This document shows positions 1-64,000 of a stretch of DNA of 64,000 nucleotides, piece after piece. A program made the position numbers and the translations under genes. Each line of letters opens with the position of its first letter. Position 1 is the stretch's first letter. This stretch comes from Clostridiales bacterium (GTDB lineage: Bacteria > Bacillota > Sulfobacillia > RBS10-35): contig JAHHQG010000025.1 in assembly GCA_018729555.1 (NCBI GenBank), positions 62,001 through 126,000 on the forward strand. Direction: 5' to 3'. The notes below the pieces were generated by a model, which saw only the letters and a program-made list of their open reading frames with translations, was not told the DNA's origin and did no database searches.

Positions 1-1
1 A

Positions 2-1312
2 TGCGGAGGCTCCCGCCTAGAGCAAAGCCCCGATGTCCTGGACACCTGGTTTAGCTCGGCCCTCTGGCCCTTTGCCACCCTGGGCTGGCCCGAAGACACC
101 GACGAGATGAAGTTCTACTACCCCACATCGGTCTTGGTCACGGGCTACGACATTCTCTTCTTCTGGGTGGCCCGCATGATGATGATGGGTATCCACTTCA
201 CGGGAAACGTGCCCTTCCGCACCGTCTACCTCCACGGCCTGGTGCGGGATAGCCAAGGTCAGAAGATGTCCAAGTCCCGGGGTAACACCATCGATCCCAT
301 GGACCTGGTGGAAAGCATGGGAGCCGATGCCCTCCGCTGGAGCCTGGTGGTGGGCATCGGGCCGGGAAGTGACGTGAGGGTGGAGCCGGAGCGGCTGGAG
401 GGCGCCCGCAACTTCATCAACAAGATCTGGAATGCCGCCCGGTTTTCGGTGCCTCACCTCCAGGGGGCGCCGGACGGCCTTCCCGCCAAAGCCCGCCTCA
501 CCCTTCTGGACCGCTGGATCCTTCACCGCCTCTGGGAGACGACCCGAGATGTGGAAGAGCTCCTAGGGAAGTTTGAGCTGGGGGAAGCCCTGCGCATCCT
601 CCAGATCTTCTTCTGGGAGGACTTCTGCGACTGGTACCTCGAAGGCATCAAGCCCCGCCTCTACGGGGAAGACGGGGAGAGCAAAGGGGTTGCCCAGGCG
701 GTCCTCCTCCATGCGTGGGAGAGGATCCTCAATCTCCTCCACCCCTGGGTCCCCTTCATCACCGAGTACATCTGGCAGCAGCTCCCCTCGCGAGAGATGC
801 CCCTCATGGCGAGCCCCTGGCCCCATCGCTGGGGCTTGGAGGACGAAGAGGCCCTCCGGAGGTTCCAGCGGGTCCAGGAAGGCTTGAAGGCGGTGCGGGC
901 CCTGCGGGCGGAGCTGGGCTTGGCCCCGGGTCTGGAGATCGAGATCTGGGCGAAGGGCGCCCAGGAGGGGTTCCTGGAGGATCTTCGGCCCTACCTCTTC
1001 CTGGCTCGGGTCCGGGAGCTGAAGTCGGTGGAGGGCGCCATCCAGGTGCCCGTGGCCACGGCGGTGGCGGCGGGAACCCAGATCTTCCTCCCTCTCGAGG
1101 GCCTCCTGGACGTGGAGAAGGAACGTCAGCGCTTGCAAAAGCGGTATGACGAGGTGAAAGCTCACTTCGAGCGGATCACACGGCGCCTCCAGGATCGGGA
1201 GTACCGGGAAAAGGCCCCCGTGGAGGTGGTCCTCCGGGATACCCAGCGGCAGCAGGAGCTGGAAGCCACCTTAAAGAGCCTGGAAGAGCGCATCCGGCAC
1301 CTTCAGCCCTAG
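2..1312 (+). CDS. valS: Valine--tRNA ligase, C-terminal part (cut by window start)
   Basis: Class I aminoacyl-tRNA synthetase that charges tRNA-Val in the cytoplasm. The reading frame is open from base 2, so the gene enters from outside the window; the HIGH motif and most of the editing domain are missing. Visible are the WFSSALWPF and YDILFFWVARM segments typical of ValRS, the KMSKS loop (KMSKSRGN, coded at 263-277), the anticodon-binding helical domain, and a C-terminal coiled coil rich in Glu/Arg/Leu over the last 65 or so residues, which in this family is the tRNA-contacting arm. The frame ends with TAG at 1310-1312. No T-box leader can be judged because the 5' end lies outside. The usual downstream folC is absent; the next genes are DUF4321 and radC. 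Confidence 0.97.
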   Translation, partial: CGGSRLEQSPDVLDTWFSSALWPFATLGWPEDTDEMKFYYPTSVLVTGYDILFFWVARMMMMGIHFTGNVPFRTVYLHGLVRDSQGQKMSKSRGNTIDPMDLVESMGADALRWSLVVGIGPGSDVRVEPERLEGARNFINKIWNAARFSVPHLQGAPDGLPAKARLTLLDRWILHRLWETTRDVEELLGKFELGEALRILQIFFWEDFCDWYLEGIKPRLYGEDGESKGVAQAVLLHAWERILNLLHPWVPFITEYIWQQLPSREMPLMASPWPHRWGLEDEEALRRFQRVQEGLKAVRALRAELGLAPGLEIEIWAKGAQEGFLEDLRPYLFLARVRELKSVEGAIQVPVATAVAAGTQIFLPLEGLLDVEKERQRLQKRYDEVKAHFERITRRLQDREYREKAPVEVVLRDTQRQQELEATLKSLEERIRHLQP

Positions 1313-1378
1313 ACTGGCCTGCCAGTAATTGGTAACCTCATGGCAGGAGGTGTCGGGGGCGGTGCATGTTGCCGTCAA

Positions 1379-1407
1379 TTGTGGACATAATCTAGACGTG
1401 ATACACT
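1379..1407 (+). promoter_or_regulatory. Candidate sigma-A type promoter for DUF4321-radC-mre operon
   Basis: TTGTGG at 1379-1384, a 17-bp spacer, then TACACT at 1402-1407, in the only sizeable gap (125 bp) between valS and the long co-directional cluster that starts at 1438. The same -35 hexamer recurs before rplU (26070). Prediction by eye only. Confidence 0.4.
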
Positions 1408-1437
1408 GCAGCCGCTGGAGCAGGAAGGAGCGGGGCG

Positions 1438-1686
1438 TTGCGGCGCAGGCGCAGCGGGTGGTGGACGGCCGGACTGGTGCTTCTGGCCATCTTCATCGGA
1501 AATCTCTTGGCTGCGGAGCTGCGCCGCTGGTGGCCCCCCTTGGGGACGGAAGGGCTCCTGGGGTTTTCCCCCGCGGAACTTTACCTCTTGGGCATCGTCC
1601 ACCTGACAGTAGGCTTGAAAATGCACATCACCCTTCTGGGAGGGGTGGCGGGACTGGTGGCCCTGGCCCTGGCCGGGCGCCGGTAG
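1438..1686 (+). CDS. Small membrane protein, DUF4321 family
   Basis: An 82-residue protein starting with TTG at 1438, preceded by AAGGAGCGGGG as ribosome-binding site. It has a basic N-terminus (MRRRRSG), one hydrophobic helix at about residues 9-26 and a second at about 55-79 containing the Gly-rich stretch LLGGVAGLVALALAG. Length, two-helix layout and position just before radC/mreB match the DUF4321 proteins seen at this locus in many Bacillota. Function is unknown; the locus suggests a role linked to the cell envelope or division, which is inference only. It is likely the first gene of a transcript running into radC (15-bp gap) and mreB. Confidence 0.65.
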   Translation: MRRRRSGWWTAGLVLLAIFIGNLLAAELRRWWPPLGTEGLLGFSPAELYLLGIVHLTVGLKMHITLLGGVAGLVALALAGRR

Positions 1687-1701
1687 GAAGGGTAGAGGGC
1701 C

Positions 1702-2430
1702 ATGGGCACCGGTCCCCTTAGGGAGTGGCCCCAGGACATCCGCCCTCGGGAGCGGATCCTCACCCATGGGCCTCAGGCCCTCAGCCACCAGGAGCTCCTG
1801 GCCATCCTCTTGGGGACGGGGCGCGGCCCCGGGGAAAGCGCCCTGGACTTGGCCGTGGAGATCCTTCGCTGGGCGGAGGAGCGTTACGGCTCCGGCCTCT
1901 TTTCGCTGGCCCGTGTGAGCGGCGATGAGCTCTGCAAGATCCCGGGAGTGGGGCCCGCCAAAGCCAGCCGCCTGGTGGCGGCCATGGAGCTGGGGCGGCG
2001 GGTCCTGGCAGGCCGCCAGCCGGGTCTTCCCGTCCAGTCCCCCGCCGACGTGGCCGCATGGCTCCAGCCCCAGCTGGGCCACCTGGCCCAGGAGCAGGTG
2101 GTGGTCATCTGGCTGGATGCCCGGCACCGGATTTTGGGCCACGAGACGGTTTCCGTCGGCTCGCTGCAGGAGGCCCTTGTTTACCCGCGGGAGATCTTTC
2201 GAGGAGCCCTCATCCGCCACGCAGCCGCCGTCATCGTCGCCCACAACCATCCCAGCGGGGATCCCACCCCCAGCCGCGAAGACTGGACCGTGACCCAGCG
2301 GATGGTGGAAGCGGGGCAGGTGGTGGGCGTGGAGGTGCTGGATCACATCATCGTGGCGGCGGACTCCTTTGTCAGCCTTCGCCAGCAGGGCTGGGTCCGG
2401 GGAGAAGGGGCCGAGAAAAAGAGGAGGTAG
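1702..2430 (+). CDS. radC: RadC family protein (JAB/MPN domain)
   Basis: A 242-residue RadC homologue. The N-terminal part (about residues 8-100) has the helix-hairpin-helix pattern KIPGVGPAKASRL. The C-terminal JAB/MPN domain carries the metal-binding signature H181-x-H183-x10-D194 (AHNHPSGDPTPSRED). The family is annotated as DNA repair, but a direct repair role is poorly supported and the JAMM motif suggests a metal-dependent hydrolase. ATG at 1702 follows GGAAGGGTAGAGGG. RadC immediately before mreB is the standard Bacillota order, and mreB starts 9 bp after the stop, so the genes are probably co-transcribed. Confidence 0.93.
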   Translation: MGTGPLREWPQDIRPRERILTHGPQALSHQELLAILLGTGRGPGESALDLAVEILRWAEERYGSGLFSLARVSGDELCKIPGVGPAKASRLVAAMELGRRVLAGRQPGLPVQSPADVAAWLQPQLGHLAQEQVVVIWLDARHRILGHETVSVGSLQEALVYPREIFRGALIRHAAAVIVAHNHPSGDPTPSREDWTVTQRMVEAGQVVGVEVLDHIIVAADSFVSLRQQGWVRGEGAEKKRR

Positions 2431-3474
<1,044 letters not shown>

Positions 3475-3489
3475 CGGGAGCGGTGTCGG

Positions 3490-4332
3490 GTGCCCCGGGA
3501 GCGGCGCTGGCTCTGGCTCGTCGGCATCCTGGTGGCCGCTCTCATCATCCTGGTGGCCTATACCCAGAGGACCCGGCCCTGGGTGGAAGCCATCCGCCAG
3601 CCCCTGGTGACGGCCGTCAGCCCTGCCCTGGATGGCCTTCACCGCGTGGGCCTGTGGGTGGAGCAGCAGCTGGTGACCCTGGCCACCTGGTGGTCCCTTC
3701 CCCGGGAAAACCAGATCCTGCGGGCGGAGCTGCAAAAGCTGGCGCAGATCTCATTGGAAAACGAGGAGCTGCGGCAGGAAAACCGCATGCTGCGCCAGCT
3801 CCTCAACCTCAAGGAAAGCCTTCCCCAGGACCAACGGGCCCTGGCGGCCCTGGTGGTGGGCCGGGACCCCGACCGCTGGTTCGATCGGGTCATCATCAAC
3901 CGGGGAGCCCGGGATGGGGTGGAGGCGGGCATGATGGTCCGGGTGCCCGAAGGGCTGGTGGGCCGGGTGACGAAGGTGGGTCCGCGGGATGCGGAGGTCC
4001 TTCTCGTCAGCAGCCCGGAGAGCGGTGTCGGCGGGAAGATCCTCCGGGAAACCTCCCGGGCGCAAGGGGTGGTCCACGGGGCTGCCGCCTCCCGGGGGGT
4101 CCTCTGGATGACCTTTTTCGACGCCAACGCCGATGTGGCTCCGGGGGATATCGTCATCACCTCGGGCTTGGGCGGCCGCTTTCCTCCCGGCGTTCCCATC
4201 GGCACCGTGCGGGCCGTCCACCGGGACCGCCAGGGGCTCTCGCTGGAAGCCGAGGTGGAACCTGCCGTGGACCTGAACCGCCTGGAATGGGTCCTCCTGG
4301 TGGGCTGGGAAGGGGAATCCCATGCCCCGTAG
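3490..4332 (+). CDS. mreC: Rod-shape determining protein MreC
   Basis: Membrane-anchored scaffold of the elongasome, 280 residues. A single N-terminal transmembrane helix (about residues 6-24, LWLVGILVAALIILVAY) is followed by a coiled coil (about 60-100, repeated Leu/Glu such as LQKLAQISLENEELRQE) and then the paired beta-barrel domain of extracytoplasmic MreC, with typical motifs VVGRDPDRWF and GLGGRFPPGVPIG. The start is GTG at 3490, 15 bp after the mreB stop. It overlaps mreD by 11 bp, so translation is likely coupled. MreC binds PBP2, encoded two genes downstream. Confidence 0.94.
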   Translation: MPRERRWLWLVGILVAALIILVAYTQRTRPWVEAIRQPLVTAVSPALDGLHRVGLWVEQQLVTLATWWSLPRENQILRAELQKLAQISLENEELRQENRMLRQLLNLKESLPQDQRALAALVVGRDPDRWFDRVIINRGARDGVEAGMMVRVPEGLVGRVTKVGPRDAEVLLVSSPESGVGGKILRETSRAQGVVHGAAASRGVLWMTFFDANADVAPGDIVITSGLGGRFPPGVPIGTVRAVHRDRQGLSLEAEVEPAVDLNRLEWVLLVGWEGESHAP

Positions 4333-4876
4333 ACGGGATGTCCGCTTCATCGCCTTCTTCGGCCTCCTGGCCCTCTTGCTGCAGCTGAGCCTGGGGGAGT
4401 TTTTCCGCCGCTGGCTGGTGAGCCCCGATTGGGTCCTGGCGGTGGTGACCCTGGTGGCCGTCAAAAGCGGCCCCTATTACGGCCTGGGAGCCGGCGCCGT
4501 CTTCGGATTCCTCCTGGACCTTTTGAGCGGCCGCTGGCTGGGCCTCCGGGTCCTGGCCTACGCCCCCGCCGCCTACCTGGTGGGCCTCGGGACGGGACCC
4601 CTCCACGAGCGCCATCGGGCCGCCGGGTTTCTGGCGGGCGCCTTTGCGGCGACCGTTTCCCTCTTGGTCCAGCGCCTCTGGATCACCCTCCTGGGGGGCG
4701 GGATTCCCAGCTTGGCGGGAGGCGGGGACACCCTGGGAAGGATCCTCTTCACCGCCTTTTTCGTGGCCCTTCTCATCCCCTATGACCTGGGCTTTCCCCA
4801 GCGGCCGGCAGGGGAGCCTCAGGAATTGAAGCTCATCTTGAAGCCTCTAAGAATCGGAAAGGGGAGGGAAGCATGA
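4322..4876 (+). CDS. mreD: Rod-shape determining protein MreD
   Basis: Integral membrane protein of 184 residues with about five hydrophobic segments, matching MreD in size and place. It is predicted to work with MreC to regulate PBP2/RodA activity. The ATG at 4322 lies inside the end of mreC, and its stop overlaps the PBP2 start (ATG at 4873), a sign of tight translational coupling. MreD is poorly conserved in sequence, so the assignment rests mainly on gene order and topology. Last residues GKGREA are cytoplasmic-like and charged. Confidence 0.85.
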   Translation: MPRRRDVRFIAFFGLLALLLQLSLGEFFRRWLVSPDWVLAVVTLVAVKSGPYYGLGAGAVFGFLLDLLSGRWLGLRVLAYAPAAYLVGLGTGPLHERHRAAGFLAGAFAATVSLLVQRLWITLLGGGIPSLAGGGDTLGRILFTAFFVALLIPYDLGFPQRPAGEPQELKLILKPLRIGKGREA

Positions 4877-6828
4877 AGGTTCCGGCCCTCTGGCCCCTCC
4901 GGGTGACGGCTCTCCTGGTGGCGGCGGTCCTCCTCCTTCGCCTGGGACAGCTCCAGATCATAGAAGGGGAAGTCTGGGCCCAACAGGCCCGGGATCAGAT
5001 CATCCGGGAGCTGCCCCTTCCGGCCCCCAGGGGGATGATCACCGACCGCAACGGGGTCGTCCTCGCCCAGGACCGACCTTCCTGGACGGCTTACCTCGTG
5101 TACAGCAGCCGCCCTCTAGATGAAGGCGGGGTGCAGCTCCTGAGCCGCATCCTGGGTCTGGATCCGGAGGCCGTGCGAAAGGCCCGGGATAAGCTTAAGC
5201 CTTCCCTTTCCGCCCGGCCCTTTGAACCGGTGCCGCTGAAGTTCGACCTCACCCCCGAAGAGCAGGTGGAGCTCGCCGAGCACCTGGATGAACTCCCAGG
5301 GGTCATGGTGAGGGCTGTACCCATCCGGGAGTATCCCGGGTACAGCGAAGCTCCCGACCAAGGAGGGACCTTTGCCGCCCATGTCCTGGGGTATGTCTAC
5401 CCAGGGGGAAAAACGGGGGTGGAGCGGACCTACAACGGCCCCCTGGAGGTGGACGGGAAGGCTATCTTGGGGCTGAAGGGCATCGACGGGATCCAACGGG
5501 TCCAGGTGGATCACCTGGGACGCCCCATCCCCGGGGCTCCCGTATACGAAGAACCCCCTACCCCCGGCAACACCGTCCGCCTGACTCTGGACGCCCACCT
5601 CCAGGCGGTGGCCCAGAGGGCCCTTCGCCAGCGGATGGAGTACCTTCGCACCTTGACCGTCCAGGGGCGCCATCCCGAGGCGCCCACCGGGGCGGTGGTG
5701 GTCCTGGACGTGAAAACGGGGGCCATCCTGGCCATGGCCAGCGAACCCACCTTCGATCCCAACGTCTTCGCCCTGACGGCCGGCTATACCAAGGACAGCC
5801 CCGGCTGGCGGGAGTTCGAAAAGGCCTACCGGTCCTACACGGAAAACCCGTCCCTGGGGACCCTCAGCAACCATGCCCTCACCTATCGCCATGCCACCGG
5901 CTCCACCTTCAAGATGATGACCGCCCTGGCCGGCCTCATGACGGGGGTCATCACCCCTGAAAAAAGGCTTCCCGATCCTGGCTACTTCCAGCTGGGGAAA
6001 TCGGTCTGGCACCCCTGGCAAAGGGGTGGCTGCGGGCGGCCTAACCTGGAAGAAGCCCTGGCCCGCTCCTGCAACGTGTACTTCTACACCGTGGGATACC
6101 AGGCGGGCATCGATGCCATCGTGGAGGTGGCCAGCCAGTTCGGCCTGAAGGACGGCACGGGCCTCAAGGACCTGGAAGGGGAAGTGAGGCCTTATCTCGC
6201 GAGCCGGGAGCTGAAGCTCCAGCTGACGGGGAACCCCTGGGTCCCGGGAGATACCGTCAACGCCTCCATCGGCCAGGGATACAACGCCTTTACCCCCATT
6301 CAGATGGCCCAGATGGTGGCCACCCTGGCCACGGGGGAGCGCTACCGCCCCTATGTGGTGGACGCCATCCTCAGCCCCGAAGGGGAAGTCGTCTGGAAGC
6401 AGGAGCCTCAACTTTTGAACCGGGTGGATATCCCCGAGGAATACCTCAAAGCGGTGCGCAAGGGGATGCTGGCCGTCACCTCCTACAACCCCCACTTCGG
6501 CCCGGTGGATTCCCCCTACGGCACGGGATATTCCGCCTTCGCCGACCTTCCCGACGTCAGCCGGAAGATCCTCGGAAAACCCATCCGAGTGGCAGCCAAG
6601 ACCGGTACCGCCGAAGGGAAAGCCACCAGCGACGGCTGGTTTGTGGCCTATGCGCCCTATGACGATCCCCAGATCGCCATCGCCGTGGCCATCGAAAAGG
6701 CAGGGGGCGGCGCCCTGGCAGGGGCTCCCGTGGCCCGGGCCATCGTGGATGCCTACTTCGGCCTCCCCATCACGCCGGTGGCGCCGGGGGTGGTGACGGC
6801 CCCTCCCGTCACACCGGTGGCTCCCTGA
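4873..6828 (+). CDS. mrdA: Penicillin-binding protein 2 (elongasome transpeptidase)
   Basis: Class B PBP of 651 residues that cross-links peptidoglycan during elongation, partnered by RodA (12350). It has an N-terminal transmembrane helix (about residues 8-24), a PBP dimerisation domain with the RG.I.DRNG motif (PRGMITDRNGVVLA), and a transpeptidase domain with the three active-site motifs S344-T-F-K347, S399-C-N401 and K576-T-G. The C-terminus ends in a short Pro/Val-rich repeat (TPVAPGV, PPVTPVAP) of unknown role, probably an exposed flexible tail. The start codon overlaps the mreD stop. Confidence 0.96.
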   Translation: MKVPALWPLRVTALLVAAVLLLRLGQLQIIEGEVWAQQARDQIIRELPLPAPRGMITDRNGVVLAQDRPSWTAYLVYSSRPLDEGGVQLLSRILGLDPEAVRKARDKLKPSLSARPFEPVPLKFDLTPEEQVELAEHLDELPGVMVRAVPIREYPGYSEAPDQGGTFAAHVLGYVYPGGKTGVERTYNGPLEVDGKAILGLKGIDGIQRVQVDHLGRPIPGAPVYEEPPTPGNTVRLTLDAHLQAVAQRALRQRMEYLRTLTVQGRHPEAPTGAVVVLDVKTGAILAMASEPTFDPNVFALTAGYTKDSPGWREFEKAYRSYTENPSLGTLSNHALTYRHATGSTFKMMTALAGLMTGVITPEKRLPDPGYFQLGKSVWHPWQRGGCGRPNLEEALARSCNVYFYTVGYQAGIDAIVEVASQFGLKDGTGLKDLEGEVRPYLASRELKLQLTGNPWVPGDTVNASIGQGYNAFTPIQMAQMVATLATGERYRPYVVDAILSPEGEVVWKQEPQLLNRVDIPEEYLKAVRKGMLAVTSYNPHFGPVDSPYGTGYSAFADLPDVSRKILGKPIRVAAKTGTAEGKATSDGWFVAYAPYDDPQIAIAVAIEKAGGGALAGAPVARAIVDAYFGLPITPVAPGVVTAPPVTPVAP

Positions 6829-6933
6829 AAAGCGAAGCTTGTCGGAAGGTTACGGCGAAAGTTGAGGTCACCTCAGCAGGGAGCATCCCCCATGAAGGCG
6901 AATAGGTGCCAGGGTAAGGGGAGGAAATGGGCT

Positions 6934-7653
6934 TTGTCTAACCAGCTGATGATCAAGCCCCGTTCCCAGGGCCTCTGGATTCGCCTCCCCCGCAAAGGCC
7001 AGTTTGCCGACCTTTGCGCCCAGCTGGAGGCGGAGCTTTCCCGCTGGCGGGAGAAGGTCCAGGGCTCTACCGTCACCATCGATGCAGGCCCCCGGCTCCT
7101 TTCGACGGAAGAACTCCTGGAGCTGGAAGCCCTGGTCCATCGCCATGCGGGGGTCCGCATCGTCCAGGTCATCGATAGCGGTGGTTACGGAGAGTGGGAG
7201 GAAGAGGCGGAGGGCCTGAGGGAGAAGATCCAGGAAGAGACCCCCGAGGAGGAAGAAGGGGTTACGGCCCGCCTGGTGCGCCGCACCGTCCGCTCAGGCC
7301 AGCGCATCGTGGCGTCGGGCAGCTTGGTGATCGTGGGGGATGTGAACCCCGGGGCGGAAGTGGTGGCGACGGGAGACATCATCGTCCTGGGCACCTTGAG
7401 GGGCATGGCCCATGCGGGGGCTGCCGGGGACGAGAAGGCCACCATCATCGCCTGGCGCCTTGCCCCCACCCAGCTTCGCATCGCGGGCCACATCGGCCGC
7501 CGTCCCGACGGGGAAGGACCTTCGCCCCGGGGGCCGGAGCGGGCCCTGGTGCAGGACGGGATGATCGTCATCCAGGGATGGCAGGAATCTTTTACACTTC
7601 GCGGAGAGGGAGGGCTTGTGGTTGGGAACGGCTATCGTGGTGACGTCGGGTAA
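6934..7653 (+). CDS. minC: Septum site-determining protein MinC
   Basis: FtsZ-polymerisation inhibitor that blocks polar division together with MinD. From the TTG at 6934 the product is 239 residues; this start has GGGGAGGAA at good distance and gives a normal N-terminus (MSNQLMIKPRSQGLWIRLP), whereas longer in-frame starts (6862, 6892) lack such support. The N-terminal domain is about residues 1-90, then an acidic linker (EEEAEGLREKIQEETPEEEE), then the C-terminal beta-helix domain with VRSGQRIVASGSLVIVGDVNPGAEVVA typical of MinC (given here only in part: SGSLVIVGDVNPGAEV). Its 3' end overlaps minD by 32 bp. Confidence 0.92.
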   Translation: MSNQLMIKPRSQGLWIRLPRKGQFADLCAQLEAELSRWREKVQGSTVTIDAGPRLLSTEELLELEALVHRHAGVRIVQVIDSGGYGEWEEEAEGLREKIQEETPEEEEGVTARLVRRTVRSGQRIVASGSLVIVGDVNPGAEVVATGDIIVLGTLRGMAHAGAAGDEKATIIAWRLAPTQLRIAGHIGRRPDGEGPSPRGPERALVQDGMIVIQGWQESFTLRGEGGLVVGNGYRGDVG

Positions 7654-8416
7654 GGGGGGCGTGGGGAAAACCACCACCTCCGCCAATGTGGGGAGCGCCC
7701 TCGCCCAGGTGGGGCGCAAGGTGGTCCTGGTGGATGCCGACATCGGCCTTCGCAATCTGGACCTGGTGATGGGCCTGGAGAACCGCATCGTCTACGACCT
7801 GGTGGATGTGGTGGAAGGCTATGCCCGCCTGAAGAACGCCCTCATCCGGGACAAGAGGTTTTCCGATCTCTACCTCTTGCCGGCGGCTCAGACGAAGGAC
7901 AAGACGGCCGTCACGCCGGAACAGATGCGCCAGGTGGTGGACGAGCTCAAAGGGGAGTTCGATTACGTCATCGTGGATTGTCCGGCGGGCATCGAGCAGG
8001 GGTTCCGCAACGCCATCGCCGGGGCCGACGATGCCATCATCGTCACCACCCCCGAGGTGGCGGCGGTGCGGGATGCCGACCGCATCATCGGCCTTCTGGA
8101 GGCGGAGGGGTTTACCCATCCGAAGCTGGTCATCAACCGCATCCGCCCCCAGATGGTCCGGCGGGGCGACATGATGGAGATCGACGACATCCTGGACATC
8201 CTGGCCATCGAGCTCATCGGCGTGGTGCCCGACGACGAGTTCATCGTCGTCTCCACCAACCGGGGGGAGCCGGCGGTCCTCCACCCCGACTCCAGGGCAG
8301 GCCAGGCCTACCGGGATATCGCCCGGCGGCTGGAGGGGGAAGAGGTGGCCTTCGCCAGCCTGGACGGGCGAGGCGGATTCTTTCAAAAACTGCGGCGGTT
8401 GTGGGGTGGGGCATAG
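7622..8416 (+). CDS. minD: Septum site-determining ATPase MinD
   Basis: ParA/MinD-type P-loop ATPase of 264 residues that recruits MinC to the membrane. The deviant Walker A motif SGKGGVGKTT is at about residues 8-17, followed by the switch region DADIGLRNLD and DCPAGIE. The C-terminal stretch after residue 240 (FFQKLRRLWGG) looks like the membrane-targeting amphipathic helix. TTG at 7622 is preferred over TTG at 7616 because the GGAGGG site ends 7 bp before it and the N-terminus then reads MGTAIVVTSGKGG. The gene sits between minC and minE in one transcript. Confidence 0.96.
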   Translation: MGTAIVVTSGKGGVGKTTTSANVGSALAQVGRKVVLVDADIGLRNLDLVMGLENRIVYDLVDVVEGYARLKNALIRDKRFSDLYLLPAAQTKDKTAVTPEQMRQVVDELKGEFDYVIVDCPAGIEQGFRNAIAGADDAIIVTTPEVAAVRDADRIIGLLEAEGFTHPKLVINRIRPQMVRRGDMMEIDDILDILAIELIGVVPDDEFIVVSTNRGEPAVLHPDSRAGQAYRDIARRLEGEEVAFASLDGRGGFFQKLRRLWGGA

Positions 8417-8686
8417 GTGGCCTTTATGCAGCGCCTTTTCGGAAGCCCTCCGAGCAAAAGCAGCAAAGAGGTGGCCAAGGACCGCCTCCAATCGGTCCTG
8501 GTCCAGGATCGGGTGCGGGCTCTGGGTCCTTCCCTGACGCCTACCCTGCGCCATGAGATCCTGCGGGTCCTGGGGCAATACCTGGACGTGGACGAGGCTA
8601 CGGCCCAGGTCCAGTGGGACCGCCACGGGGATCGGGTGACCCTGGTGGCTTCCATCCCGGTGAAGCGGGTGAAGCGCAGCGTTTAA
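8417..8686 (+). CDS. minE: Cell division topological specificity factor MinE
   Basis: A protein of 89 residues that stimulates MinD ATPase and drives Min oscillation. It contains the N-terminal MFGS-like element MQRLFGSPPSKSSKEVAKDRL, the anti-MinCD helix with RLQSVLVQDR, and the dimerisation domain ending in VTLVASIPVKRVKR. GTG at 8417 directly follows the minD stop; the internal ATG at 8426 is an alternative start. MinE is lacking in Bacillus but present in many Clostridia-type Bacillota, which fits the lineage suggested by the rest of the window. Confidence 0.92.
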   Translation: MAFMQRLFGSPPSKSSKEVAKDRLQSVLVQDRVRALGPSLTPTLRHEILRVLGQYLDVDEATAQVQWDRHGDRVTLVASIPVKRVKRSV

Positions 8687-8759
8687 GGGCTGGCCCCGGG
8701 TCCCCCTGGAGCTCCTGGCCCCGCCCTCCGTCCTGGACGAAGGCCGCCAGTATGCCCAC

Positions 8760-10166
8760 ATGGGCCGGGTGGAGGAGCGGACGGCCCTCCTCACCTCCGA
8801 GGGTCTTCTCCTCTCGGCCGTGGTGGAAGGCCGCCATCTCTATCGCGCCCACGCCCTGGTGAAAGAGGATGGCCTCACCGGGGGCTGCACCTGCCGCCGC
8901 GCCTTTCCCTGCCCCCATTACCTGGCCCTCCTGGTGGCTTACCAGGAAGATCCCGGCTCCTTCATGGACGGAAGCCTCCTCGGTACCCTCTTGGAGGAGC
9001 ATCCCATCCTCTGGCAGGAGGGCTTGGAGGCCTTCCTCCGCCGGGAACCTGAGGCCTCCCTCTTGGAGATCCTCTGGTCCCGGGTAAAAGCCCTCGATCG
9101 AGCCTGGGAGGTCTGGCTCGCCCTGCAGCCCCTTCGCCCCCGCGATTACGCTTCTCGCCTGTGGGAGGCGGTGAAGGAGAAAGCCCTTTCCTCCCTCACG
9201 CCTTCATCTCCGCGCTATTCCGGAACCCTCGCCCGCCTTCTCCTTTGGGCCCGCAAGCTGAAGCTTCCCCAGAGCGAGGACCTCTGGCCCTCCTTTCTCG
9301 CTTCCCTGAAGGGAACGGGCCCTATCGACCCTACCGTTCTCGAGGCCATGGCTCAGCTTTTGGGGTATCTCTCCCTTGAGGAAAAGGGCCTTCTCTTGCA
9401 GCTCCTGGCATCCCTCCAAAGGCGCCTTTCTTCCGATGAGGCCCGGCGGTTCACCGCCCTTTTGGAGCGGGAGCTGGCCCAGGTGCAGCTGGAGGAGCCT
9501 TCTTCAGGGAGAGACCGGCAGGTCCTGGCCCTGGCCCTCTCCCGCTGGTACCGGCTTCTCGGCCGCCACCGGGAAGAGCTCTCCGTCTGGGATCGCCACG
9601 GCGATCTTCCCCTGGCGGCGGAAGGGAGGGTGCGGGCATGGGAAGCCATGGGCGATTGGGAGGCCATGGCGGAAGAGGCCCGCCGTGGCCTGCGGGAAGC
9701 TCCTCCCGAAAAGGTCTTCTGGTTCCGCCGCCAGTGGGCGCGGGCCCTCATGGCCCAGGGAAAGGCTGAGGAGGCTTGGCCCCTCTTTCTCTTAAACTTC
9801 GAGGAAGCTCCCAGCTGGCGGGCCTACCGGGACCTTAAGGATGCCTCCCAAAAGGCCCAGCGCTGGGAGGAGATCCGCCTGAGGGCCGCCCGGCGCCTGG
9901 CGGAGGCCTACTGGCCGCCCCGGGGGAAAGCCCTGGCCCTGAAGGTGGCCGATGCCTTGGCGGAAGAAGCTCCCCTCCTGGCCCTCCGCTACCTGAAGGC
10001 AGCCAGCTCCGCCTGGCCGGAAAAGGCCCCGGGCTTTGCCGCCCGGGCCGAAAACCTCCTCTCGTGGGGGCCGCCGGCGTGGCGGGACTACTGGGAGGGC
10101 CGTGGAAGACGGGCGGAAGAACCAGAAGTGCCGGAAGAAGGCGAGGAAAAGCCCCGGTCTCCTTGA
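8760..10166 (+). CDS. SWIM zinc-finger protein with helical repeat C-terminus
   Basis: A 468-residue protein with a SWIM-type zinc finger at C43-x-C45-x5-C51-x-H53 (CTCRRAFPCPH), a motif linked to DNA or protein binding. The remaining 400 residues are almost entirely helical with repeated Leu/Trp/Arg/Glu patterns (for example SWRAYRDLKDASQKAQRWEEI), resembling TPR-like helical repeats. The reading frame continues upstream of the ATG to about 8690 and that stretch (LELLAPPSVLDEGRQYA) looks like the normal beginning of a SWIM domain, but offers no ATG/GTG/TTG; CTG at 8706 is the only near-start. Thus the true start may be non-canonical or the 5' end may have changed. It follows minE by 73 bp. 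Function unknown. Confidence 0.75.
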   Translation: MGRVEERTALLTSEGLLLSAVVEGRHLYRAHALVKEDGLTGGCTCRRAFPCPHYLALLVAYQEDPGSFMDGSLLGTLLEEHPILWQEGLEAFLRREPEASLLEILWSRVKALDRAWEVWLALQPLRPRDYASRLWEAVKEKALSSLTPSSPRYSGTLARLLLWARKLKLPQSEDLWPSFLASLKGTGPIDPTVLEAMAQLLGYLSLEEKGLLLQLLASLQRRLSSDEARRFTALLERELAQVQLEEPSSGRDRQVLALALSRWYRLLGRHREELSVWDRHGDLPLAAEGRVRAWEAMGDWEAMAEEARRGLREAPPEKVFWFRRQWARALMAQGKAEEAWPLFLLNFEEAPSWRAYRDLKDASQKAQRWEEIRLRAARRLAEAYWPPRGKALALKVADALAEEAPLLALRYLKAASSAWPEKAPGFAARAENLLSWGPPAWRDYWEGRGRRAEEPEVPEEGEEKPRSP

Positions 10167-10183
10167 AGGAAACCGGGGCTTTT
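10147..10183. terminator. Bidirectional intrinsic terminator between SWIM gene and hppA
   Basis: AAAA, then GCCCCGGT arm, a short TCCTT/AAGGA inner stem, the ACCGGGGC arm and TTTT. The A-tract on the left and T-tract on the right make it usable in both directions, as expected between convergent genes. The stop codon of the SWIM gene (10164-10166) lies inside the hairpin. Confidence 0.85.
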
Positions 10184-10202
10184 GGGTGGGATGGGCGGGC
10201 GA

Positions 10203-12230
<2,028 letters not shown>

Positions 12231-12315
12231 TGGCGTGCCGGGTCCGCCTGCACCCGGCTAACCCTCCCCTCTCTGGCGAGCTGTAAATGAACTGAAGGGC
12301 CTTGCGGCCCGTCCA

Positions 12316-12345
12316 ATTATAAGATTCCGCGAGGAAAGGGGGCAA
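12316..12345 (-). promoter_or_regulatory. Promoter of hppA overlapping the rodA start region
   Basis: On the minus strand TTGCCC (12345-12340), an 18-bp spacer and a perfect TATAAT (12321-12316). It lies only 5 bp from the rodA GTG, so transcription of hppA begins inside the rodA translation-initiation region. A short palindrome GGGCC-TTGC-GGCCC (12297-12310) lies in the would-be leader. Confidence 0.6.
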
Positions 12346-12349
12346 CCGA

Positions 12350-13510
12350 GTGGAGCGGCGAACGGCGCGCCTGGACATCGTCCTGGTGATCCTCTGGCTG
12401 GCCTTGGCGGCCATGGGGGTGCTGGCGGTGGCCAGCGCCACCCGGGTGGATCTGGCGCGCCCCGAAACCTGGGCTACCGCCGTGCGCCAGATCCAGTGGG
12501 CCCTCCTGGGTCTTTTCCTGGGCGCCTTCATGATGGCGGTGGACTATCGCCTCTGGGCCCGTTTGGGCTGGGTGGCCTACGGCCTGGGGCTGGGAGCCCT
12601 GGTCCTGGTCCTCATAGTCGGCCGCAGCAGCGGCGACCAGGTGGCCCGCTGGATCGACATCGGCCCCTTTTCATTCCAACCGGCGGAATTCATGAAGCTG
12701 GGCCTCATCTTGGCCCTGGGGGCGTTTTACAGCGAGCGTCCCCAGCTGGCCCGGAGCTGGTCGTCCCTTCTCTGGGCCGCCCTCATCGCCCTTCCGCCGG
12801 CGTTCCTCATCCTCAAGCAGCCCGACCTGGGGTCGGCGGCCGTCCTGGTGGCCATCGCCCTGGGGATTCTCTACATCGCCGGCCTTTCCGGCTGGCGGGT
12901 GATTTTCCTTATGGCCGGAGGCCTGGCGGCCCTGGGCCTCTTCCTTTGGGCGTTTCTGGCCGGCTACATCCCCCAGGACCGGGTGCCCTTTCTCCACGAA
13001 TACCAGGTGAAGCGCCTTCTGGTGTTCCTGAACCCGGGCGCCGACAAGATGGGGGCGGGGTATCACGTGTGGCAGTCCCAGCTGGCCATCGGGTCGGGGG
13101 GTCTCACGGGCCAGGGGATCTTCAGCGGCATCCTCAACCAGTACGATTACCTCCCCGTTTCTCAGAGCGATTTCATCTTCGCCGTGGTCGGCGAAGGCCT
13201 GGGCTTTCTTGGGGGATCCCTCCTCATCCTCCTGGAGGTGGCCCTCATCCTCCGGATCTTCACCATCATGGGCCAGGCCACCGACCGTTTGGGGATGATC
13301 CTGGCGGGCGGCGTGGGGGTCATGCTCCTCTTCCAGGTCCTGGTGAACATCGGCATGACCCTCGGCATCATGCCCGTCACCGGGATTCCCCTTCCCTTCA
13401 TCTCCTACGGCGGAAGCGCCATGCTGGCCAACTCCATGGCTCTAGGCCTCGTCCTTTCCGTCCGGTTCCACCGGGAGGAGTCCATGTTCGTCGCCGAGAC
13501 CCCCCACTAG
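12350..13510 (+). CDS. rodA: RodA/FtsW/SpoVE family glycosyltransferase
   Basis: SEDS-family peptidoglycan glycosyltransferase of 386 residues with about ten transmembrane helices. Family landmarks are present: ARWIDIGPFSFQPAEFMKLGLIL, KQPDLGSA, the QS-rich loop YHVWQSQLAIGSGGLTGQG and the C-terminal PFISYGGSA (each quoted briefly). Its place in the mre-min cluster supports RodA, the partner of PBP2 at 4873, rather than FtsW or SpoVE. The start is GTG at 12350 after GAGGAAAGGGGG. It is separated from pbp2 by the min genes, the SWIM gene and reverse-oriented hppA. Confidence 0.92.
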   Translation: MERRTARLDIVLVILWLALAAMGVLAVASATRVDLARPETWATAVRQIQWALLGLFLGAFMMAVDYRLWARLGWVAYGLGLGALVLVLIVGRSSGDQVARWIDIGPFSFQPAEFMKLGLILALGAFYSERPQLARSWSSLLWAALIALPPAFLILKQPDLGSAAVLVAIALGILYIAGLSGWRVIFLMAGGLAALGLFLWAFLAGYIPQDRVPFLHEYQVKRLLVFLNPGADKMGAGYHVWQSQLAIGSGGLTGQGIFSGILNQYDYLPVSQSDFIFAVVGEGLGFLGGSLLILLEVALILRIFTIMGQATDRLGMILAGGVGVMLLFQVLVNIGMTLGIMPVTGIPLPFISYGGSAMLANSMALGLVLSVRFHREESMFVAETPH

Positions 13511-13562
13511 CCGGGTTCTAGCCGGCAGCTACGGCTCGTACCCTACACCAGGAGGACCGGCC

Positions 13563-14198
13563 ATGGCCCTCTTCTGGCGCCGAGCCCTTTGGCGGTGGAG
13601 GGTTTACCGGGCCCGGCCGCGCCAGCGGAAAAGCCCCTGGCGGTGGTGGGCGGCGGTGCTTTTGGCCCTGGCCCTTTTCGGCCTTTCCCGCTGGCCCCAC
13701 CCCATCGCCCAAAAGGCTTTCACCACCGTCAAGGAATGGGCCCACCGGACGGGCCCGCCCTTTGCCTCCCTCCCTGTCTTCCCCGCGGCTGCCCCTCCTG
13801 CCGATGTCCTGGACCTTTCCCTGGGGGGCCTCTCCCCGCCCGTGGCGGGGGCCGTGGTGGAGTTCTTCGGCTTTTCGCCGGAAGGACCCCGCCCGGTGTA
13901 CCGCACGGAGCTGGTGGTGGAAGGGGCGGAAGCCGCGCCAGTCCGGGCGGCTGCCCCTGGAAAGGTGGAAAAGATCACCTTGGCCGATGAGGGATGGGAA
14001 GTGGTCCTGCGCCACGGGAGTTCGTGGCGGACGGTCTACAGCTTTCTCGGGGATGTCTCCGTCCGGGAAGGCCAGGCGGTGGAAAAGGGCGCTCTTTTGG
14101 GCTTTCTCCAGGGAACCCGCCTGCACTTCGGCCTCCTCTACCGCGGTCAGCCCGTGGACCCCCTCCCCTATCTAGGAGAGCCTCCCGACGGCCCATGA
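13563..14198 (+). CDS. spoIVFA: SpoIVFA-like M23-fold protein, zinc site lost
   Basis: A 211-residue protein with a basic cytoplasmic N-terminus, one transmembrane helix (about residues 28-46) and a LytM/M23-type beta domain from about 100 to 205. The M23 zinc ligands are largely missing: where HxGxD is expected the sequence reads YRTELVVEG, and the HxH motif is reduced to TRLHFGLL. In Bacillus the gene at this position, between minD and rplU and directly before the M50 protease gene, is spoIVFA, whose product is also a degenerate M23 protein that holds SpoIVFB inactive in the mother cell. Here the stop overlaps the M50 start. Assignment to SpoIVFA rests on gene order plus fold; confidence is moderate. 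Confidence 0.7.
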   Translation: MALFWRRALWRWRVYRARPRQRKSPWRWWAAVLLALALFGLSRWPHPIAQKAFTTVKEWAHRTGPPFASLPVFPAAAPPADVLDLSLGGLSPPVAGAVVEFFGFSPEGPRPVYRTELVVEGAEAAPVRAAAPGKVEKITLADEGWEVVLRHGSSWRTVYSFLGDVSVREGQAVEKGALLGFLQGTRLHFGLLYRGQPVDPLPYLGEPPDGP

Positions 14199-15082
14199 TG
14201 GTCCTTCGCCTTTTCGCAGGCGGTCTGGAGATCCGTTTGCACCTCCTGACCCTCCTTCTCCCGGTTCTTTTGGCGTGGGGCGGTTACGGCCTGGAGGCCC
14301 TCTTCTGGCTTTTGGCCCTCCTGGTTCACGAAGCTGCCCATCTGGTGGTGGCGGCCGCCTATGACGTGGACGTGGCGGCGTTGGAGATCCTTCCTCTAGG
14401 AGGGCGCCTGGAGGTGAGGGACTGGGGCGATGAACCGGCGGTGGAAGCGCTGGTGGCCCTGGCGGGACCCATGCAAAACCTCCTCCTCCTGGGACTGGGG
14501 GAGCTCTTCCTCGCAGGGGAGATGGGGCGGTCCTTTGCCCGCGTTCAGGCCGGCATGGCCTTCCTCAACCTCTTTCCCGGCCTCCCCCTGGACGGCGGCC
14601 GCATCCTGCGGGCCCTCCTGGTGCCCCGGTGGGGGTGGGTGCGGGCCACCTCTTGGGCCATCGCGCTGGGGAAGGGAGCCGCCGCCTTTTTCTTTCTCCT
14701 GGCCCTGGCCCTCCTTTTCGTGGGAGTGGCGGCACCCGTCCTGGTGCTTCTGAGCTACCTTGTGTGGCAGGGGGCGGAGGCGGAGCGGGAGGAGAGCTGG
14801 GGGAAGAAGCTTCGGCAGGCCCTCGACCTTCCCCTTCCTCCTCCGGGAATCCTGCAGCCGGGAAGGATCCAGGTGGCGGCTGGCCAGACCCGCCTGGGCC
14901 AGGTGGTGGCCCGCACCCGGGGTACCCCCTACACCCTCCTGGCCGTCTTGGATGAAAAGGGGCGCTTTCTCGGCATGATGGACCCGTCCCGCCTCTTAGA
15001 GGCCTACCTTCGCCTGGGACCCCAGGCCACCCTGGAAGAAGCCCTGGGGCTTCCTCCCGCGCCTCCCCGGCAAAAGCTATAG
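14195..15082 (+). CDS. spoIVFB: Site-2 protease, M50 family (SpoIVFB-like) with CBS-like tail
   Basis: Intramembrane zinc metalloprotease of 295 residues. The first catalytic motif H45-E-A-A-H49 (LLVHEAAHLV) lies in a transmembrane helix and the second, LDGGRILRALL, at about residue 130. In spore formers SpoIVFB cleaves pro-sigma-K; the C-terminal 75 residues (TRLGQVVARTRGTPYTLLAVLDEKG in part) form a CBS-like domain, as in SpoIVFB. ATG at 14195 overlaps the stop of the SpoIVFA-like gene; a second ATG follows at 14198. A long upstream extension of the frame into the previous gene is not credible. Confidence 0.85.
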   Translation: MMVLRLFAGGLEIRLHLLTLLLPVLLAWGGYGLEALFWLLALLVHEAAHLVVAAAYDVDVAALEILPLGGRLEVRDWGDEPAVEALVALAGPMQNLLLLGLGELFLAGEMGRSFARVQAGMAFLNLFPGLPLDGGRILRALLVPRWGWVRATSWAIALGKGAAAFFFLLALALLFVGVAAPVLVLLSYLVWQGAEAEREESWGKKLRQALDLPLPPPGILQPGRIQVAAGQTRLGQVVARTRGTPYTLLAVLDEKGRFLGMMDPSRLLEAYLRLGPQATLEEALGLPPAPPRQKL

Positions 15083-15123
15083 TGAAGCCAGGAAAGATTT
15101 TTGTTCTTTGGGAGTGACGCCTT

Positions 15124-16848
15124 TTGCTCCGGGAAATTCTCATCAGCCAGGAAGATCAGGAACCCCAGGTGGCCATCGTGGAAGACGGACAGCTGGTGGC
15201 CCTCCACATCGAGCGCCCCCTCAGCCAGAGGTTGGTGGGCAACATCTACAAGGGGCGGGTGGAAAACGTCCTCCCCGGGATGCAGGCGGCCTTTGTGGCC
15301 ATCGGTCTGGAGCGAAACGCCTTTCTCTTCGTCGACGATGCCCAAGCGGGCGTCCCCGACGAGGAAGAGGATGTGGAGGAGGGGGCCCTCCGCCCCCGGT
15401 TGCCCATCCAGGAGCTCCTCAAGCCGGGCCAGGAGATCCTGGTGCAGGTGGAAAAGGAACCGACGGGGGCCAAGGGGGCCCGGATCACCCGGGCCCTCAG
15501 CATCCCGGGGCGGTATCTGGTCCTGGCCCCTTACGGGGATGGGGTGGGCATATCCCGGCGCATCAGCGATCCCGAGGAGCGGGAGCGGCTGCGCCATCTG
15601 GCGGAGAGCTTCCGGGAGCCGCCCCTGGGGATCATCGTGCGGACCGTAGCCCAGGGCCGGTCGGAAGAAGAGCTCCGGCGGGACTGGGAGCAGCTTCTCC
15701 AGATCTGGCGGGACATCGAGAAGAAGGCCCAGGAGGTGAAGGCGCCGGCCCTCCTCTATAAGGACCTCTCCCTCATCGAACGGATCTTGCGGGATGAAGT
15801 GGACCCTCACGTGCGGCGGATCGTGGTGGAGGGGGAAGAGGCGTACCAGCAGGCCCTCCAGTACCTGACGGCCCATGGGCCGGAGTACCTGCCCCTCCTC
15901 CTGGATTACCGCAGCCTTCCCGAAAGCCGCACCTTAAGCCTCTTTTCCTTCTACGGCATCGACGACGAGATGCAGAAAGCCCTGGGCCGAAGGGTGTGGC
16001 TCAAGAGCGGGGGGTACCTGGTCATCGACCAGATGGAAGCCCTTACGACCATCGATGTGAACACAGGGAAATACGTAGGAAAGACGGCCGACCTTCAGGA
16101 TACCGTCTTTCAGACCAACCTGGAGGCGGCCCGGGAGGTGGCCCGCCAGATCCGCCTGCGGGACATCGGCGGCATCATCATCGTGGATTTCATCGACATG
16201 GCCAGCCCCGAGCACCGCCAGCGGGTTTTGGAGGAGCTGGAGAAAGCGACGCGCTACGACCCCCAGCGTCCGACCATCCTGGGCTTTACCCGCCTGGGGC
16301 TGGTGGAGATGACCCGGCGCAAAGGTCGGCAAAGCCTGCGGGATCTCCTCACCCGCCCCTGCCCTTATTGTGACGGCCGCGGGCGGGTGGCCCGCGAGGA
16401 GACCACCTCCCGGCGCATCCGGCGGGAGATCAAAAAGCTCCTGGCCAGCTCCGACGCCGAAGCGCTGCTGGTGGAGGCCCACCCTTCCGTGGCTTCCCTT
16501 TTGATCGGCCCCAACGGCGCCAACCTCAAGGAGCTGGAAAGGGAGACGGGGCGCACCATCTTCATCCGGGGGAACGACGATGTGCATCTGGAGGAGATGA
16601 GAGTCCGGGCCATGGGCGATCGGACTACGGTGGAAGCCCAGGCCCTTCCCGTCAAGGTGGGAGACACCCTGGAGCTGGTGGTCCAGGAACCCCACGTGGC
16701 CCATCCGGAGGACGGCATCGCCCGCCTTCAGGGGTACGTGGTGGACATCGAAGGTGGAGCCTCGAAGGTGGGCCAGAAGGTGAAGGTGGAAGTGGTGAAG
16801 GTCTTTCGCACCTACTGCAAGGCCCGCATCCTGGAGGATCAGGGGTAG
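15124..16848 (+). CDS. rng: Ribonuclease E/G family endoribonuclease
   Basis: RNase G-type enzyme of 574 residues that cleaves single-stranded AU-rich RNA, active in rRNA maturation and mRNA decay. An S1 domain (about residues 30-125) carries an acidic insertion (DEEEDVEEG). The DNase I-like catalytic core has the metal-binding Asp residues D311 (TIDVNTGKYVG) and D355 (IIIVDFIDM), with spacing like that of E. coli RNase E. The CPYC element (RPCPYCDGRGRV) corresponds to the Zn-link. The C-terminus has a TRAM/S1-like extension (VGDTLELVVQEPH onwards). TTG at 15124 is the chosen start. Genes for this family often lie just before rplU, as in the ancestral order here before the inserted block. Confidence 0.94.
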   Translation: MLREILISQEDQEPQVAIVEDGQLVALHIERPLSQRLVGNIYKGRVENVLPGMQAAFVAIGLERNAFLFVDDAQAGVPDEEEDVEEGALRPRLPIQELLKPGQEILVQVEKEPTGAKGARITRALSIPGRYLVLAPYGDGVGISRRISDPEERERLRHLAESFREPPLGIIVRTVAQGRSEEELRRDWEQLLQIWRDIEKKAQEVKAPALLYKDLSLIERILRDEVDPHVRRIVVEGEEAYQQALQYLTAHGPEYLPLLLDYRSLPESRTLSLFSFYGIDDEMQKALGRRVWLKSGGYLVIDQMEALTTIDVNTGKYVGKTADLQDTVFQTNLEAAREVARQIRLRDIGGIIIVDFIDMASPEHRQRVLEELEKATRYDPQRPTILGFTRLGLVEMTRRKGRQSLRDLLTRPCPYCDGRGRVAREETTSRRIRREIKKLLASSDAEALLVEAHPSVASLLIGPNGANLKELERETGRTIFIRGNDDVHLEEMRVRAMGDRTTVEAQALPVKVGDTLELVVQEPHVAHPEDGIARLQGYVVDIEGGASKVGQKVKVEVVKVFRTYCKARILEDQG

Positions 16849-17240
16849 CCGAGCCCGGTGGTGAAGGCCCGGATGGCCACCCCCAGGAGGTAAAGGCTCA
16901 AGAGAAAGGCCACCATGGGCTCGTAGAAGGGACGACCCGCCTGGATATAGAGGCGGCGCCAGCTCCCGCCGGGCTTCAGGGTCTCGGCCGCGAAAAACCC
17001 GAGGAATACGAGGGCGGCGTACATGATGTGGAGGGGGTTGGCCGGCCTCATGCCCGAGACCCAGAGGGCGATGCCGGCCACCAGCTGCAGCAGAAAGAGG
17101 AACGCCCCGATGCGAAGGAACCACCAGAAGGGGATGCCCATCCGCGGGCGCCGCAGGACCCAAACTCCGAGGGACCAGAAAAAGGCCACGGCAAAGACGG
17201 CGATCAAGCTCCACCCGACGTAGTAATGAAAGGTCACCAT
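16839..17240 (-). CDS. Four-helix membrane protein of unknown function
   Basis: A 133-residue hydrophobic protein with four predicted transmembrane helices (about residues 8-28, 40-62, 69-87 and 108-128). His residues near helix ends (FHYYVGWSL and NPLHIMYAALV) and the overall size recall small di-haem-like or DUF membrane proteins, but no family is recognised and haem binding is only a possibility. Its 3' end overlaps the end of rng on the other strand by 10 bp. It lies 7 bp into the 3' end of the fused folate/glycosylase gene upstream, so both are probably on one reverse transcript. Confidence 0.6.
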   Translation of the reverse strand: MVTFHYYVGWSLIAVFAVAFFWSLGVWVLRRPRMGIPFWWFLRIGAFLFLLQLVAGIALWVSGMRPANPLHIMYAALVFLGFFAAETLKPGGSWRRLYIQAGRPFYEPMVAFLLSLYLLGVAIRAFTTGLGYP

Positions 17241-18499
17241 GGCTTCATTTTAAAATGAACTTCCTTCAGAAAACCGCAGGCTTCGCGAAAATACCGAAGC
17301 CGCATCTCCCTGGGGAGGGTGCTGCGGGGCGAGGGGTTGGGCGCCACCCATTCCGCCACCCCCGGAACGGTTTCCCGCACCTGGCGGCCCCAGGCCACGG
17401 GATGGGATGGGGGGAGGTTGGCGTAGGCCCGGTAGACGTTTTTCCCCAGGAGGACTACCCCTCGGGGCCGAAACCGGGCCACCTTCTCCCGGAGGACGGC
17501 CCCGGCCGCCTTCATCTCCGCCCAAGAGAGATCCCCTTCGCCGGCGCTGGGCCGGTCCACCAGGTTGGTGATGCCGATGCCGAAGGCCGGGAGGGATCGG
17601 TCTTCCTCGGGGTAAAGGAGCCGGGGCGTGCAGCCGGCTTCATGGAGGAGACGCCAAAAATGGTTCTGGGGTCCGGCGAAATGGTGGCCTTCACCGGCGC
17701 TATGACGGCCGGGATTGATGCCGACGAAAAGGAGCCCCAGGCCTTCCTCGATGATGTCGGGGACGGTCTGCCGCTCCCAGGTGAGGCGCCGGAGCTCCTT
17801 TAAGGGAGGCATGGCGGAAAGATCGACCTCCGAGAGGGCTTCCCACGCCATACCCCGGGGTTTGGGGTAGGGGGAATCCACCCGGATGACTTCCTCCGGA
17901 GTGACGATCCAGTCCAAGGGGACGTCGTGGGGCTCGTAGGGAAGGCGGGGCACCATCTGCAGGGGATGGACGGTGGTGAGGAGGGGAAGGGGAGGGTAGC
18001 CCATTTCCAGCAAAAGGGCGTATTCCAGATCGCTGTAGCCCTCCCCTTTTCCCAGGCGCAAACCCTCCCGGGTGACGGCCACCGAGCCCGCCACCACGAG
18101 GCCGATGGGGAGCTTTTCGCGAAAGAGATCCCCCACGGAAAGGGGGGTTCCGTAGCGGGCGGCATGGCGGAGGGAGGCGGCCTCCCGCTCCTTTCCGCGA
18201 GGAACATCGCGGCGGCGGATCCAGAGAAAGGGGCCCCTCAGGCGGGGCGTGGGAAGGAGGAGATCTTTTCCGTCCAAAAGGGCCAGGGTGCGGAGGGGTA
18301 GCTGGGGCGCATCGGGGTTGATCTTGATGACCGATGCGTCCTGGTAGACGGGAAGGGCCCGCACCTTTTCCGCCGCCTTTCCCGCTCCCTTGAAGTTGGG
18401 GATCCGCCCTTCGATGGGAAAGGGAAAAGCCGCCACCCGGGCGTCCCGAAGGGCGCGGTAGACGTCTTGGCGCAGGGCTTCCTTTTCCCGGTGACCCAT
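17234..18499 (-). CDS. Fusion of MTHFS-like (5-formyl-THF cyclo-ligase family) and mismatch uracil/thymine DNA glycosylase domains
   Basis: A 421-residue two-domain protein. The N-terminal half (about 1-235) resembles the 5-formyltetrahydrofolate cyclo-ligase-like family (MTHFSD type), with EKVRALPVYQDASVIKINPDAPQ-like and GKGEGYSDLEYALL elements. The C-terminal third (about 245-400) matches Mug/TDG-type G:U/T mismatch glycosylases: G-I-N-P-G at 260-264 (the Asn is catalytic in Mug), HHFAGPQNHFW, GITNLV, and the late APNPSPRS loop. The ATG at 18499 is preferred to the weak TTG 9 bp earlier. Combining a one-carbon/folate fold with a base-excision enzyme is unusual; a role in limiting uracil or thymine mismatches tied to thymidylate supply is speculation. 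Confidence 0.8.
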   Translation of the reverse strand: MGHREKEALRQDVYRALRDARVAAFPFPIEGRIPNFKGAGKAAEKVRALPVYQDASVIKINPDAPQLPLRTLALLDGKDLLLPTPRLRGPFLWIRRRDVPRGKEREAASLRHAARYGTPLSVGDLFREKLPIGLVVAGSVAVTREGLRLGKGEGYSDLEYALLLEMGYPPLPLLTTVHPLQMVPRLPYEPHDVPLDWIVTPEEVIRVDSPYPKPRGMAWEALSEVDLSAMPPLKELRRLTWERQTVPDIIEEGLGLLFVGINPGRHSAGEGHHFAGPQNHFWRLLHEAGCTPRLLYPEEDRSLPAFGIGITNLVDRPSAGEGDLSWAEMKAAGAVLREKVARFRPRGVVLLGKNVYRAYANLPPSHPVAWGRQVRETVPGVAEWVAPNPSPRSTLPREMRLRYFREACGFLKEVHFKMKPW

Positions 18500-18542
18500 G
18501 GCTTCCAAGAATCATTGAACCACACGGGGGGAGGGAATAGGA

Positions 18543-18548
18543 TATAAT
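18543..18548 (+). promoter_or_regulatory. Possible -10 element for xdhC
   Basis: A perfect TATAAT 43 bp before the xdhC ATG, in the 92-bp divergent gap. The only decent -35-like hexamer, TTGAAC at 18515-18520, is 22 bp away, which is too far for a standard promoter, so an activator may be needed or the match may be chance. Confidence 0.3.
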
Positions 18549-18591
18549 CCCTGTAACCTCAAGAGGACCCCTCTACCCCCCGGAGGAGGCG

Positions 18592-19650
18592 ATGCCGGTG
18601 TCTTACCTGGATGAAGCCCTCCAGATGCTGAGGCGGATGGAAGAAGCCTGGAACCAGGGGGAAAAGGCAGCGCTCCTCATGGTGACCCAGGTGAAAGGCT
18701 CTTCCTATCGACTGCCGGGCGCCAAGATGATGATGGCGGAAAAGGGCCGCATGCTGGGGTCTTTGAGCGGGGGCTGCCTGGAAGGCGACCTCTTCTACTA
18801 CGCCGAGATGGCCATGAAGGAAGGAAAGCCCCGACTGGTCCAGTATGACCTCACGGAGACGGAGATCTGGACCCTGGGGATCGGCTGCAAGGGTGAGATG
18901 GAAGTGGCCATCCTTCCCATTTCTCGGGATGATCCCTTCTGGCGCTCCGTGAAAGAGGCCCTTTCCAGGGAAGAGCCCCTCACCCTCGTTCTGGAGCTCC
19001 CCGAAGGAACCCGGGCCCTTTACCGCGGCGGGGAGCTTCTCGCTTGGGACGGCCCTGGGCTTCCCTTCCCCCTTAAGGAGATCCTGGAGGATGGCTACAC
19101 CACCGGGACCCGGGCCGAAGTGAGGGAGCTGGAGGGGCGGCGGTTTTACGTGGACACCATGCGGCCGGCCGAGCGCCTCATCATCTGCGGGGCAGGCCTG
19201 GATGCGGTGCCCGTGGCTTCCCTGGCGGCCCGCAGCAACTTTCGCGTGACCATCCTCGATCCCCGGCCCGAATTCAACAGCCGGGCCCGCTTTCCCCAGT
19301 CGGACCATCTGGTGATGGAACCGGAAGAGGCTGATCCCAAGGCCCTCCAGGAAAGCTTTTGGCTCATCATGAATCACTTTCAGCGCCGGGACGAGGCGGC
19401 CCTGCGCCTCGCCCTTTCCGCCCGGCCCAAGTACGTGGGGGTTCTGGGCCCTCTCGCCCGCACCCTGGAGATGCTGGAGCACATCGGGGCCACCTTGGAG
19501 AGCGGCCCCATCCGGGCCCCTGTGGGCCTGGCCCTGGGGGCCGAGACCTTCGACGAGGTGGCGGTCTCCATCGTGGCGGAGCTCCTCATGGTGCGAAACG
19601 GCGCTTCGGGAAGGCCTCTTCACGGACAGCCGAAAATCCACGCTGTATAA
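18592..19650 (+). CDS. xdhC: XdhC/CoxI family molybdenum cofactor maturation protein
   Basis: A 352-residue XdhC-family protein. It binds molybdenum cofactor, promotes its sulfuration or insertion into xanthine dehydrogenase/CO dehydrogenase-type enzymes, and acts in the cytoplasm. The N-terminal XdhC domain shows KGSSYRLPGAKM, GSLSGGCLEGDL and LGIGCKGEMEV, motifs around the conserved Cys. The C-terminal Rossmann domain starts at about residue 195 with LIICGAGLDAVPVASLA. GCCCCCCGGAGGAGGCG precedes the ATG in the form of a strong AGGAGG site. It lies 147 bp before coxG and probably has its own promoter, but its role is surely to serve the cox operon. Confidence 0.9.
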   Translation: MPVSYLDEALQMLRRMEEAWNQGEKAALLMVTQVKGSSYRLPGAKMMMAEKGRMLGSLSGGCLEGDLFYYAEMAMKEGKPRLVQYDLTETEIWTLGIGCKGEMEVAILPISRDDPFWRSVKEALSREEPLTLVLELPEGTRALYRGGELLAWDGPGLPFPLKEILEDGYTTGTRAEVRELEGRRFYVDTMRPAERLIICGAGLDAVPVASLAARSNFRVTILDPRPEFNSRARFPQSDHLVMEPEEADPKALQESFWLIMNHFQRRDEAALRLALSARPKYVGVLGPLARTLEMLEHIGATLESGPIRAPVGLALGAETFDEVAVSIVAELLMVRNGASGRPLHGQPKIHAV

Positions 19651-19672
19651 TATTTACCGTTCCTGGATGGTA

Positions 19673-19702
19673 TTGACGGATTCTACCGATATTGTCCATA
19701 CT
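19673..19702 (+). promoter_or_regulatory. Candidate promoter of the coxGSLMDE operon
   Basis: TTGACG at 19673-19678, an 18-bp spacer, and CATACT at 19697-19702, within the 147-bp gap after xdhC and 95 bp before the coxG ATG. The gap is less GC-rich than its surroundings, as promoter regions often are. No repeat resembling a regulator site was evident. Confidence 0.45.
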
Positions 19703-19797
19703 GGACCTACCTGATCTTTCTTCCTCATTCCCGGCGTGTTCTAACGGGGCCCGTCCCCCTCTGCCCGGCCTCCGGACGCAAGACAGGAGGTGACGGC

Positions 19798-20244
19798 ATG
19801 GACATTCAGTACCGGTATACCTTTCCCTACCCTCGGGAAGCCGTGTGGGAGGCGCTGCGGGAGGAAGATGTCCTGCGGCGGCGCCTGCCGGGATGCCGGC
19901 GGCTGGAGAAGGTGGGGGAGGGGAAGTATGCCGCCGACCTGGGGCTGCAGGTGGGGCCCATCAGCGGCCTTTTCACCGGAGAAGTGGAGCTGGCCGACGC
20001 CCATCCGCCGGAGGGCTATCGCCTCCTCCTGAAAGGCGAGGGAAAGCCCGGCACCCTGGAGGCCGACGCCCTCATCCGCCTGGAGGAAGCCGACGGCCAA
20101 ACCCTCCTCACCTGCACAGCCCAGGCTCAAGTGACGGGGATCATGGCGTCGGTGGGCCAGCGGGCGATGGGGGGCATCGCCAACCTTCTCTTGGGCCAGT
20201 TCTTCAAAGGGGTGGAGGAGGAAATCCGGCAACGTCAGGGGTGA
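19798..20244 (+). CDS. coxG: CoxG family protein (SRPBCC fold)
   Basis: A 148-residue protein of the carbon monoxide dehydrogenase subunit G family. Landmarks are the N-terminal [23 protein letters not shown] region and the C-terminal [18 protein letters not shown] helix. In Oligotropha CoxG helps anchor CO dehydrogenase to the membrane; the fold is a START/SRPBCC helix-grip. ATG at 19798 follows an excellent AGGAGGTG site. It is the first gene of the structural cox operon, 13 bp before coxS. Confidence 0.88.
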
Positions 20245-20257
20245 AGGGGGAAGGGAT

Positions 20258-20734
20258 GTGCCCGGAACCAAGACCATCGAGGTGACGGTCAACGGCCAGA
20301 TCCATCGGGCCGAGGTGGAACCCCGGCTCCTCCTGGTCCACTTTCTTCGGGATGTCCTGGGGCTGACGGGGACCCATATCGGCTGCGACACGAGCCAATG
20401 CGGCGTCTGTACGGTGCTGATGAACGGGCAGGCGGTGAAATCCTGTACGGTTCTGGCGGTGCAGGCGGATGGGGCGGAGATCACCACCGTCGAGGGCCTG
20501 GCCCAAAGCGGGCAGCTCCACCCCGTCCAGGAGGCCTTCTGGGAAAAGCACGGATTGCAGTGCGGCTTTTGCACGCCGGGGGCCATGATGCTGGCCATCG
20601 GCATCCTCCAGGAAAATCCCCGTCCGACGGAAGAAGAGATCCGCCACGGGTTAAACGGCATCATCTGCCGGTGCACCGGCTACCAGAACATCGTCCGGGC
20701 CGTTCAGCATGCCGCTGAACGGATGTCGGGCTGA
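20258..20734 (+). CDS. coxS: CO dehydrogenase-type small subunit, two [2Fe-2S] clusters
   Basis: The 158-residue iron-sulfur subunit of a molybdenum hydroxylase. The plant-type cluster is bound by C43, C48, C51 and C63 (CDTSQCGVC...C) and the second cluster by C102, C105, C137 and C139 (CGFC...CRC). It passes electrons from the molybdenum site in CoxL to FAD in CoxM. GTG at 20258 is preceded by GAAGGGGGAAGGG. The gene order S-L-M differs from the M-S-L order of the classical form I operon. Confidence 0.95.
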
Positions 20735-20747
20735 GGGAGGGGACCCT

Positions 20748-23093
20748 ATGGCGAAGGTTTTCGGAGCGGCCGTCAAACGGCGGGAGGATCCTCGCCTCAT
20801 CACGGGCAAAGGCCGTTTTACCGACGACATCCAGCTGCCGGGCATGCTGTATGCCGCCATCCTCCGCAGCCCCCACGCCCATGCCCGGATCCGGAAGATC
20901 GACGTGGAGAAGGCTCGGAAGCTTCCCGGGGTGGTGGCCGTATTCACCGGGGCGGATCTGGAGGGGAAAGTCGGCCCCATCCCCACGGCCTGGCTCCCCC
21001 CGGGCTCCGACATCAAGACGCCTGCCCATCCGGCCCTGGCGAAAGAGAAAGTCCGCTACGTCGGCGACGGGGTGGCCATGGTGGTCGCCGAGAACCGCTA
21101 CATCGCCCGGGATGCCCTGGACCTCATCGAGGTGGATTACGAGGTCCTCCCGGCCGTCACCGATGCGGAAAGGGCCATGCAGGAAGGGGCGCCCCTTCTC
21201 CATGACGATGTGCCGTCCAACGTGGCCTTCCACTGGCAGGCGGGGAACGATCCCACGCCCGCCTTTGAGGAGGCGGAGGTGGTCATCCGCCAGCGCTTCC
21301 GCCAGCAGCGCCTCATCCCCAACGCCATGGAAACCCGAGCGGCCGTGGCCCAGTACAACAGCGGGACCGGCGAGATGACCCTCTACATGACGTCCCAAAA
21401 CCCCCACATCCACCGGGTGCTCCTCTCGGGGATCCTGGGGATCCCGGAACACAAGCTCCGGATCGTGGCGGTGGATGTGGGCGGGGGCTTTGGGTCCAAG
21501 ATCGCCTGCTACCCCGATGAGGCGCTGGTGGCCTTTGCCGCGAGGGAATTGGGTCGTCCGGTGAAGTGGAGCGAGGATCGATCGGAAAACTTCAAGGCCA
21601 CCACCCACGGGCGGGACGGCATCATCGAGGCGGAGCTGGCGGCCAAGAAGGACGGCACCCTCCTGGGCCTCAAGATCAAGCTGGTGGCCAACATGGGGGC
21701 CTATCTTTCGACGGCTGGGCCGGGGGTGCCCACCATCCTCTTCGGCCTCATCACTCCAGGGTGCTACACCATCCCCTATGTCCATGTGGACGTCTACGGC
21801 GTCCTCACCAACACCACCCCCGTGGACGCCTACCGGGGGGCGGGAAGGCCTGAAGCCACCTACACCATCGAGCGCCTGGTGGACCTTCTGGCCATGGAGC
21901 TGGGGATGGATCCTGTGGAGGTGAGGAAGAAGAACTTCATCCCCGCCGACGCCTTCCCCTACCCCACCCCCACGGGCTTGGAATACGACAGCGGAAACTA
22001 CCTCGGGACTCTGGAAAAGGCCCTCAAAATCTTGGATTACGAAGGCTGGCGGAAGAAACAGGAGGAGTTCCGGAAAGAAGGCCGCTACATCGGCATCGGG
22101 TGGTCCACTTACGTGGAGATCTGCGGCCTGGGTCCCTCCCAGGTGGCAGGGGCGGTGGGGTTCCAAGGGGGCCTCTATGAAAGCGCCACCGTCCGCTTCC
22201 ACCCCACGGGGAAGGTGACGGTCTTCACCGGCACTTCCCCCCACGGCCAGGGAGAGGAGACCACCTTCGCCCAGCTGGTGGCCGATCGCTTCGGCATCCC
22301 CGTGGAGGATGTGGAGGTGGTCCACGGCGACACCGATCGCATCCCCATGGGCTGGGGAACCTACGGTTCCCGGACGACCCCCGTGGGGGGAAGCGCCATC
22401 GCCGTGGCGGCCGACCGGGTCCTGGAAAAGGCCAAGAAGATCGCCGCTCATATGTTGGAAGTGGCGGAGGAGGACGTGGCCTTTGACGCGGGGATCTTCC
22501 AGGTGAAGGGTATGCCCGACAAGCAGGTGACGCTGCAGGATGTCGTCCTTCAAGCTTACCTCGCCTGGAACCTTCCCCCGGGGATGGAACCGGGGCTGGA
22601 AGCCCAGGCTTTCTACGATCCCGTCAACTTCACCTACCCCTTTGGCGCCCACGCCTGCGTCACGGAGGTGGATCCCGAAACGGGCGACGTGAAGATCCTC
22701 CGCTACGTGGCGGTGGATGACTGCGGACCCATCATCAACCCCATGATCGTGGAAGGGCAGGTCCACGGAGGCGTGGTGCAGGGCATCGGGCAGGCCCTTT
22801 GGGAAGAGGCGGTCTACGGTGAAAACGGCCAGCTCCTGACGGGCACCTTCCAGGATTACGCCATGCCTAAGGCGCGCTTCTTCCCCATGATCGAAACGGA
22901 CCATACGGTGACCCCTTCGCCCCACAACCCCCTGGGGGTAAAGGGAGTGGGGGAGACGGGCACCATCGCCGCCACGCCCGCGGTGGTCAACGCGGTGGTG
23001 GATGCCCTGCGCCCCTTTGGCGTCCGGGACCTGGAGATGCCCCTCAAGCCGGAGAAGATCTGGAAGATCCTTTCGGGGAGGAAAGAGGCATGA
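20748..23093 (+). CDS. coxL: Molybdenum hydroxylase large subunit, CoxL form II type
   Basis: The 781-residue catalytic subunit binding the molybdopterin cofactor. It contains the FTDDIQLPGMLYAAILRSPHAHA start typical of CoxL/XdhA proteins, VDVGGGFGSKIACYPDE, and the GVGETG loop near the end with the catalytic Glu. The active-site loop reads A361-Y-R-G-A-G-R367. This AYRGAGR form marks form II CoxL-like proteins, not form I CO dehydrogenases (AYxCSFR), so CO is not assured as substrate. ATG at 20748 follows GAGGGAGGGG; the longer frame into coxS lacks support. The stop overlaps the coxM start. Confidence 0.93.
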   Translation: MAKVFGAAVKRREDPRLITGKGRFTDDIQLPGMLYAAILRSPHAHARIRKIDVEKARKLPGVVAVFTGADLEGKVGPIPTAWLPPGSDIKTPAHPALAKEKVRYVGDGVAMVVAENRYIARDALDLIEVDYEVLPAVTDAERAMQEGAPLLHDDVPSNVAFHWQAGNDPTPAFEEAEVVIRQRFRQQRLIPNAMETRAAVAQYNSGTGEMTLYMTSQNPHIHRVLLSGILGIPEHKLRIVAVDVGGGFGSKIACYPDEALVAFAARELGRPVKWSEDRSENFKATTHGRDGIIEAELAAKKDGTLLGLKIKLVANMGAYLSTAGPGVPTILFGLITPGCYTIPYVHVDVYGVLTNTTPVDAYRGAGRPEATYTIERLVDLLAMELGMDPVEVRKKNFIPADAFPYPTPTGLEYDSGNYLGTLEKALKILDYEGWRKKQEEFRKEGRYIGIGWSTYVEICGLGPSQVAGAVGFQGGLYESATVRFHPTGKVTVFTGTSPHGQGEETTFAQLVADRFGIPVEDVEVVHGDTDRIPMGWGTYGSRTTPVGGSAIAVAADRVLEKAKKIAAHMLEVAEEDVAFDAGIFQVKGMPDKQVTLQDVVLQAYLAWNLPPGMEPGLEAQAFYDPVNFTYPFGAHACVTEVDPETGDVKILRYVAVDDCGPIINPMIVEGQVHGGVVQGIGQALWEEAVYGENGQLLTGTFQDYAMPKARFFPMIETDHTVTPSPHNPLGVKGVGETGTIAATPAVVNAVVDALRPFGVRDLEMPLKPEKIWKILSGRKEA

Positions 23094-23947
23094 TCCCTGC
23101 AGCCTTTGACTACGAGCGGGCTACGTCGGTGGAGGAAGCCATCCGCCTCCTCCAGTCCCGCAAGGGGGAGGCCAAGATCCTGGCAGGGGGCCACAGCCTC
23201 TTGCCCCTCATGAAGTTGCGGTTAGCCACGCCGGCCTTCCTGGTGGACATCGGCGGGATTCAGGAGCTAAAGGGCATCCGCCGGGAAGGGGATGATCTTG
23301 GGGTGGGAGCCCTCACCACCCATTCGGAACTGGCAAAAGACCCCGTGGTGAGGGAGACCCTCCCCCTCCTTGCGGAGGCGGCGAGCCTCATCGGGGATCT
23401 CCAGGTGCGCAACCGGGGTACGGTGGGAGGGAATCTCGCCGGCGCCGATCCTGCCTCCGACCTCCCCGCCCTGGCCCTCGCTTTGGAGGCCCGGCTGGAG
23501 GTGCAGGGGCCCGATGGGGTGAGGGAAGTGGCGGCGGAGGATTTCATCCTGGGCCCCTTCCTCACTTCCCTGGCGGACGATGAGGTGGTGCGGAAAGTCC
23601 GCTTCCCCATCCCCCAAGGGTCCTGGAAAGGCGCCTACGTCAAATACGAGCATCCAGCCTCCGGCTATGCCGTGGTAGGGGTGGCGGCCGTCCTCTCCCT
23701 GGATGAAGGCGGTGCCATCCGGGAGGCGCGGGTGGCCATCACGGGAGCGGCCGACATGGCCTATCGGGCGAGAGGGGTGGAAGCGGCCCTGAAGGGTCGG
23801 AAGCCGGAGGAAGCCGTCCTGAGGGAGGCGGCGGAGAAGGCGGCGGAAGGGGCCAGCTTCTCCGGCGATCTCTTCGCCTCGGCCGATTACCGCCGCCACC
23901 TGGCGAAGGTCTATACTAAGAGGGCACTCCAAAAAGCCCTTGCCTGA
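23090..23947 (+). CDS. coxM: CO dehydrogenase-type medium subunit, FAD-binding
   Basis: The 285-residue flavoprotein subunit. FAD-binding motifs are AGGHSLLPLMKLRLA near residue 31 and the later RNRGTVGGNLAGADPASDLP near 105. It accepts electrons from CoxS and hands them to quinone or another carrier. The ATG at 23090 overlaps the coxL stop in an ATGA. The C-terminal domain includes YRRHLAKVYTKRAL, the usual end of CoxM/CutB proteins. Confidence 0.95.
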   Translation: MIPAAFDYERATSVEEAIRLLQSRKGEAKILAGGHSLLPLMKLRLATPAFLVDIGGIQELKGIRREGDDLGVGALTTHSELAKDPVVRETLPLLAEAASLIGDLQVRNRGTVGGNLAGADPASDLPALALALEARLEVQGPDGVREVAAEDFILGPFLTSLADDEVVRKVRFPIPQGSWKGAYVKYEHPASGYAVVGVAAVLSLDEGGAIREARVAITGAADMAYRARGVEAALKGRKPEEAVLREAAEKAAEGASFSGDLFASADYRRHLAKVYTKRALQKALA

Positions 23948-23997
23948 GGTTTGCTGGACGAAAGAAGGGGTCGGCCCTGAGGAATCCCTTTGCCACC

Positions 23998-24912
23998 GTG
24001 GATCAGGTGGAAGAAGCCCTCCGCCGCCAGGGGTACGTGGCGGAGCGGTCCCTGGCGACGGCCATCTTCCTCACTCTGGCTCTGGAGCGCCCCCTCTTTT
24101 TAGAGGGAGAACCCGGGGTGGGAAAGACGGAAGTGGCCAAGGTCCTGGCCGGAGCCCTGGGCCGGCCCCTCATCCGTCTCCAGTGTTACGAAGGCATCGA
24201 TCGGCAAAGCGCCCTTTACGAGTGGAACTTCCCCAAGCAGATGCTCCACATCCGCCTGGCGGAGGCCGCTCGCGGGGAAAAGGAGCGGGACGAAGGCTGG
24301 CGGAAGGAGCTGGAGGACGATCTCTTTTCTCCGAAGTTTCTCCTCCGCCGGCCTCTTTTGGCGGCCATCGACCCCGAAGGTTCGGCGCCGGTCCTCCTCA
24401 TCGACGAAGTGGATCGCAGCGATGAGGAGTTTGAGGCTTTTCTCCTGGAACTTCTTTCGGAATTTCAGGTGACCATTCCGGAGATGGGGACGGTGAGGGC
24501 GAAAGAAAAGCCCGTGGTGATCCTCACCTCCAACCGCACCCGGGAGGTCCACGATGCCCTCAAGCGGCGCTGCCTCTACCATTGGATTGATTATCCCAGC
24601 TTTGCCAAGGAGCTGGAGATCGTCCTCACCAAGGTGCCCGAGATCCCGCAGGAGCTGGCGGCCCGCATCTGCCGGTTCAGCCAGCGCCTGCGGGAGGAGC
24701 CCCTCTTGAAAAAGCCGGGGGTGGCGGAGACCCTCCATTGGGCCGAGGCCCTTTTGGCCCTCGGGGTTCGCCGCCTAGAACCCCAGGTGGTGGAGGAGAC
24801 CCTGGGCTGCCTTTTGAAATACCGGGATGACCTGGAAGCCCTCACGGCGCCCCACGAGGGGCAGCCTTCCTACCGGCGCATCCTGGAGGAGATCGAGGCG
24901 GTCCCCCTATGA
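23998..24912 (+). CDS. coxD: MoxR-type AAA+ ATPase, CoxD-like
   Basis: AAA+ ATPase of about 304 residues with Walker A GEPGVGKTEVAK (about residues 38-49), Walker B LLIDEVDRSDEEFEAF and sensor motif LTSNRTREVHDALKRRC. In Oligotropha, CoxD is the MoxR-like chaperone ATPase that helps build the [CuSMoO2] centre of CO dehydrogenase with CoxE. GTG at 23998 is the first standard start, but coding-like sequence continues upstream (LRNPFATVD) and a CTG at 23977 sits after GAAGAAGGGG, so the real N-terminus may be seven residues longer. It overlaps coxE by 4 bp. Confidence 0.88.
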   Translation: MDQVEEALRRQGYVAERSLATAIFLTLALERPLFLEGEPGVGKTEVAKVLAGALGRPLIRLQCYEGIDRQSALYEWNFPKQMLHIRLAEAARGEKERDEGWRKELEDDLFSPKFLLRRPLLAAIDPEGSAPVLLIDEVDRSDEEFEAFLLELLSEFQVTIPEMGTVRAKEKPVVILTSNRTREVHDALKRRCLYHWIDYPSFAKELEIVLTKVPEIPQELAARICRFSQRLREEPLLKKPGVAETLHWAEALLALGVRRLEPQVVEETLGCLLKYRDDLEALTAPHEGQPSYRRILEEIEAVPL

Positions 24913-26063
24913 GCGGAAGGCTCCAGCCGGATCCCCGCCGCCTCACGTCCAATCTCCTGGCCTTTATGAGAGGCCTCCGGCGCATGGGTTTCCGGGTGGG
25001 GGGGACCGACATCGCCCTCGCCCTGGAGGCCCTGACCTTCCTCCCTCTGGAAGACGAGGAGGCCGTTCGGGATGGCCTGCGGGCGGTCCTCGCCCGGGAT
25101 CCTCTCCAGATGCGCCTCTTCGACCTGGCCTGGCGCCAGTACGGTTACCTCTTGGTGGGGGTGCGGGACCCCCGCCTGGCCTCCCAAACCCTCCTCGCCA
25201 GCACCGCCCGCCTCCGGGCGCGGTGGAAAGAGAAACCGCAGGTGGTGTGGCTGGGCGGGGAAAGGGAGGACGGGAGCGTCCGCGAAGGCCGCCTGACGGT
25301 GAGGGGCGGGCGGAGCGCCGCTGAAATCTTCAAGGGAGGGGGATGGGCACCCCTCACGCCTGATGAAAGGGAGGAGATGGAACGCCTTTCCCTGGGCCCC
25401 CTCTGGAGGCCGGGCCGGCGCCGCAAAGCCGGCCGCAAGGGAGAGGAGTGGGACCCTTCCGCCACCTGGCGCCGGGCGCTCCGGCAGGGGGAGAGCTGGG
25501 AGCTCATGCGGAGGCGGAAGGTGCGACGAAAAGAGCGCACCGTGTGGATCTTGGATGTGAGCGGATCCATGGAACCCTATAGCCGCATGGTCCTTCGGTT
25601 TCTCCACACCCTCCTCCGAAAGGGTATTCCCCTGGAGGCCTTTGTCATCAGCACCCGGGTCACCCGCATCACCCCGGCCCTCCAAGGCCGGGATGCCGAC
25701 CATGCCCTGGCGGAGGCCGTCCGGGCAGCTCCCGACTGGTCGGGGGGAACCCGGCTGGCCCGGGGCCTGAAATCCCTGGAGGCGACGGGGCGCCGCTTCC
25801 TCAAGGGAGCGGGGATCATGCTGGTCACCGACGGCCTCGAGGGGGAGGATCCCACGGGCCTGGACGAGGGCGTGAAGCGCCTGCGGCGCTGGGCCCGTTG
25901 GCTGGTCTGGTTGAACCCGGCGGCATCCTACCCCGGGTACCGTCCCTTGGCCCGGGGAGCTTCCATCCTCCAAGAGGTCGCCCATGCCGCCTGGCCCGGC
26001 CGCACATGGGAGGATCTGGAGGAGGCCTGGCGGCGCCTTCGGTCCCTCCGCCCCACCTTCTAA
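24909..26063 (+). CDS. coxE: VWA-domain maturation protein, CoxE-like
   Basis: A 384-residue protein with an N-terminal helical region and a C-terminal von Willebrand A domain. The MIDAS motif D-V-S-G-S-M lies at about residue 217, with the further Thr (SGGTRLARGL) and Asp (VTDGLEGED) ligands. CoxE proteins pair with MoxR-type CoxD for metallocentre assembly of CO dehydrogenase. A highly basic Arg/Lys-rich linker (about residues 160-210, RPGRRRKAGRKGEE and MRRRKVRRKER) joins the two halves. It ends the cox operon, only 6 bp before the rplU promoter. Confidence 0.88.
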   Translation: MSGRLQPDPRRLTSNLLAFMRGLRRMGFRVGGTDIALALEALTFLPLEDEEAVRDGLRAVLARDPLQMRLFDLAWRQYGYLLVGVRDPRLASQTLLASTARLRARWKEKPQVVWLGGEREDGSVREGRLTVRGGRSAAEIFKGGGWAPLTPDEREEMERLSLGPLWRPGRRRKAGRKGEEWDPSATWRRALRQGESWELMRRRKVRRKERTVWILDVSGSMEPYSRMVLRFLHTLLRKGIPLEAFVISTRVTRITPALQGRDADHALAEAVRAAPDWSGGTRLARGLKSLEATGRRFLKGAGIMLVTDGLEGEDPTGLDEGVKRLRRWARWLVWLNPAASYPGYRPLARGASILQEVAHAAWPGRTWEDLEEAWRRLRSLRPTF

Positions 26064-26069
26064 CCCGAA

Positions 26070-26098
26070 TTGTGGTGCCTCGCCCGTTCTGCTATCAT
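26070..26098 (+). promoter_or_regulatory. rplU: Promoter of the rplU-prp-rpmA operon
   Basis: TTGTGG at 26070-26075, a 17-bp spacer and TATCAT at 26093-26098, about 41 bp before the rplU ATG. The leader is too short for a full L21 leader RNA structure to be evident by eye. Confidence 0.65.
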
Positions 26099-26138
26099 AC
26101 GTTGATGCATGTTGCCAGCAGGAGCTGAGGAGGCCATC

Positions 26139-26450
26139 ATGTACGCCATCATCGAGACGGGTGGAAAGCAGTACCGGGTGTCGCCGGGAGATGTGGTGGA
26201 AGTGGAAAAGCTTCCCCAGGAAGAGGGGGCGCCGGTCACCTTCGATCGGGTCCTCCTGGTGGCCGACGGGGAGAAGGTGCAGGTGGGGAACCCCTTCCTC
26301 CCGGGTGTGACGGTGAAGGGCACCCTTCTTGGGCAGATCAAAGGTAAGAAGATCATCGTCTTTAAGTACCGGGCCAAGACCAACTACCGCCGCAAAAAGG
26401 GCCATCGCCAGCGCCTGAGCCGGGTGCGGATCGAGAGCATCGAGGGATAA
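26139..26450 (+). CDS. rplU: 50S ribosomal protein L21 (bL21)
   Basis: A 103-residue ribosomal protein that binds 23S rRNA. It begins MYAIIETGGKQYRVSPGD and has the signature FKYRAKTNYRRKKGHRQ close to the C-terminus, both diagnostic. ATG at 26139 after GAGGAGGCC is the right start; the upstream ATG at 26109 would add ten residues not seen in the family. First gene of the L21-Prp-L27 operon conserved in Bacillota. Confidence 0.98.
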   Translation: MYAIIETGGKQYRVSPGDVVEVEKLPQEEGAPVTFDRVLLVADGEKVQVGNPFLPGVTVKGTLLGQIKGKKIIVFKYRAKTNYRRKKGHRQRLSRVRIESIEG

Positions 26451-26451
26451 G

Positions 26452-26781
26452 GTGATCCGCGTCCTCATTGAGCGGGATGAGGTGGGCCGGGTGGCCCGGA
26501 TGACGGTTGAGGGCCATGCGGGTATGGCCCCAAAGGGAGCGGATGTGGTCTGCGCCGCTGCGTCGGCCATCGCCCAGACGGCCGTGCTGGGGGTGGAGGG
26601 CCAGGGGATTCCGGCGCAGGTGGAAAAGCGCGAGGGGTTTCTCCGGCTGGAGGTCAGCTATCCCCCGGGAGGCCGAAGCGTGGGGGCGGCGGCCATCCTG
26701 GAGGCGGCAGCCACGGGCCTGAAGGTTTTGTCGGAAGAAAACCCCAAGCACGTGCGCTATGGTGAGAAAGAGAAAGGGTGA
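26452..26781 (+). CDS. prp: Ribosomal-processing cysteine protease Prp
   Basis: A 109-residue cysteine protease (old name YsxB) that removes the N-terminal extension of ribosomal protein L27 before or during ribosome assembly. The catalytic dyad H22 (EGHAG) and C34 (DVVCAAASA) is present at the same positions as in the characterised Staphylococcus enzyme. GTG at 26452 is 2 bp after the rplU stop. The presence of the cleavable extension in the L27 encoded next door supports the assignment. Confidence 0.93.
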
Positions 26782-26786
26782 AGGTC

Positions 26787-27075
26787 ATGAAACGCCTGGA
26801 ACTGCAGCTTTTCGCCACTAAGAAGGGCGGCGGGAGCACCAAGAACGGCCGGGACAGCCGGTCGAAGCGCCTTGGGGTCAAGCGGTTCGACGGGCAATAT
26901 GTGGAGCCTGGCACCATCATCGTTCGGCAGCGGGGCACCCGGATCTATCCCGGGCGCAACGTAAAACGGGGGGGCGACGACACCCTTTTTGCCACCGTGG
27001 CGGGGATCGTCCGGTTCGATACCCGCAACCGGTCCCGCAAGCGGGTGCACGTGGAGCCCCTCACCAGTGCCGAAC

Positions 27076-27089
<14 letters not shown>
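26787..27089 (+). CDS. rpmA: 50S ribosomal protein L27 (bL27) with Prp-cleavable N-terminus
   Basis: A 100-residue protein of the large subunit whose N-terminal tail reaches the peptidyl transferase centre. From ATG 26787 the protein starts [24 protein letters not shown]; the ELQLFA stretch is the Prp recognition element, with cleavage expected after Ala10 to expose the TKKGGGS tail. An upstream GTG at 26778 is disfavoured because GAAAGGGTGAAGG serves as the site for 26787. The C-terminus ([13 protein letters not shown]) is a little longer than usual and overlaps the next gene by 14 bp. Confidence 0.97.
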
Positions 27090-29471
<2,382 letters not shown>

Positions 29472-29482
<11 letters not shown>

Positions 29483-30065
29483 GGAACGCCGTCAGGCCAT
29501 CATCCGCTACCTCGAGGAGCACCTGAGTCCGGCCCGCTACCGCCATTCCCTGGAAGTGGGTCGCCTGGCCCGGGAACTGGCCCGGCGCTTTGGCGTCCAA
29601 GAAGAGGGCGCGGAACTTGCCGGTTTGTGGCACGATGCAGCCAAGGAGGTGCCCATGGCGGAGCAGCAAGCCTGGGCCAGGAAAGCCGGCCTTGATGCCG
29701 ACATCATACGGTATGCCCCGCAGGTGCTCCACGGGCCCCTGGCAGCAGAGCGGTGGAAAGAGCTTTTCGGGGAGCTTCCTGGCGATGAGGCCATCCTGGA
29801 GGCGGTGGCTACCCATACCACGGGAGCGGCGGGGATGGGGAAGGTGGCCCTGACGGTGTTTGTGGCGGATTTTCTCGAAGAAGGTCACGGCACCGGGGCA
29901 AGCCCCGAAGCTCAGGAGGCAGCCCAGGCAAAAACCCTTGAAGAAGCAGGGTTTTTTGTGGCCAAAGCCAAGCTCGCCCACCTGGCCGCCCATGGGCGCT
30001 GGATCGCCCCGGACCTTCTTTTTTGCTACAACTATCTCTGGTCCCGGGCTAGGGGAGAGGAGTGA
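29472..30065 (+). CDS. yqeK: HD-domain phosphohydrolase YqeK (diadenosine tetraphosphatase family)
   Basis: A 197-residue HD-superfamily protein. Metal ligands include H25 (RYRHSLEVG), H54-D55 (LWHDAAKE) and the later THTTG. Members of this family hydrolyse Ap4A symmetrically and are clustered with nadD, as here. TTG at 29472 overlaps the nadD stop; the site GAAGGG is very close, so initiation may depend on coupling. The C-terminal part is helical (WIAPDLLFCYNYLWSRARG). Confidence 0.88.
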
Positions 30066-31399
30066 CCTTTTTGTCGGGAAGGAGAAGGCGCCGGTTGAAG
30101 CCGCGGTCCCGCTTCTGGTGGGCCTTGGGAGGTACCGGTGCCCTTCTGGTGGGTCTGGCGGTGGCCCTGGTCCTCTGGGTCATGGGGGCGGTGACGGAGC
30201 CCCTTCCCGCCGGAGCTGATCGCGGCGATCCGCAGGCTCTGGGCGATCCCGACCAGCGGATCTCCGTCCTCATCCTGGGGTATGACGTGGAGCTGTCGCC
30301 CACGGGGAGGCGTCTCATCGGGCGTTCGGACACCATCATGGTGGCCACCTTCGATCCCCTTTTGAAGCGGGTAGAGGTTCTCTCCGTCCCGAGGGACACC
30401 CGTACCGAGATCCCCGGCAGGGGCCAGGACAAGATCAATGCCGCCACGGCCTATGGGGGAGCCAGCCTGGGGGTGGCCACCTTGAGCCAGTTCCTGGGCG
30501 TTCCCTTTCAGCATTATGTCCTTGTGAGCGTGGAGGGCTTCGCCGATTTGGTGGACATGATCGGGGGCATCGACGTGTACGTGCCCTACGATATGAACTA
30601 CGACGATCCCGCCCAGGACCTTTCCATCCACATCAAGAAGGGGTTTCAGCACCTCAACGGCTATCAGGCCATGGGGTTTGTCCGGGAGCGGTACGGGGAT
30701 CCGGAAGGCGATTTCGGGCGGGTCAAGCGCCAGCAGGCCTTTTTGAAGGCGGTGGCGGAAAAGATGGTCCAGCCGAGCAACTGGAAGAATGTGCCCCAGC
30801 TGGTGAAGGAGGCCCTCAAGCACGTCCGGACCAACCTCACCGTTGATGAGATCCTCACCCTGGCCTCCATCGCGTACGACGCAGGCCCTGACGGCCTGGT
30901 GACCGATACCCTTCCTACCACCGACCTTTGGCTGAAGGGGGTTTCCTACCAGAAGGCCGATCCGAAGACGGTGGCCCTCTACGTCAACCGGTACGTGAGG
31001 GGCATCGACCCGGAGGAAAACAGCCGGATCCGAGTGAGGATCCTTTACCCCGAGGGGCAGGAGAAGGTGGCGGCTTCTCTGGCTGAAGCCCTCCAGACTC
31101 TGGGTTATCCCGTGGTGGATGTTTCCCCGGCCCACGGCGACTACAAACGGCCTACGGCGGTCTTTGCCCAAAGGGATAAGGTGGTGGCGGGACGGGTGAT
31201 GGTGAGGACCCTCCGCTACGTATGGGAGGAGCTCAGTTCCCCATATGATGCCTCCTACCTGGATCGCCCCGACCACGATGTGAAGGGGCCCGATGGCCAA
31301 ATCCTCCCCTGGGATGTGGCCCTTTGGGTCGGCCCGGAGCTGACGGCCGACGATGTCGAGAAGGTTTTCACCTTGCAGCCGGTGGTCAACCGTCGATAA
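30062..31399 (+). CDS. LytR-CpsA-Psr family cell wall ligase
   Basis: A 445-residue membrane-anchored protein with a very basic N-terminus, a transmembrane helix at about 19-42 and an LCP catalytic domain at about 80-240. Conserved LCP features include RSDTIMVATFDP, SVPRDTRTEIPG, DKINAATAYGG and YVRERYGDPEGDFGR-like FVRERYGDPEGDFGR. The C-terminal 100 residues form a LytR_C-type domain (SRIRVRILYPEGQEKVAASLAEALQ in part). These proteins attach teichoic-acid-like polymers or capsule to peptidoglycan outside the membrane. GTG at 30062 overlaps the yqeK stop. The LCP gene between yqeK and rsfS is common in clostridial genomes. Confidence 0.93.
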   Translation: MTFLSGRRRRRLKPRSRFWWALGGTGALLVGLAVALVLWVMGAVTEPLPAGADRGDPQALGDPDQRISVLILGYDVELSPTGRRLIGRSDTIMVATFDPLLKRVEVLSVPRDTRTEIPGRGQDKINAATAYGGASLGVATLSQFLGVPFQHYVLVSVEGFADLVDMIGGIDVYVPYDMNYDDPAQDLSIHIKKGFQHLNGYQAMGFVRERYGDPEGDFGRVKRQQAFLKAVAEKMVQPSNWKNVPQLVKEALKHVRTNLTVDEILTLASIAYDAGPDGLVTDTLPTTDLWLKGVSYQKADPKTVALYVNRYVRGIDPEENSRIRVRILYPEGQEKVAASLAEALQTLGYPVVDVSPAHGDYKRPTAVFAQRDKVVAGRVMVRTLRYVWEELSSPYDASYLDRPDHDVKGPDGQILPWDVALWVGPELTADDVEKVFTLQPVVNRR

Positions 31400-31413
31400 A
31401 AGAGGGGGATGTT

Positions 31414-31767
31414 TTGGTCGCTAAGGATTCCGCCAACGTGATGCGGTTCATCGCCCGGGTAGCTGACGAGAAGAAAGGCCAGCATATCGTGGCGTTGAAC
31501 GTCTCGGAGCTCACCCCCATCACCGACTACCATCTCATCATCAGCGTTGGCAACAGCATTCAAGCCCGGGCCCTCGCCGATGCCATCCTGGAGGCCACCC
31601 AAGAGGAGGGGATCCGCCTCCTGCAGATGGAAGGCTATGAGCAAGGGCGCTGGATCCTCCTGGACTACGGAGACGTGCTGGTGCACATCTTCCTCGAAGA
31701 GGTGCGGGCGTATTACGATCTGGAGCGGCTCTGGGGAGATGCCCCCCGGGAAGCCATCTTGCCCTAG
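31414..31767 (+). CDS. rsfS: Ribosome silencing factor RsfS
   Basis: A 117-residue member of the Iojap/RsfS family that binds L14 and stops subunit joining when nutrients are scarce. Signature segments are IVALNVSELTPITDYHLI and the C-terminal WILLDYGDVLVHIFLEEVRAYYDLERLW (quoted in part: LLDYGDVLVHIF). TTG at 31414 after AGAGGGGG gives the expected length; upstream in-frame starts lie inside the LCP gene. The promoter of tRNA-Ala overlaps the last codons. Confidence 0.94.
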   Translation: MVAKDSANVMRFIARVADEKKGQHIVALNVSELTPITDYHLIISVGNSIQARALADAILEATQEEGIRLLQMEGYEQGRWILLDYGDVLVHIFLEEVRAYYDLERLWGDAPREAILP

Positions 31768-31788
31768 AAAGGGTTTCTGTTCTATAAT
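31759..31788 (+). promoter_or_regulatory. Promoter of tRNA-Ala
   Basis: TTGCCC at 31759-31764, an 18-bp spacer and a perfect TATAAT at 31783-31788, 22 bp before the tRNA. The -35 lies within the last three codons of rsfS. The same TTGCCC/18/TATAAT layout is used before hppA. Confidence 0.75.
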
Positions 31789-31809
31789 GAGCCTCGCGCA
31801 GATTTGTGT

Positions 31810-31885
31810 GGGGGTATAGCTCAGCTGGGAGAGCGCGTGAATGGCATTCACGAGGCCAGGGGTTCGAATCCCCTTACCTCCACCA
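31810..31885 (+). tRNA. tRNA-Ala (anticodon GGC)
   Basis: A full 76-nt cloverleaf: acceptor arm GGGGGTA pairing with TACCTCC including the G3:U70 wobble pair that marks alanine tRNAs, D-loop AGCTCAGCTGGGAGAGC, anticodon stem CGTGA/TCACG with loop ATGGCAT (anticodon GGC), T-arm GGGGTTCGAATCCCC, discriminator A and an encoded CCA end. It has its own promoter and terminator and is a single-gene transcript. Confidence 0.98.
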
Positions 31886-31903
31886 AAATTTCTCCTCACG
31901 GGA

Positions 31904-31929
31904 GCCTCGCCCTTGCGGCGGGGCTTTTT
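31904..31929 (+). terminator. Intrinsic terminator of tRNA-Ala
   Basis: Stem GCCTCGCC / GGCGGGGC with a CTTGC loop followed by TTTTT, 18 bp after the tRNA CCA end. Confidence 0.85.
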
Positions 31930-32154
31930 GGTCCTTCTACCGGTCGGCGAGGCCCTCTTCCACCGGATGGGGGCGGCCCTGATCCCTCCAAAAGACGCTT
32001 TTCCTGCGGGAGGTACAGCTGCCACCGTTCAATCGAAGGTTCGGATGCTCCCCACCTCCGAGGACCAAGGCTGACGGCCCCCTACGCCCGGTTTCGACAC
32101 GAGGGCCGCTTCGGAAAAGGGTCTTGAATCCATGAAGATGGCGGCCATTTTCCC
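31930..32154. other. Non-coding stretch, nothing recognised
   Basis: Together with the nadD fragment this makes a gap of about 305 bp between the tRNA terminator and the convergent binding-protein gene. Only unconvincing short frames are present; the minus-strand frame 32194-31937 that runs through it begins inside the nadD fragment and shows no family features in its remainder. It may be the debris of a past insertion next to the tRNA. Confidence 0.5.
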
Positions 32155-32220
32155 GGGCGTGGCGGGCGGCATCGGCCGCCACTAGGTGCCCCACGTGGAT
32201 GGGATCGAAGGTACCCCCCA
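32155..32220 (-). pseudogene. nadD: Inverted 66-bp copy of the nadD 5' region
   Basis: On the minus strand this segment is identical to nadD bases 28875-28940 except for one synonymous change (CTG to CTA). It codes LGGTFDPIHVGHLVAADAAR in frame, starting just after the nucleotidyltransferase initiator region. Before it, the sequence between the stop of the binding-protein gene and the copy could be read VKAAPRLGGT, loosely like the nadD start; after it similarity fades quickly. No start codon or complete domain is present, so it cannot make an enzyme. The near identity implies recent duplication or gene conversion. Confidence 0.85.
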
Positions 32221-32234
32221 GTCTTGGCGCAGCT

Positions 32235-33797
32235 TTAACGATCCAGGTAGAGGGTGTCGAAGCGGGTCACGGAGGGGCTGTGGACGTAGCCTTTGAGGCG
32301 GGTGCTGACGGCCGCCACCTTCACCTCATCGTACAGGGGGATGAACCACGCCAGCTCCTGCACCCGCAAAAGCACCTTTTCGTAAATTTCTTTTCGCCGG
32401 GCGGGATCGGAAGTCTGAAGGGCTTCTTTCAGCCAGGCATCCACCAGGGGATCGGAGTAGTCGGAGTAGTTGAGGCGGCCGCCGGTTTCCACCAGGGGAT
32501 TTAGGAAGAGGGCCGGTTCCGGGCTTTCCTGGTCGGTCCCGATGAGGACCAAGTCGAAACGGCGGGCCCGGTATTCCTCCAGAAAGGTGGGCCACTCCAA
32601 TACCTTCAGGTTGACTTGAAAGCCCACCTCCTCCAGGGACTTTTTCACCGCTTCCGCGATCTCCTTGTCGGCCAGGTACCGACCGCTGGGGGCAAGGAAG
32701 GTGATGGAAAGGAGCTGGCCGTCCTTTTCCCGTATGCCCTGGGAGTTTAGGGTCCACCCGGCTTCCTCCAGGAGCTCCATGGCTTTTGGAGGATCGTAGG
32801 CATATGGGGAGAGATGCTCCGGATAAGCCCAGGAGCTCCTGGGGAGGATGGCTGCCGGGTTATAGCTCCCCAGCTCCCCTACCAGGCTCTCCACGATGGC
32901 CTTTCCCGGAACGGCATAGTTCATGGCCTGGCGGAGGCGGATGTCGGAGAGGGGCTCTTTCGTCCCGTGGAGGCGGAGGTACCGGGTGCGGTAGGCTGGA
33001 GTGAGGAACACCTGGATGTGGGGGTTGGCCTGCAAGCGGTGGATGTCCTCCGGGTGGACCCTGGTGGCCATGTGGATGCCCCCTGTTTCCAGCTCGATGA
33101 CCTGGGTGTTGGCATCGGGGATGGGGCGGAAGATCAGGGTGTCCAATCGGGCTTTTTGGCCCCAATAATGGGGGTTCTTTTTGAGGACGATCTGCTGCCC
33201 CGGGACCCACTCGGCAAAGATGAAGGGGCCTGTCCCCACCGGGTGGAGGGCGGCATCTTTCGCGCCCAGGGTTTCGAAGTTTTGCCGCGAGGTGATGAGA
33301 CCTGCGTTGGAGAGGAGGATCAGCTCCAGGAAGGCGGCGTTGGGGGATTTCAGGTGGAACACCACCTGGTCCTCTGCCGGCACCTCCACCCCTTCCAGGA
33401 CATCCTGCCATTGCTTCCGGAACCGGATGGGCGCGTCGGGATCGAAGAGGACCCGATGGAATTGCCATTTGACCCCATCTCCATCGAAATCGCTCCCGTC
33501 GTGAAACTTCACCCCCCTGCGAAGCTGAAAGGTCCACGTGAGGCCATCGGGGGATACCGTCCAGCTCTCCGCCAGCGCGGGAAGGATTTCGCCCGTCTCC
33601 TCCCGCCGGACTAAACTCTCGAAAATAGCGCTTTCCACCGTGAGGGAGGGTGCATCCTGGGTGTCGAGGGGGTCCAAGGTCGTGATATCCTGCGGTAGGG
33701 CGACGGTGACCTCCTGAGGAATCGCCTCTGGGGCTGGGCCGTTGCAGGCCGAGAGGAGAACCAGGAAGGGCAAGAGAAACAGCCATCGCCAGGCCAC
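32235..33797 (-). CDS. ABC transporter substrate-binding lipoprotein, family 5 (peptide/nickel type)
   Basis: A 520-residue extracytoplasmic binding protein. The signal peptide ends in a lipobox LLSAC with lipidated C18. Family 5 landmarks follow: DITTLDPLDTQDAPS, ALAESWTVSPDGLTWTFQLRRGVKFHDG (in part) and HPVGTGPFIFAEW. The substrate is probably a peptide or similar solute but cannot be told. No permease or ATPase genes are adjacent, so it is an orphan that must work with components encoded elsewhere. GTG at 33797 has AAAGGAG at suitable distance. It is transcribed towards the tRNA gene. Confidence 0.92.
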   Translation of the reverse strand: MAWRWLFLLPFLVLLSACNGPAPEAIPQEVTVALPQDITTLDPLDTQDAPSLTVESAIFESLVRREETGEILPALAESWTVSPDGLTWTFQLRRGVKFHDGSDFDGDGVKWQFHRVLFDPDAPIRFRKQWQDVLEGVEVPAEDQVVFHLKSPNAAFLELILLSNAGLITSRQNFETLGAKDAALHPVGTGPFIFAEWVPGQQIVLKKNPHYWGQKARLDTLIFRPIPDANTQVIELETGGIHMATRVHPEDIHRLQANPHIQVFLTPAYRTRYLRLHGTKEPLSDIRLRQAMNYAVPGKAIVESLVGELGSYNPAAILPRSSWAYPEHLSPYAYDPPKAMELLEEAGWTLNSQGIREKDGQLLSITFLAPSGRYLADKEIAEAVKKSLEEVGFQVNLKVLEWPTFLEEYRARRFDLVLIGTDQESPEPALFLNPLVETGGRLNYSDYSDPLVDAWLKEALQTSDPARRKEIYEKVLLRVQELAWFIPLYDEVKVAAVSTRLKGYVHSPSVTRFDTLYLDR

Positions 33798-34055
33798 CGG
33801 AAGGCTCCTTTCCCTTGAGAGCTGGCTTTAAGAGGAACTTATCCGCTGAACGAAAGGTCAAGGAGGGCCCATCGGGACCCTTCCCGCCGGGCCAAAGGTT
33901 CCCTTCTGCTTCCGCCCTATGGACCCTTTCCTGCGGCCAGACGGCCGACAGTTGTTAGCCGAAGAACCGTCAGAACCAGGACCTTTGCCGCATGACCTCC
34001 CTTGGGGGGCATGGTAGATTGCACATGCCTAGATCTTTCCAAAAGGAGGTGAACC

Positions 34056-35231
34056 ATGCGGTCCCCCAGGGCGCAGCTCGTCCTCCAGTCCTTGGGATTT
34101 ATCAGCGGGTTTATCATCTGGGTGCTGCTGGCGGCCCTTTTGCCTTTCATCAAGGAAGACATCCCTCTGACTGCCGCTCAGGCTACCTGGGTGGCGGCCA
34201 TCCCCGTCATCCTGGGCTCGGTGATGCGAATCCCTTTAGGCTACCTCACCAGCCTTTACGGGGCTCGGCTGGTCTTCATGGGATCTTTTCTCTTCAGTGT
34301 CCTCCCCATCTGGATCTTGGCCCGGGCGGGGAGTTTTTTCGACCTGGTTGTAGGAGGTTTTTTCCTCGGGGTGGCGGGAGCCGTTTTCGCCATCGGCGTC
34401 ACCTCTCTTCCCCGGTATTTTCCGCCCTCTCAGCAGGGGCTGGCCAACGGTATCTACGGGATGGGCAACGTGGGGACGGCCATCACCACCTTCTTCGCCC
34501 CGATGCTGGCCGTCCACTGGGGCTGGCGCACCACCATCCTCAGCACCCTTAGCCTGGTGGCCCTGATGGTCCTGGCCTTCATCTTCCTGGGAGATGCCAG
34601 AGAGGCGCGGAGCCCCATGTCCCTGGCGGAGGGCTTTAAGGCCCTTTATCGGCGGGCCCTCCTCTGGCTCTACAGCCTGTTCTACTTCGTCACCTTCGGT
34701 TCCTTCGTTGCCTTCACTGTCTACCTCACCAACTTCCTGGTGGGGGAGTACGGCCTCGACAAAGTGGATGCCGGCTGGCGTACCGCCGGGTTTATCGCCC
34801 TTGCCACCCTGGCCCGTCCCATCGGCGGGTGGCTCTCCGATCTCAGGAACCCCTACGTGGTTCTGTCCTTTTCTTTTGGTGGTTTGGCCCTGGCAGGCGT
34901 CCTTCTCTCCTTCGCCCAGGAGATCATCCTCTTTTCAGCGGGTGCCCTTCTGGTGGCGGCAGCGGCGGGCCTCGGGAACGGTGCCGTCTTTAAGCTGGTT
35001 CCCCACTCCTTTAAGGGGCCCTACTTGGGGCTGGTGAATGGGGTCGTCGGAATGTTCGGGGGGCTAGGCGGCTTTTTCCCTCCCCTCGTTCTGACCTACG
35101 TAAAGCTTCTGACGGGTCAGTACGCTATCGGCTTCATGGCCCTCTCGGTCTTCGCCGTGGCAAACTTTGTCCTGACCCTGTGGCTTTGGTTCGGCACCCG
35201 GGCCCTCGTGGAGGAGGAAAAGGTCACCTGA
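34056..35231 (+). CDS. narK: NarK-type nitrate/nitrite MFS transporter
   Basis: A 391-residue major facilitator with 12 predicted helices. It carries the NNP-family landmarks: substrate-binding Arg in helix 2 (GSVMRIPLGYL), a Gly-rich motif GIYGMGNVGTAITTFFAP and the second signature GLGNGAVFKLVP, plus a second Arg in ARPIGGWLSD. It would import nitrate or exchange it for nitrite for the cytoplasmic NarG site. ATG at 34056 follows a perfect AAGGAGGTG site. It stands 57 bp before narG and probably heads the nar transcript. The 258-bp gap upstream, shared with the divergent binding-protein gene, shows no clear promoter or FNR-type site by eye. Confidence 0.93.
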   Translation: MRSPRAQLVLQSLGFISGFIIWVLLAALLPFIKEDIPLTAAQATWVAAIPVILGSVMRIPLGYLTSLYGARLVFMGSFLFSVLPIWILARAGSFFDLVVGGFFLGVAGAVFAIGVTSLPRYFPPSQQGLANGIYGMGNVGTAITTFFAPMLAVHWGWRTTILSTLSLVALMVLAFIFLGDAREARSPMSLAEGFKALYRRALLWLYSLFYFVTFGSFVAFTVYLTNFLVGEYGLDKVDAGWRTAGFIALATLARPIGGWLSDLRNPYVVLSFSFGGLALAGVLLSFAQEIILFSAGALLVAAAAGLGNGAVFKLVPHSFKGPYLGLVNGVVGMFGGLGGFFPPLVLTYVKLLTGQYAIGFMALSVFAVANFVLTLWLWFGTRALVEEEKVT

Positions 35232-35288
35232 AGGGCCAAGAAGACGAAAAAGGTCCACACGTTTCGACAGCCCAGGTCGGAGGTGATG

Positions 35289-38200
35289 ATGGTGGCGGAG
35301 TCAGAAGTCATGAAGCGTCTTACCCGTTCCCTCGCTTACTTCCGACGGGGTGAGCGGTATGGCGGAGGCTGGCAAGAGCTCAACCCCAGGGATCGGGAAT
35401 GGGAGGACACCTATCGGCAGCGCTGGGCCCACGACCGGGTCGTGCGCACCACCCACGGCGTCAACTGCACGGGATCCTGCAGCTGGATGGTCCACGTCAA
35501 GGGAGGGATCGTCACCTTTGAGACCCAGGCGGTGGATTATCCCTCCAATGGCCCCGATGCACCGGAATACGAGCCCAGGGGGTGCCCCCGGGGGGCCAGC
35601 TTCTCCTGGTACATCTACAGCCCCCTGCGGGTGAAGCATCCGTACATCCGTCGCGCTCTGCTGGAACCTTGGCGGGAGTTGCGGGAGAAAGGGCTGGACC
35701 CCGTGGAGGCGTTTGCGGCCCTCATGGCCGACGAAGAAAGGGTTCGCCGGTACAAGGGGGCCCGGGGAAAAGGAGGGTTTGTCCGGGCCAGCTGGGAGGA
35801 AGCCGAAGAGCTGGTGGCGGCGGCCACCGTGTATACCATCAAAACCTATGGGCCCGACCGTCTGGCGGGCTTTACCCCCATCCCCGCCATGTCCATGGTG
35901 AGCTATGCCGCCGGCAGCCGCTTGCTCACCCTCCTGGGCGGCGTCATGGTGAGCTTTTATGACTGGTACTGCGACCTCCCGACGGCATCGCCGGAGATCT
36001 GGGGCGAGCAGACGGACGTGCCGGAAAGCGCCGATTGGTACAACAGCGGATACATCCTGGTGTGGGGGACCAATCCCCCCATGACCCGCACGCCCGATGC
36101 TCACTTCCTGGCAGAAGCCCGTTACCGAGGAGCCCGGGTGGTGAGCATCAGCCCCGACTATGCCGAGAGCACCAAGTTTGCCGATGAATGGCTTCCCGTC
36201 GCTCCCGGACAAGACGGCGCGTTGGCCATGGCCATGACCCATGTAGTCCTGAAGGAATACTACGGCGACGAGATCGAGCCTCAGTTTGCCCAGTACGTCA
36301 AGCAGTACACCGACCTTCCCTTCCTGGTGATCATGAGAAAGGTGGACGACGGCCGTTATGCGCCCCACCGCTTTCTCCGGGCCAGCGATCTGGGCATCGA
36401 CACGGAACATGCCCAATGGAAGCTGGCGGTCCACAACCGCCTGACAGATCGCCTGGCCATTCCCAAGGGTAGCTTGGGGTACCGCTGGGGCGAGCAAGGC
36501 CGCTGGAGCCTGGAGTTGGAGGACGGGGAAACGGGGGAGCCCATCGATCCGACCCTCACCTTTCTCCATCACCCGGAAAAGCGGGTGATCCCCGCCCTCT
36601 TTCCCATCTTCGAATCTGAGGGCTCGTACACAGTGGAGCGGGGGATCCCGGCTATCCCGGTGGAGGCAGGGGAGGAAACCCTCCTCGTGACCACCGTCCT
36701 GGACCTCATGCTGGCCAATGCGGGAGTCTCCCGGGGCCTTCCTGGAGATTATCCGAAGGACTACGACGATCCCAAACCTTACACCCCGGGATGGCAGGAA
36801 GCCATAACAGGGGTGAAGCGGGAACAGGTCATCTCGGTCGCCCGGGGTTTTGCCGAAAATGCCCTCAGGACCGGCGGCCGCTCCATGATCCTGATGGGAC
36901 CGGGGGTCAATCACTGGTTCCACCAGGATGCCGCCTACCGGGCTATGCTGAACTTGGTGCTCCTTTGCGGGTGCCAGGGGAAGAACGGCGGCGGTTGGGC
37001 CCATTACGTGGGGCAGGAGAAGGTGCGGCCTTTGGAAGGCTGGCAGACGGTGGCCTTCGCCCGGGATTGGGGGATCCCGCCCCGGTTGCAGAACGGCACC
37101 TCCTTCTGGTACTTTGCCACCGGCCAATATCGCTACGAAGAGACCCCTGTCGACCTTTTGACTTCGCCCCTCGCCTCATCGGACGTCCCAAAGACGGTGG
37201 CCGATTTCAACATCATCGCGGCCCGTCTGGGATGGCTCCCCAGCTATCCCCAGTGGAACGCCAATCCCCTCGACCTGGCGGAAGGGGAGGAGCCCGTCCA
37301 GAACCTTTTGCAAAAGATCCGGGAAGGGGAGCTCAAGTTCGCCATCGAAGATCCCGACCATCCCGCCAACTTCACCCGCATCCTCTTCGTGTGGAGGGCC
37401 AATCCCCTGACCTCCAGCGGTAAGGGGCAGGAGTATTTCCTCCGCCATCTTCTCGGGACAGGGTCGGGGGTCCTAGCAGAAGAAGAAGCCACCCTTCGTC
37501 CCCAAGAGATGGTCTGGCGCGAAAAAGCCGCCCAAGGAAAGCTGGATCTTCTGGTGACCTTGGACTTCCGCATGTCGGGCACCGCCCTCTACTCTGACGT
37601 GGTCCTTCCCGCCGCCACCTGGTACGAAAAGGACGATCTCAGCACCACCGACCTCCACCCTTTCATCCACCCCTTCAACCCTGCCGTGGCTCCCCCTTGG
37701 GAAGCCCGGAGCGACTGGGACATCTTCAAGGCCCTGGCCCGCAAAATCTCCGAGCTGGGAAAGGTCCACCTCGGGGTCCGCAAGGATCTGGTGGCCACTC
37801 CCCTCGCCCATGACACCCCCCAGGAGATGGCCCAGCCTCTGGGAACAGTCAGAGATTGGAAGAAGGGGGAGGGAGAACCTGTGCCGGGGAAGACCTTTCC
37901 CCAGCTCACCGTGGTGGAGCGGGACTACGGGGCCATCTACCACCGGTTTGTGGCGCTGGGGCCCCGGGTGAAGGACGAGCGCGGAGTGGGGGCCAAAGGG
38001 GTGGCCTGGTCGGCGGAAGAGGAATACCGCTACCTGCAGCGGCTCCTCGGGACCCATGAGGAAGGCCCCGTGGCGGGGGCGCCCCGCTTGGAGCACGGCC
38101 GCCAAGCGGCAGAGGCCATCCTCACCCTGTCGAGCGCCACCAACGGCAAAGTGGCCGTCCGCGGATGGAGGGTCCTGGAGCGAAGGACGGGAAGGCCCCT

Positions 38201-38966
38201 GGCGGACCTGGCGGAAGGCCGGGCCCATGAACATTTCAACATGGCGGACCTCACGGCCCAGCCCCGGAAGACCATCACTGCGCCGGTCTGGAGCGGCATC
38301 GAAGAAGCAGAGCGGCGGTATACCGCGTTTGCCGTGAACGTGGAGCGCCTGGTTCCCTGGAGGACCCTCTCGGGCCGCCAGCACTTCTACCTGGACCACC
38401 AGTGGTTCCTCGATTTCGGCGAGCATCTACCGGTGTACCGGCCGCCCCTCCCCCTGAAGGTTTTCCAGACGGAGGGGGAAAGGGCCAAAGTCGGAGATGG
38501 CCAGCCGTCCCTGGTCCTCCGGTACCTCACTCCCCACGGGAAGTGGAACATCCACAGCACCTACTACGACAACGAACGGATGTTGACCCTCTTCCGAGGC
38601 GGGCCCAACGTGTGGCTCAGCGTGGAGGACGCCGAGGCCCTTGGGGTCAAGGACAATGACTGGCTGGAGCTCATCAGCCGGAACGGCGTCTTCATGGCCC
38701 GGGCGGTGGTAAGCCACCGGCTGCCCAAAGGTGTCTGTTACTCGTACCACGTCCAGGATCGGACGGTGCACGTGCCCGTTAGCCCCATCACCAAGGAGCG
38801 GTCCGGAGGCCACAACAGTGTCACCAAGATCCACATGAAGCCGACTCACATGGTAGGGGGATACGCCCAGCTTAGCTACGCCTTTAACTATTGGGGGCCG
38901 GTAGGCACCCAGCGGGATGAAGTGGTCATGGTGCGGAAGGCCGCGCAGAAAGGAGGGGTGTGGTGA
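35289..38966 (+). CDS. narG: Respiratory nitrate reductase alpha subunit
   Basis: The 1225-residue catalytic subunit with bis-MGD and an [4Fe-4S] cluster (FS0), bound on the cytoplasmic side. Cluster ligands are H56, C60, C64 and C99 (THGVNCTGSC and PRGCPRG). The molybdenum ligand Asp lies in YCDLPTASPEIWGEQTD, the same segment as D222 of E. coli NarG. The C-terminus has KIHMKPTHMVGGYAQLSY, typical of NarG. Of the starts GTG 35283, ATG 35286 and ATG 35289, the last has the best spacing to GGAGG. The frame ends at the narH start. Confidence 0.98.
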   Translation: MVAESEVMKRLTRSLAYFRRGERYGGGWQELNPRDREWEDTYRQRWAHDRVVRTTHGVNCTGSCSWMVHVKGGIVTFETQAVDYPSNGPDAPEYEPRGCPRGASFSWYIYSPLRVKHPYIRRALLEPWRELREKGLDPVEAFAALMADEERVRRYKGARGKGGFVRASWEEAEELVAAATVYTIKTYGPDRLAGFTPIPAMSMVSYAAGSRLLTLLGGVMVSFYDWYCDLPTASPEIWGEQTDVPESADWYNSGYILVWGTNPPMTRTPDAHFLAEARYRGARVVSISPDYAESTKFADEWLPVAPGQDGALAMAMTHVVLKEYYGDEIEPQFAQYVKQYTDLPFLVIMRKVDDGRYAPHRFLRASDLGIDTEHAQWKLAVHNRLTDRLAIPKGSLGYRWGEQGRWSLELEDGETGEPIDPTLTFLHHPEKRVIPALFPIFESEGSYTVERGIPAIPVEAGEETLLVTTVLDLMLANAGVSRGLPGDYPKDYDDPKPYTPGWQEAITGVKREQVISVARGFAENALRTGGRSMILMGPGVNHWFHQDAAYRAMLNLVLLCGCQGKNGGGWAHYVGQEKVRPLEGWQTVAFARDWGIPPRLQNGTSFWYFATGQYRYEETPVDLLTSPLASSDVPKTVADFNIIAARLGWLPSYPQWNANPLDLAEGEEPVQNLLQKIREGELKFAIEDPDHPANFTRILFVWRANPLTSSGKGQEYFLRHLLGTGSGVLAEEEATLRPQEMVWREKAAQGKLDLLVTLDFRMSGTALYSDVVLPAATWYEKDDLSTTDLHPFIHPFNPAVAPPWEARSDWDIFKALARKISELGKVHLGVRKDLVATPLAHDTPQEMAQPLGTVRDWKKGEGEPVPGKTFPQLTVVERDYGAIYHRFVALGPRVKDERGVGAKGVAWSAEEEYRYLQRLLGTHEEGPVAGAPRLEHGRQAAEAILTLSSATNGKVAVRGWRVLERRTGRPLADLAEGRAHEHFNMADLTAQPRKTITAPVWSGIEEAERRYTAFAVNVERLVPWRTLSGRQHFYLDHQWFLDFGEHLPVYRPPLPLKVFQTEGERAKVGDGQPSLVLRYLTPHGKWNIHSTYYDNERMLTLFRGGPNVWLSVEDAEALGVKDNDWLELISRNGVFMARAVVSHRLPKGVCYSYHVQDRTVHVPVSPITKERSGGHNSVTKIHMKPTHMVGGYAQLSYAFNYWGPVGTQRDEVVMVRKAAQKGGVW

Positions 38967-40480
38967 TGAAGGTAAAAGTCAACGTGGCCATGGTCATGAA
39001 CCTGGATAAATGCATCGGGTGCCACACCTGCAGCGTTACCTGCAAGAACACCTGGACCAACCGTCCGGGAGCCGAATACATCTGGTTTAACAATGTGGAG
39101 ACCAAGCCGGGCATCGGGTATCCCAAGGAGTGGGAGAACCAGGAGAAGTGGCGCGGGGGGTGGGAACTGAGAAACGGCCGCCTGCAGCTGAAGGGCGGTT
39201 CTCGGATCTCCCGCCTGGCCAAGATCTTCTTCAACCCCGACCTCCCCACCATCGACGACTATTACGAGCCTTCCCAATACGACTACGACCGCCTCATCTC
39301 CGCCCCGGAAGGCAGCGTGCAGCCTGTGGCCCAGGCCCGCTCGGCCCTCACCGGTGAGCCCAGGGATCCCCAATGGGGGCCCAACTGGGAAGACGATCTC
39401 GCGGGAGTCCACGTCACCGGCCACCGCGATCCGAACATCCGGGCCATGGAAGAGGAGATCCGCTTCGAATACGAAAAGGCTTTCATGTTCTACCTCCCGC
39501 GGATCTGTGAACACTGCCTGAACCCTGCCTGCGTGGCCGCCTGCCCGTCGGGCGCCATGTACAAAAGGGACGAGGACGGGATCGTCCTGGTGGATCAGGA
39601 GGCTTGCAGGGCGTGGAGGTTTTGCGTCAGCAGTTGCCCGTATAAGAAGGTCTATTTCAACTGGCAGACCCAAAAGGCGGAGAAGTGCACCTTTTGCTAC
39701 CCCCGTATCGAGGCGGGACTTCCCACCGTCTGCTCCGAGACGTGCGTAGGCCGCATCCGCTACATCGGCGTCATCCTCTATGATGCCGACCGGGTCCACG
39801 AAGCCGCCTCGGTGGAAGACCCCAAGGACCTTCTCCGCGCCCAGCTGGGAATCTTCCTTGACCCCCATGACCCGGAGGTCATCCGCCAGGCCCTCGCCGA
39901 CGGCGTCCCTGAGAATGTCATCGAAGCGGCCCAGCGTTCCCCCATCTGGAAGCTGGCGGTGGAGTGGCAGGTGGCCTTGCCCCTTCATCCCGAGTACCGG
40001 ACCCTCCCCATGGTGTGGTACGTGCCGCCCCTTTCGCCCCTGTCCTCCCGCCTGGGGGAGAGCTCAGAGGTGAAGGACCCCGAGGCCTTCTTCCCGGCGG
40101 TGGAACAGATGCGGATCCCCATTCAGTATCTGGCCAGCCTCCTTTCGGCCGGGGATGAGGACGTCATCCGGAGGGTGCTCTCCAAGCTCTGGGCCATGCG
40201 GGTCTTCATGCGCTCCGTAGAGCTGGAGGATCACCCCCGCCACGACATCCTTCAGCGGGTGAACATGACGGAAGAAGAAGCCCGCGCCATGTACCGCCTC
40301 CTGGCCATCGCTAAGTACGAGGAGCGTTACGTTATTCCTCCCACCCACCGGGAACAGGCGGAGAACGTCTTCGGCCTTCAGGGGGTCTACGGCCTCGATT
40401 TCGCCGGCAGCGGAGCCGCCTGCCAGGGATGTGGCCTGGGAGGCGGGCCCCTCCAGCTCGAGAGGTGGCGGAAGCCATGA
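38966..40480 (+). CDS. narH: Respiratory nitrate reductase beta subunit
   Basis: A 504-residue electron-transfer subunit with three [4Fe-4S] and one [3Fe-4S] cluster. The Cys groups are CIGCHTCSVTCKNTW near the N-terminus, CEHCLNPACVAACPSG, CRAWRFCVSSCPYKK and CTFCYPRIEAGLPTVC. The Trp in CRAWRFC takes the place of a Cys, as usual for the three-iron cluster of NarH. ATG at 38966 after AAAGGAGGGG is better than the two GTG codons just before it. It overlaps both the narG stop and the narJ start. Confidence 0.98.
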   Translation: MKVKVNVAMVMNLDKCIGCHTCSVTCKNTWTNRPGAEYIWFNNVETKPGIGYPKEWENQEKWRGGWELRNGRLQLKGGSRISRLAKIFFNPDLPTIDDYYEPSQYDYDRLISAPEGSVQPVAQARSALTGEPRDPQWGPNWEDDLAGVHVTGHRDPNIRAMEEEIRFEYEKAFMFYLPRICEHCLNPACVAACPSGAMYKRDEDGIVLVDQEACRAWRFCVSSCPYKKVYFNWQTQKAEKCTFCYPRIEAGLPTVCSETCVGRIRYIGVILYDADRVHEAASVEDPKDLLRAQLGIFLDPHDPEVIRQALADGVPENVIEAAQRSPIWKLAVEWQVALPLHPEYRTLPMVWYVPPLSPLSSRLGESSEVKDPEAFFPAVEQMRIPIQYLASLLSAGDEDVIRRVLSKLWAMRVFMRSVELEDHPRHDILQRVNMTEEEARAMYRLLAIAKYEERYVIPPTHREQAENVFGLQGVYGLDFAGSGAACQGCGLGGGPLQLERWRKP

Positions 40481-41064
40481 CGCTCCCGCAACCGGAACGG
40501 GCCCTCTGCCTCATCTTGGCGCGCCTTCTGGAGTATCCGGGGCCCCAGTGGCCCGAGACCGTCTCATCCTGCGAGGAGGCCCTGGTAGAACTGGGAGGAG
40601 GGCGGGCCCTCCGAAAAGAGGTAGCCCTCATCCAGGGTTTTCTTCAAAGGGTGCCTCAGCGGACGCTGGGGGAGTGGCAGGAGCTTTACGTGGAGACCTT
40701 CGACTTCGGCCGAAAGGTGTCCCTTTACTGGACGGCCATCCTCTTCGGGGAAGAGCGGGACCGCACCCGCCATCCCCAAAGGGGTTACGCCCTCTGGCAG
40801 CTGCAAGAGATCTACCGGCGCTACGGCTATGACCTTCTGGAAGGGGAACTCCCCGATTACCTGCCGGCCCTATTGGAGTTCGTGTCGCAGGTGGGGATTC
40901 CCCCTGAGCTTTCCCGCTATATGGATGTTCTCCAGGCGGCGATGAAGGAAGCGGCTGGAAAGCTCAGGGAAGCCGCCTCCCCGTACGAGCCCCTCCTAGC
41001 GGCCGCAGGAAGTCTTCTCCAGAAGCCGGCTCTTTACATCAGAGGAAAGGAGGCCGCGCCATGA
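40477..41064 (+). CDS. narJ: Nitrate reductase assembly chaperone NarJ
   Basis: A 195-residue TorD/NarJ-type helical chaperone that binds the NarG N-terminus and allows cofactor insertion; it is not part of the mature enzyme. Family features are LARLLEYPGPQW, YVETFDFGRKVSLYWT and HPQRGYALWQLQEIYRRYGYDL (in part). ATG at 40477 overlaps the narH stop in ATGA; the longer frame from 40429 would lie within narH. It overlaps narI likewise. Confidence 0.94.
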   Translation: MTLPQPERALCLILARLLEYPGPQWPETVSSCEEALVELGGGRALRKEVALIQGFLQRVPQRTLGEWQELYVETFDFGRKVSLYWTAILFGEERDRTRHPQRGYALWQLQEIYRRYGYDLLEGELPDYLPALLEFVSQVGIPPELSRYMDVLQAAMKEAAGKLREAASPYEPLLAAAGSLLQKPALYIRGKEAAP

Positions 41065-41795
41065 CGGGCTGGGCTACGTTTTGGTGGGCCATCTTCCCCT
41101 ATATCTCCCTGACCATCTTTGTGGGCGGCCATATCTACCGCTACGCCACCGACCGCTACGGATGGGGCTCCCATTCCAGCCAGATCCTCGAGCAAAGGAT
41201 CCTCGGGTGGGCCAGCCCCCTCTTTCATTACGGCATCATCCTGGTGCTCCTGGGCCATGTGCCGGGCATCCTCATCCCCTCGTCTTGGCTGGATGCCTTG
41301 GGCATCAGCGAATCCCTGTACCACCTTTTGGCCGTAGGCCTGGGGGGCATCGCCGGCCTGATGATGGTGGTGGGGCTGGTGGGCCTCCTCTGGCGTCGGT
41401 GGACGGTGGAGCGGGTGCGTCGCATCTCCCTCTTCTCCGATCATCTGGTGCTGGTGGTGCTGCTCATCGTGGGGCTTTTGGGCCTGGGGGCCACCTACGG
41501 ATATCAGCTGTTCGTGGAACCTTACAACTACCGCCTGACGGTGGGCCCTTGGTTCCGCAGCCTCTTCACCTTCCATCCCGATGTGGCCCTCATGGCTTCG
41601 GCGCCCCTCATCTACCAGCTCCACGTGGCCTCCACCTTTGTTCTCTACATTATCTGGCCCTTCACCCGCCTGGTGCACGTCTGGAGCTTTCCCATCGCCT
41701 ATCTGCGGCGGGCCGCCATCCTCTACCGGGCCCGGGGCGGCCTGGCGAAGGTGCCGGCAGCCGCGACCCTGCCTGTAGAGAGGAAGCGGGGGTAA
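41061..41795 (+). CDS. narI: Respiratory nitrate reductase gamma subunit (cytochrome b)
   Basis: A 244-residue membrane protein with five helices that oxidises menaquinol and passes electrons through two haems b to NarH. The four haem ligands can be placed at H56 and H66 (FHYGIILVLLGH) and H188 and H206 (LHVASTF and LVHVWS), with the 18-residue spacing of the second pair seen in E. coli NarI. ATG at 41061 overlaps the narJ stop. The stop TAA shares its last base with the moeA ATG. Confidence 0.96.
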   Translation: MTGWATFWWAIFPYISLTIFVGGHIYRYATDRYGWGSHSSQILEQRILGWASPLFHYGIILVLLGHVPGILIPSSWLDALGISESLYHLLAVGLGGIAGLMMVVGLVGLLWRRWTVERVRRISLFSDHLVLVVLLIVGLLGLGATYGYQLFVEPYNYRLTVGPWFRSLFTFHPDVALMASAPLIYQLHVASTFVLYIIWPFTRLVHVWSFPIAYLRRAAILYRARGGLAKVPAAATLPVERKRG

Positions 41796-43054
41796 TGCCG
41801 ATCCTGAGCTTCTGGAAGGCGTATCACCTCCTGGCGGAATTGCCAAGGGCAGCAGCGCCCGAGGTGATCCCCCTCACCATGGCCCTCTCCCGCCGGGCCG
41901 CTCAGAATCTGGTCGTCCCCCATCCTCTCCCCGAGAAACCTCGGGCCGCCATGGACGGCTACGTTCTGCGCTCAAAGGATGTTCCCCAGGGGGACTGGCG
42001 GTCAAAAGTCTTTTCGATCGATGGGTCCATCTCGGTGGGGGAGCATCCGGGGTCGGAGCTTTTGGAGGGCACCTGCCGGAGGGTAGTGACGGGAGCCTTC
42101 CTTCCCCCCGGAGGGGATGCGGTGGTTCCCCAGGAAGCGGTGGAGCTTTTGCCCGAGGGCCTTCGCCTCAAGAAGAAGGTGGAACCCTGGGAAAATGTCA
42201 TGCTTCCCGGGGAGGAGGCCCTCCCCGGAAGAGATCTCCTTCGCCTCGGCCAAACCCTCTCTGCCCGGGATCTTCTAGTCCTGGCGTCCTTCGGCGTCAA
42301 AGAGGTGACGGTCTACCGGCCACTGGAGGTGGCGGTGGCCATCACGGGAAGCGAGCTGTCGGGCCCCGGTGAGGAAAAGGGTCCTTTTGAGATCCGGGAG
42401 AGCACCTCCTTCTTCTTGACGGCGGAGCTTTCCCGCCTCGGTCTGAAGATCCAGGCCCTCCGACGGGTGCGGGATGATCCGGCATCCCTGGCCCAGACCT
42501 TTCACGAGCTTCTCGCGGGCAAGCCCCAGGTGTTCATCACCACCGGCGGCGTGTCCGTGGGACCTCGGGATTGGGTACCCCACGTCTGGCGGGAGCTGGG
42601 GGCTGAGATCCTCATCGAAAAGGTGCACATGAAACCGGGGAAGGCCTTCATGGCGGGAAGGTTGGGGGAAACATGGATCTTTGGCCTCTCCGGCAACCCG
42701 CCGGCAGCGCTGGTGTCCTTCTATGCTTTGGTGAAGCCGGCCCTCCTTCGCCTTTCGGGAGGGGCGCCCTCGCCATGGCGATGGGGCCTTTTGGGGGAAG
42801 ATGTTAAAAAGCCTCCCAACCGCCCCCGGTTCCTCTGGTCCAGGGCGGAAGGCGGGATCTTTTACCCCTTGCAGGATCACCCCACCCTGGAGGCTTTGCA
42901 AAGAGCCGACCACCTCATCCTGCTGGAACCCCGGGACCGCCCCTACCGCAAAGGGGATCCTCTTCAGGCCATCCCCCTGGAGGATTTGGGGCATGGGCTG
43001 GCGGGCCAGGGGGTTACCAAAGTGGTGGAAGGGGCGGGCGCCCGTGGGCCATGA
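41795..43054 (+). CDS. moeA: Molybdopterin molybdenumtransferase MoeA
   Basis: A 419-residue enzyme that inserts molybdate into adenylated molybdopterin. The motifs PRAAMDGYVLRS, VTGAFLPPGGDAVVPQE, TTGGVSVGPRDWV and GLSGNPPAALVSFY are all present. ATG at 41795 overlaps the narI stop by one base; the long frame upstream is a shadow of narI. It gives the nar operon its own supply of cofactor enzymes together with the next gene. Confidence 0.94.
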   Translation: MPILSFWKAYHLLAELPRAAAPEVIPLTMALSRRAAQNLVVPHPLPEKPRAAMDGYVLRSKDVPQGDWRSKVFSIDGSISVGEHPGSELLEGTCRRVVTGAFLPPGGDAVVPQEAVELLPEGLRLKKKVEPWENVMLPGEEALPGRDLLRLGQTLSARDLLVLASFGVKEVTVYRPLEVAVAITGSELSGPGEEKGPFEIRESTSFFLTAELSRLGLKIQALRRVRDDPASLAQTFHELLAGKPQVFITTGGVSVGPRDWVPHVWRELGAEILIEKVHMKPGKAFMAGRLGETWIFGLSGNPPAALVSFYALVKPALLRLSGGAPSPWRWGLLGEDVKKPPNRPRFLWSRAEGGIFYPLQDHPTLEALQRADHLILLEPRDRPYRKGDPLQAIPLEDLGHGLAGQGVTKVVEGAGARGP

Positions 43055-44147
43055 TGTCCTGCCCCTCCCTGTCTTCGGCTTTGTGGGCCCCTCGGGTGCC
43101 GGCAAGACCGCCCTTTTGGAAGAGCTTCTCTCCCTATGGAGGCAGGGGGGATGGCGGGTCGGGGCGATTAAGCATATCCACCACCCGCGAAAGGATGAAG
43201 GGCCCGGGGTAGACAGTTTTCGTCTAGAGGCGGCAGGGGCGGCGGCCGTCTGCGTGGCGGAAGAGGAACCCTGGGACGAGGCTCTCCGGAAACTCCTTGC
43301 CCGTGAACAGCTGGACTGGGTGGTGGTGGAGGGCTACCATGGGGCTCCTCTTTTGCAATTCTTGGTGCTGAACCGGGGGGAAAACTTGCCTGAAGAGCGC
43401 CAACGGGCCCGGGGATGGATCCTCGGCGCCGTCCTCAGGGAAAAGGGCGACCCTCGTCTCTTTCCCCCTTCCCTTCCGATCTACTCGGCAAACGAGGCGG
43501 AGGCCCTTGCTAAGGCCATCGAGGCCATGGCGGCGCCCAAGCCATCGCCTTTTCCCGTCGCGGGCTGCATCCTCGCGGGCGGCCGCAGCCGCCGCATGGG
43601 CCGGGATAAGAGGGTTTTGCGGCAGGCGGGAACGACCTGGCTCGCCATCGCAGCCAAGGCCCTCGCCGGAGCCGTGGAGGGACCCCTCTTTGCCGCAGGA
43701 ACGCCTCCTGAAGAGGACCCTCACCCCGAGCTCACCTGGCTTCCTGACCTTCGCCCCGGGGAAGGACCTCTTGCGGCCCTTTACGGCCTGGCCCTCCGCC
43801 TCACCTCTCCCTGGCTCCTGGTGGTTCCGACCGATATGCCCTTTCTCACCAAAGAAGCCCTATATCCCTTCCTGGAGATCCTCCCCCTGGGGGAAAGGGA
43901 AGGCGTCGATGCCTTTCTTCCCAAGCTGAAGGATGGCTGGCAGCCCATGCCCGGCCTCTACCGGAGGGAGGCCTTATTACGGGCGCTTTCGCTCCTCGCG
44001 GGAGGAGAGAGGAGCCTCCACAGCTGGCGGATTCGCCAGAAAGTGTGGGCTCTTCCGGAGGAGACCTGGCGCAAACAGGGCATCGACCCGGAAAAGGTGT
44101 TTATGGATGTGGACGATGAGGTGACGCGGCAGCAGCGTTTGCCCTAG
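43044..44147 (+). CDS. mobBA: MobB-MobA fusion, molybdenum cofactor guanylyltransferase
   Basis: A 367-residue two-domain protein. The N-terminal MobB part has a P-loop GPSGAGKT at residues 15-22, KHIHHPRKDEGPGVDSFRLEAAGA and VVVEGYHGAP. The MobA part begins near residue 174 with the nucleotide-binding LAGGRSRRMGRDK (177-189) and continues with DMPFLTKEAL and the final DVDDEVTRQQRL-like end. It makes the guanine dinucleotide form (MGD) required by NarG. GTG at 43044 overlaps the moeA end by 11 bp. It is the last gene of the nar-mo transcript. Confidence 0.92.
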   Translation: MGHDVLPLPVFGFVGPSGAGKTALLEELLSLWRQGGWRVGAIKHIHHPRKDEGPGVDSFRLEAAGAAAVCVAEEEPWDEALRKLLAREQLDWVVVEGYHGAPLLQFLVLNRGENLPEERQRARGWILGAVLREKGDPRLFPPSLPIYSANEAEALAKAIEAMAAPKPSPFPVAGCILAGGRSRRMGRDKRVLRQAGTTWLAIAAKALAGAVEGPLFAAGTPPEEDPHPELTWLPDLRPGEGPLAALYGLALRLTSPWLLVVPTDMPFLTKEALYPFLEILPLGEREGVDAFLPKLKDGWQPMPGLYRREALLRALSLLAGGERSLHSWRIRQKVWALPEETWRKQGIDPEKVFMDVDDEVTRQQRLP

Positions 44148-44253
44148 CGCGCGATGGGAGATCTCCCCCTTCCGACGTAACGGTCCGGGACTGGGTGCCT
44201 GGTGTACACTCAAAGCAGATCTTTTAAAGGGATGGTTAAGAAAGGGGGCTTTT

Positions 44254-45303
44254 GTGAAGCGGGCGATCCTTGCCTTCCTTTTGCTGGCTGTCCTCATCCT
44301 CTTCACGGCCTGCGCTGCCCCTCCGCGGTTGGTCGTGGCCAACTGGAAGGATTACGGGTCGGATCTTCCTTGGGCCGTGGAAGCCTTTGAGAAGAAGACC
44401 GGCGTGAAAGTGGTCCATCAGTACTTCAACTCCGAAGAAGAGCTCCTGGCCATGGTGCGGGAAGGGGGGATAGGGAAGATCGATGTCATTCTGCCCAACC
44501 TGGCCTACGTCCAGCCGGCCCTGCGGGATGATCTCCTGCAGCCCCTTGACCTGCAAAGCCTGAGCCATATCAAGGAGATTTACCCTGAGCTTTTGGACCT
44601 TCCCGACCTGCAAAAAGACGGCCGGCCTTACTGCGTCCCGTGGATGTGGGGGTCCACCAGCCTGGCGTACAACACAGAAAAAGTCTCAGGCCCCGTGGAC
44701 AGCTGGTCTCTCCTCTGGGATCCCCAGATGAGGGGGAAGGTGGGCTTCTTCGACGATGCGCCCACGGCCATCATGACGGCCGCCCTTTACCTGGGGGAAG
44801 ACCCCTACGATCCGCCCCTGGATCGGGTGAAAGAGGCCCTTTTGGACCTGAAGAAGAACGTGAAGCTCTACTGGTCGTCGGCCGATGACTGGCTTAAAGC
44901 CTTCCATACAGGTGCCATCACCGCCGGAAACCTATGGTCCGGGCTGGCGGGAACCCAAATGGCCCAAGGAGATCCCATCGCCTTTGTGATCCCTAAAGAA
45001 GGGAGCGTCGGCTGGCTGGACTGCTGGGCCATCGTCAAGGGCACCGCCCATGAAGATCTGGCCTACCAGTGGATCGATTACATGATCAGCACCGATTTTC
45101 AGGTCCGATGGGCAAAGGATCCCGAGCGCTCATCCCCCGCCCCCGCCAACCGCACGGCCCACGAGATGCTCCCCCAGGAGGTGGCCCGGCGCATCCAGTC
45201 GGATCCCGAAGCCCTCGGCCACCTCTTCATGCAGCGGGATATCCCGCCGGAAACCCTCCAGCGCTGGATCGAGCTCTGGCAGGAGGTCAAAGCATCTCCG
45301 TGA
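44254..45303 (+). CDS. PotD-like extracytoplasmic binding lipoprotein
   Basis: A 349-residue family 1-type binding protein resembling spermidine/putrescine-binding PotD: VVANWKDYGSDLPWAVEAFEKKTG (in part), the hinge region YCVPWMWGSTSLAYNTEKV and AYQWIDYMISTDFQ near the end. The N-terminal hydrophobic stretch ends in FTAC (C20), a fair lipobox. Substrate is uncertain; the co-transcribed glycosidase (48016) is unusual for a polyamine system. GTG at 44254 follows AGAAAGGGGG. The 106-bp upstream gap contains a perfect GGGAGATCTCCC palindrome (44158-44169) but no convincing promoter. Confidence 0.85.
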   Translation: MKRAILAFLLLAVLILFTACAAPPRLVVANWKDYGSDLPWAVEAFEKKTGVKVVHQYFNSEEELLAMVREGGIGKIDVILPNLAYVQPALRDDLLQPLDLQSLSHIKEIYPELLDLPDLQKDGRPYCVPWMWGSTSLAYNTEKVSGPVDSWSLLWDPQMRGKVGFFDDAPTAIMTAALYLGEDPYDPPLDRVKEALLDLKKNVKLYWSSADDWLKAFHTGAITAGNLWSGLAGTQMAQGDPIAFVIPKEGSVGWLDCWAIVKGTAHEDLAYQWIDYMISTDFQVRWAKDPERSSPAPANRTAHEMLPQEVARRIQSDPEALGHLFMQRDIPPETLQRWIELWQEVKASP

Positions 45304-46136
45304 AAGAGCGCCTTTCCCTCGCGCCGCTTCCAGGCCTCTTCCTCCTCGCCGCCCTGGTGCTGGTGCCGCTTTTGTTCCTCCTTTACTGGAGCTTCAGGAC
45401 GGGTATCGGGCCGGCTTCTTCCTGGACCCTCGCCCATATCTACGAGATCTGGCAAAAGCCCTTTTACCTCCGGCTCCTTGGAAAATCCCTTCTGACGGCA
45501 GCGACCGTCACCCTTTGGACCATCGTCCTGGCCTGGCCGGCTGCCTGGGCTTTGGCCCGGGTCTTCACCCGCTGGCAAACGTTTCTCCTCATCCTGGCCC
45601 TGGTGCCCTATCTCACCTCCTACCTCCTCCTCATCTACGCCATGATGGTCCTCCTGGCCCACGGAGGCCCCCTCATGAGCCTTATCTCTTGGCTCCACCT
45701 GGCCCATCCCGAGAGTTCCATCCTGTATACCCCCTGGGCCACCATCCTTATGTTGGTCTACGAGAATGTGCCCATCATGCTTCTGCTCCTCTTCAACGCC
45801 TCCCAGAGGATCGATCCGCACCTCCTGGAAGCCGCCCAGATCCTGGGGGCCGGGCCCCTCCAGCGTTTCCTCCACGTCATCTTCCCCTTGAGCCTCCCCA
45901 GCCTCCTGGCGGGAATGGTTCTGGTCTTTGTCCCCGTGGCGGGCTCCTTTGTGGAGGCCCAGATCCTGGGCGGCCCCTACGGCCTTCTTCTGGGAAACGT
46001 GATCGCCGATCAGGTGAGCCGCATCTATCGGCCCACCCTGGGGGCGGCCCTTTCCCTTCTCCTCTTGGCATCGGTGCTCATCATCCTCGGGGCGGGGCAG
46101 CTCCTTGCCCGAAAGAGGGCAGCCTACGATGTCTAA
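45300..46136 (+). CDS. PotB-like ABC permease
   Basis: A 278-residue inner membrane permease with six helices. The EAA loop motif reads LEAAQILGAGPLQRFLHVIFPLS (in part), as in PotB/PotH proteins. GTG at 45300 overlaps the stop of the binding-protein gene; the upstream frame from 45069 is not coding. It overlaps the next permease by 8 bp. Confidence 0.88.
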   Translation: MKERLSLAPLPGLFLLAALVLVPLLFLLYWSFRTGIGPASSWTLAHIYEIWQKPFYLRLLGKSLLTAATVTLWTIVLAWPAAWALARVFTRWQTFLLILALVPYLTSYLLLIYAMMVLLAHGGPLMSLISWLHLAHPESSILYTPWATILMLVYENVPIMLLLLFNASQRIDPHLLEAAQILGAGPLQRFLHVIFPLSLPSLLAGMVLVFVPVAGSFVEAQILGGPYGLLLGNVIADQVSRIYRPTLGAALSLLLLASVLIILGAGQLLARKRAAYDV

Positions 46137-46935
46137 ACGGGGTCAAGCCGTGCTGGGAGCCTACCTGATCTTCCTCTATGGTTTTCTTCTCCTCCCCATG
46201 GCCGTCATCATCCTGCTTTCCTTCAACGCATCGCCCTACGGCACCTTACCCTTCGTTCCCACCGGCCGCTGGTACCAGGTCCTCTTCAGCGAGGAGAGCC
46301 AGCTCCTTTCCGCCGCTTACCTCAGCCTAAAGCTGAGCTTTGAGGTGGCGGCAGGCGGCGTCCTTTTAGGCACCCCCCTGGGCCTCTGGTGGGCGAGGAT
46401 TAGGGGTTTTCCCCGGGCCTTTGCCGGCTTTCTCCTGGCGGCAGCCGTCACGGTGCCCTGGCTCATCCTGGCCGTCGCCATGCTCTTTCTCTTCAACGCC
46501 CTCGGCTTGGGCCGCAGCTACCTTTCCATGTACCTGGGGAACGTGGCCGTCAGCCTGCCCTATATCGCCCTCTTGGTGGCGGCCCGGGCCGCCACCCTGG
46601 ACCCTTCCCTGGAAGAGGCAGCCCGCTCTCTGGGGGCCCGGCCGTCCCAGGTCTTTCGCTTCATCACCCTGCCCCTTCTCATGCCTGCCGTCCTGGCCGG
46701 CGCCATGATGGTCTTCATGGTCACCTTCAACAACTTCGTCCTCCAATACTTCCTCGCCCCTTTCGGGGTAAGGACCCTTCCCCTGGAGATCTACACCCTC
46801 GTCCGGGTGGGGTACCGGCCCGACATCAACGCCCTCGCCACCTTCTTGGTGGCCCTTGCCCTTCTGGCCGCCTTCCTTCTCCACCGGCTGGTGGGGCTAA
46901 GATCCCTGGCAGGAGGGGAAGATGGCCGTGGCTGA
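46129..46935 (+). CDS. PotC-like ABC permease
   Basis: A 268-residue second permease subunit with six helices and the EAA motif LEEAARSLGARPSQVFRFITLP. The phenylalanine-rich TFNNFVLQYFLA stretch corresponds to the usual SFDDFV...F region of PotC proteins. ATG at 46129 lies inside the end of the first permease gene, and the end overlaps the ATPase gene by 14 bp. Confidence 0.88.
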   Translation: MSKRGQAVLGAYLIFLYGFLLLPMAVIILLSFNASPYGTLPFVPTGRWYQVLFSEESQLLSAAYLSLKLSFEVAAGGVLLGTPLGLWWARIRGFPRAFAGFLLAAAVTVPWLILAVAMLFLFNALGLGRSYLSMYLGNVAVSLPYIALLVAARAATLDPSLEEAARSLGARPSQVFRFITLPLLMPAVLAGAMMVFMVTFNNFVLQYFLAPFGVRTLPLEIYTLVRVGYRPDINALATFLVALALLAAFLLHRLVGLRSLAGGEDGRG

Positions 46936-48019
46936 GCTCCGACTCCTGGGCGTGACGAAATCTTACGGGGAAAAGAAGGTGCTGGAGGACATCCACCTGG
47001 TCCTTCCCTCCGGCAGCTTCACAGCCTTGGTGGGTCCTTCCGGCTGCGGAAAGACCACTCTCTTGCGAGTCATGGCAGGGTTTCTCGCCCCCGATGAAGG
47101 AAAGGTCCTCCTGGATGGGGAGGATATCACCTTCAAGCTCCCCGAGGAGCGCCAGATGGGCTTCATGTTCCAGCATTACGCCCTCTTTCCCCACATGACC
47201 GTCTTCGACAACGTCGCCTTTGGCCTTCGGATGAGGAAGCTTCCGCATCTGGAGGTGCGAAGGCGGGTGGAGGAGGTCCTTTCCATGGTGGGTCTGGAGG
47301 GCTTGGCCAAAAGAAAACCCCACCAACTTTCAGGGGGTCAGCAGCAGCGGGTGGCCCTGGCAAGGGCCCTGGTCCTCCGGCCCCATGTCCTTCTTCTGGA
47401 TGAACCTCTTAGCGCCCTGGATCGGAAGATCCGGGAGGAGATGCAAGAGGAACTCCGCCGACTCCAGAAAGCGACGGGGATTACGGCCATCATGGTGACC
47501 CACGATCAAGAAGAAGCCCTCTCGGTGGCTGACCACCTCCTGGTGATGGCCGACGGCCGGGTGCGCCAGGAGGGGAATCCCTGGGAGGTCTATCGCCGGC
47601 CCAAGGACCCCATGGTGGCCTCCTTCCTCGGGGCTGCCAACTTTTTTAAAGGCGTCCTTCACCGACGAGAAGGCCGGTGGTGGGTCCAGGGAGACGCCCT
47701 AACCTTCCCCCTGGAAAGGGAAGATCCCCGCTTCCGGGAACACATGATCCTCCGCTTCATGATCCGGCCCGAAGATCTCCGGGTGGAAAAGGAACCTTCC
47801 CCAGGCCCGGGGATGGTGAAAGTGCCGTCCCGCCTGCGGGATAAGATCCTCCTCGGGCCCACGGCTTTTCTCCTCTTTGAGGTGGCGGATGAGATCTGGC
47901 GGGTTCTCACCCTCTCGCCGGAGGCGGCCGGCTTTTTCCCCGGGGATGAAGCTTACCTCTGCTTTCAACCCTCCCAAGTCCTGTGGTACCTTCCCCCCGA
48001 AGGAGATGGAATCCCGTGA
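46922..48019 (+). CDS. PotA-like ABC transporter ATPase
   Basis: A 365-residue import ATPase with Walker A GPSGCGKTT at 38-46, Q-loop FMFQHYALFPHM, signature LSGGQQQRVALARAL, Walker B LLLDEPLSALD and the switch His in VTHDQEEA. A C-terminal TOBE-type domain (about 240-365) is present. It powers the two permeases above. ATG at 46922 after AGGAGGGGAAG. Its stop overlaps the GTG start of the glycosidase gene. Confidence 0.93.
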   Translation: MAVAELRLLGVTKSYGEKKVLEDIHLVLPSGSFTALVGPSGCGKTTLLRVMAGFLAPDEGKVLLDGEDITFKLPEERQMGFMFQHYALFPHMTVFDNVAFGLRMRKLPHLEVRRRVEEVLSMVGLEGLAKRKPHQLSGGQQQRVALARALVLRPHVLLLDEPLSALDRKIREEMQEELRRLQKATGITAIMVTHDQEEALSVADHLLVMADGRVRQEGNPWEVYRRPKDPMVASFLGAANFFKGVLHRREGRWWVQGDALTFPLEREDPRFREHMILRFMIRPEDLRVEKEPSPGPGMVKVPSRLRDKILLGPTAFLLFEVADEIWRVLTLSPEAAGFFPGDEAYLCFQPSQVLWYLPPEGDGIP

Positions 48020-49926
48020 TCCCCCACCGTTCCTGGAACACCTGGGATGCCCTTTATCCCGCCTCCTTTGTCCACCTTCCCAGCGGCCTTTTTGTCCGGG
48101 TGGCGGCTTACAGCACGAAAGAAAACCGCTACGACGACTTCCGCGGGGGAAAGGGCATTACCTACGGCCCCCGCACCTTAGACGGTGCCTTTGCTAGCTG
48201 TCGCCTCCATCTGGCAGGGACGTCCCTCCAGGTCACCTTCGCCCGCTGCGATTCCTTTTCCTTCGTGGGGCGGATCCGGCTAGAGGAAGCGGGGGAGTGG
48301 CCCCTGCGTTTCTGGATCTTCCTCTGGGTGGGGTTTGGACCCCCTCACCTTGAGGGAGGTCCCCGAGGTACCCTCCACCTCGAAACCCCTTCCGGCCTCG
48401 AGGCTTATCGGCAACCGCCCCTCATCCTCGCCCGGCGGGCTCACCGGACGTGGGCTTTGGCCCTAAGAGAACGGCCGGTGGTGGCGGAAGCCTGGGAAAA
48501 ACCATCGGCCTTTCCGGCGTTCATCGAGGCGAGGGGGTACTACGCCCGCCGGGGGGAAAAGGAGGGATCCTTCGTCCTCCTTCGCTTTTCGGGAGAAGAC
48601 ACGCCGGAGATCACCTTTTCCCTGGCGGAAGGAGGTCACGGGGAGGAGGCCCGGGAGCGGGCCGACGCCCTCTTGAGGGAGGCGCCTTCTCTCCTGAAAA
48701 CCGAGAGGGAAAGGGTGGAGGGGGAAAAGGATGAAGCCTACCGGGCCATCCGGGATGTACTGGGATGGAACACGGTGTTTGACCCTCACAATAAGAGGAT
48801 CTATACGGCTGCCAGCCGCAGCTGGGCTGCCGGACGCTTTGGAGGCTACCTCCTCTGGCTCACCGACACCCTCTACGCCGCCCTCATGGCCGCTTATCTG
48901 GGGGATGAAGCGTTGGCCGAAGCCAACCTGGAGGCGGTCTTTGGCCATGCCCAGCCTTCGGGGCTTCTCCCGGGCATGATGAGCACCCACAGCCAGTGGA
49001 TCGACCGCTCCCAGCCTCCCATCGCGGCGTACATCCTCTGGCGCATCTACCTACGCTTGCAGGATGAAAAGCTCCTAAAGCGCTATTACCCTCTCCTCAA
49101 GGCCTACCGTGCCTTCTGGCTGAGGGAACGGGACGGCAACCAGGATGGCCTTCTGGAATACGGAAGCTCGCCCCGGGGAGACGGCCATTTTGTCCATACG
49201 CTTCTTGCGGCCAAGAATGAGAGTTCCATGGATAATCTCCCCACCTTCGAAGGGGCGCGCTTCGTTCCCGAAACCCACACCATGGATCTGGCGGATGTGG
49301 GTCTGAACAGCCTCATGTGCCTTCAGGAAGAGATGCTCTCGCGGATGGCGAGGATCCTGGGGAAAGATGAAGAAGCTCGCCAGTTGGAGGAGGAAGGGGA
49401 AAGACGAAAGGCGCGGGTGAGGGATCAACTCTGGGACAGGGAGCGGGAGATCTTTGCCGGCCGCTTCTGGGACGGGCGGTTTACGCCCCATCTGGCGGCC
49501 ACCAGCTTCCTCCCCCTCCTGTCGGGGATCCCCCATCCCTGGCAAACCGAGGCCATGATCCGCCGGCACCTTTTGGATCCCGAAGCCTTTTGGGGCGAAA
49601 GGCCCCTTCCCGCTACCCCTAAGAACGATCCCTTGAGCCATCCCCCACGGTACTGGCGGGGCCGCATCTGGGGGCCGCTGGTCTTCCTCATCTGGGATGG
49701 CCTTCGGCGGGCCGGCCATGGGCCTTTGGCGCGGGAACTGGCCGAAAGATCCCTCGCCCTCTTCCTTGGGCCCTGGCGGGAGAACCGCCACTGCTACGAG
49801 CACTACTCCCCCGATCCATCCCTACCCCACCTCACGGAGGACGTGGATCCCTTCTACACCTGGGGGGCCCTCCTCCCCTTCCTCCACCTCCTCGAAGGGG
49901 AGGATGTGTCCCCCTGGGATGCCTGA
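48016..49926 (+). CDS. Alpha-glucosidase-like protein, GH63-type (alpha/alpha)6 barrel
   Basis: A 636-residue protein with no signal peptide, so presumably cytoplasmic. The N-terminal 230 residues form a beta-rich domain; the C-terminal barrel contains LLPGMMSTHSQWIDRSQPPIAA-like and NESSMDNLPTFEGARF elements, YWRGRIWGPLVFL and the late HCYEHYSPDPS...DPFYTWGALL. These segments resemble GH63 enzymes (processing glucosidase, YgjK, mannosylglycerate/glucosylglycerate hydrolases). GTG at 48016 overlaps the ATPase stop, making this the fifth gene of the ABC operon. A substrate such as an alpha-glucosyl or mannosyl solute imported by the transporter is a reasonable inference, not shown. Confidence 0.75.
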   Translation: MIPHRSWNTWDALYPASFVHLPSGLFVRVAAYSTKENRYDDFRGGKGITYGPRTLDGAFASCRLHLAGTSLQVTFARCDSFSFVGRIRLEEAGEWPLRFWIFLWVGFGPPHLEGGPRGTLHLETPSGLEAYRQPPLILARRAHRTWALALRERPVVAEAWEKPSAFPAFIEARGYYARRGEKEGSFVLLRFSGEDTPEITFSLAEGGHGEEARERADALLREAPSLLKTERERVEGEKDEAYRAIRDVLGWNTVFDPHNKRIYTAASRSWAAGRFGGYLLWLTDTLYAALMAAYLGDEALAEANLEAVFGHAQPSGLLPGMMSTHSQWIDRSQPPIAAYILWRIYLRLQDEKLLKRYYPLLKAYRAFWLRERDGNQDGLLEYGSSPRGDGHFVHTLLAAKNESSMDNLPTFEGARFVPETHTMDLADVGLNSLMCLQEEMLSRMARILGKDEEARQLEEEGERRKARVRDQLWDREREIFAGRFWDGRFTPHLAATSFLPLLSGIPHPWQTEAMIRRHLLDPEAFWGERPLPATPKNDPLSHPPRYWRGRIWGPLVFLIWDGLRRAGHGPLARELAERSLALFLGPWRENRHCYEHYSPDPSLPHLTEDVDPFYTWGALLPFLHLLEGEDVSPWDA

Positions 49927-49950
49927 GCAGTGCGTCGAAAGCACCTCAGG
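49922..49950. terminator. Shared hairpin between convergent genes
   Basis: CCTGAG-CA-GTGC / GCAC-CTCAGG with loop GTCGAAA. The stop codons of both the glycosidase gene and the reverse isochorismatase-family gene lie in its arms. There is no clear T-tract on either side, so its strength as a terminator is uncertain. Confidence 0.45.
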
Positions 49951-50485
49951 GGCGGATGGCCTCCGCCGGAAGAACCTCCACCTGGCCCCGCAACCGGCGA
50001 TAGATCCGGAGAGCTCCTTCATGGGCCTCCAGGTCCTGGCTGGTGACGGCATCTTCGGCGATGGTGACGAAAATGCCCTCATCTACGGCGTCGAGGGCCG
50101 TGGCGAGGACGCAGGCATCGGTCTCGACCCCTGCCAGGACGAGGCGGCTCACCTTTTCCCGCTCCATCCACCGGCGAAACTCGGCCGACGAAAAGGCGGA
50201 GTAACCTTCCTTGTCGAAGATTGCCTCCGAAGGCGGCGAAAGTTCGGGAAGGATGGCCCAAAGATGGGGGTCATCGCGGTAGAAGGACCACTTCCGATAG
50301 TAGCCTTCCCACGTTCCCTTGGGGGATGAAGTGGGGTGGACGTGGCGGGAAAAGAGTACCTTTCCCCGAAAGCGATCCTTCAGCACCCGGATGGGCAAAA
50401 GGATGTCATCCAAGTGGGGGATTTGCCACGGGGTCGCCTGGCGGTAGACTTCCTGCATATCCACGATGAGAAGAACGGTGCCCAT
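49946..50485 (-). CDS. Isochorismatase-family cysteine hydrolase
   Basis: A 179-residue alpha/beta hydrolase of the isochorismatase/nicotinamidase superfamily. The catalytic triad is D9 (LIVDMQ), K92 (FDKEGYSAF) and C125 (GVETDACVLATALDA). The substrate is not clear; nicotinamidase would need a recognisable DxHxxxH metal site, and only SRHVHP is seen, so it may or may not bind metal. ATG at 50485 is chosen because VLLIVDMQ then begins at residue 4; the longer frame to 50581 runs into the IS element. The 50 bp upstream are AT-rich and lack a clear ribosome-binding site, and the IS starts 52 bp before the gene. Confidence 0.88.
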   Translation of the reverse strand: MGTVLLIVDMQEVYRQATPWQIPHLDDILLPIRVLKDRFRGKVLFSRHVHPTSSPKGTWEGYYRKWSFYRDDPHLWAILPELSPPSEAIFDKEGYSAFSSAEFRRWMEREKVSRLVLAGVETDACVLATALDAVDEGIFVTIAEDAVTSQDLEAHEGALRIYRRLRGQVEVLPAEAIRP

Positions 50486-50529
50486 AAAAATTATTTTAAG
50501 GATTTTGAATAGAACGTTTCTAGACCCCA

Positions 50530-50536
50530 AAAGGAC
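50530..50536. repeat. Target site duplication, left copy
   Basis: AAAGGAC directly before the left inverted repeat; the same seven bases follow the right end at 51714-51720. IS256-family elements usually duplicate 8-9 bp, so one or two changed bases may have blurred it. Confidence 0.7.
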
Positions 50537-50570
50537 GGTCGTGTCAAGAGTTTTGTGTAAGGGTCTGTGT
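50537..50570. repeat. Left terminal inverted repeat of the IS
   Basis: Starts GGTCGTGT and contains TGTGTAAGGGTCTGTGT at 50554-50570, matching the right repeat in about 27 of 34 positions. The end of the transposase gene lies within it. Confidence 0.85.
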
Positions 50571-51641
50571 ACGGGGGGCATACCGCTCCAGAAGCATCTT
50601 CTCCAGCACCTCCTTCACTTCGGCAAAGCCCTTAAGCCTCCTCTCCGCCCACCTCCCTTCCTGCCTCTCTGACTCCAAGTAAAGAAGCTTGTACACCGCC
50701 TCTTCCTTGGGAAACTTGTGGTCCCGCACCTTCGTTCCCCGCCGCACCTCCCGGATAAACCGCTCCATCAGGTTGGTGCTCCGCAAGTACGGCCACAGCT
50801 CCTTGGGGTACCCGTAGAAGCGCAGGAAGGCCCCCGAGTCCTGCACCCATAGCCCCACCACCCCCGGGTACCGCGATCCCCAGGCCGCCTTCACCTCGTC
50901 AAGGGCCCGCAGGGCCTCTCCCCGACTCTCCGCCCCGTACACCCGCCTCAGATCGTGGGCCAACAAAGCCCGGTCCCGCGCCCGCACCTGGGATAGGCTC
51001 CACCGCACCCCGTGCACCACCCACCGCTGCCACTCCGCCTGAGGGTAGACCCTGCGGATGGCTTCAGGAAGCCCGGGTAGCCCGTCGGTGACGAAGAGCA
51101 GGACCCGCCGCAAGCCCCTTTGCCAAAGCTCCCCCAAGACCCCCTCCCACCCCAGGGCGCTCTCCGTGGGCAGGAGCCAGAACCCCAAGACCCGCCTCTC
51201 CCCACCAGGGGCGATCCCCAGGGCCACGTACACGGTTTCCCGCACGATCCCTTCTCCTTCCCTAAAGACCTTTAGGGAAAGCCCGTCCAGGTAGACAAAG
51301 GCCATCTCTTCGGGCAAAAGCCGCCTGCGGAAGGCTTCCGCCGCCTTGCGCTGGCTGACCCCGGCAGCGTACAAGGCCACGGCCACTTCTCCCACGTCCA
51401 CCAGGCGGCGGGCGTAGGGCTTAAGAAAGGCGGGGTAGTACCGGCCTTCCCGGTCCCTGGGGACCTTCAGGTCCACCTGGCCGAAGGCGGTCTCCAGCTT
51501 CCTGGGGTAGTAGCCGTTCCTGCGGCCCCCGTGCGCCTGCAAGAACGCCGTCCGGTCCAGCTCCATAACCATCTGGAGGACCTCGGTCACCGTTTCCCGC
51601 ACCGCTTCCCTCAGCAAGCTCCGCAAGGTATCCTGGTCCAC
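50544..51641 (-). CDS. IS256-family transposase (mutator type)
   Basis: A 365-residue DDE transposase. The N-terminal part has RNGYYPRKLETAFGQVDLKVPRDREG (in part), typical of the family; the catalytic Asp residues are in FVYLDGLSLKV and LFVTDGLPGLPEAI, and the C-terminal part with STNLMERFIREVRRGTKV holds the catalytic Glu. The start is set at GTG 51641, which follows AGGAGGTGCCCC; an upstream GTG at 51683 lies in the right inverted repeat and would add 14 residues. The gene looks intact and possibly active. Confidence 0.94.
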   Translation of the reverse strand: MDQDTLRSLLREAVRETVTEVLQMVMELDRTAFLQAHGGRRNGYYPRKLETAFGQVDLKVPRDREGRYYPAFLKPYARRLVDVGEVAVALYAAGVSQRKAAEAFRRRLLPEEMAFVYLDGLSLKVFREGEGIVRETVYVALGIAPGGERRVLGFWLLPTESALGWEGVLGELWQRGLRRVLLFVTDGLPGLPEAIRRVYPQAEWQRWVVHGVRWSLSQVRARDRALLAHDLRRVYGAESRGEALRALDEVKAAWGSRYPGVVGLWVQDSGAFLRFYGYPKELWPYLRSTNLMERFIREVRRGTKVRDHKFPKEEAVYKLLYLESERQEGRWAERRLKGFAEVKEVLEKMLLERYAPRTQTLTQNS

Positions 51642-51679
51642 GGGGCACCTCCTCGTTCCAAGGTGTGCCCCCCTATTAA

Positions 51680-51713
51680 ACACGGACCCTTACACAGAAT
51701 TCCTTACACGACC
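51680..51713. repeat. Right terminal inverted repeat of the IS
   Basis: Reverse complement begins GGTCGTGT and continues to TGTGTAAGGGTCCGTGT (51696-51680), the partner of the left repeat; followed by the AAAGGAC duplication at 51714-51720. Confidence 0.85.
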
Positions 51714-51786
51714 AAAGGACCGTTCATTCATGCCGCCGAAATGGGTAGGCTAAAAGTGCCAGATATCAAGCGAAGGAGGTGGAGCC

Positions 51787-52239
51787 ATGTCCAGCATCAT
51801 CCCTTCGGGCGGCAGCCGCAGGCCCTGGTGGCGCCGGCGGGAAACCTTCCCCTTCTGGCCATCCTTCCTCGAGGACTGGCTGGATGACGACTTTTTCTTC
51901 CTGCCCCAGCGCCTCCGGAGCTTCCGCGCCGACGTGCGGGAGACGGAAGACCAGTACGTGGTGGAAGCCGATCTTCCCGGTGTCCCCAAGGAGGCCATCC
52001 GGGTGAGCTACGAGGGAGGCGTCCTCAGCATCGCCGTGGAAGAGCAAAAGGACGTGGAGCAGGAGGAAGGGGAATACCTTCGCCGGGAGCGCTACCGGGG
52101 GCGGACGGAGCGCCACTTTGTCTTGGAAAACGTCAGGGAAGACGAGATCCAAGCGTCCTTCAAAGATGGGGTCCTGAAAGTCGTCCTCCCCAAGATGAAG
52201 AAGTCACTTCCCAGGGGCCGGGACATCCCCATCCAGTAG
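51787..52239 (+). CDS. Hsp20/alpha-crystallin small heat shock protein
   Basis: A 150-residue ATP-independent holding chaperone. The alpha-crystallin domain (about 48-140) shows FRADVRETEDQYVVEADLPGVPKEAI (in part), the GVLSIAVEEQKD strand and the FKDGVLKVVLPKMK strand with the A-x-x-x-x-G-V-L signature. ATG at 51787 follows a strong AAGGAGGTGG site. No CIRCE element (the HrcA operator) is seen upstream. GTTCAT and GGGTAG, 15 bp apart (51722-51748), loosely recall a general-stress sigma-B-type promoter, and the IS sits immediately upstream of it; this is weak. Confidence 0.95.
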   Translation: MSSIIPSGGSRRPWWRRRETFPFWPSFLEDWLDDDFFFLPQRLRSFRADVRETEDQYVVEADLPGVPKEAIRVSYEGGVLSIAVEEQKDVEQEEGEYLRRERYRGRTERHFVLENVREDEIQASFKDGVLKVVLPKMKKSLPRGRDIPIQ

Positions 52240-52252
52240 AGGGACCTACCTC

Positions 52253-52285
52253 GGGGCGCCCGGAAATGGGCGCCCCTTTCCTTTT
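52253..52285 (+). terminator. Intrinsic terminator after hsp20
   Basis: Perfect stem GGGGCGCCC / GGGCGCCCC with loop GGAAAT followed by TTTCCTTTT, 14 bp after the hsp20 stop. Confidence 0.9.
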
Positions 52286-52330
52286 CTGGAACCCTTTGCG
52301 CCCAAAGGCCGTCTGCCTTCACAGAGGGGG

Positions 52331-55240
52331 ATGGCTTTGGTTCGTCGCCGGCGCCTGCCATGGGTCGCTTTCGCCATGGCTCTTGGGGTTCTCTTCGGGC
52401 TGATGCCCGGCAAGGCTTTGGCGGCCTCCTTTGAGGATGTCGCCCCCGACCGTTACCGCTGGGCCCTTCCGGCCATCGAGGAGCTGCAGGAACGAGGCAT
52501 CATGCAGGGCATCGGGGGGAATCGCTTTGGCCCCCAGCTTCCCCTCACCCGCGCCCAGCTGGCCGCCCTCTTCGTCCGGTGGAAAGAACTTCCCCGGGAT
52601 GGTATCGGCCCCCGGTTCACCGACATCCAGCAAGGGGCCTGGTACTGGACGGACGTGAAGGCGGCGGCGGCCCACGGCCTCCTCTTGGGGACGGCTCCCC
52701 AGACCTTTTCCCCCGACATGCCCGTGACCCGGGCCATGGCGGCGGTGGTGGCGGTGAGGTCCCTGGGGCTGGGGAGGGCGGCCGAATCCCTGGCGGCGGC
52801 CCCCTTGCCCTACCGAGACGGAGACCTCATCCCCGATTGGGCGAGGGGAGCTGTCTCCATCGCCCTGGAGCTGGGGATCATGCAGGGATCGGGAGGGGTT
52901 TTCCGCCCCCATGACCCCCTCACCCGGGCCGAAGGGGCGGTGGTCTTCCAGCGCCTCCTCCACGTGGCCCAGGATGAGGTGGCCCGGCAGGCGGCAAGAG
53001 CTGTCAAGAACCTTTCGGTGGAGGCATCGCCGGCAGCCGTCGCCGTGGGGGAGACGGCCCTCGTCAAGGGGTGGCCCAAGGATGGGCGGGGGTACATCCT
53101 GCCTGCGCCCCTCTCCTTCTCCGCCTCGGGAGGGACCATCACCCCCGACGGGCGCTTCCAAGCTGCAAAAGGCGGCACCTACCAGGTGACGGTGGCGGTC
53201 CCGGGGACCTCGGTGAAAAAGACGGTCACCATCACCGTTTACGAAACGGCGTCCTTTGTCGTCGGCGAGGGCCTCCCTCCCGCCGTCCTCCCGGAACGTC
53301 CGTTTGAGCTGGCGGTGGCCTTTCTCACGGAGAAAGGGGCCGTCAATCCCCGGGAAAATCGCGCCCAGGTCACCCTCACCCTGGAGAGGGAGGGCCATGC
53401 GCCTCAGGTGTACACCGCCACCGCTAAGGGTGGTTGGGCCTCCTTCACCCTGAGCCTCCCTTCTCCCGGTGTCTACCGCTACCGGGTCTCCAGCCCGGGG
53501 CTGGGGGAAAAGGCGGGGGAGATCCTGGCGGTGGAGGAACCTTTGGGGAAGGTGGAGGCCTTCCTGGAGAAGGACCGCCTGCCGATGGGGGTGGCGGTGC
53601 CCGTCACCGTGACCTTGAAGGATCGGGAGGGCCAGCCCCTCGCCCTCGCCTTTCCCGTGCGCCTTAACCTGGCCGGCGGCGACGGGAAGGTGACCGTCCA
53701 GAAGGGAGGAGCCCTCATCGCGGGCCAGGGACAGCTGGGTCCTCTTGCGGGGACGGCACCGGGGAAGGTGGAGCTCCGCCTGGAGGTGCCGGGGGGAGCT
53801 CTTGAAGGGGCGGTGCTCGCGGGCGATGTGGTCCCCCGGGGGAGGATCCAGGTGACGGCCGACAAGGACCAATACCGGGCAGGGGAAAGAGCCCGCATCA
53901 CCGTCACCCTCTTGGATGAAGGGGGAAAGCCCCTCCCCTTGGAGGGCATCCCCGTCACCCTCACCTTGAGATCGCCCGGCGATTACGACCTGGAGGACCG
54001 AACCCTTGCCACCCGAGGGGGGAAAGCCACCTTTGATGTCCCCGTCACCATGGCCGGCCCCTACGGCTACCGGGTGGAAGCGCCCGGGTTCCTCCCGGAA
54101 ACCCTTCCCGGAGGAAAGGAAGGCGCCTTTTTCACCGTCCTCGCCGGCCCTGCCGCCAGCTTTGCCGTCCATGTGGCCCCTTCCACCCTTCTCATGCCCG
54201 GTGAAACGGCGTCCATCTGGGCGGGCTGGGTGGATGCCTACGGCAACCCAGCCTCCGGGAGCTTTCGCCTAAAGGCGGTCCCCCTGGGGAAGGGAGGGGC
54301 GGCGGGCACCCTCAACCTTGCGGGAGAGAGCTTTCCCCAAGGCAACTGGGTGGGCCACTTTGTGGCCCAGCAAAAAGGTCAGGTGACCTGGCGCTTCAGC
54401 CCTGACAAGGCCGCCCCGGTGGATGTCACCTTCCGGGTGCTGGAAAAGCCGGAAGAGGTGGCGGCCGGCAAGGGCCTTTGGCTCATGTTCCCCGATTGGA
54501 AGGCCTACGGGGATGAAGCCATTTTGCAAAAGGCGGTCCAGGGGAACTTCACCCATGTCTATCTGGAGGTGGCCACCACCCGCGACCAGGGGTTTTACGG
54601 GGGGCGGGCCATGGAAACCCTCATCTCGAAGCTTCACAATAAGGGCATCGCCTTTTTGAGCTGGACCTACCCCGAACTGCGGGATGTGGAAAGCGACCTT
54701 CGCTGGACGGCCGAAGTCATCGGCTATAAGAGCCGCTTCGGCGTGCGGGCCGACGGTTACGCCCCTGACATCGAGGAAGTCATCGCTCCTAAGGCGGTGG
54801 AGACCTATGCCAAGGCTACCCGCCAGATGCTAAACCCTTTGGGCTTCCAGGGGCGCCTCATCGCCATCACCTATCCCCCCAACTCGTGGCCCCAGTACCC
54901 CTTCAAGGAGCTGGCCCCCTATACCGATGTCTTTGCGCCCATGAGCTACTGGCATCACCGGGCAAAGGACTATACCTATTACGAAACGTACCAGTACGTG
55001 AGGGAATCGGTGGTAAAGCTTCGCCAGTATGCGGGAGGCCCCGTGGCGGTGAGCGTCATCGGGCAGACTTACGACATGTTTTCGGCGGGGGCCATGGGGA
55101 TCCACAGCCCGGGTCCCTTGGAGCTGGAAGGGGCCTGGCAGGCGGCGAAAGACGCGGGAGCCTTGGGCCTTTCCTTCTATCGGTACGGAACCACCAGCCC
55201 ATCCCAGTGGGAGGTTCTCTTGCAGCTACCCTGGCCCTGA
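52331..55240 (+). CDS. SLH-domain surface protein with Ig-like repeats and TIM-barrel glycosidase-like domain
   Basis: A 969-residue exported protein. A signal peptide (about 1-33, ending GKALA-ASFEDV) leads into three SLH domains (about 34-220, marked by TRAQLAALFVRW, TRAMAAVVAVRS and TRAEGAVVFQRL) that bind secondary wall polymer. The middle (about 225-700) is a chain of beta-sandwich, Ig-like modules; the first includes an ASGGTITPDGRFQAAKGGTY element of bacterial Ig-like type. The last 260 residues (from GLWLMFPDWKAYGDE) look like a TIM barrel related to glycoside-hydrolase-like domains, with DGYAPDIEEV, FAPMSYWHHRA and GALGLSFYRYG. Substrate unknown. It follows the hsp20 terminator by 45 bp. 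Confidence 0.85.
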   Translation: MALVRRRRLPWVAFAMALGVLFGLMPGKALAASFEDVAPDRYRWALPAIEELQERGIMQGIGGNRFGPQLPLTRAQLAALFVRWKELPRDGIGPRFTDIQQGAWYWTDVKAAAAHGLLLGTAPQTFSPDMPVTRAMAAVVAVRSLGLGRAAESLAAAPLPYRDGDLIPDWARGAVSIALELGIMQGSGGVFRPHDPLTRAEGAVVFQRLLHVAQDEVARQAARAVKNLSVEASPAAVAVGETALVKGWPKDGRGYILPAPLSFSASGGTITPDGRFQAAKGGTYQVTVAVPGTSVKKTVTITVYETASFVVGEGLPPAVLPERPFELAVAFLTEKGAVNPRENRAQVTLTLEREGHAPQVYTATAKGGWASFTLSLPSPGVYRYRVSSPGLGEKAGEILAVEEPLGKVEAFLEKDRLPMGVAVPVTVTLKDREGQPLALAFPVRLNLAGGDGKVTVQKGGALIAGQGQLGPLAGTAPGKVELRLEVPGGALEGAVLAGDVVPRGRIQVTADKDQYRAGERARITVTLLDEGGKPLPLEGIPVTLTLRSPGDYDLEDRTLATRGGKATFDVPVTMAGPYGYRVEAPGFLPETLPGGKEGAFFTVLAGPAASFAVHVAPSTLLMPGETASIWAGWVDAYGNPASGSFRLKAVPLGKGGAAGTLNLAGESFPQGNWVGHFVAQQKGQVTWRFSPDKAAPVDVTFRVLEKPEEVAAGKGLWLMFPDWKAYGDEAILQKAVQGNFTHVYLEVATTRDQGFYGGRAMETLISKLHNKGIAFLSWTYPELRDVESDLRWTAEVIGYKSRFGVRADGYAPDIEEVIAPKAVETYAKATRQMLNPLGFQGRLIAITYPPNSWPQYPFKELAPYTDVFAPMSYWHHRAKDYTYYETYQYVRESVVKLRQYAGGPVAVSVIGQTYDMFSAGAMGIHSPGPLELEGAWQAAKDAGALGLSFYRYGTTSPSQWEVLLQLPWP

Positions 55241-55303
55241 AGGAATCGGAGGCGCCTCAGCCGAAAGAGGTCATCACCCGATGACCGTCCGAGGAGGGAC
55301 TCC

Positions 55304-56986
55304 GTGCCGAAGAAGCTCATTTCCTTTCTGGGGACCCAGGATTATAAGAAAGTCACTTACATCTGGGGCGAGGAAACCCTTCCCCCCACCCGGTTCATCC
55401 AGGAAGCCCTTTTCCGCGTCCTGGCTCGGGATTGGGGCCCTGGCGACCAGGTGGTGATCCTCCTCACGGAGGAAGCCCGGGAAAAGAACTTTCCAGCCCT
55501 CAAAGAAGCCCTGGAGGCTGCCTTTCGGGAGGCGGGGATCCAAGGAAACTTAAAGGATGTGTCCATCTCGGCGGACGAAAGCGAAGAGGGTCTCTGGGAT
55601 CTCTACGGGACCCTTCTTCCCTTGCTGAAAGAGGGGGATCATCTCTTTTTTGACGTCACCCACGGCTTTCGCTTCTTATCCCTCTTTGCCTACGGCGTTG
55701 TGGAATACGGCCGGGTGTTGAAACGAGCCCAAGTGGGGGGCATCTACTACGGCCTCTTACGCCGCGGCGAGGAGACCCATCCCCATCCCATCGTCGATCT
55801 TACCCCTCTGGTGCGCCTCCTGGACTGGGCCCATGGCACCCGTACCTACCTTCAGACGGGCGATGCCCGTCCCCTCGAGGAAAGCGTCCGGTCCGTAGCA
55901 AGAGAGGTCTTTACCGGTCGGAAAGCCGCCGATCGCCGGGCGGTGGAGGCGCAAAAGAACCTGGTGAGGGACCTGAAGAACTTCCACGAGAACATGGCCA
56001 CCTGCCGCACCCTCCTCCTTCCCGAAAACGTGGCCAGCATCCAGATGAGGCTGAAGGAAAGCCAAGATCTCTCCCTCGACATCTTTCCCCTCCTGGACCC
56101 CCTCCTGGAAGAGATCCGCGAAGAGTTCGCCCGGGTGGCGGAGGACATCGCCGCGGAGCGCCCCCTCTCCCAGATCGGTTGGGGAGCTGCAAGGTGGTGT
56201 AAGGACCATGGCCTCATCCAGCAGGCCTACACCTTCCTGGTGGAGGCCATCTACAGCAAAGGGGCGGAATTCCTGGGGTTAGATCCCAGGAAGAAGGAGG
56301 ATCGGGAGCGGGCTAGCCAGGCCATTAACGCCTTTACAGGCCGCCGCGGGAAGGTCTCCCCCAACCGGCAAGATCATCCCATGGCCCCCCTGGGGGAGCT
56401 CATCAACCAAACTTTTTCCCGCATCGTCGATACCCGCAATGCCATCAACCACGGAAACATTACCCAGCAAACGACCAGCAGCGACAATCTGATGCGGCAG
56501 CTGGAGGAGGATCTGGAGAATGCCCGCCGGCTCATGGCCGCCATGGAGGCGGCTCTCCCTGCGGGTAAGCCGCCTTCCTATGCGCCGCGCCTCCTCATCC
56601 TCCTCTCCCATCGCCTCCTTCCCCAGCAGGAGGCCGATGCCCGGGAGAGCCTGGGGGTGACGGCCTTCACCTACCTCCCTGACCCCCTGCAATCCCTCTG
56701 GTCCCAGATCGATCCTTCCCTGGAAGAGCTGGAGGAGTTCCTCCAACCCATCGGCCGCTGGCTGGAGGAAGAAGGTCAGCCCGGCGACTACGTCCTCATC
56801 CAGGGGGAGTATGGCGCCACCGTCTGGGCCATCGGCAAGGCCCGCGCCCTGGGCCTCATCCCGGTGTATGCCACCACCCGGCGGGAGGTGGTCACGGAAG
56901 AAGGGGACGATGGCCAGGTGGTGAAAAAGGCGGTCTTTCGCCATGTGCGCTTTCGCCTGTACCCCAACCTGGGGGCCTCCCTCTGA
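55304..56986 (+). CDS. CARF-HEPN CRISPR-associated protein (Csx1/Csx2, TM1812-like) fused to a Csx20-like C-terminal domain
   Basis: A 560-residue protein in three parts. Residues 1-155 form a CARF domain of the TM1812 type, with KLISFLGTQDY, PPTRFIQEAL, FDVTHGFR (116-123) and GIYYGLL. Residues about 180-415 are helical and contain the HEPN RNase motif R378-N-A-I-N-H383. Residues about 425-556 are an additional alpha/beta domain (LLILLSHRLL, TYLPDPLQSLWSQI, GDYVLIQGEYGATVWAIGKA, LIPVYATTRR, HVRFRLY) that resembles the small Csx20 family, proposed to be CARF-related ring nucleases. CARF proteins sense cyclic oligoadenylate from type III CRISPR systems and then cut RNA. GTG at 55304 follows GAGGAGGGAC. 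No cas10, other cas gene or CRISPR array is in the window. Confidence 0.82.
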   Translation: MPKKLISFLGTQDYKKVTYIWGEETLPPTRFIQEALFRVLARDWGPGDQVVILLTEEAREKNFPALKEALEAAFREAGIQGNLKDVSISADESEEGLWDLYGTLLPLLKEGDHLFFDVTHGFRFLSLFAYGVVEYGRVLKRAQVGGIYYGLLRRGEETHPHPIVDLTPLVRLLDWAHGTRTYLQTGDARPLEESVRSVAREVFTGRKAADRRAVEAQKNLVRDLKNFHENMATCRTLLLPENVASIQMRLKESQDLSLDIFPLLDPLLEEIREEFARVAEDIAAERPLSQIGWGAARWCKDHGLIQQAYTFLVEAIYSKGAEFLGLDPRKKEDRERASQAINAFTGRRGKVSPNRQDHPMAPLGELINQTFSRIVDTRNAINHGNITQQTTSSDNLMRQLEEDLENARRLMAAMEAALPAGKPPSYAPRLLILLSHRLLPQQEADARESLGVTAFTYLPDPLQSLWSQIDPSLEELEEFLQPIGRWLEEEGQPGDYVLIQGEYGATVWAIGKARALGLIPVYATTRREVVTEEGDDGQVVKKAVFRHVRFRLYPNLGASL

Positions 56987-57110
56987 GGGCTTGGGGGGCT
57001 GCGGGGGTCCGGGTGGGGGTCGGGGAGGAAGAGCTTCTGGCCCACGCCCTGGGGCGCCTGGCTGAACGCCGGGATGTCCCTCCGGTGAACGCTCCATCTC
57101 TCTACCGGAC

Positions 57111-57138
57111 GGAACCTTGGGGAGACACCCAAGGTTCC
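57111..57138. repeat. Perfect 11-bp hairpin inside the folK remnant
   Basis: GGAACCTTGGG (57111-57121), loop GAGACA, CCCAAGGTTCC (57128-57138). It spans the junction between recognisable folK sequence and the foreign insert. A second small palindrome TATCCC-AAC-GGGATA lies at 57160-57174. Confidence 0.7.
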
Positions 57139-57220
57139 CGTTCCGCAACTCATAGACAAATATCCCAACGGGATACCGTTCCGGTTGCTTCCTGCTTCAT
57201 CGGCGGGGTGCTCGTAGACC

Positions 57221-57242
57221 GGGTTGCTGGCAACCCCTTTTT
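57221..57242 (+). terminator. Terminator-like hairpin at the end of the folK insert
   Basis: GGGTTG-CTGG-CAACCC followed by CTTTTT. It could end transcripts from the CARF gene, but the T-run also encodes the FL of the FLNA remnant, so it may be accidental. Confidence 0.4.
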
Positions 57243-57502
57243 GAACGCCCCCTGGAGCTGCAGACATCCCTTCCCATCGGGAAAGGGCCCTGGAAGTCCC
57301 CTATCCCGTCTCCGGGACGGGCCTTACCTCCTGGGTGCCCCTGGCGGAGGCGGCCTCCGATCTCCCGGAGGGGGACCCCCTGGGATATCTCCTAGAACTG
57401 GACTTTAAACACGTCATGAGGCAAAAGGGCCCGCCTTGGTTCAGGAGGATTTCCCCTTCCGAAGGCGAATGAAGGTGCCAAATCCCCAAAAGGTGTGAGG
57501 TT

Positions 57503-58420
57503 ATGGAACCCCTGAAAGGATTCACCGTCCTTTCCACCGCCCTCAACATCCCGGGACCGGTGGCGGTTTGCCGCCTGAGGGAACTGGGGGCGAAGGTCAT
57601 CAAGGTGGAGCCTCCTGCAGGCGATCCCCTGGAAGCCCTTGCCCCTTCCTGGTACCGGGAGCTGACGGAGGGTCAGGAGATCCTCCGCCTGGACTTGAAA
57701 ACCCCGGAGGGCCAGGGGCATCTGGCGGATCGCCTGGCGGATGTGGATCTCTTGCTCACGTCCCAGAGGCCCTCGTCCCTTTCCCGCATGGGCCTGGATC
57801 CGCAGGAGGTGCTCTCCCGCCATCCCCGCCTGCTCCATGTGATGATGGTGGGGTACGGACCGGGGAGGGAAGAAGAGGCGGGCCATGACCTCACCTACGT
57901 GGCCCAGCTGGGGCTGGTGAAACCGCCGACCCTCCCGCGAACCCTTTTGGCCGATCTGGCGGGGGCACAACGGGCGGTGCAGGAAGCCCTGGCCCTTTTC
58001 CTCTCCCGGGAACGGCAGATCCTCAAGCGGCAGGCGGTGGTGAGCCTCCAGGAGGCAGCCCGCCTTTGGGCAGCTCCCTGGCGCTGGGGCCTGACAGCCC
58101 CCGATGGCCTTTTGGGCGGGGCCTATCCCCTCTACCGGTTCTACCGGGCGCAGGACGGCTGGGTGGCGGTGGCCGCCCTGGAAGAGAAGTTTGCCCGCCG
58201 CATCTGCCAAGAGATGGCGGTAGATCCAGGGCTCCTCCTGCAACGGGAGACCTGGCCCGAGGTGGAGCGAGCCCTTGCGGAGGGGTTTCTCCAGCGGTCG
58301 GTGGAGGAGTGGGAAGCCTGGGCGAGGGAGGTGGATATCCCGCTCACGGGAGTGGGGAAAGGCCAAGAGGCGGCGGAGGGATCTTCCCCACCGCCGGCAA
58401 CCCGTTCCAAGGGGGGATGA
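57503..58420 (+). CDS. Family III CoA-transferase/racemase-like protein (CaiB/AMACR-like), short
   Basis: A 305-residue member of the class III CoA-transferase family, about 60-100 residues shorter than usual. The N-terminal MEPLKGFTVLSTALNIPGPVA and AKVIKVEPPAGDP are typical. The segments AGHDLTYVAQLG and RTLLADLAGAQRA correspond to the catalytic His and Asp region of alpha-methylacyl-CoA racemase, so epimerisation of branched acyl-CoAs is possible. The C-terminal second half is reduced. ATG at 57503 after AAAGGTGTGAGG. It leads a lipid operon with two acyl-CoA ligases. Confidence 0.85.
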   Translation: MEPLKGFTVLSTALNIPGPVAVCRLRELGAKVIKVEPPAGDPLEALAPSWYRELTEGQEILRLDLKTPEGQGHLADRLADVDLLLTSQRPSSLSRMGLDPQEVLSRHPRLLHVMMVGYGPGREEEAGHDLTYVAQLGLVKPPTLPRTLLADLAGAQRAVQEALALFLSRERQILKRQAVVSLQEAARLWAAPWRWGLTAPDGLLGGAYPLYRFYRAQDGWVAVAALEEKFARRICQEMAVDPGLLLQRETWPEVERALAEGFLQRSVEEWEAWAREVDIPLTGVGKGQEAAEGSSPPPATRSKGG

Positions 58421-58424
58421 GAGC

Positions 58425-59963
58425 TTGACGGCGGAAAGGCGGCGAGCCTGGCGCAACACGCTTTCCGATGCCCTGCGGCGGAGCGTCAGGCGGTCTCCGC
58501 AGAAAGAAGCCCTGGTCTACGGAGGACGGCGCTGGACCTACCGGGAGCTGGACCAAGGGGCCAATCGCGTGGCCCACTACCTTTTGCAAAAGGGGCTGAA
58601 GCCCGGCGACCGGTTGAGCGCCTACGGCCGCAACAGCGACAGCTATGTCCTCCTCTGGCTGGGATGCCTTCGGGCCGGCATCATCCATGTGCCCATCAAC
58701 TACATGCTGACGGGAGAAGAGCTTCTCTACATCGTGCGGCAATCGGGGAGCTCCCTTCTGGTTTTCGACGAGAGCCTCCGGGGTCCGGTGGAGCAGGTGG
58801 CGGACCGCTTGAGCGTCAAGGAGCATCTCACCTTCGGGGAGATCCTCGCGGCCGCCACCGATGAGCGCTACAGCTCCGAGGAGCCCGACGTGGATCTCCA
58901 TGAAGAAGCGGTAGCCCAGATCCTCTACACCTCCGGGACCACGACCCTCCCCAAAGGGGCCATGCTGACCCACCGCTCCCTTCTCTCGGAATACCTGAGT
59001 TGCATCGTCAATCTGGATCAGAAGCCGGAGGACCGAAGCCTCCACGCCCTTCCCCTCTACCACTCGGCCCAGATGCATGTCTTCTTGATGCCCCAGCTTT
59101 TGGTGGGGGCCACCTCGTTTGTGGTGGAGGGTCCCAGCCCCGACATCACCTTCCCCATCCTCGAGAAAGAGGACATCACCTCCTTCTTTGCCCCTCCTAC
59201 CGTCTGGATCCAGTATCTTCGCCGGGAGGACTTCCACGGCAGCCGCTTTCCCCACCTGAAGAAGGCCTACTACGGGGCCTCCATCATGCCGGTGCCGGTG
59301 CTCCAAGAACTTCGGGAGCGGCTTCCCGGCGTGGGGCCGTACAACTGCTACGGCCAGACGGAGATCGCTCCTTTGGCTACCGTTCTCCGGCCGGAAGAGC
59401 ACGACGAACGGCCGGCATCGGCGGGAAGGCCGGTTCTCCTGGTGGAGACCCGGGTGGTCAACGAAAAGATGGAGGATGTGCCGCCGGGGGAGCTGGGGGA
59501 GATCGTCCACCGTTCCCCCCACCTGATGATCGGCTACTGGGAGAAGGAGGAGGAAACCCAGGAGGCCTTCGCCGGCGGCTGGTTTCATTCCGGCGACCTG
59601 GGCTACATGGATGAGGCCGGATACCTCTACGTCGTGGACCGGGTGAAGGATGTCATCAACACCGGCGGGGTGCTGGTGGCCAGCCGGGAGGTGGAGGAAG
59701 CCCTCTACACCCATGATGCCGTTTCGGAGGTGGCCGTCATCGCCCTTCCCGATCCCGTGTGGATCGAAAAGGTGACGGCGGTGGTGGTGCTGAAAAAGGG
59801 GAAGACCGCCACGGAAGAAGAGCTCATCCAGCACGCCAGGAGCCGCCTGGCTCCGTTCAAGGTGCCAAAGAAGGTCTACTTCGTGGAGGATCTCCCCCGG
59901 AACGCCTCGGGGAAGATCCTCAAGCGGGAATTGCGGGACAGGTTTGCCAAGGAAGAATCATAG
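58425..59963 (+). CDS. Acyl-CoA synthetase (AMP-forming)
   Basis: A 512-residue ANL-superfamily ligase that activates a carboxylic acid via an acyl-AMP. Motifs: YTSGTTTLPKGAMLTH (P-loop, with TLPKG), YNCYGQTEIAP, HSGDLGYMDEAGYLYVVDRVKD and the catalytic Lys near the end in ASGKILKRELR. TTG at 58425 follows AAGGGGGGATG, 4 bp after the CoA-transferase stop. Chain-length preference cannot be read from the sequence. Confidence 0.93.
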   Translation: MTAERRRAWRNTLSDALRRSVRRSPQKEALVYGGRRWTYRELDQGANRVAHYLLQKGLKPGDRLSAYGRNSDSYVLLWLGCLRAGIIHVPINYMLTGEELLYIVRQSGSSLLVFDESLRGPVEQVADRLSVKEHLTFGEILAAATDERYSSEEPDVDLHEEAVAQILYTSGTTTLPKGAMLTHRSLLSEYLSCIVNLDQKPEDRSLHALPLYHSAQMHVFLMPQLLVGATSFVVEGPSPDITFPILEKEDITSFFAPPTVWIQYLRREDFHGSRFPHLKKAYYGASIMPVPVLQELRERLPGVGPYNCYGQTEIAPLATVLRPEEHDERPASAGRPVLLVETRVVNEKMEDVPPGELGEIVHRSPHLMIGYWEKEEETQEAFAGGWFHSGDLGYMDEAGYLYVVDRVKDVINTGGVLVASREVEEALYTHDAVSEVAVIALPDPVWIEKVTAVVVLKKGKTATEEELIQHARSRLAPFKVPKKVYFVEDLPRNASGKILKRELRDRFAKEES

Positions 59964-59989
59964 GGTTTTCGGAAAGGAGGAGAGGACAC

Positions 59990-61633
59990 ATGCTAAAGGG
60001 CCTGATGATGGAGAGCCAGCTCACCACCAACGCCATTTTGCGCCGGGCGGAGATGCTCTTTGGGCACCGGGAGATCGTGACGCGCCTTCCCGACAAGAGC
60101 TTTCACCGCTACACCTACAAAGACTTTGTGGAGCGGGCGAAGAAACTGGCGGTGGCCCTGAGGGATCTGGGCCTTCGCCGGGGGGACCGGGTGGCCACCC
60201 TGGCCTGGAACAGCTATACCCATCTGGAGGCTTACTTTGGGATTCCGGCGGCGGGAGGGGTGCTCCACACCCTGAACCTCCGCCTTCCTCCCGAAGATCT
60301 GATATACATCATGAACCACGCCAAGGATCGGATCCTTCTTGTGGACCACACCCTCTTGCGGCTCTATGAGGCCATCAAGGATAAGGTCCATCTGGATCAT
60401 GTGGTGGTGATGGGCGCTCCAGGGGAGCTGCCCTTGGGGTACCTGGATTACGAAGCTCTTCTTTCCGCAGCCGATCTCGACCGTTACGAGGAGCTTTCCC
60501 TGGATGAGTGGGAAGCGGCAGCCATGTGTTATACCTCGGGGACGACGGGGAGGCCCAAGGGGGTTCTTTACAACCACCGGGCCCTCGTCCTCCACTCGCT
60601 AGGGGTGGCCCTTCCCGATGCCATCGGCCTTTCCGAAAGGGATGTGGTCATGCCGGTGGTGCCCATGTTCCACGCCAATGCGTGGGGCATCCCCTTTGCC
60701 GCCACCATGGTGGGGGCCAGGCAGGTTTTCCCCGGTCCCTACCTGGATCCTGTCAGCCTCCTGGAGGATATCCAGGAGGCCAGGGTCACCGTCACGGCAG
60801 GGGTGCCCACCATCTGGCTGGGGATCCTGCAGGAACTGGACAAAAACCCCGGGAAGTGGGATCTGTCATCCCTTAGGAGCATGACGGTGGGAGGAGCGGC
60901 GGCTCCCCGGGGGATGATCAAAGGGTTTGAGAAACGCCACGGCATCCGGGTGGTCCACGGCTGGGGCATGACGGAAACCACCCCGGTGGGCACCCTTTGC
61001 ACCGTTCCCCCTGAGATGGACGGGGCCGATGAGGAAACCCTTTACGACATCAAGGCCGCCCAGGGAAGGCCCCTTGTGTTCATCGAGCTGCGGGCGAGGA
61101 ACGAAGAGGGGATCGTCCCCTGGGACGGAAAGACCATGGGGGAGCTGGAGATCCGAGGGCCTTGGGTGGCGGCCGCGTACTACGAAGCGCCGGAAGCCCG
61201 GGACCGCTGGACGGAAGACGGCTGGTTCCGCACAGGCGATATCGTGGCGATCCATCCCCAGGGGTTCATGGAGATCAAGGATCGGGACAAGGATCTGGTG
61301 AAGTCGGGCGGCGAGTGGATCAGCTCTGTGGAACTGGAGAACCACCTCATGGCCCACCCGGCGGTGGCGGAGGCCGCCGTCATCGCGGCGCAGCATCCCA
61401 AGTGGCAGGAGCGCCCCCTGGCGGCGGTGGTCCTCAAAGAGGGCCAAACGGCCACAGAAGAAGAACTGAAGCAGTTCCTCGCCCAGAAGTTTCCCAAGTG
61501 GTGGCTTCCGGATGCCATCGTCTTTGTCCCGGAGATCCCCAAGACCTCCACGGGAAAGTTCCACAAGCTGGTCCTCAGGCAGGAGTACGGCGAGTACCTT
61601 TTGGCGAGGGACAGGGAAGACGAGAGCGTCTGA
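59990..61633 (+). CDS. Medium/long-chain acyl-CoA synthetase (AMP-forming)
   Basis: A 547-residue acyl-CoA ligase, a second and distinct ANL enzyme. Motifs: CYTSGTTGRPKGVLYNHR, HGWGMTETTPVGT, RTGDIVAIHPQGFMEIKDRDKD (in part) and TSTGKFHKLVLR with the catalytic Lys. The N-terminus MLKGLMMESQLTTNAILRRA is usual for the fatty acyl-CoA synthetases of this subgroup. ATG at 59990 follows GGAAAGGAGGAGAGG, 26 bp after the preceding ligase gene. Confidence 0.94.
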   Translation: MLKGLMMESQLTTNAILRRAEMLFGHREIVTRLPDKSFHRYTYKDFVERAKKLAVALRDLGLRRGDRVATLAWNSYTHLEAYFGIPAAGGVLHTLNLRLPPEDLIYIMNHAKDRILLVDHTLLRLYEAIKDKVHLDHVVVMGAPGELPLGYLDYEALLSAADLDRYEELSLDEWEAAAMCYTSGTTGRPKGVLYNHRALVLHSLGVALPDAIGLSERDVVMPVVPMFHANAWGIPFAATMVGARQVFPGPYLDPVSLLEDIQEARVTVTAGVPTIWLGILQELDKNPGKWDLSSLRSMTVGGAAAPRGMIKGFEKRHGIRVVHGWGMTETTPVGTLCTVPPEMDGADEETLYDIKAAQGRPLVFIELRARNEEGIVPWDGKTMGELEIRGPWVAAAYYEAPEARDRWTEDGWFRTGDIVAIHPQGFMEIKDRDKDLVKSGGEWISSVELENHLMAHPAVAEAAVIAAQHPKWQERPLAAVVLKEGQTATEEELKQFLAQKFPKWWLPDAIVFVPEIPKTSTGKFHKLVLRQEYGEYLLARDREDESV

Positions 61634-61650
61634 CATCGAGACGGATCCAC

Positions 61651-61682
61651 GGGGCTGCCGACCAACGGCAGCCCCTCTCTCT
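61651..61682 (+). terminator. Intrinsic terminator after the acyl-CoA ligase gene
   Basis: Perfect stem GGGGCTGCCG / CGGCAGCCCC, loop ACCAA, then TCTCTCTGTT, an imperfect T-rich tail. Confidence 0.65.
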
Positions 61683-61716
61683 GTTATGATGGCGCCGGAG
61701 AGGAGGTGGAGGGACC

Positions 61717-62877
61717 ATGGGACAGCCTGTCATCATCGATGGTGTCCGCACCCCTTTCGGGCGCCGGGGAGGCGTCCACCGGGAAACCCGCCCCGATAAG
61801 CTTTTGGCTCTGGCTTTAAAGGGCCTTATGGACCGGACGGGCCTGGCTTCTCATGAGGTGGAGGATGTCATCACTGGGTGCGTCACCCAGACGGGGGAAC
61901 AGGGGGCCAACATCAGCCGATTGGGGACCCTTCTGGCGGGATTTCCCCCGACGGTGCCGGCCGTGTCCCTCAACCGCATGTGCGGCTCCAGCCAGCAAGC
62001 CATCCACTTTGCTGCCCAGGCCATCGCCGCAGGCGACATGAAGTTCGTGGTGGCGGCCGGCGTCGAAAGCATGACCCGGGTCCCCATGTTTTCCGACATC
62101 GCTGGAGGATTTGAGACCCTAAACCCTGAGCTGAGGCAGATGTATGAGCTCATCCATCAGGGGGAGAGCGCCGAAAGGATCGCCGAGCGCTGGCATATCA
62201 CCCGTGAAGAAGCCGACGCCTTCTCGGCGGAAAGCCACCGGCGGGCCAGCCGGGCGGCCCGGGAAGGGAAAAATAAAGAGATCATCCCGGTAGAGGGCCT
62301 GGATCCCGAGGGAAACCAGGTGACGGTCACCCGGGATGAAGGTATCCGCGATAGGGTGGATCCCGAGAAGATGGCCCAGCTTCTTCCCGCCTTTCGTCCC
62401 CCGGGAAAGGGCCTGGTGACGGCCGGGAACTCCAGCCAGATCTCCGACGGGGCCAGCGCCGTTCTGGTGGCTGACGAAGAGGCGGCCAAAGCCCTTGGCT
62501 TAAAACCCCAGGCCCGGTTTTTGGCTCGGGTGGCGGTGGGCGACGATCCCACCATGCAGCTCACGGGGGTGGTGCCCGCCACCCGAAAGGCCCTGGAAAG
62601 GGCCGGCCTCACCCTCAAGGACATCGACTGGGTGGAGATCAACGAGGCCTTTGCCACGGTGGTCCTTATGTGGGCGAAAGAGATGGGCGCCGACATGGAA
62701 AAGGTCAACCCATGGGGTGGAGCCATCGCCCACGGCCACCCCTTGGGGGCGACGGGAGCCGCCCTCATGGCCAAGATGCTCCAAGGCCTCAAAGCCATCG
62801 ACGGGGAACTGGGGCTGCAGGTGATGTGCATCGGCCACGGCATGGCCACCGCTACCATCATCCAGAGGATCGCGTAG
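61717..62877 (+). CDS. Acetyl-CoA acyltransferase (thiolase)
   Basis: A 386-residue thiolase that cleaves 3-ketoacyl-CoA or condenses acetyl-CoA units. The nucleophilic C89 lies in [28 protein letters not shown] (His) and the second Cys in CIGHGMA are also present. In the last motif His stands where Gly is more usual. ATG at 61717 after GAGAGGAGGTGGAGG. It is followed by a dehydrogenase gene that would produce its ketoacyl substrate in beta-oxidation. Confidence 0.95.
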
Positions 62878-62893
62878 CGAAGGAGGAACAGCG

Positions 62894-63652
62894 TTGCGGC
62901 TAAATGGTTCCACCTTTTTGGTGACGGGAGGTAGTTCCGGCCTGGGGGCGGCCACCGCCCAGCATCTAGCGGAAAAAGGCGCCCATGTCGTCATCGGCGA
63001 TATCCGCCCGGAAGGCGAGGCCTTTGCCAGGAAGATCGGCGGCCTCTTCGTATCCATGGATGTCACGTCGGAAGAAGGCGTGAAGGCAGCCATTGAGAAA
63101 GCCCTCTCCGCCTACGGCCGTCTCCACGGGGCTGTCAACTGCGCCGGAATCGCCATCGCGGAGAAGGTGCTGGGGCGAAACGGGCCCCATTCCCTGGACG
63201 CCTTCCGCCGCGTCCTGGATGTCAACGTCACCGGTACTTTCAACGTGATCCGCCTGGCAGCCCAGGCCATGGTGGAAAACGAACCGAACGAGGAAGGGGA
63301 GCGGGGGATCATCATCAATACGGCGTCGGTGGCGGCCTTTGACGGCCAGATCGGCCAGCCTGCCTACTCGGCCTCCAAAGGAGCTGTGGCGGCCATGACC
63401 CTCCCCATCGCCCGGGAACTGGCCCGGTACGGCATCCGGGTGGTCACCATCGCCCCGGGGATCTTCGATACCCCGATGATGGCGGGCCTTCCCGAACCGG
63501 CCCGCCAGTCCCTCATGCAGCAGGTGCCCTTCCCTTCCCGCCTGGGAAGGCCTTCCGAGTATGCCTTCCTGGTGCAACACATCGTGGAAAACGTCATGTT
63601 GAACGGCGAAATCATCCGGTTGGATGGCGCCCTTCGCATGGGGCCCCGCTGA
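62894..63652 (+). CDS. SDR-family 3-hydroxyacyl-CoA dehydrogenase type 2-like
   Basis: A 252-residue short-chain dehydrogenase very like HSD17B10-type 3-hydroxyacyl-CoA dehydrogenases: cofactor motif T11-[35 protein letters not shown], then S145, Y158 and K162 (YSASK). The C-terminal [19 protein letters not shown] and [13 protein letters not shown] are also typical of that group. It likely oxidises (S)-3-hydroxyacyl-CoA with NAD. TTG at 62894 follows GAAGGAGGAACAGC, 16 bp after the thiolase stop. Confidence 0.92.
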
Positions 63653-63667
63653 GAGGAGAGCAAGCCT

Positions 63668-64000
63668 TTGAAGGCGAGAAACCTAGTCCTTCCGGCCTTC
63701 TTTGCCGCCCTGACCGCCGTAGGGGCATGGCTGGCCGTCCCCAACCCCTTTTCTCCCACCGTCCCTTTCACCCTCCAGCTTCTCCCCATCCTTCTGGCGG
63801 GAAACCTTTTGGGGGCCCGGGGCGCCTTTTGGAGCCAGGTGGTCTACCTGGCTCTGGGGGCTGTGGGTCTTCCCGTCTTCGCCCACGGGACCCAGGGGCT
63901 GGGTATCCTCTTTGGCCCCACGGGGGGTTATCTCCTGGGCTTTCCTCTCATGGCCTTGGTGGCAGGCCTTCCCTGGGGGTGGACCTTTGGCGGCCTTCTC
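63668..64000 (+). CDS. bioY: Biotin ECF transporter S component BioY, N-terminal part (cut by window end)
   Basis: The frame is open from TTG at 63668 to the right edge (111 codons seen). The product begins MKARNLVLPAFFAALTAVGAW and shows the BioY signature VYLALGAVGLPVFAHGTQGL followed by GILFGPTGGYLLGF, with several hydrophobic helices. BioY binds biotin in the membrane and joins the ECF energy module. It starts 15 bp after the SDR gene, after GAGAGGAGAG, so it may be co-transcribed with the acyl-CoA genes; biotin is needed for acyl-CoA carboxylases. No BirA operator is visible in the short gap. Confidence 0.88.
   Translation, partial: MKARNLVLPAFFAALTAVGAWLAVPNPFSPTVPFTLQLLPILLAGNLLGARGAFWSQVVYLALGAVGLPVFAHGTQGLGILFGPTGGYLLGFPLMALVAGLPWGWTFGGLL

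Follow-up and report, generated by a model that had tools for sequence, protein, structure and literature searches.

A protein of 560 amino acids, encoded on the forward strand at 55304–56986 of the analysed window (the whole stretch of DNA studied, 64,000 nucleotides in length), combines a CARF sensor, a HEPN ribonuclease and a predicted Csx20 ring nuclease. Judged from its sequence, it is best read, with a probability of roughly 0.85, as an ancillary effector of the organism's own type III-B CRISPR system that would be activated by cyclic tetra-adenylate (cA4) and limited in its activity by its own Csx20 domain. This type of fusion is known and already catalogued.

Reading frame and domain architecture

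The gene was identified by its open reading frame (ORF), by a match to the PADLOC model PDLC01843 and by its dN/dS ratio. The ORF is intact, with a GTG start, 560 codons and no internal stops, and a ribosome-binding-site-like sequence, GAGGAGG, is located 5' of the start codon (55292–55298, forward strand); the start context VxKKLISFLG is common to the window fusion and its counterpart in a relative of the same genus. The PADLOC model CARF2--CARF_HEPN_CSX20 (PDLC01843) was matched from end to end (residues 1–553 of 560 versus model positions 1–498 of 498; 6.4e-109), which places all three domains, CARF then HEPN then Csx20, on one chain. The AF2 model of the full-length fusion reached a pLDDT of 82.

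The CARF (TM1812/TIGR02221) sensor domain comprises residues 4–193 (55313–55882, forward strand), for which the NCBIfam model TIGR02221 scored 108.9 bits (curated cut-off 76.25). The DxTHG motif model (TIGR02549) was matched by residues 114–138 with 29.5 bits (cut-off 21), and the motif itself, FDVTHGFR (residues 116–123; 55649–55672, forward strand), was located by this model and by alignment, with D117, T119, H120 and R123 invariant in six fused proteins. The helical and HEPN ribonuclease region spans about residues 194–418 (55883–56557, forward strand), as delimited by the PADLOC Csx1 models and an all-helical AF2 model. It was covered by the PADLOC CARF_HEPN and Csx1 models (1e-89 to 1e-66), and the Pfam HEPN models gave only sub-threshold matches on the fusion. 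Its active-site motif R378-N-A-I-N-H383 (R-x4-H; 56435–56452, forward strand) was identified by alignment of the fused proteins, among all six of which R378, N379, I381, N382 and H383 are invariant. The sensor and ribonuclease motifs that an earlier note on this DNA had read from the letters were thus both recovered by these models and alignments. The end of the HEPN region and a variable linker occupy about residues 405–428 (56516–56587, forward strand; defined by identity and dN/dS).

The predicted Csx20 ring-nuclease domain (residues 430–553; 56591–56962, forward strand) was delimited by the NCBIfam model NF040559, by alignment and by AF2 modelling. The earlier note had proposed an extra, Csx20-like domain at the C-terminus, and NF040559 was indeed matched over its full profile (positions 1–124 of 124; 7.7e-41) with 139.3 bits, about twice the curated cut-off of 70. 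As a sequence match this is far beyond chance, and it rules out an unrelated C-terminal fold, the outcome named in the note as counter-evidence. In an alignment of 27 rows (the window domain plus the sequences of five further fusions and 21 stand-alone Csx20 proteins), every invariant Csx20 column was kept in the window domain (H436, Q442, L462, W466, G501, G504, A505, Y522, R527, F545 and H547). A domain scan assigned no Pfam family to the C-terminus, and PDB sequences gave no significant match when searched with it; no solved Csx20 structure was found. The full-length AF2 model had the Csx1-Crn2 protein of Marinitoga as its best PDB match (E 1.4e-15; structures of the Marinitoga sp. protein are 8y6z and 8y7g). 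For the model of the Csx20 domain by itself (pLDDT 93), Foldseek placed the Crn1-type proteins Sso2081 and Sis0455 among the top matches, with TM values of 0.40–0.49 and no PDB structure at E ≤ 0.001; since the Crn1-type matches had weak E values of about 0.01–0.02, the fold evidence for the isolated domain is suggestive.

Proposed mechanism

In the proposed mechanism, the Cas10/Cmr2 protein encoded on contig C50 of the same assembly would make cA4 once the Cmr complex meets its target RNA. Binding of cA4 to the CARF domain, probably as a dimer, would then turn on the HEPN RNase (R378/H383), which is predicted to cut RNA non-specifically. The C-terminal Csx20 domain would compete for cA4 and cleave it, and by removing cA4 it would limit the RNase response in time. 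Because the sole Csx20 of the genome sits in the fusion, this domain could also switch off a plain Csx1 that is encoded elsewhere in the genome. We infer cA4 rather than cA6 as the ligand from knowledge of the family. The fusion is presumed to be linked in function to the Cmr operon, although the two lie far apart.

The prediction of an RNase that is activated by cA4 and limits itself is well supported, because the domains and active motifs are conserved, stand-alone Csx20 cleaves cA4 and Csx1-Crn2 is the best PDB match of the fusion. A representative stand-alone Csx20 degraded cA4 fully at 1 μM enzyme, and Csx20 was found to prefer cA4 and to be strongly associated with Csx1 (PMC12409355). 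The RNase of Csx1-Crn2 is activated by cA4, which the C-terminal domain of the same protein removes; the binding sites compete for cA4, and Csx1-Crn2 was suggested to switch off the second effector of Marinitoga as well (PMC7293037). Together with the domains present, these precedents leave the self-limiting RNase of the earlier note standing as the best inference.

The domain might instead bind cyclic oligoadenylate without cleaving it and act as a sponge or as an additional allosteric sensor by which the HEPN RNase is tuned. Sequence does not separate binding from catalysis, and a related candidate, Csx15, was nearly devoid of ring-nuclease activity when first assayed, so that a role as a sponge was considered for it (PMC12409355), but Csx15 is called a ring nuclease in the title of a later publication (PMC13148439). 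As the window domain also keeps all residues that are invariant across the 27 Csx20 proteins and is as conserved as CARF between genus members, we regard a non-cleaving Csx20 as improbable and cleavage of cA4 as the preferred reading.

CRISPR machinery and genomic context

The fusion gene lies neither inside nor beside a cas operon or array. Ancillary proteins of type III systems are usually, if not strictly necessarily, encoded in or beside one. No other Cas family was detected by PADLOC among the 70 ORFs of the 64-kb window, and neither a CRISPR array nor degenerate CRISPR repeats were found within it. Single PADLOC matches among the window ORFs (mad3, mad8 and AriA) most likely represent generic enzymes, not defence systems. 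The earlier note's remark that there was no cas gene or array around the fusion thus holds for the window but not for the genome, in which a type III-B Cmr operon and arrays were found, one of the arrays 1.9 kb before the first base of the window on the same contig.

The start of contig C50 carries cmr6 (cut), cmr5, cmr4, cmr1, cmr3 and cmr2/cas10, a type III-B operon that is cut at the contig end and whose Cas10/Cmr2 contains the cyclase motif SGGDD (GGDD). The assembly is 7% contaminated; however, both the first part of cmr2 and the adjacent copA/ABC genes have counterparts at 71–80% nucleotide identity in the genus relative, so that contamination is an unlikely source of the Cmr contig and the system is most likely the organism's own. 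A 37-nt CRISPR repeat, GTTTCAATAAAGCCGGGTC[AC]GCTGACCCGGTTGCTAC, forms arrays at C18:59.7–60.1 kb and C19:416.8 kb, of which the former is the nearest found on the contig of the window and lies 57 kb from the fusion gene; two diverged copies of the repeat are located at C18:342.2 kb. The repeat was not found in the genus relative. Two further cas1 loci, recognised by profile, are present in the same assembly. To judge from the sizes and order of their genes, L011 (G000:C48) is apparently type I-C-like and L012 (G000:C36) apparently type I-E-like; L012 also has arrays of the repeat GGTCGATCCCCGCGCACGCGGGGGAGAC. Csx20 is present once in the genome, inside the fusion, and a plain Csx1 of 425 amino acids with the motifs DITHSFR and RNALNH is encoded at G000:C18:45677–46954.

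The lack of a type III system anywhere in the genome, which the earlier note had held to count against its proposal, was not observed: a GGDD Cas10 and arrays were found by searches of the genome and in selected stretches of it. The Cmr operon with its GGDD Cas10 rules out an orphan system without type III CRISPR. Given the type III-B locus and the arrays, the fusion is an effector encoded away from the genome's cas operon and not a CRISPR-free system.

In the other genome of the genus that was examined (G001), the fusion is 66% identical and has the same neighbours, namely a gene for an SLH-domain protein upstream (at a distance of 63 bp in the window) and genes for a CoA-transferase and two AMP-ligases downstream. 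In both genomes the fusion gene is far from any cas gene, as far as the contigs extend, so that its co-regulation with Cmr is no more than conjectural. Within the window, the fusion and the CoA-transferase gene are separated by a short ORF (57013–57408) that appeared folK (HPPK)-like at its start by eye and had no Pfam match, and a terminator-like hairpin is located at 57221–57236.

The shared non-cas neighbours, and a window without any other Cas family, would also fit an orphan effector that answers another signal, be it a different cyclic nucleotide or the product of a non-CRISPR cyclase, and is for this reason distant from cas genes. We consider this very unlikely, given that a type III-B Cas10 is present in both genus genomes, that most related fusions are located in type III operons and that Csx20 prefers cA4 (PMC12409355); moreover, type III effectors could work remotely because their signal diffuses.

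Conservation and selection

The fusion and its active motifs are conserved in G001. The dN/dS ratio between the two genes was 0.29 overall and 0.20, 0.34 and 0.29 for the CARF domain, the HEPN region and the Csx20 domain, respectively; each domain is under purifying selection between genus members. The linker had 25% identity and a dN/dS of 0.59, compared to 57–77% identity in the domains. Although the gene is remote from cas genes and has a Mutator/IS256-type transposase gene 3.6 kb upstream, a decaying relic, mis-joined or non-functional and kept by chance, is hardly credible in view of a frame without stops, intact motifs, a dN/dS of 0.29 and a conserved copy between the same neighbours in the genus relative.

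Distribution and origin of the fusion

Among 398 genomes sampled from the phylum, 28 encoded Csx20 above the curated cut-off, and 5 of these 28, the window genome included, had fused frames (564–607 amino acids). The Csx20 fusion, taken for novel in the earlier note, therefore recurs in the phylum and is covered by an existing PADLOC model (PDLC01843). The four other fused proteins had CARF and Csx20 domains above cut-off and the invariant R and H of HEPN. Of their genes, one closes a cmr operon, two lie beside csm operons and one lies beside a CRISPR array, such that three of the four adjoin Cas10 operons of type III-A or III-B, whereas the window fusion is encoded away from cas genes. At L070, a cmr operon with a CARF-HEPN-Csx20 fusion also encodes a protein that weakly matched the ring-nuclease model NF040951 (L070:4443–5552; 45 bits versus a cut-off of 600), possibly bringing two signal erasers together. 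Beside a type III-like operon at L078 (G370:C17, 8622–12884), two adjacent frames of 788 and 632 amino acids gave weak CARF-HEPN profile matches, and the first has at its end a degenerate, Csx20-like segment that scored 29 bits, under the cut-off; this pair is possibly a diverged second fusion type.

In many genomes, stand-alone csx20 and csx1 are separate genes that adjoin or overlap, with csx20 mostly downstream of csx1 (L081, L082, L083, L088, L091 and L092) and sometimes upstream (L080, L085, L090 and a Persicobacter plasmid). Loss of the stop codon between such neighbours would yield a fusion. In the CARF-HEPN tree, the window fusion and that of the genus relative joined their own plain Csx1 paralogue (97/98), apart from the other fusions, and a single clade of all fused proteins was rejected (p-AU 0.017, on a tree with long branches and G+C-driven composition). 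In the tree of the short Csx20 domain, a single fused clade was not rejected (p-AU 0.307). The sequences thus suggest repeated fusion of CARF-HEPN proteins with Csx20, which is favoured over a single fusion followed by losses. It is conceivable, if rather doubtful, that in addition to repeated capture of Csx20 the fusion moved off the cas operon in this genus and became a genome-wide cA4 switch acting in trans, restraining both itself and the plain Csx1.

A mobile or phage origin was rejected, as none of 50,697 phage records matched the fusion and its plasmid matches were below 33% identity, save one short Csx20 match at 45%. Two copies of the Mutator/IS256-type transposase gene, 91–97% identical, are located 3.6 kb upstream of the fused csx1 gene (50544–51683 of the window) and 1.5 kb from the plain one (G000:C18:42966–44173), and a gene for an SLH-domain protein adjoins both csx1 genes; this pairing is possibly an old segmental duplication.

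Comparison with known systems

The whole architecture of the window fusion is identical to that of the catalogued CARF-HEPN-Csx20 type (PDLC01843). The PADLOC model for it was presumably derived from the CARF classification of Makarova et al. 2020. In the searched literature naming Csx20, no experimental description of such a fusion was found, and the only fused effector and ring nuclease found described with biochemistry was Csx1-Crn2. The 2025 census of ring nucleases limited its candidates to 250 amino acids, so that fused Csx20 proteins are outside its counts (PMC12409355). The joining of effector and eraser fixes alarm response and alarm removal at a ratio of 1:1, so that the timing logic of type III CRISPR signalling could be tested with a single polypeptide. 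The plain Csx1 that occurs naturally alongside it in this genome would make the fusion a useful test case.

Plain Csx1 proteins (TIGR02221/CARF-HEPN), such as this paralogue, have sensor and RNase parts like those of the fusion but lack the Csx20 domain; the paralogue is about 30% identical to the fusion. Stand-alone Csx20 (NF040559), for a representative of which cA4 cleavage was demonstrated (PMC12409355), has the same domain and all invariant residues but, unlike the fusion, is a separate protein of 130–140 amino acids, often encoded next to csx1. Csx1-Crn2 of Marinitoga piezophila likewise carries CARF-HEPN and a C-terminal cA4 ring nuclease on one chain, and the self-limiting logic proposed here for the window fusion was demonstrated in vitro for that protein (PMC7293037). 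The two share about 14–16% identity overall and differ in the ring nuclease, which is Crn2 (DUF1874) in the former and Csx20, described as derived Rossmann/CARF-like (PMC12409355), in the latter, whose C-terminus had no Crn2 match in the domain scan.
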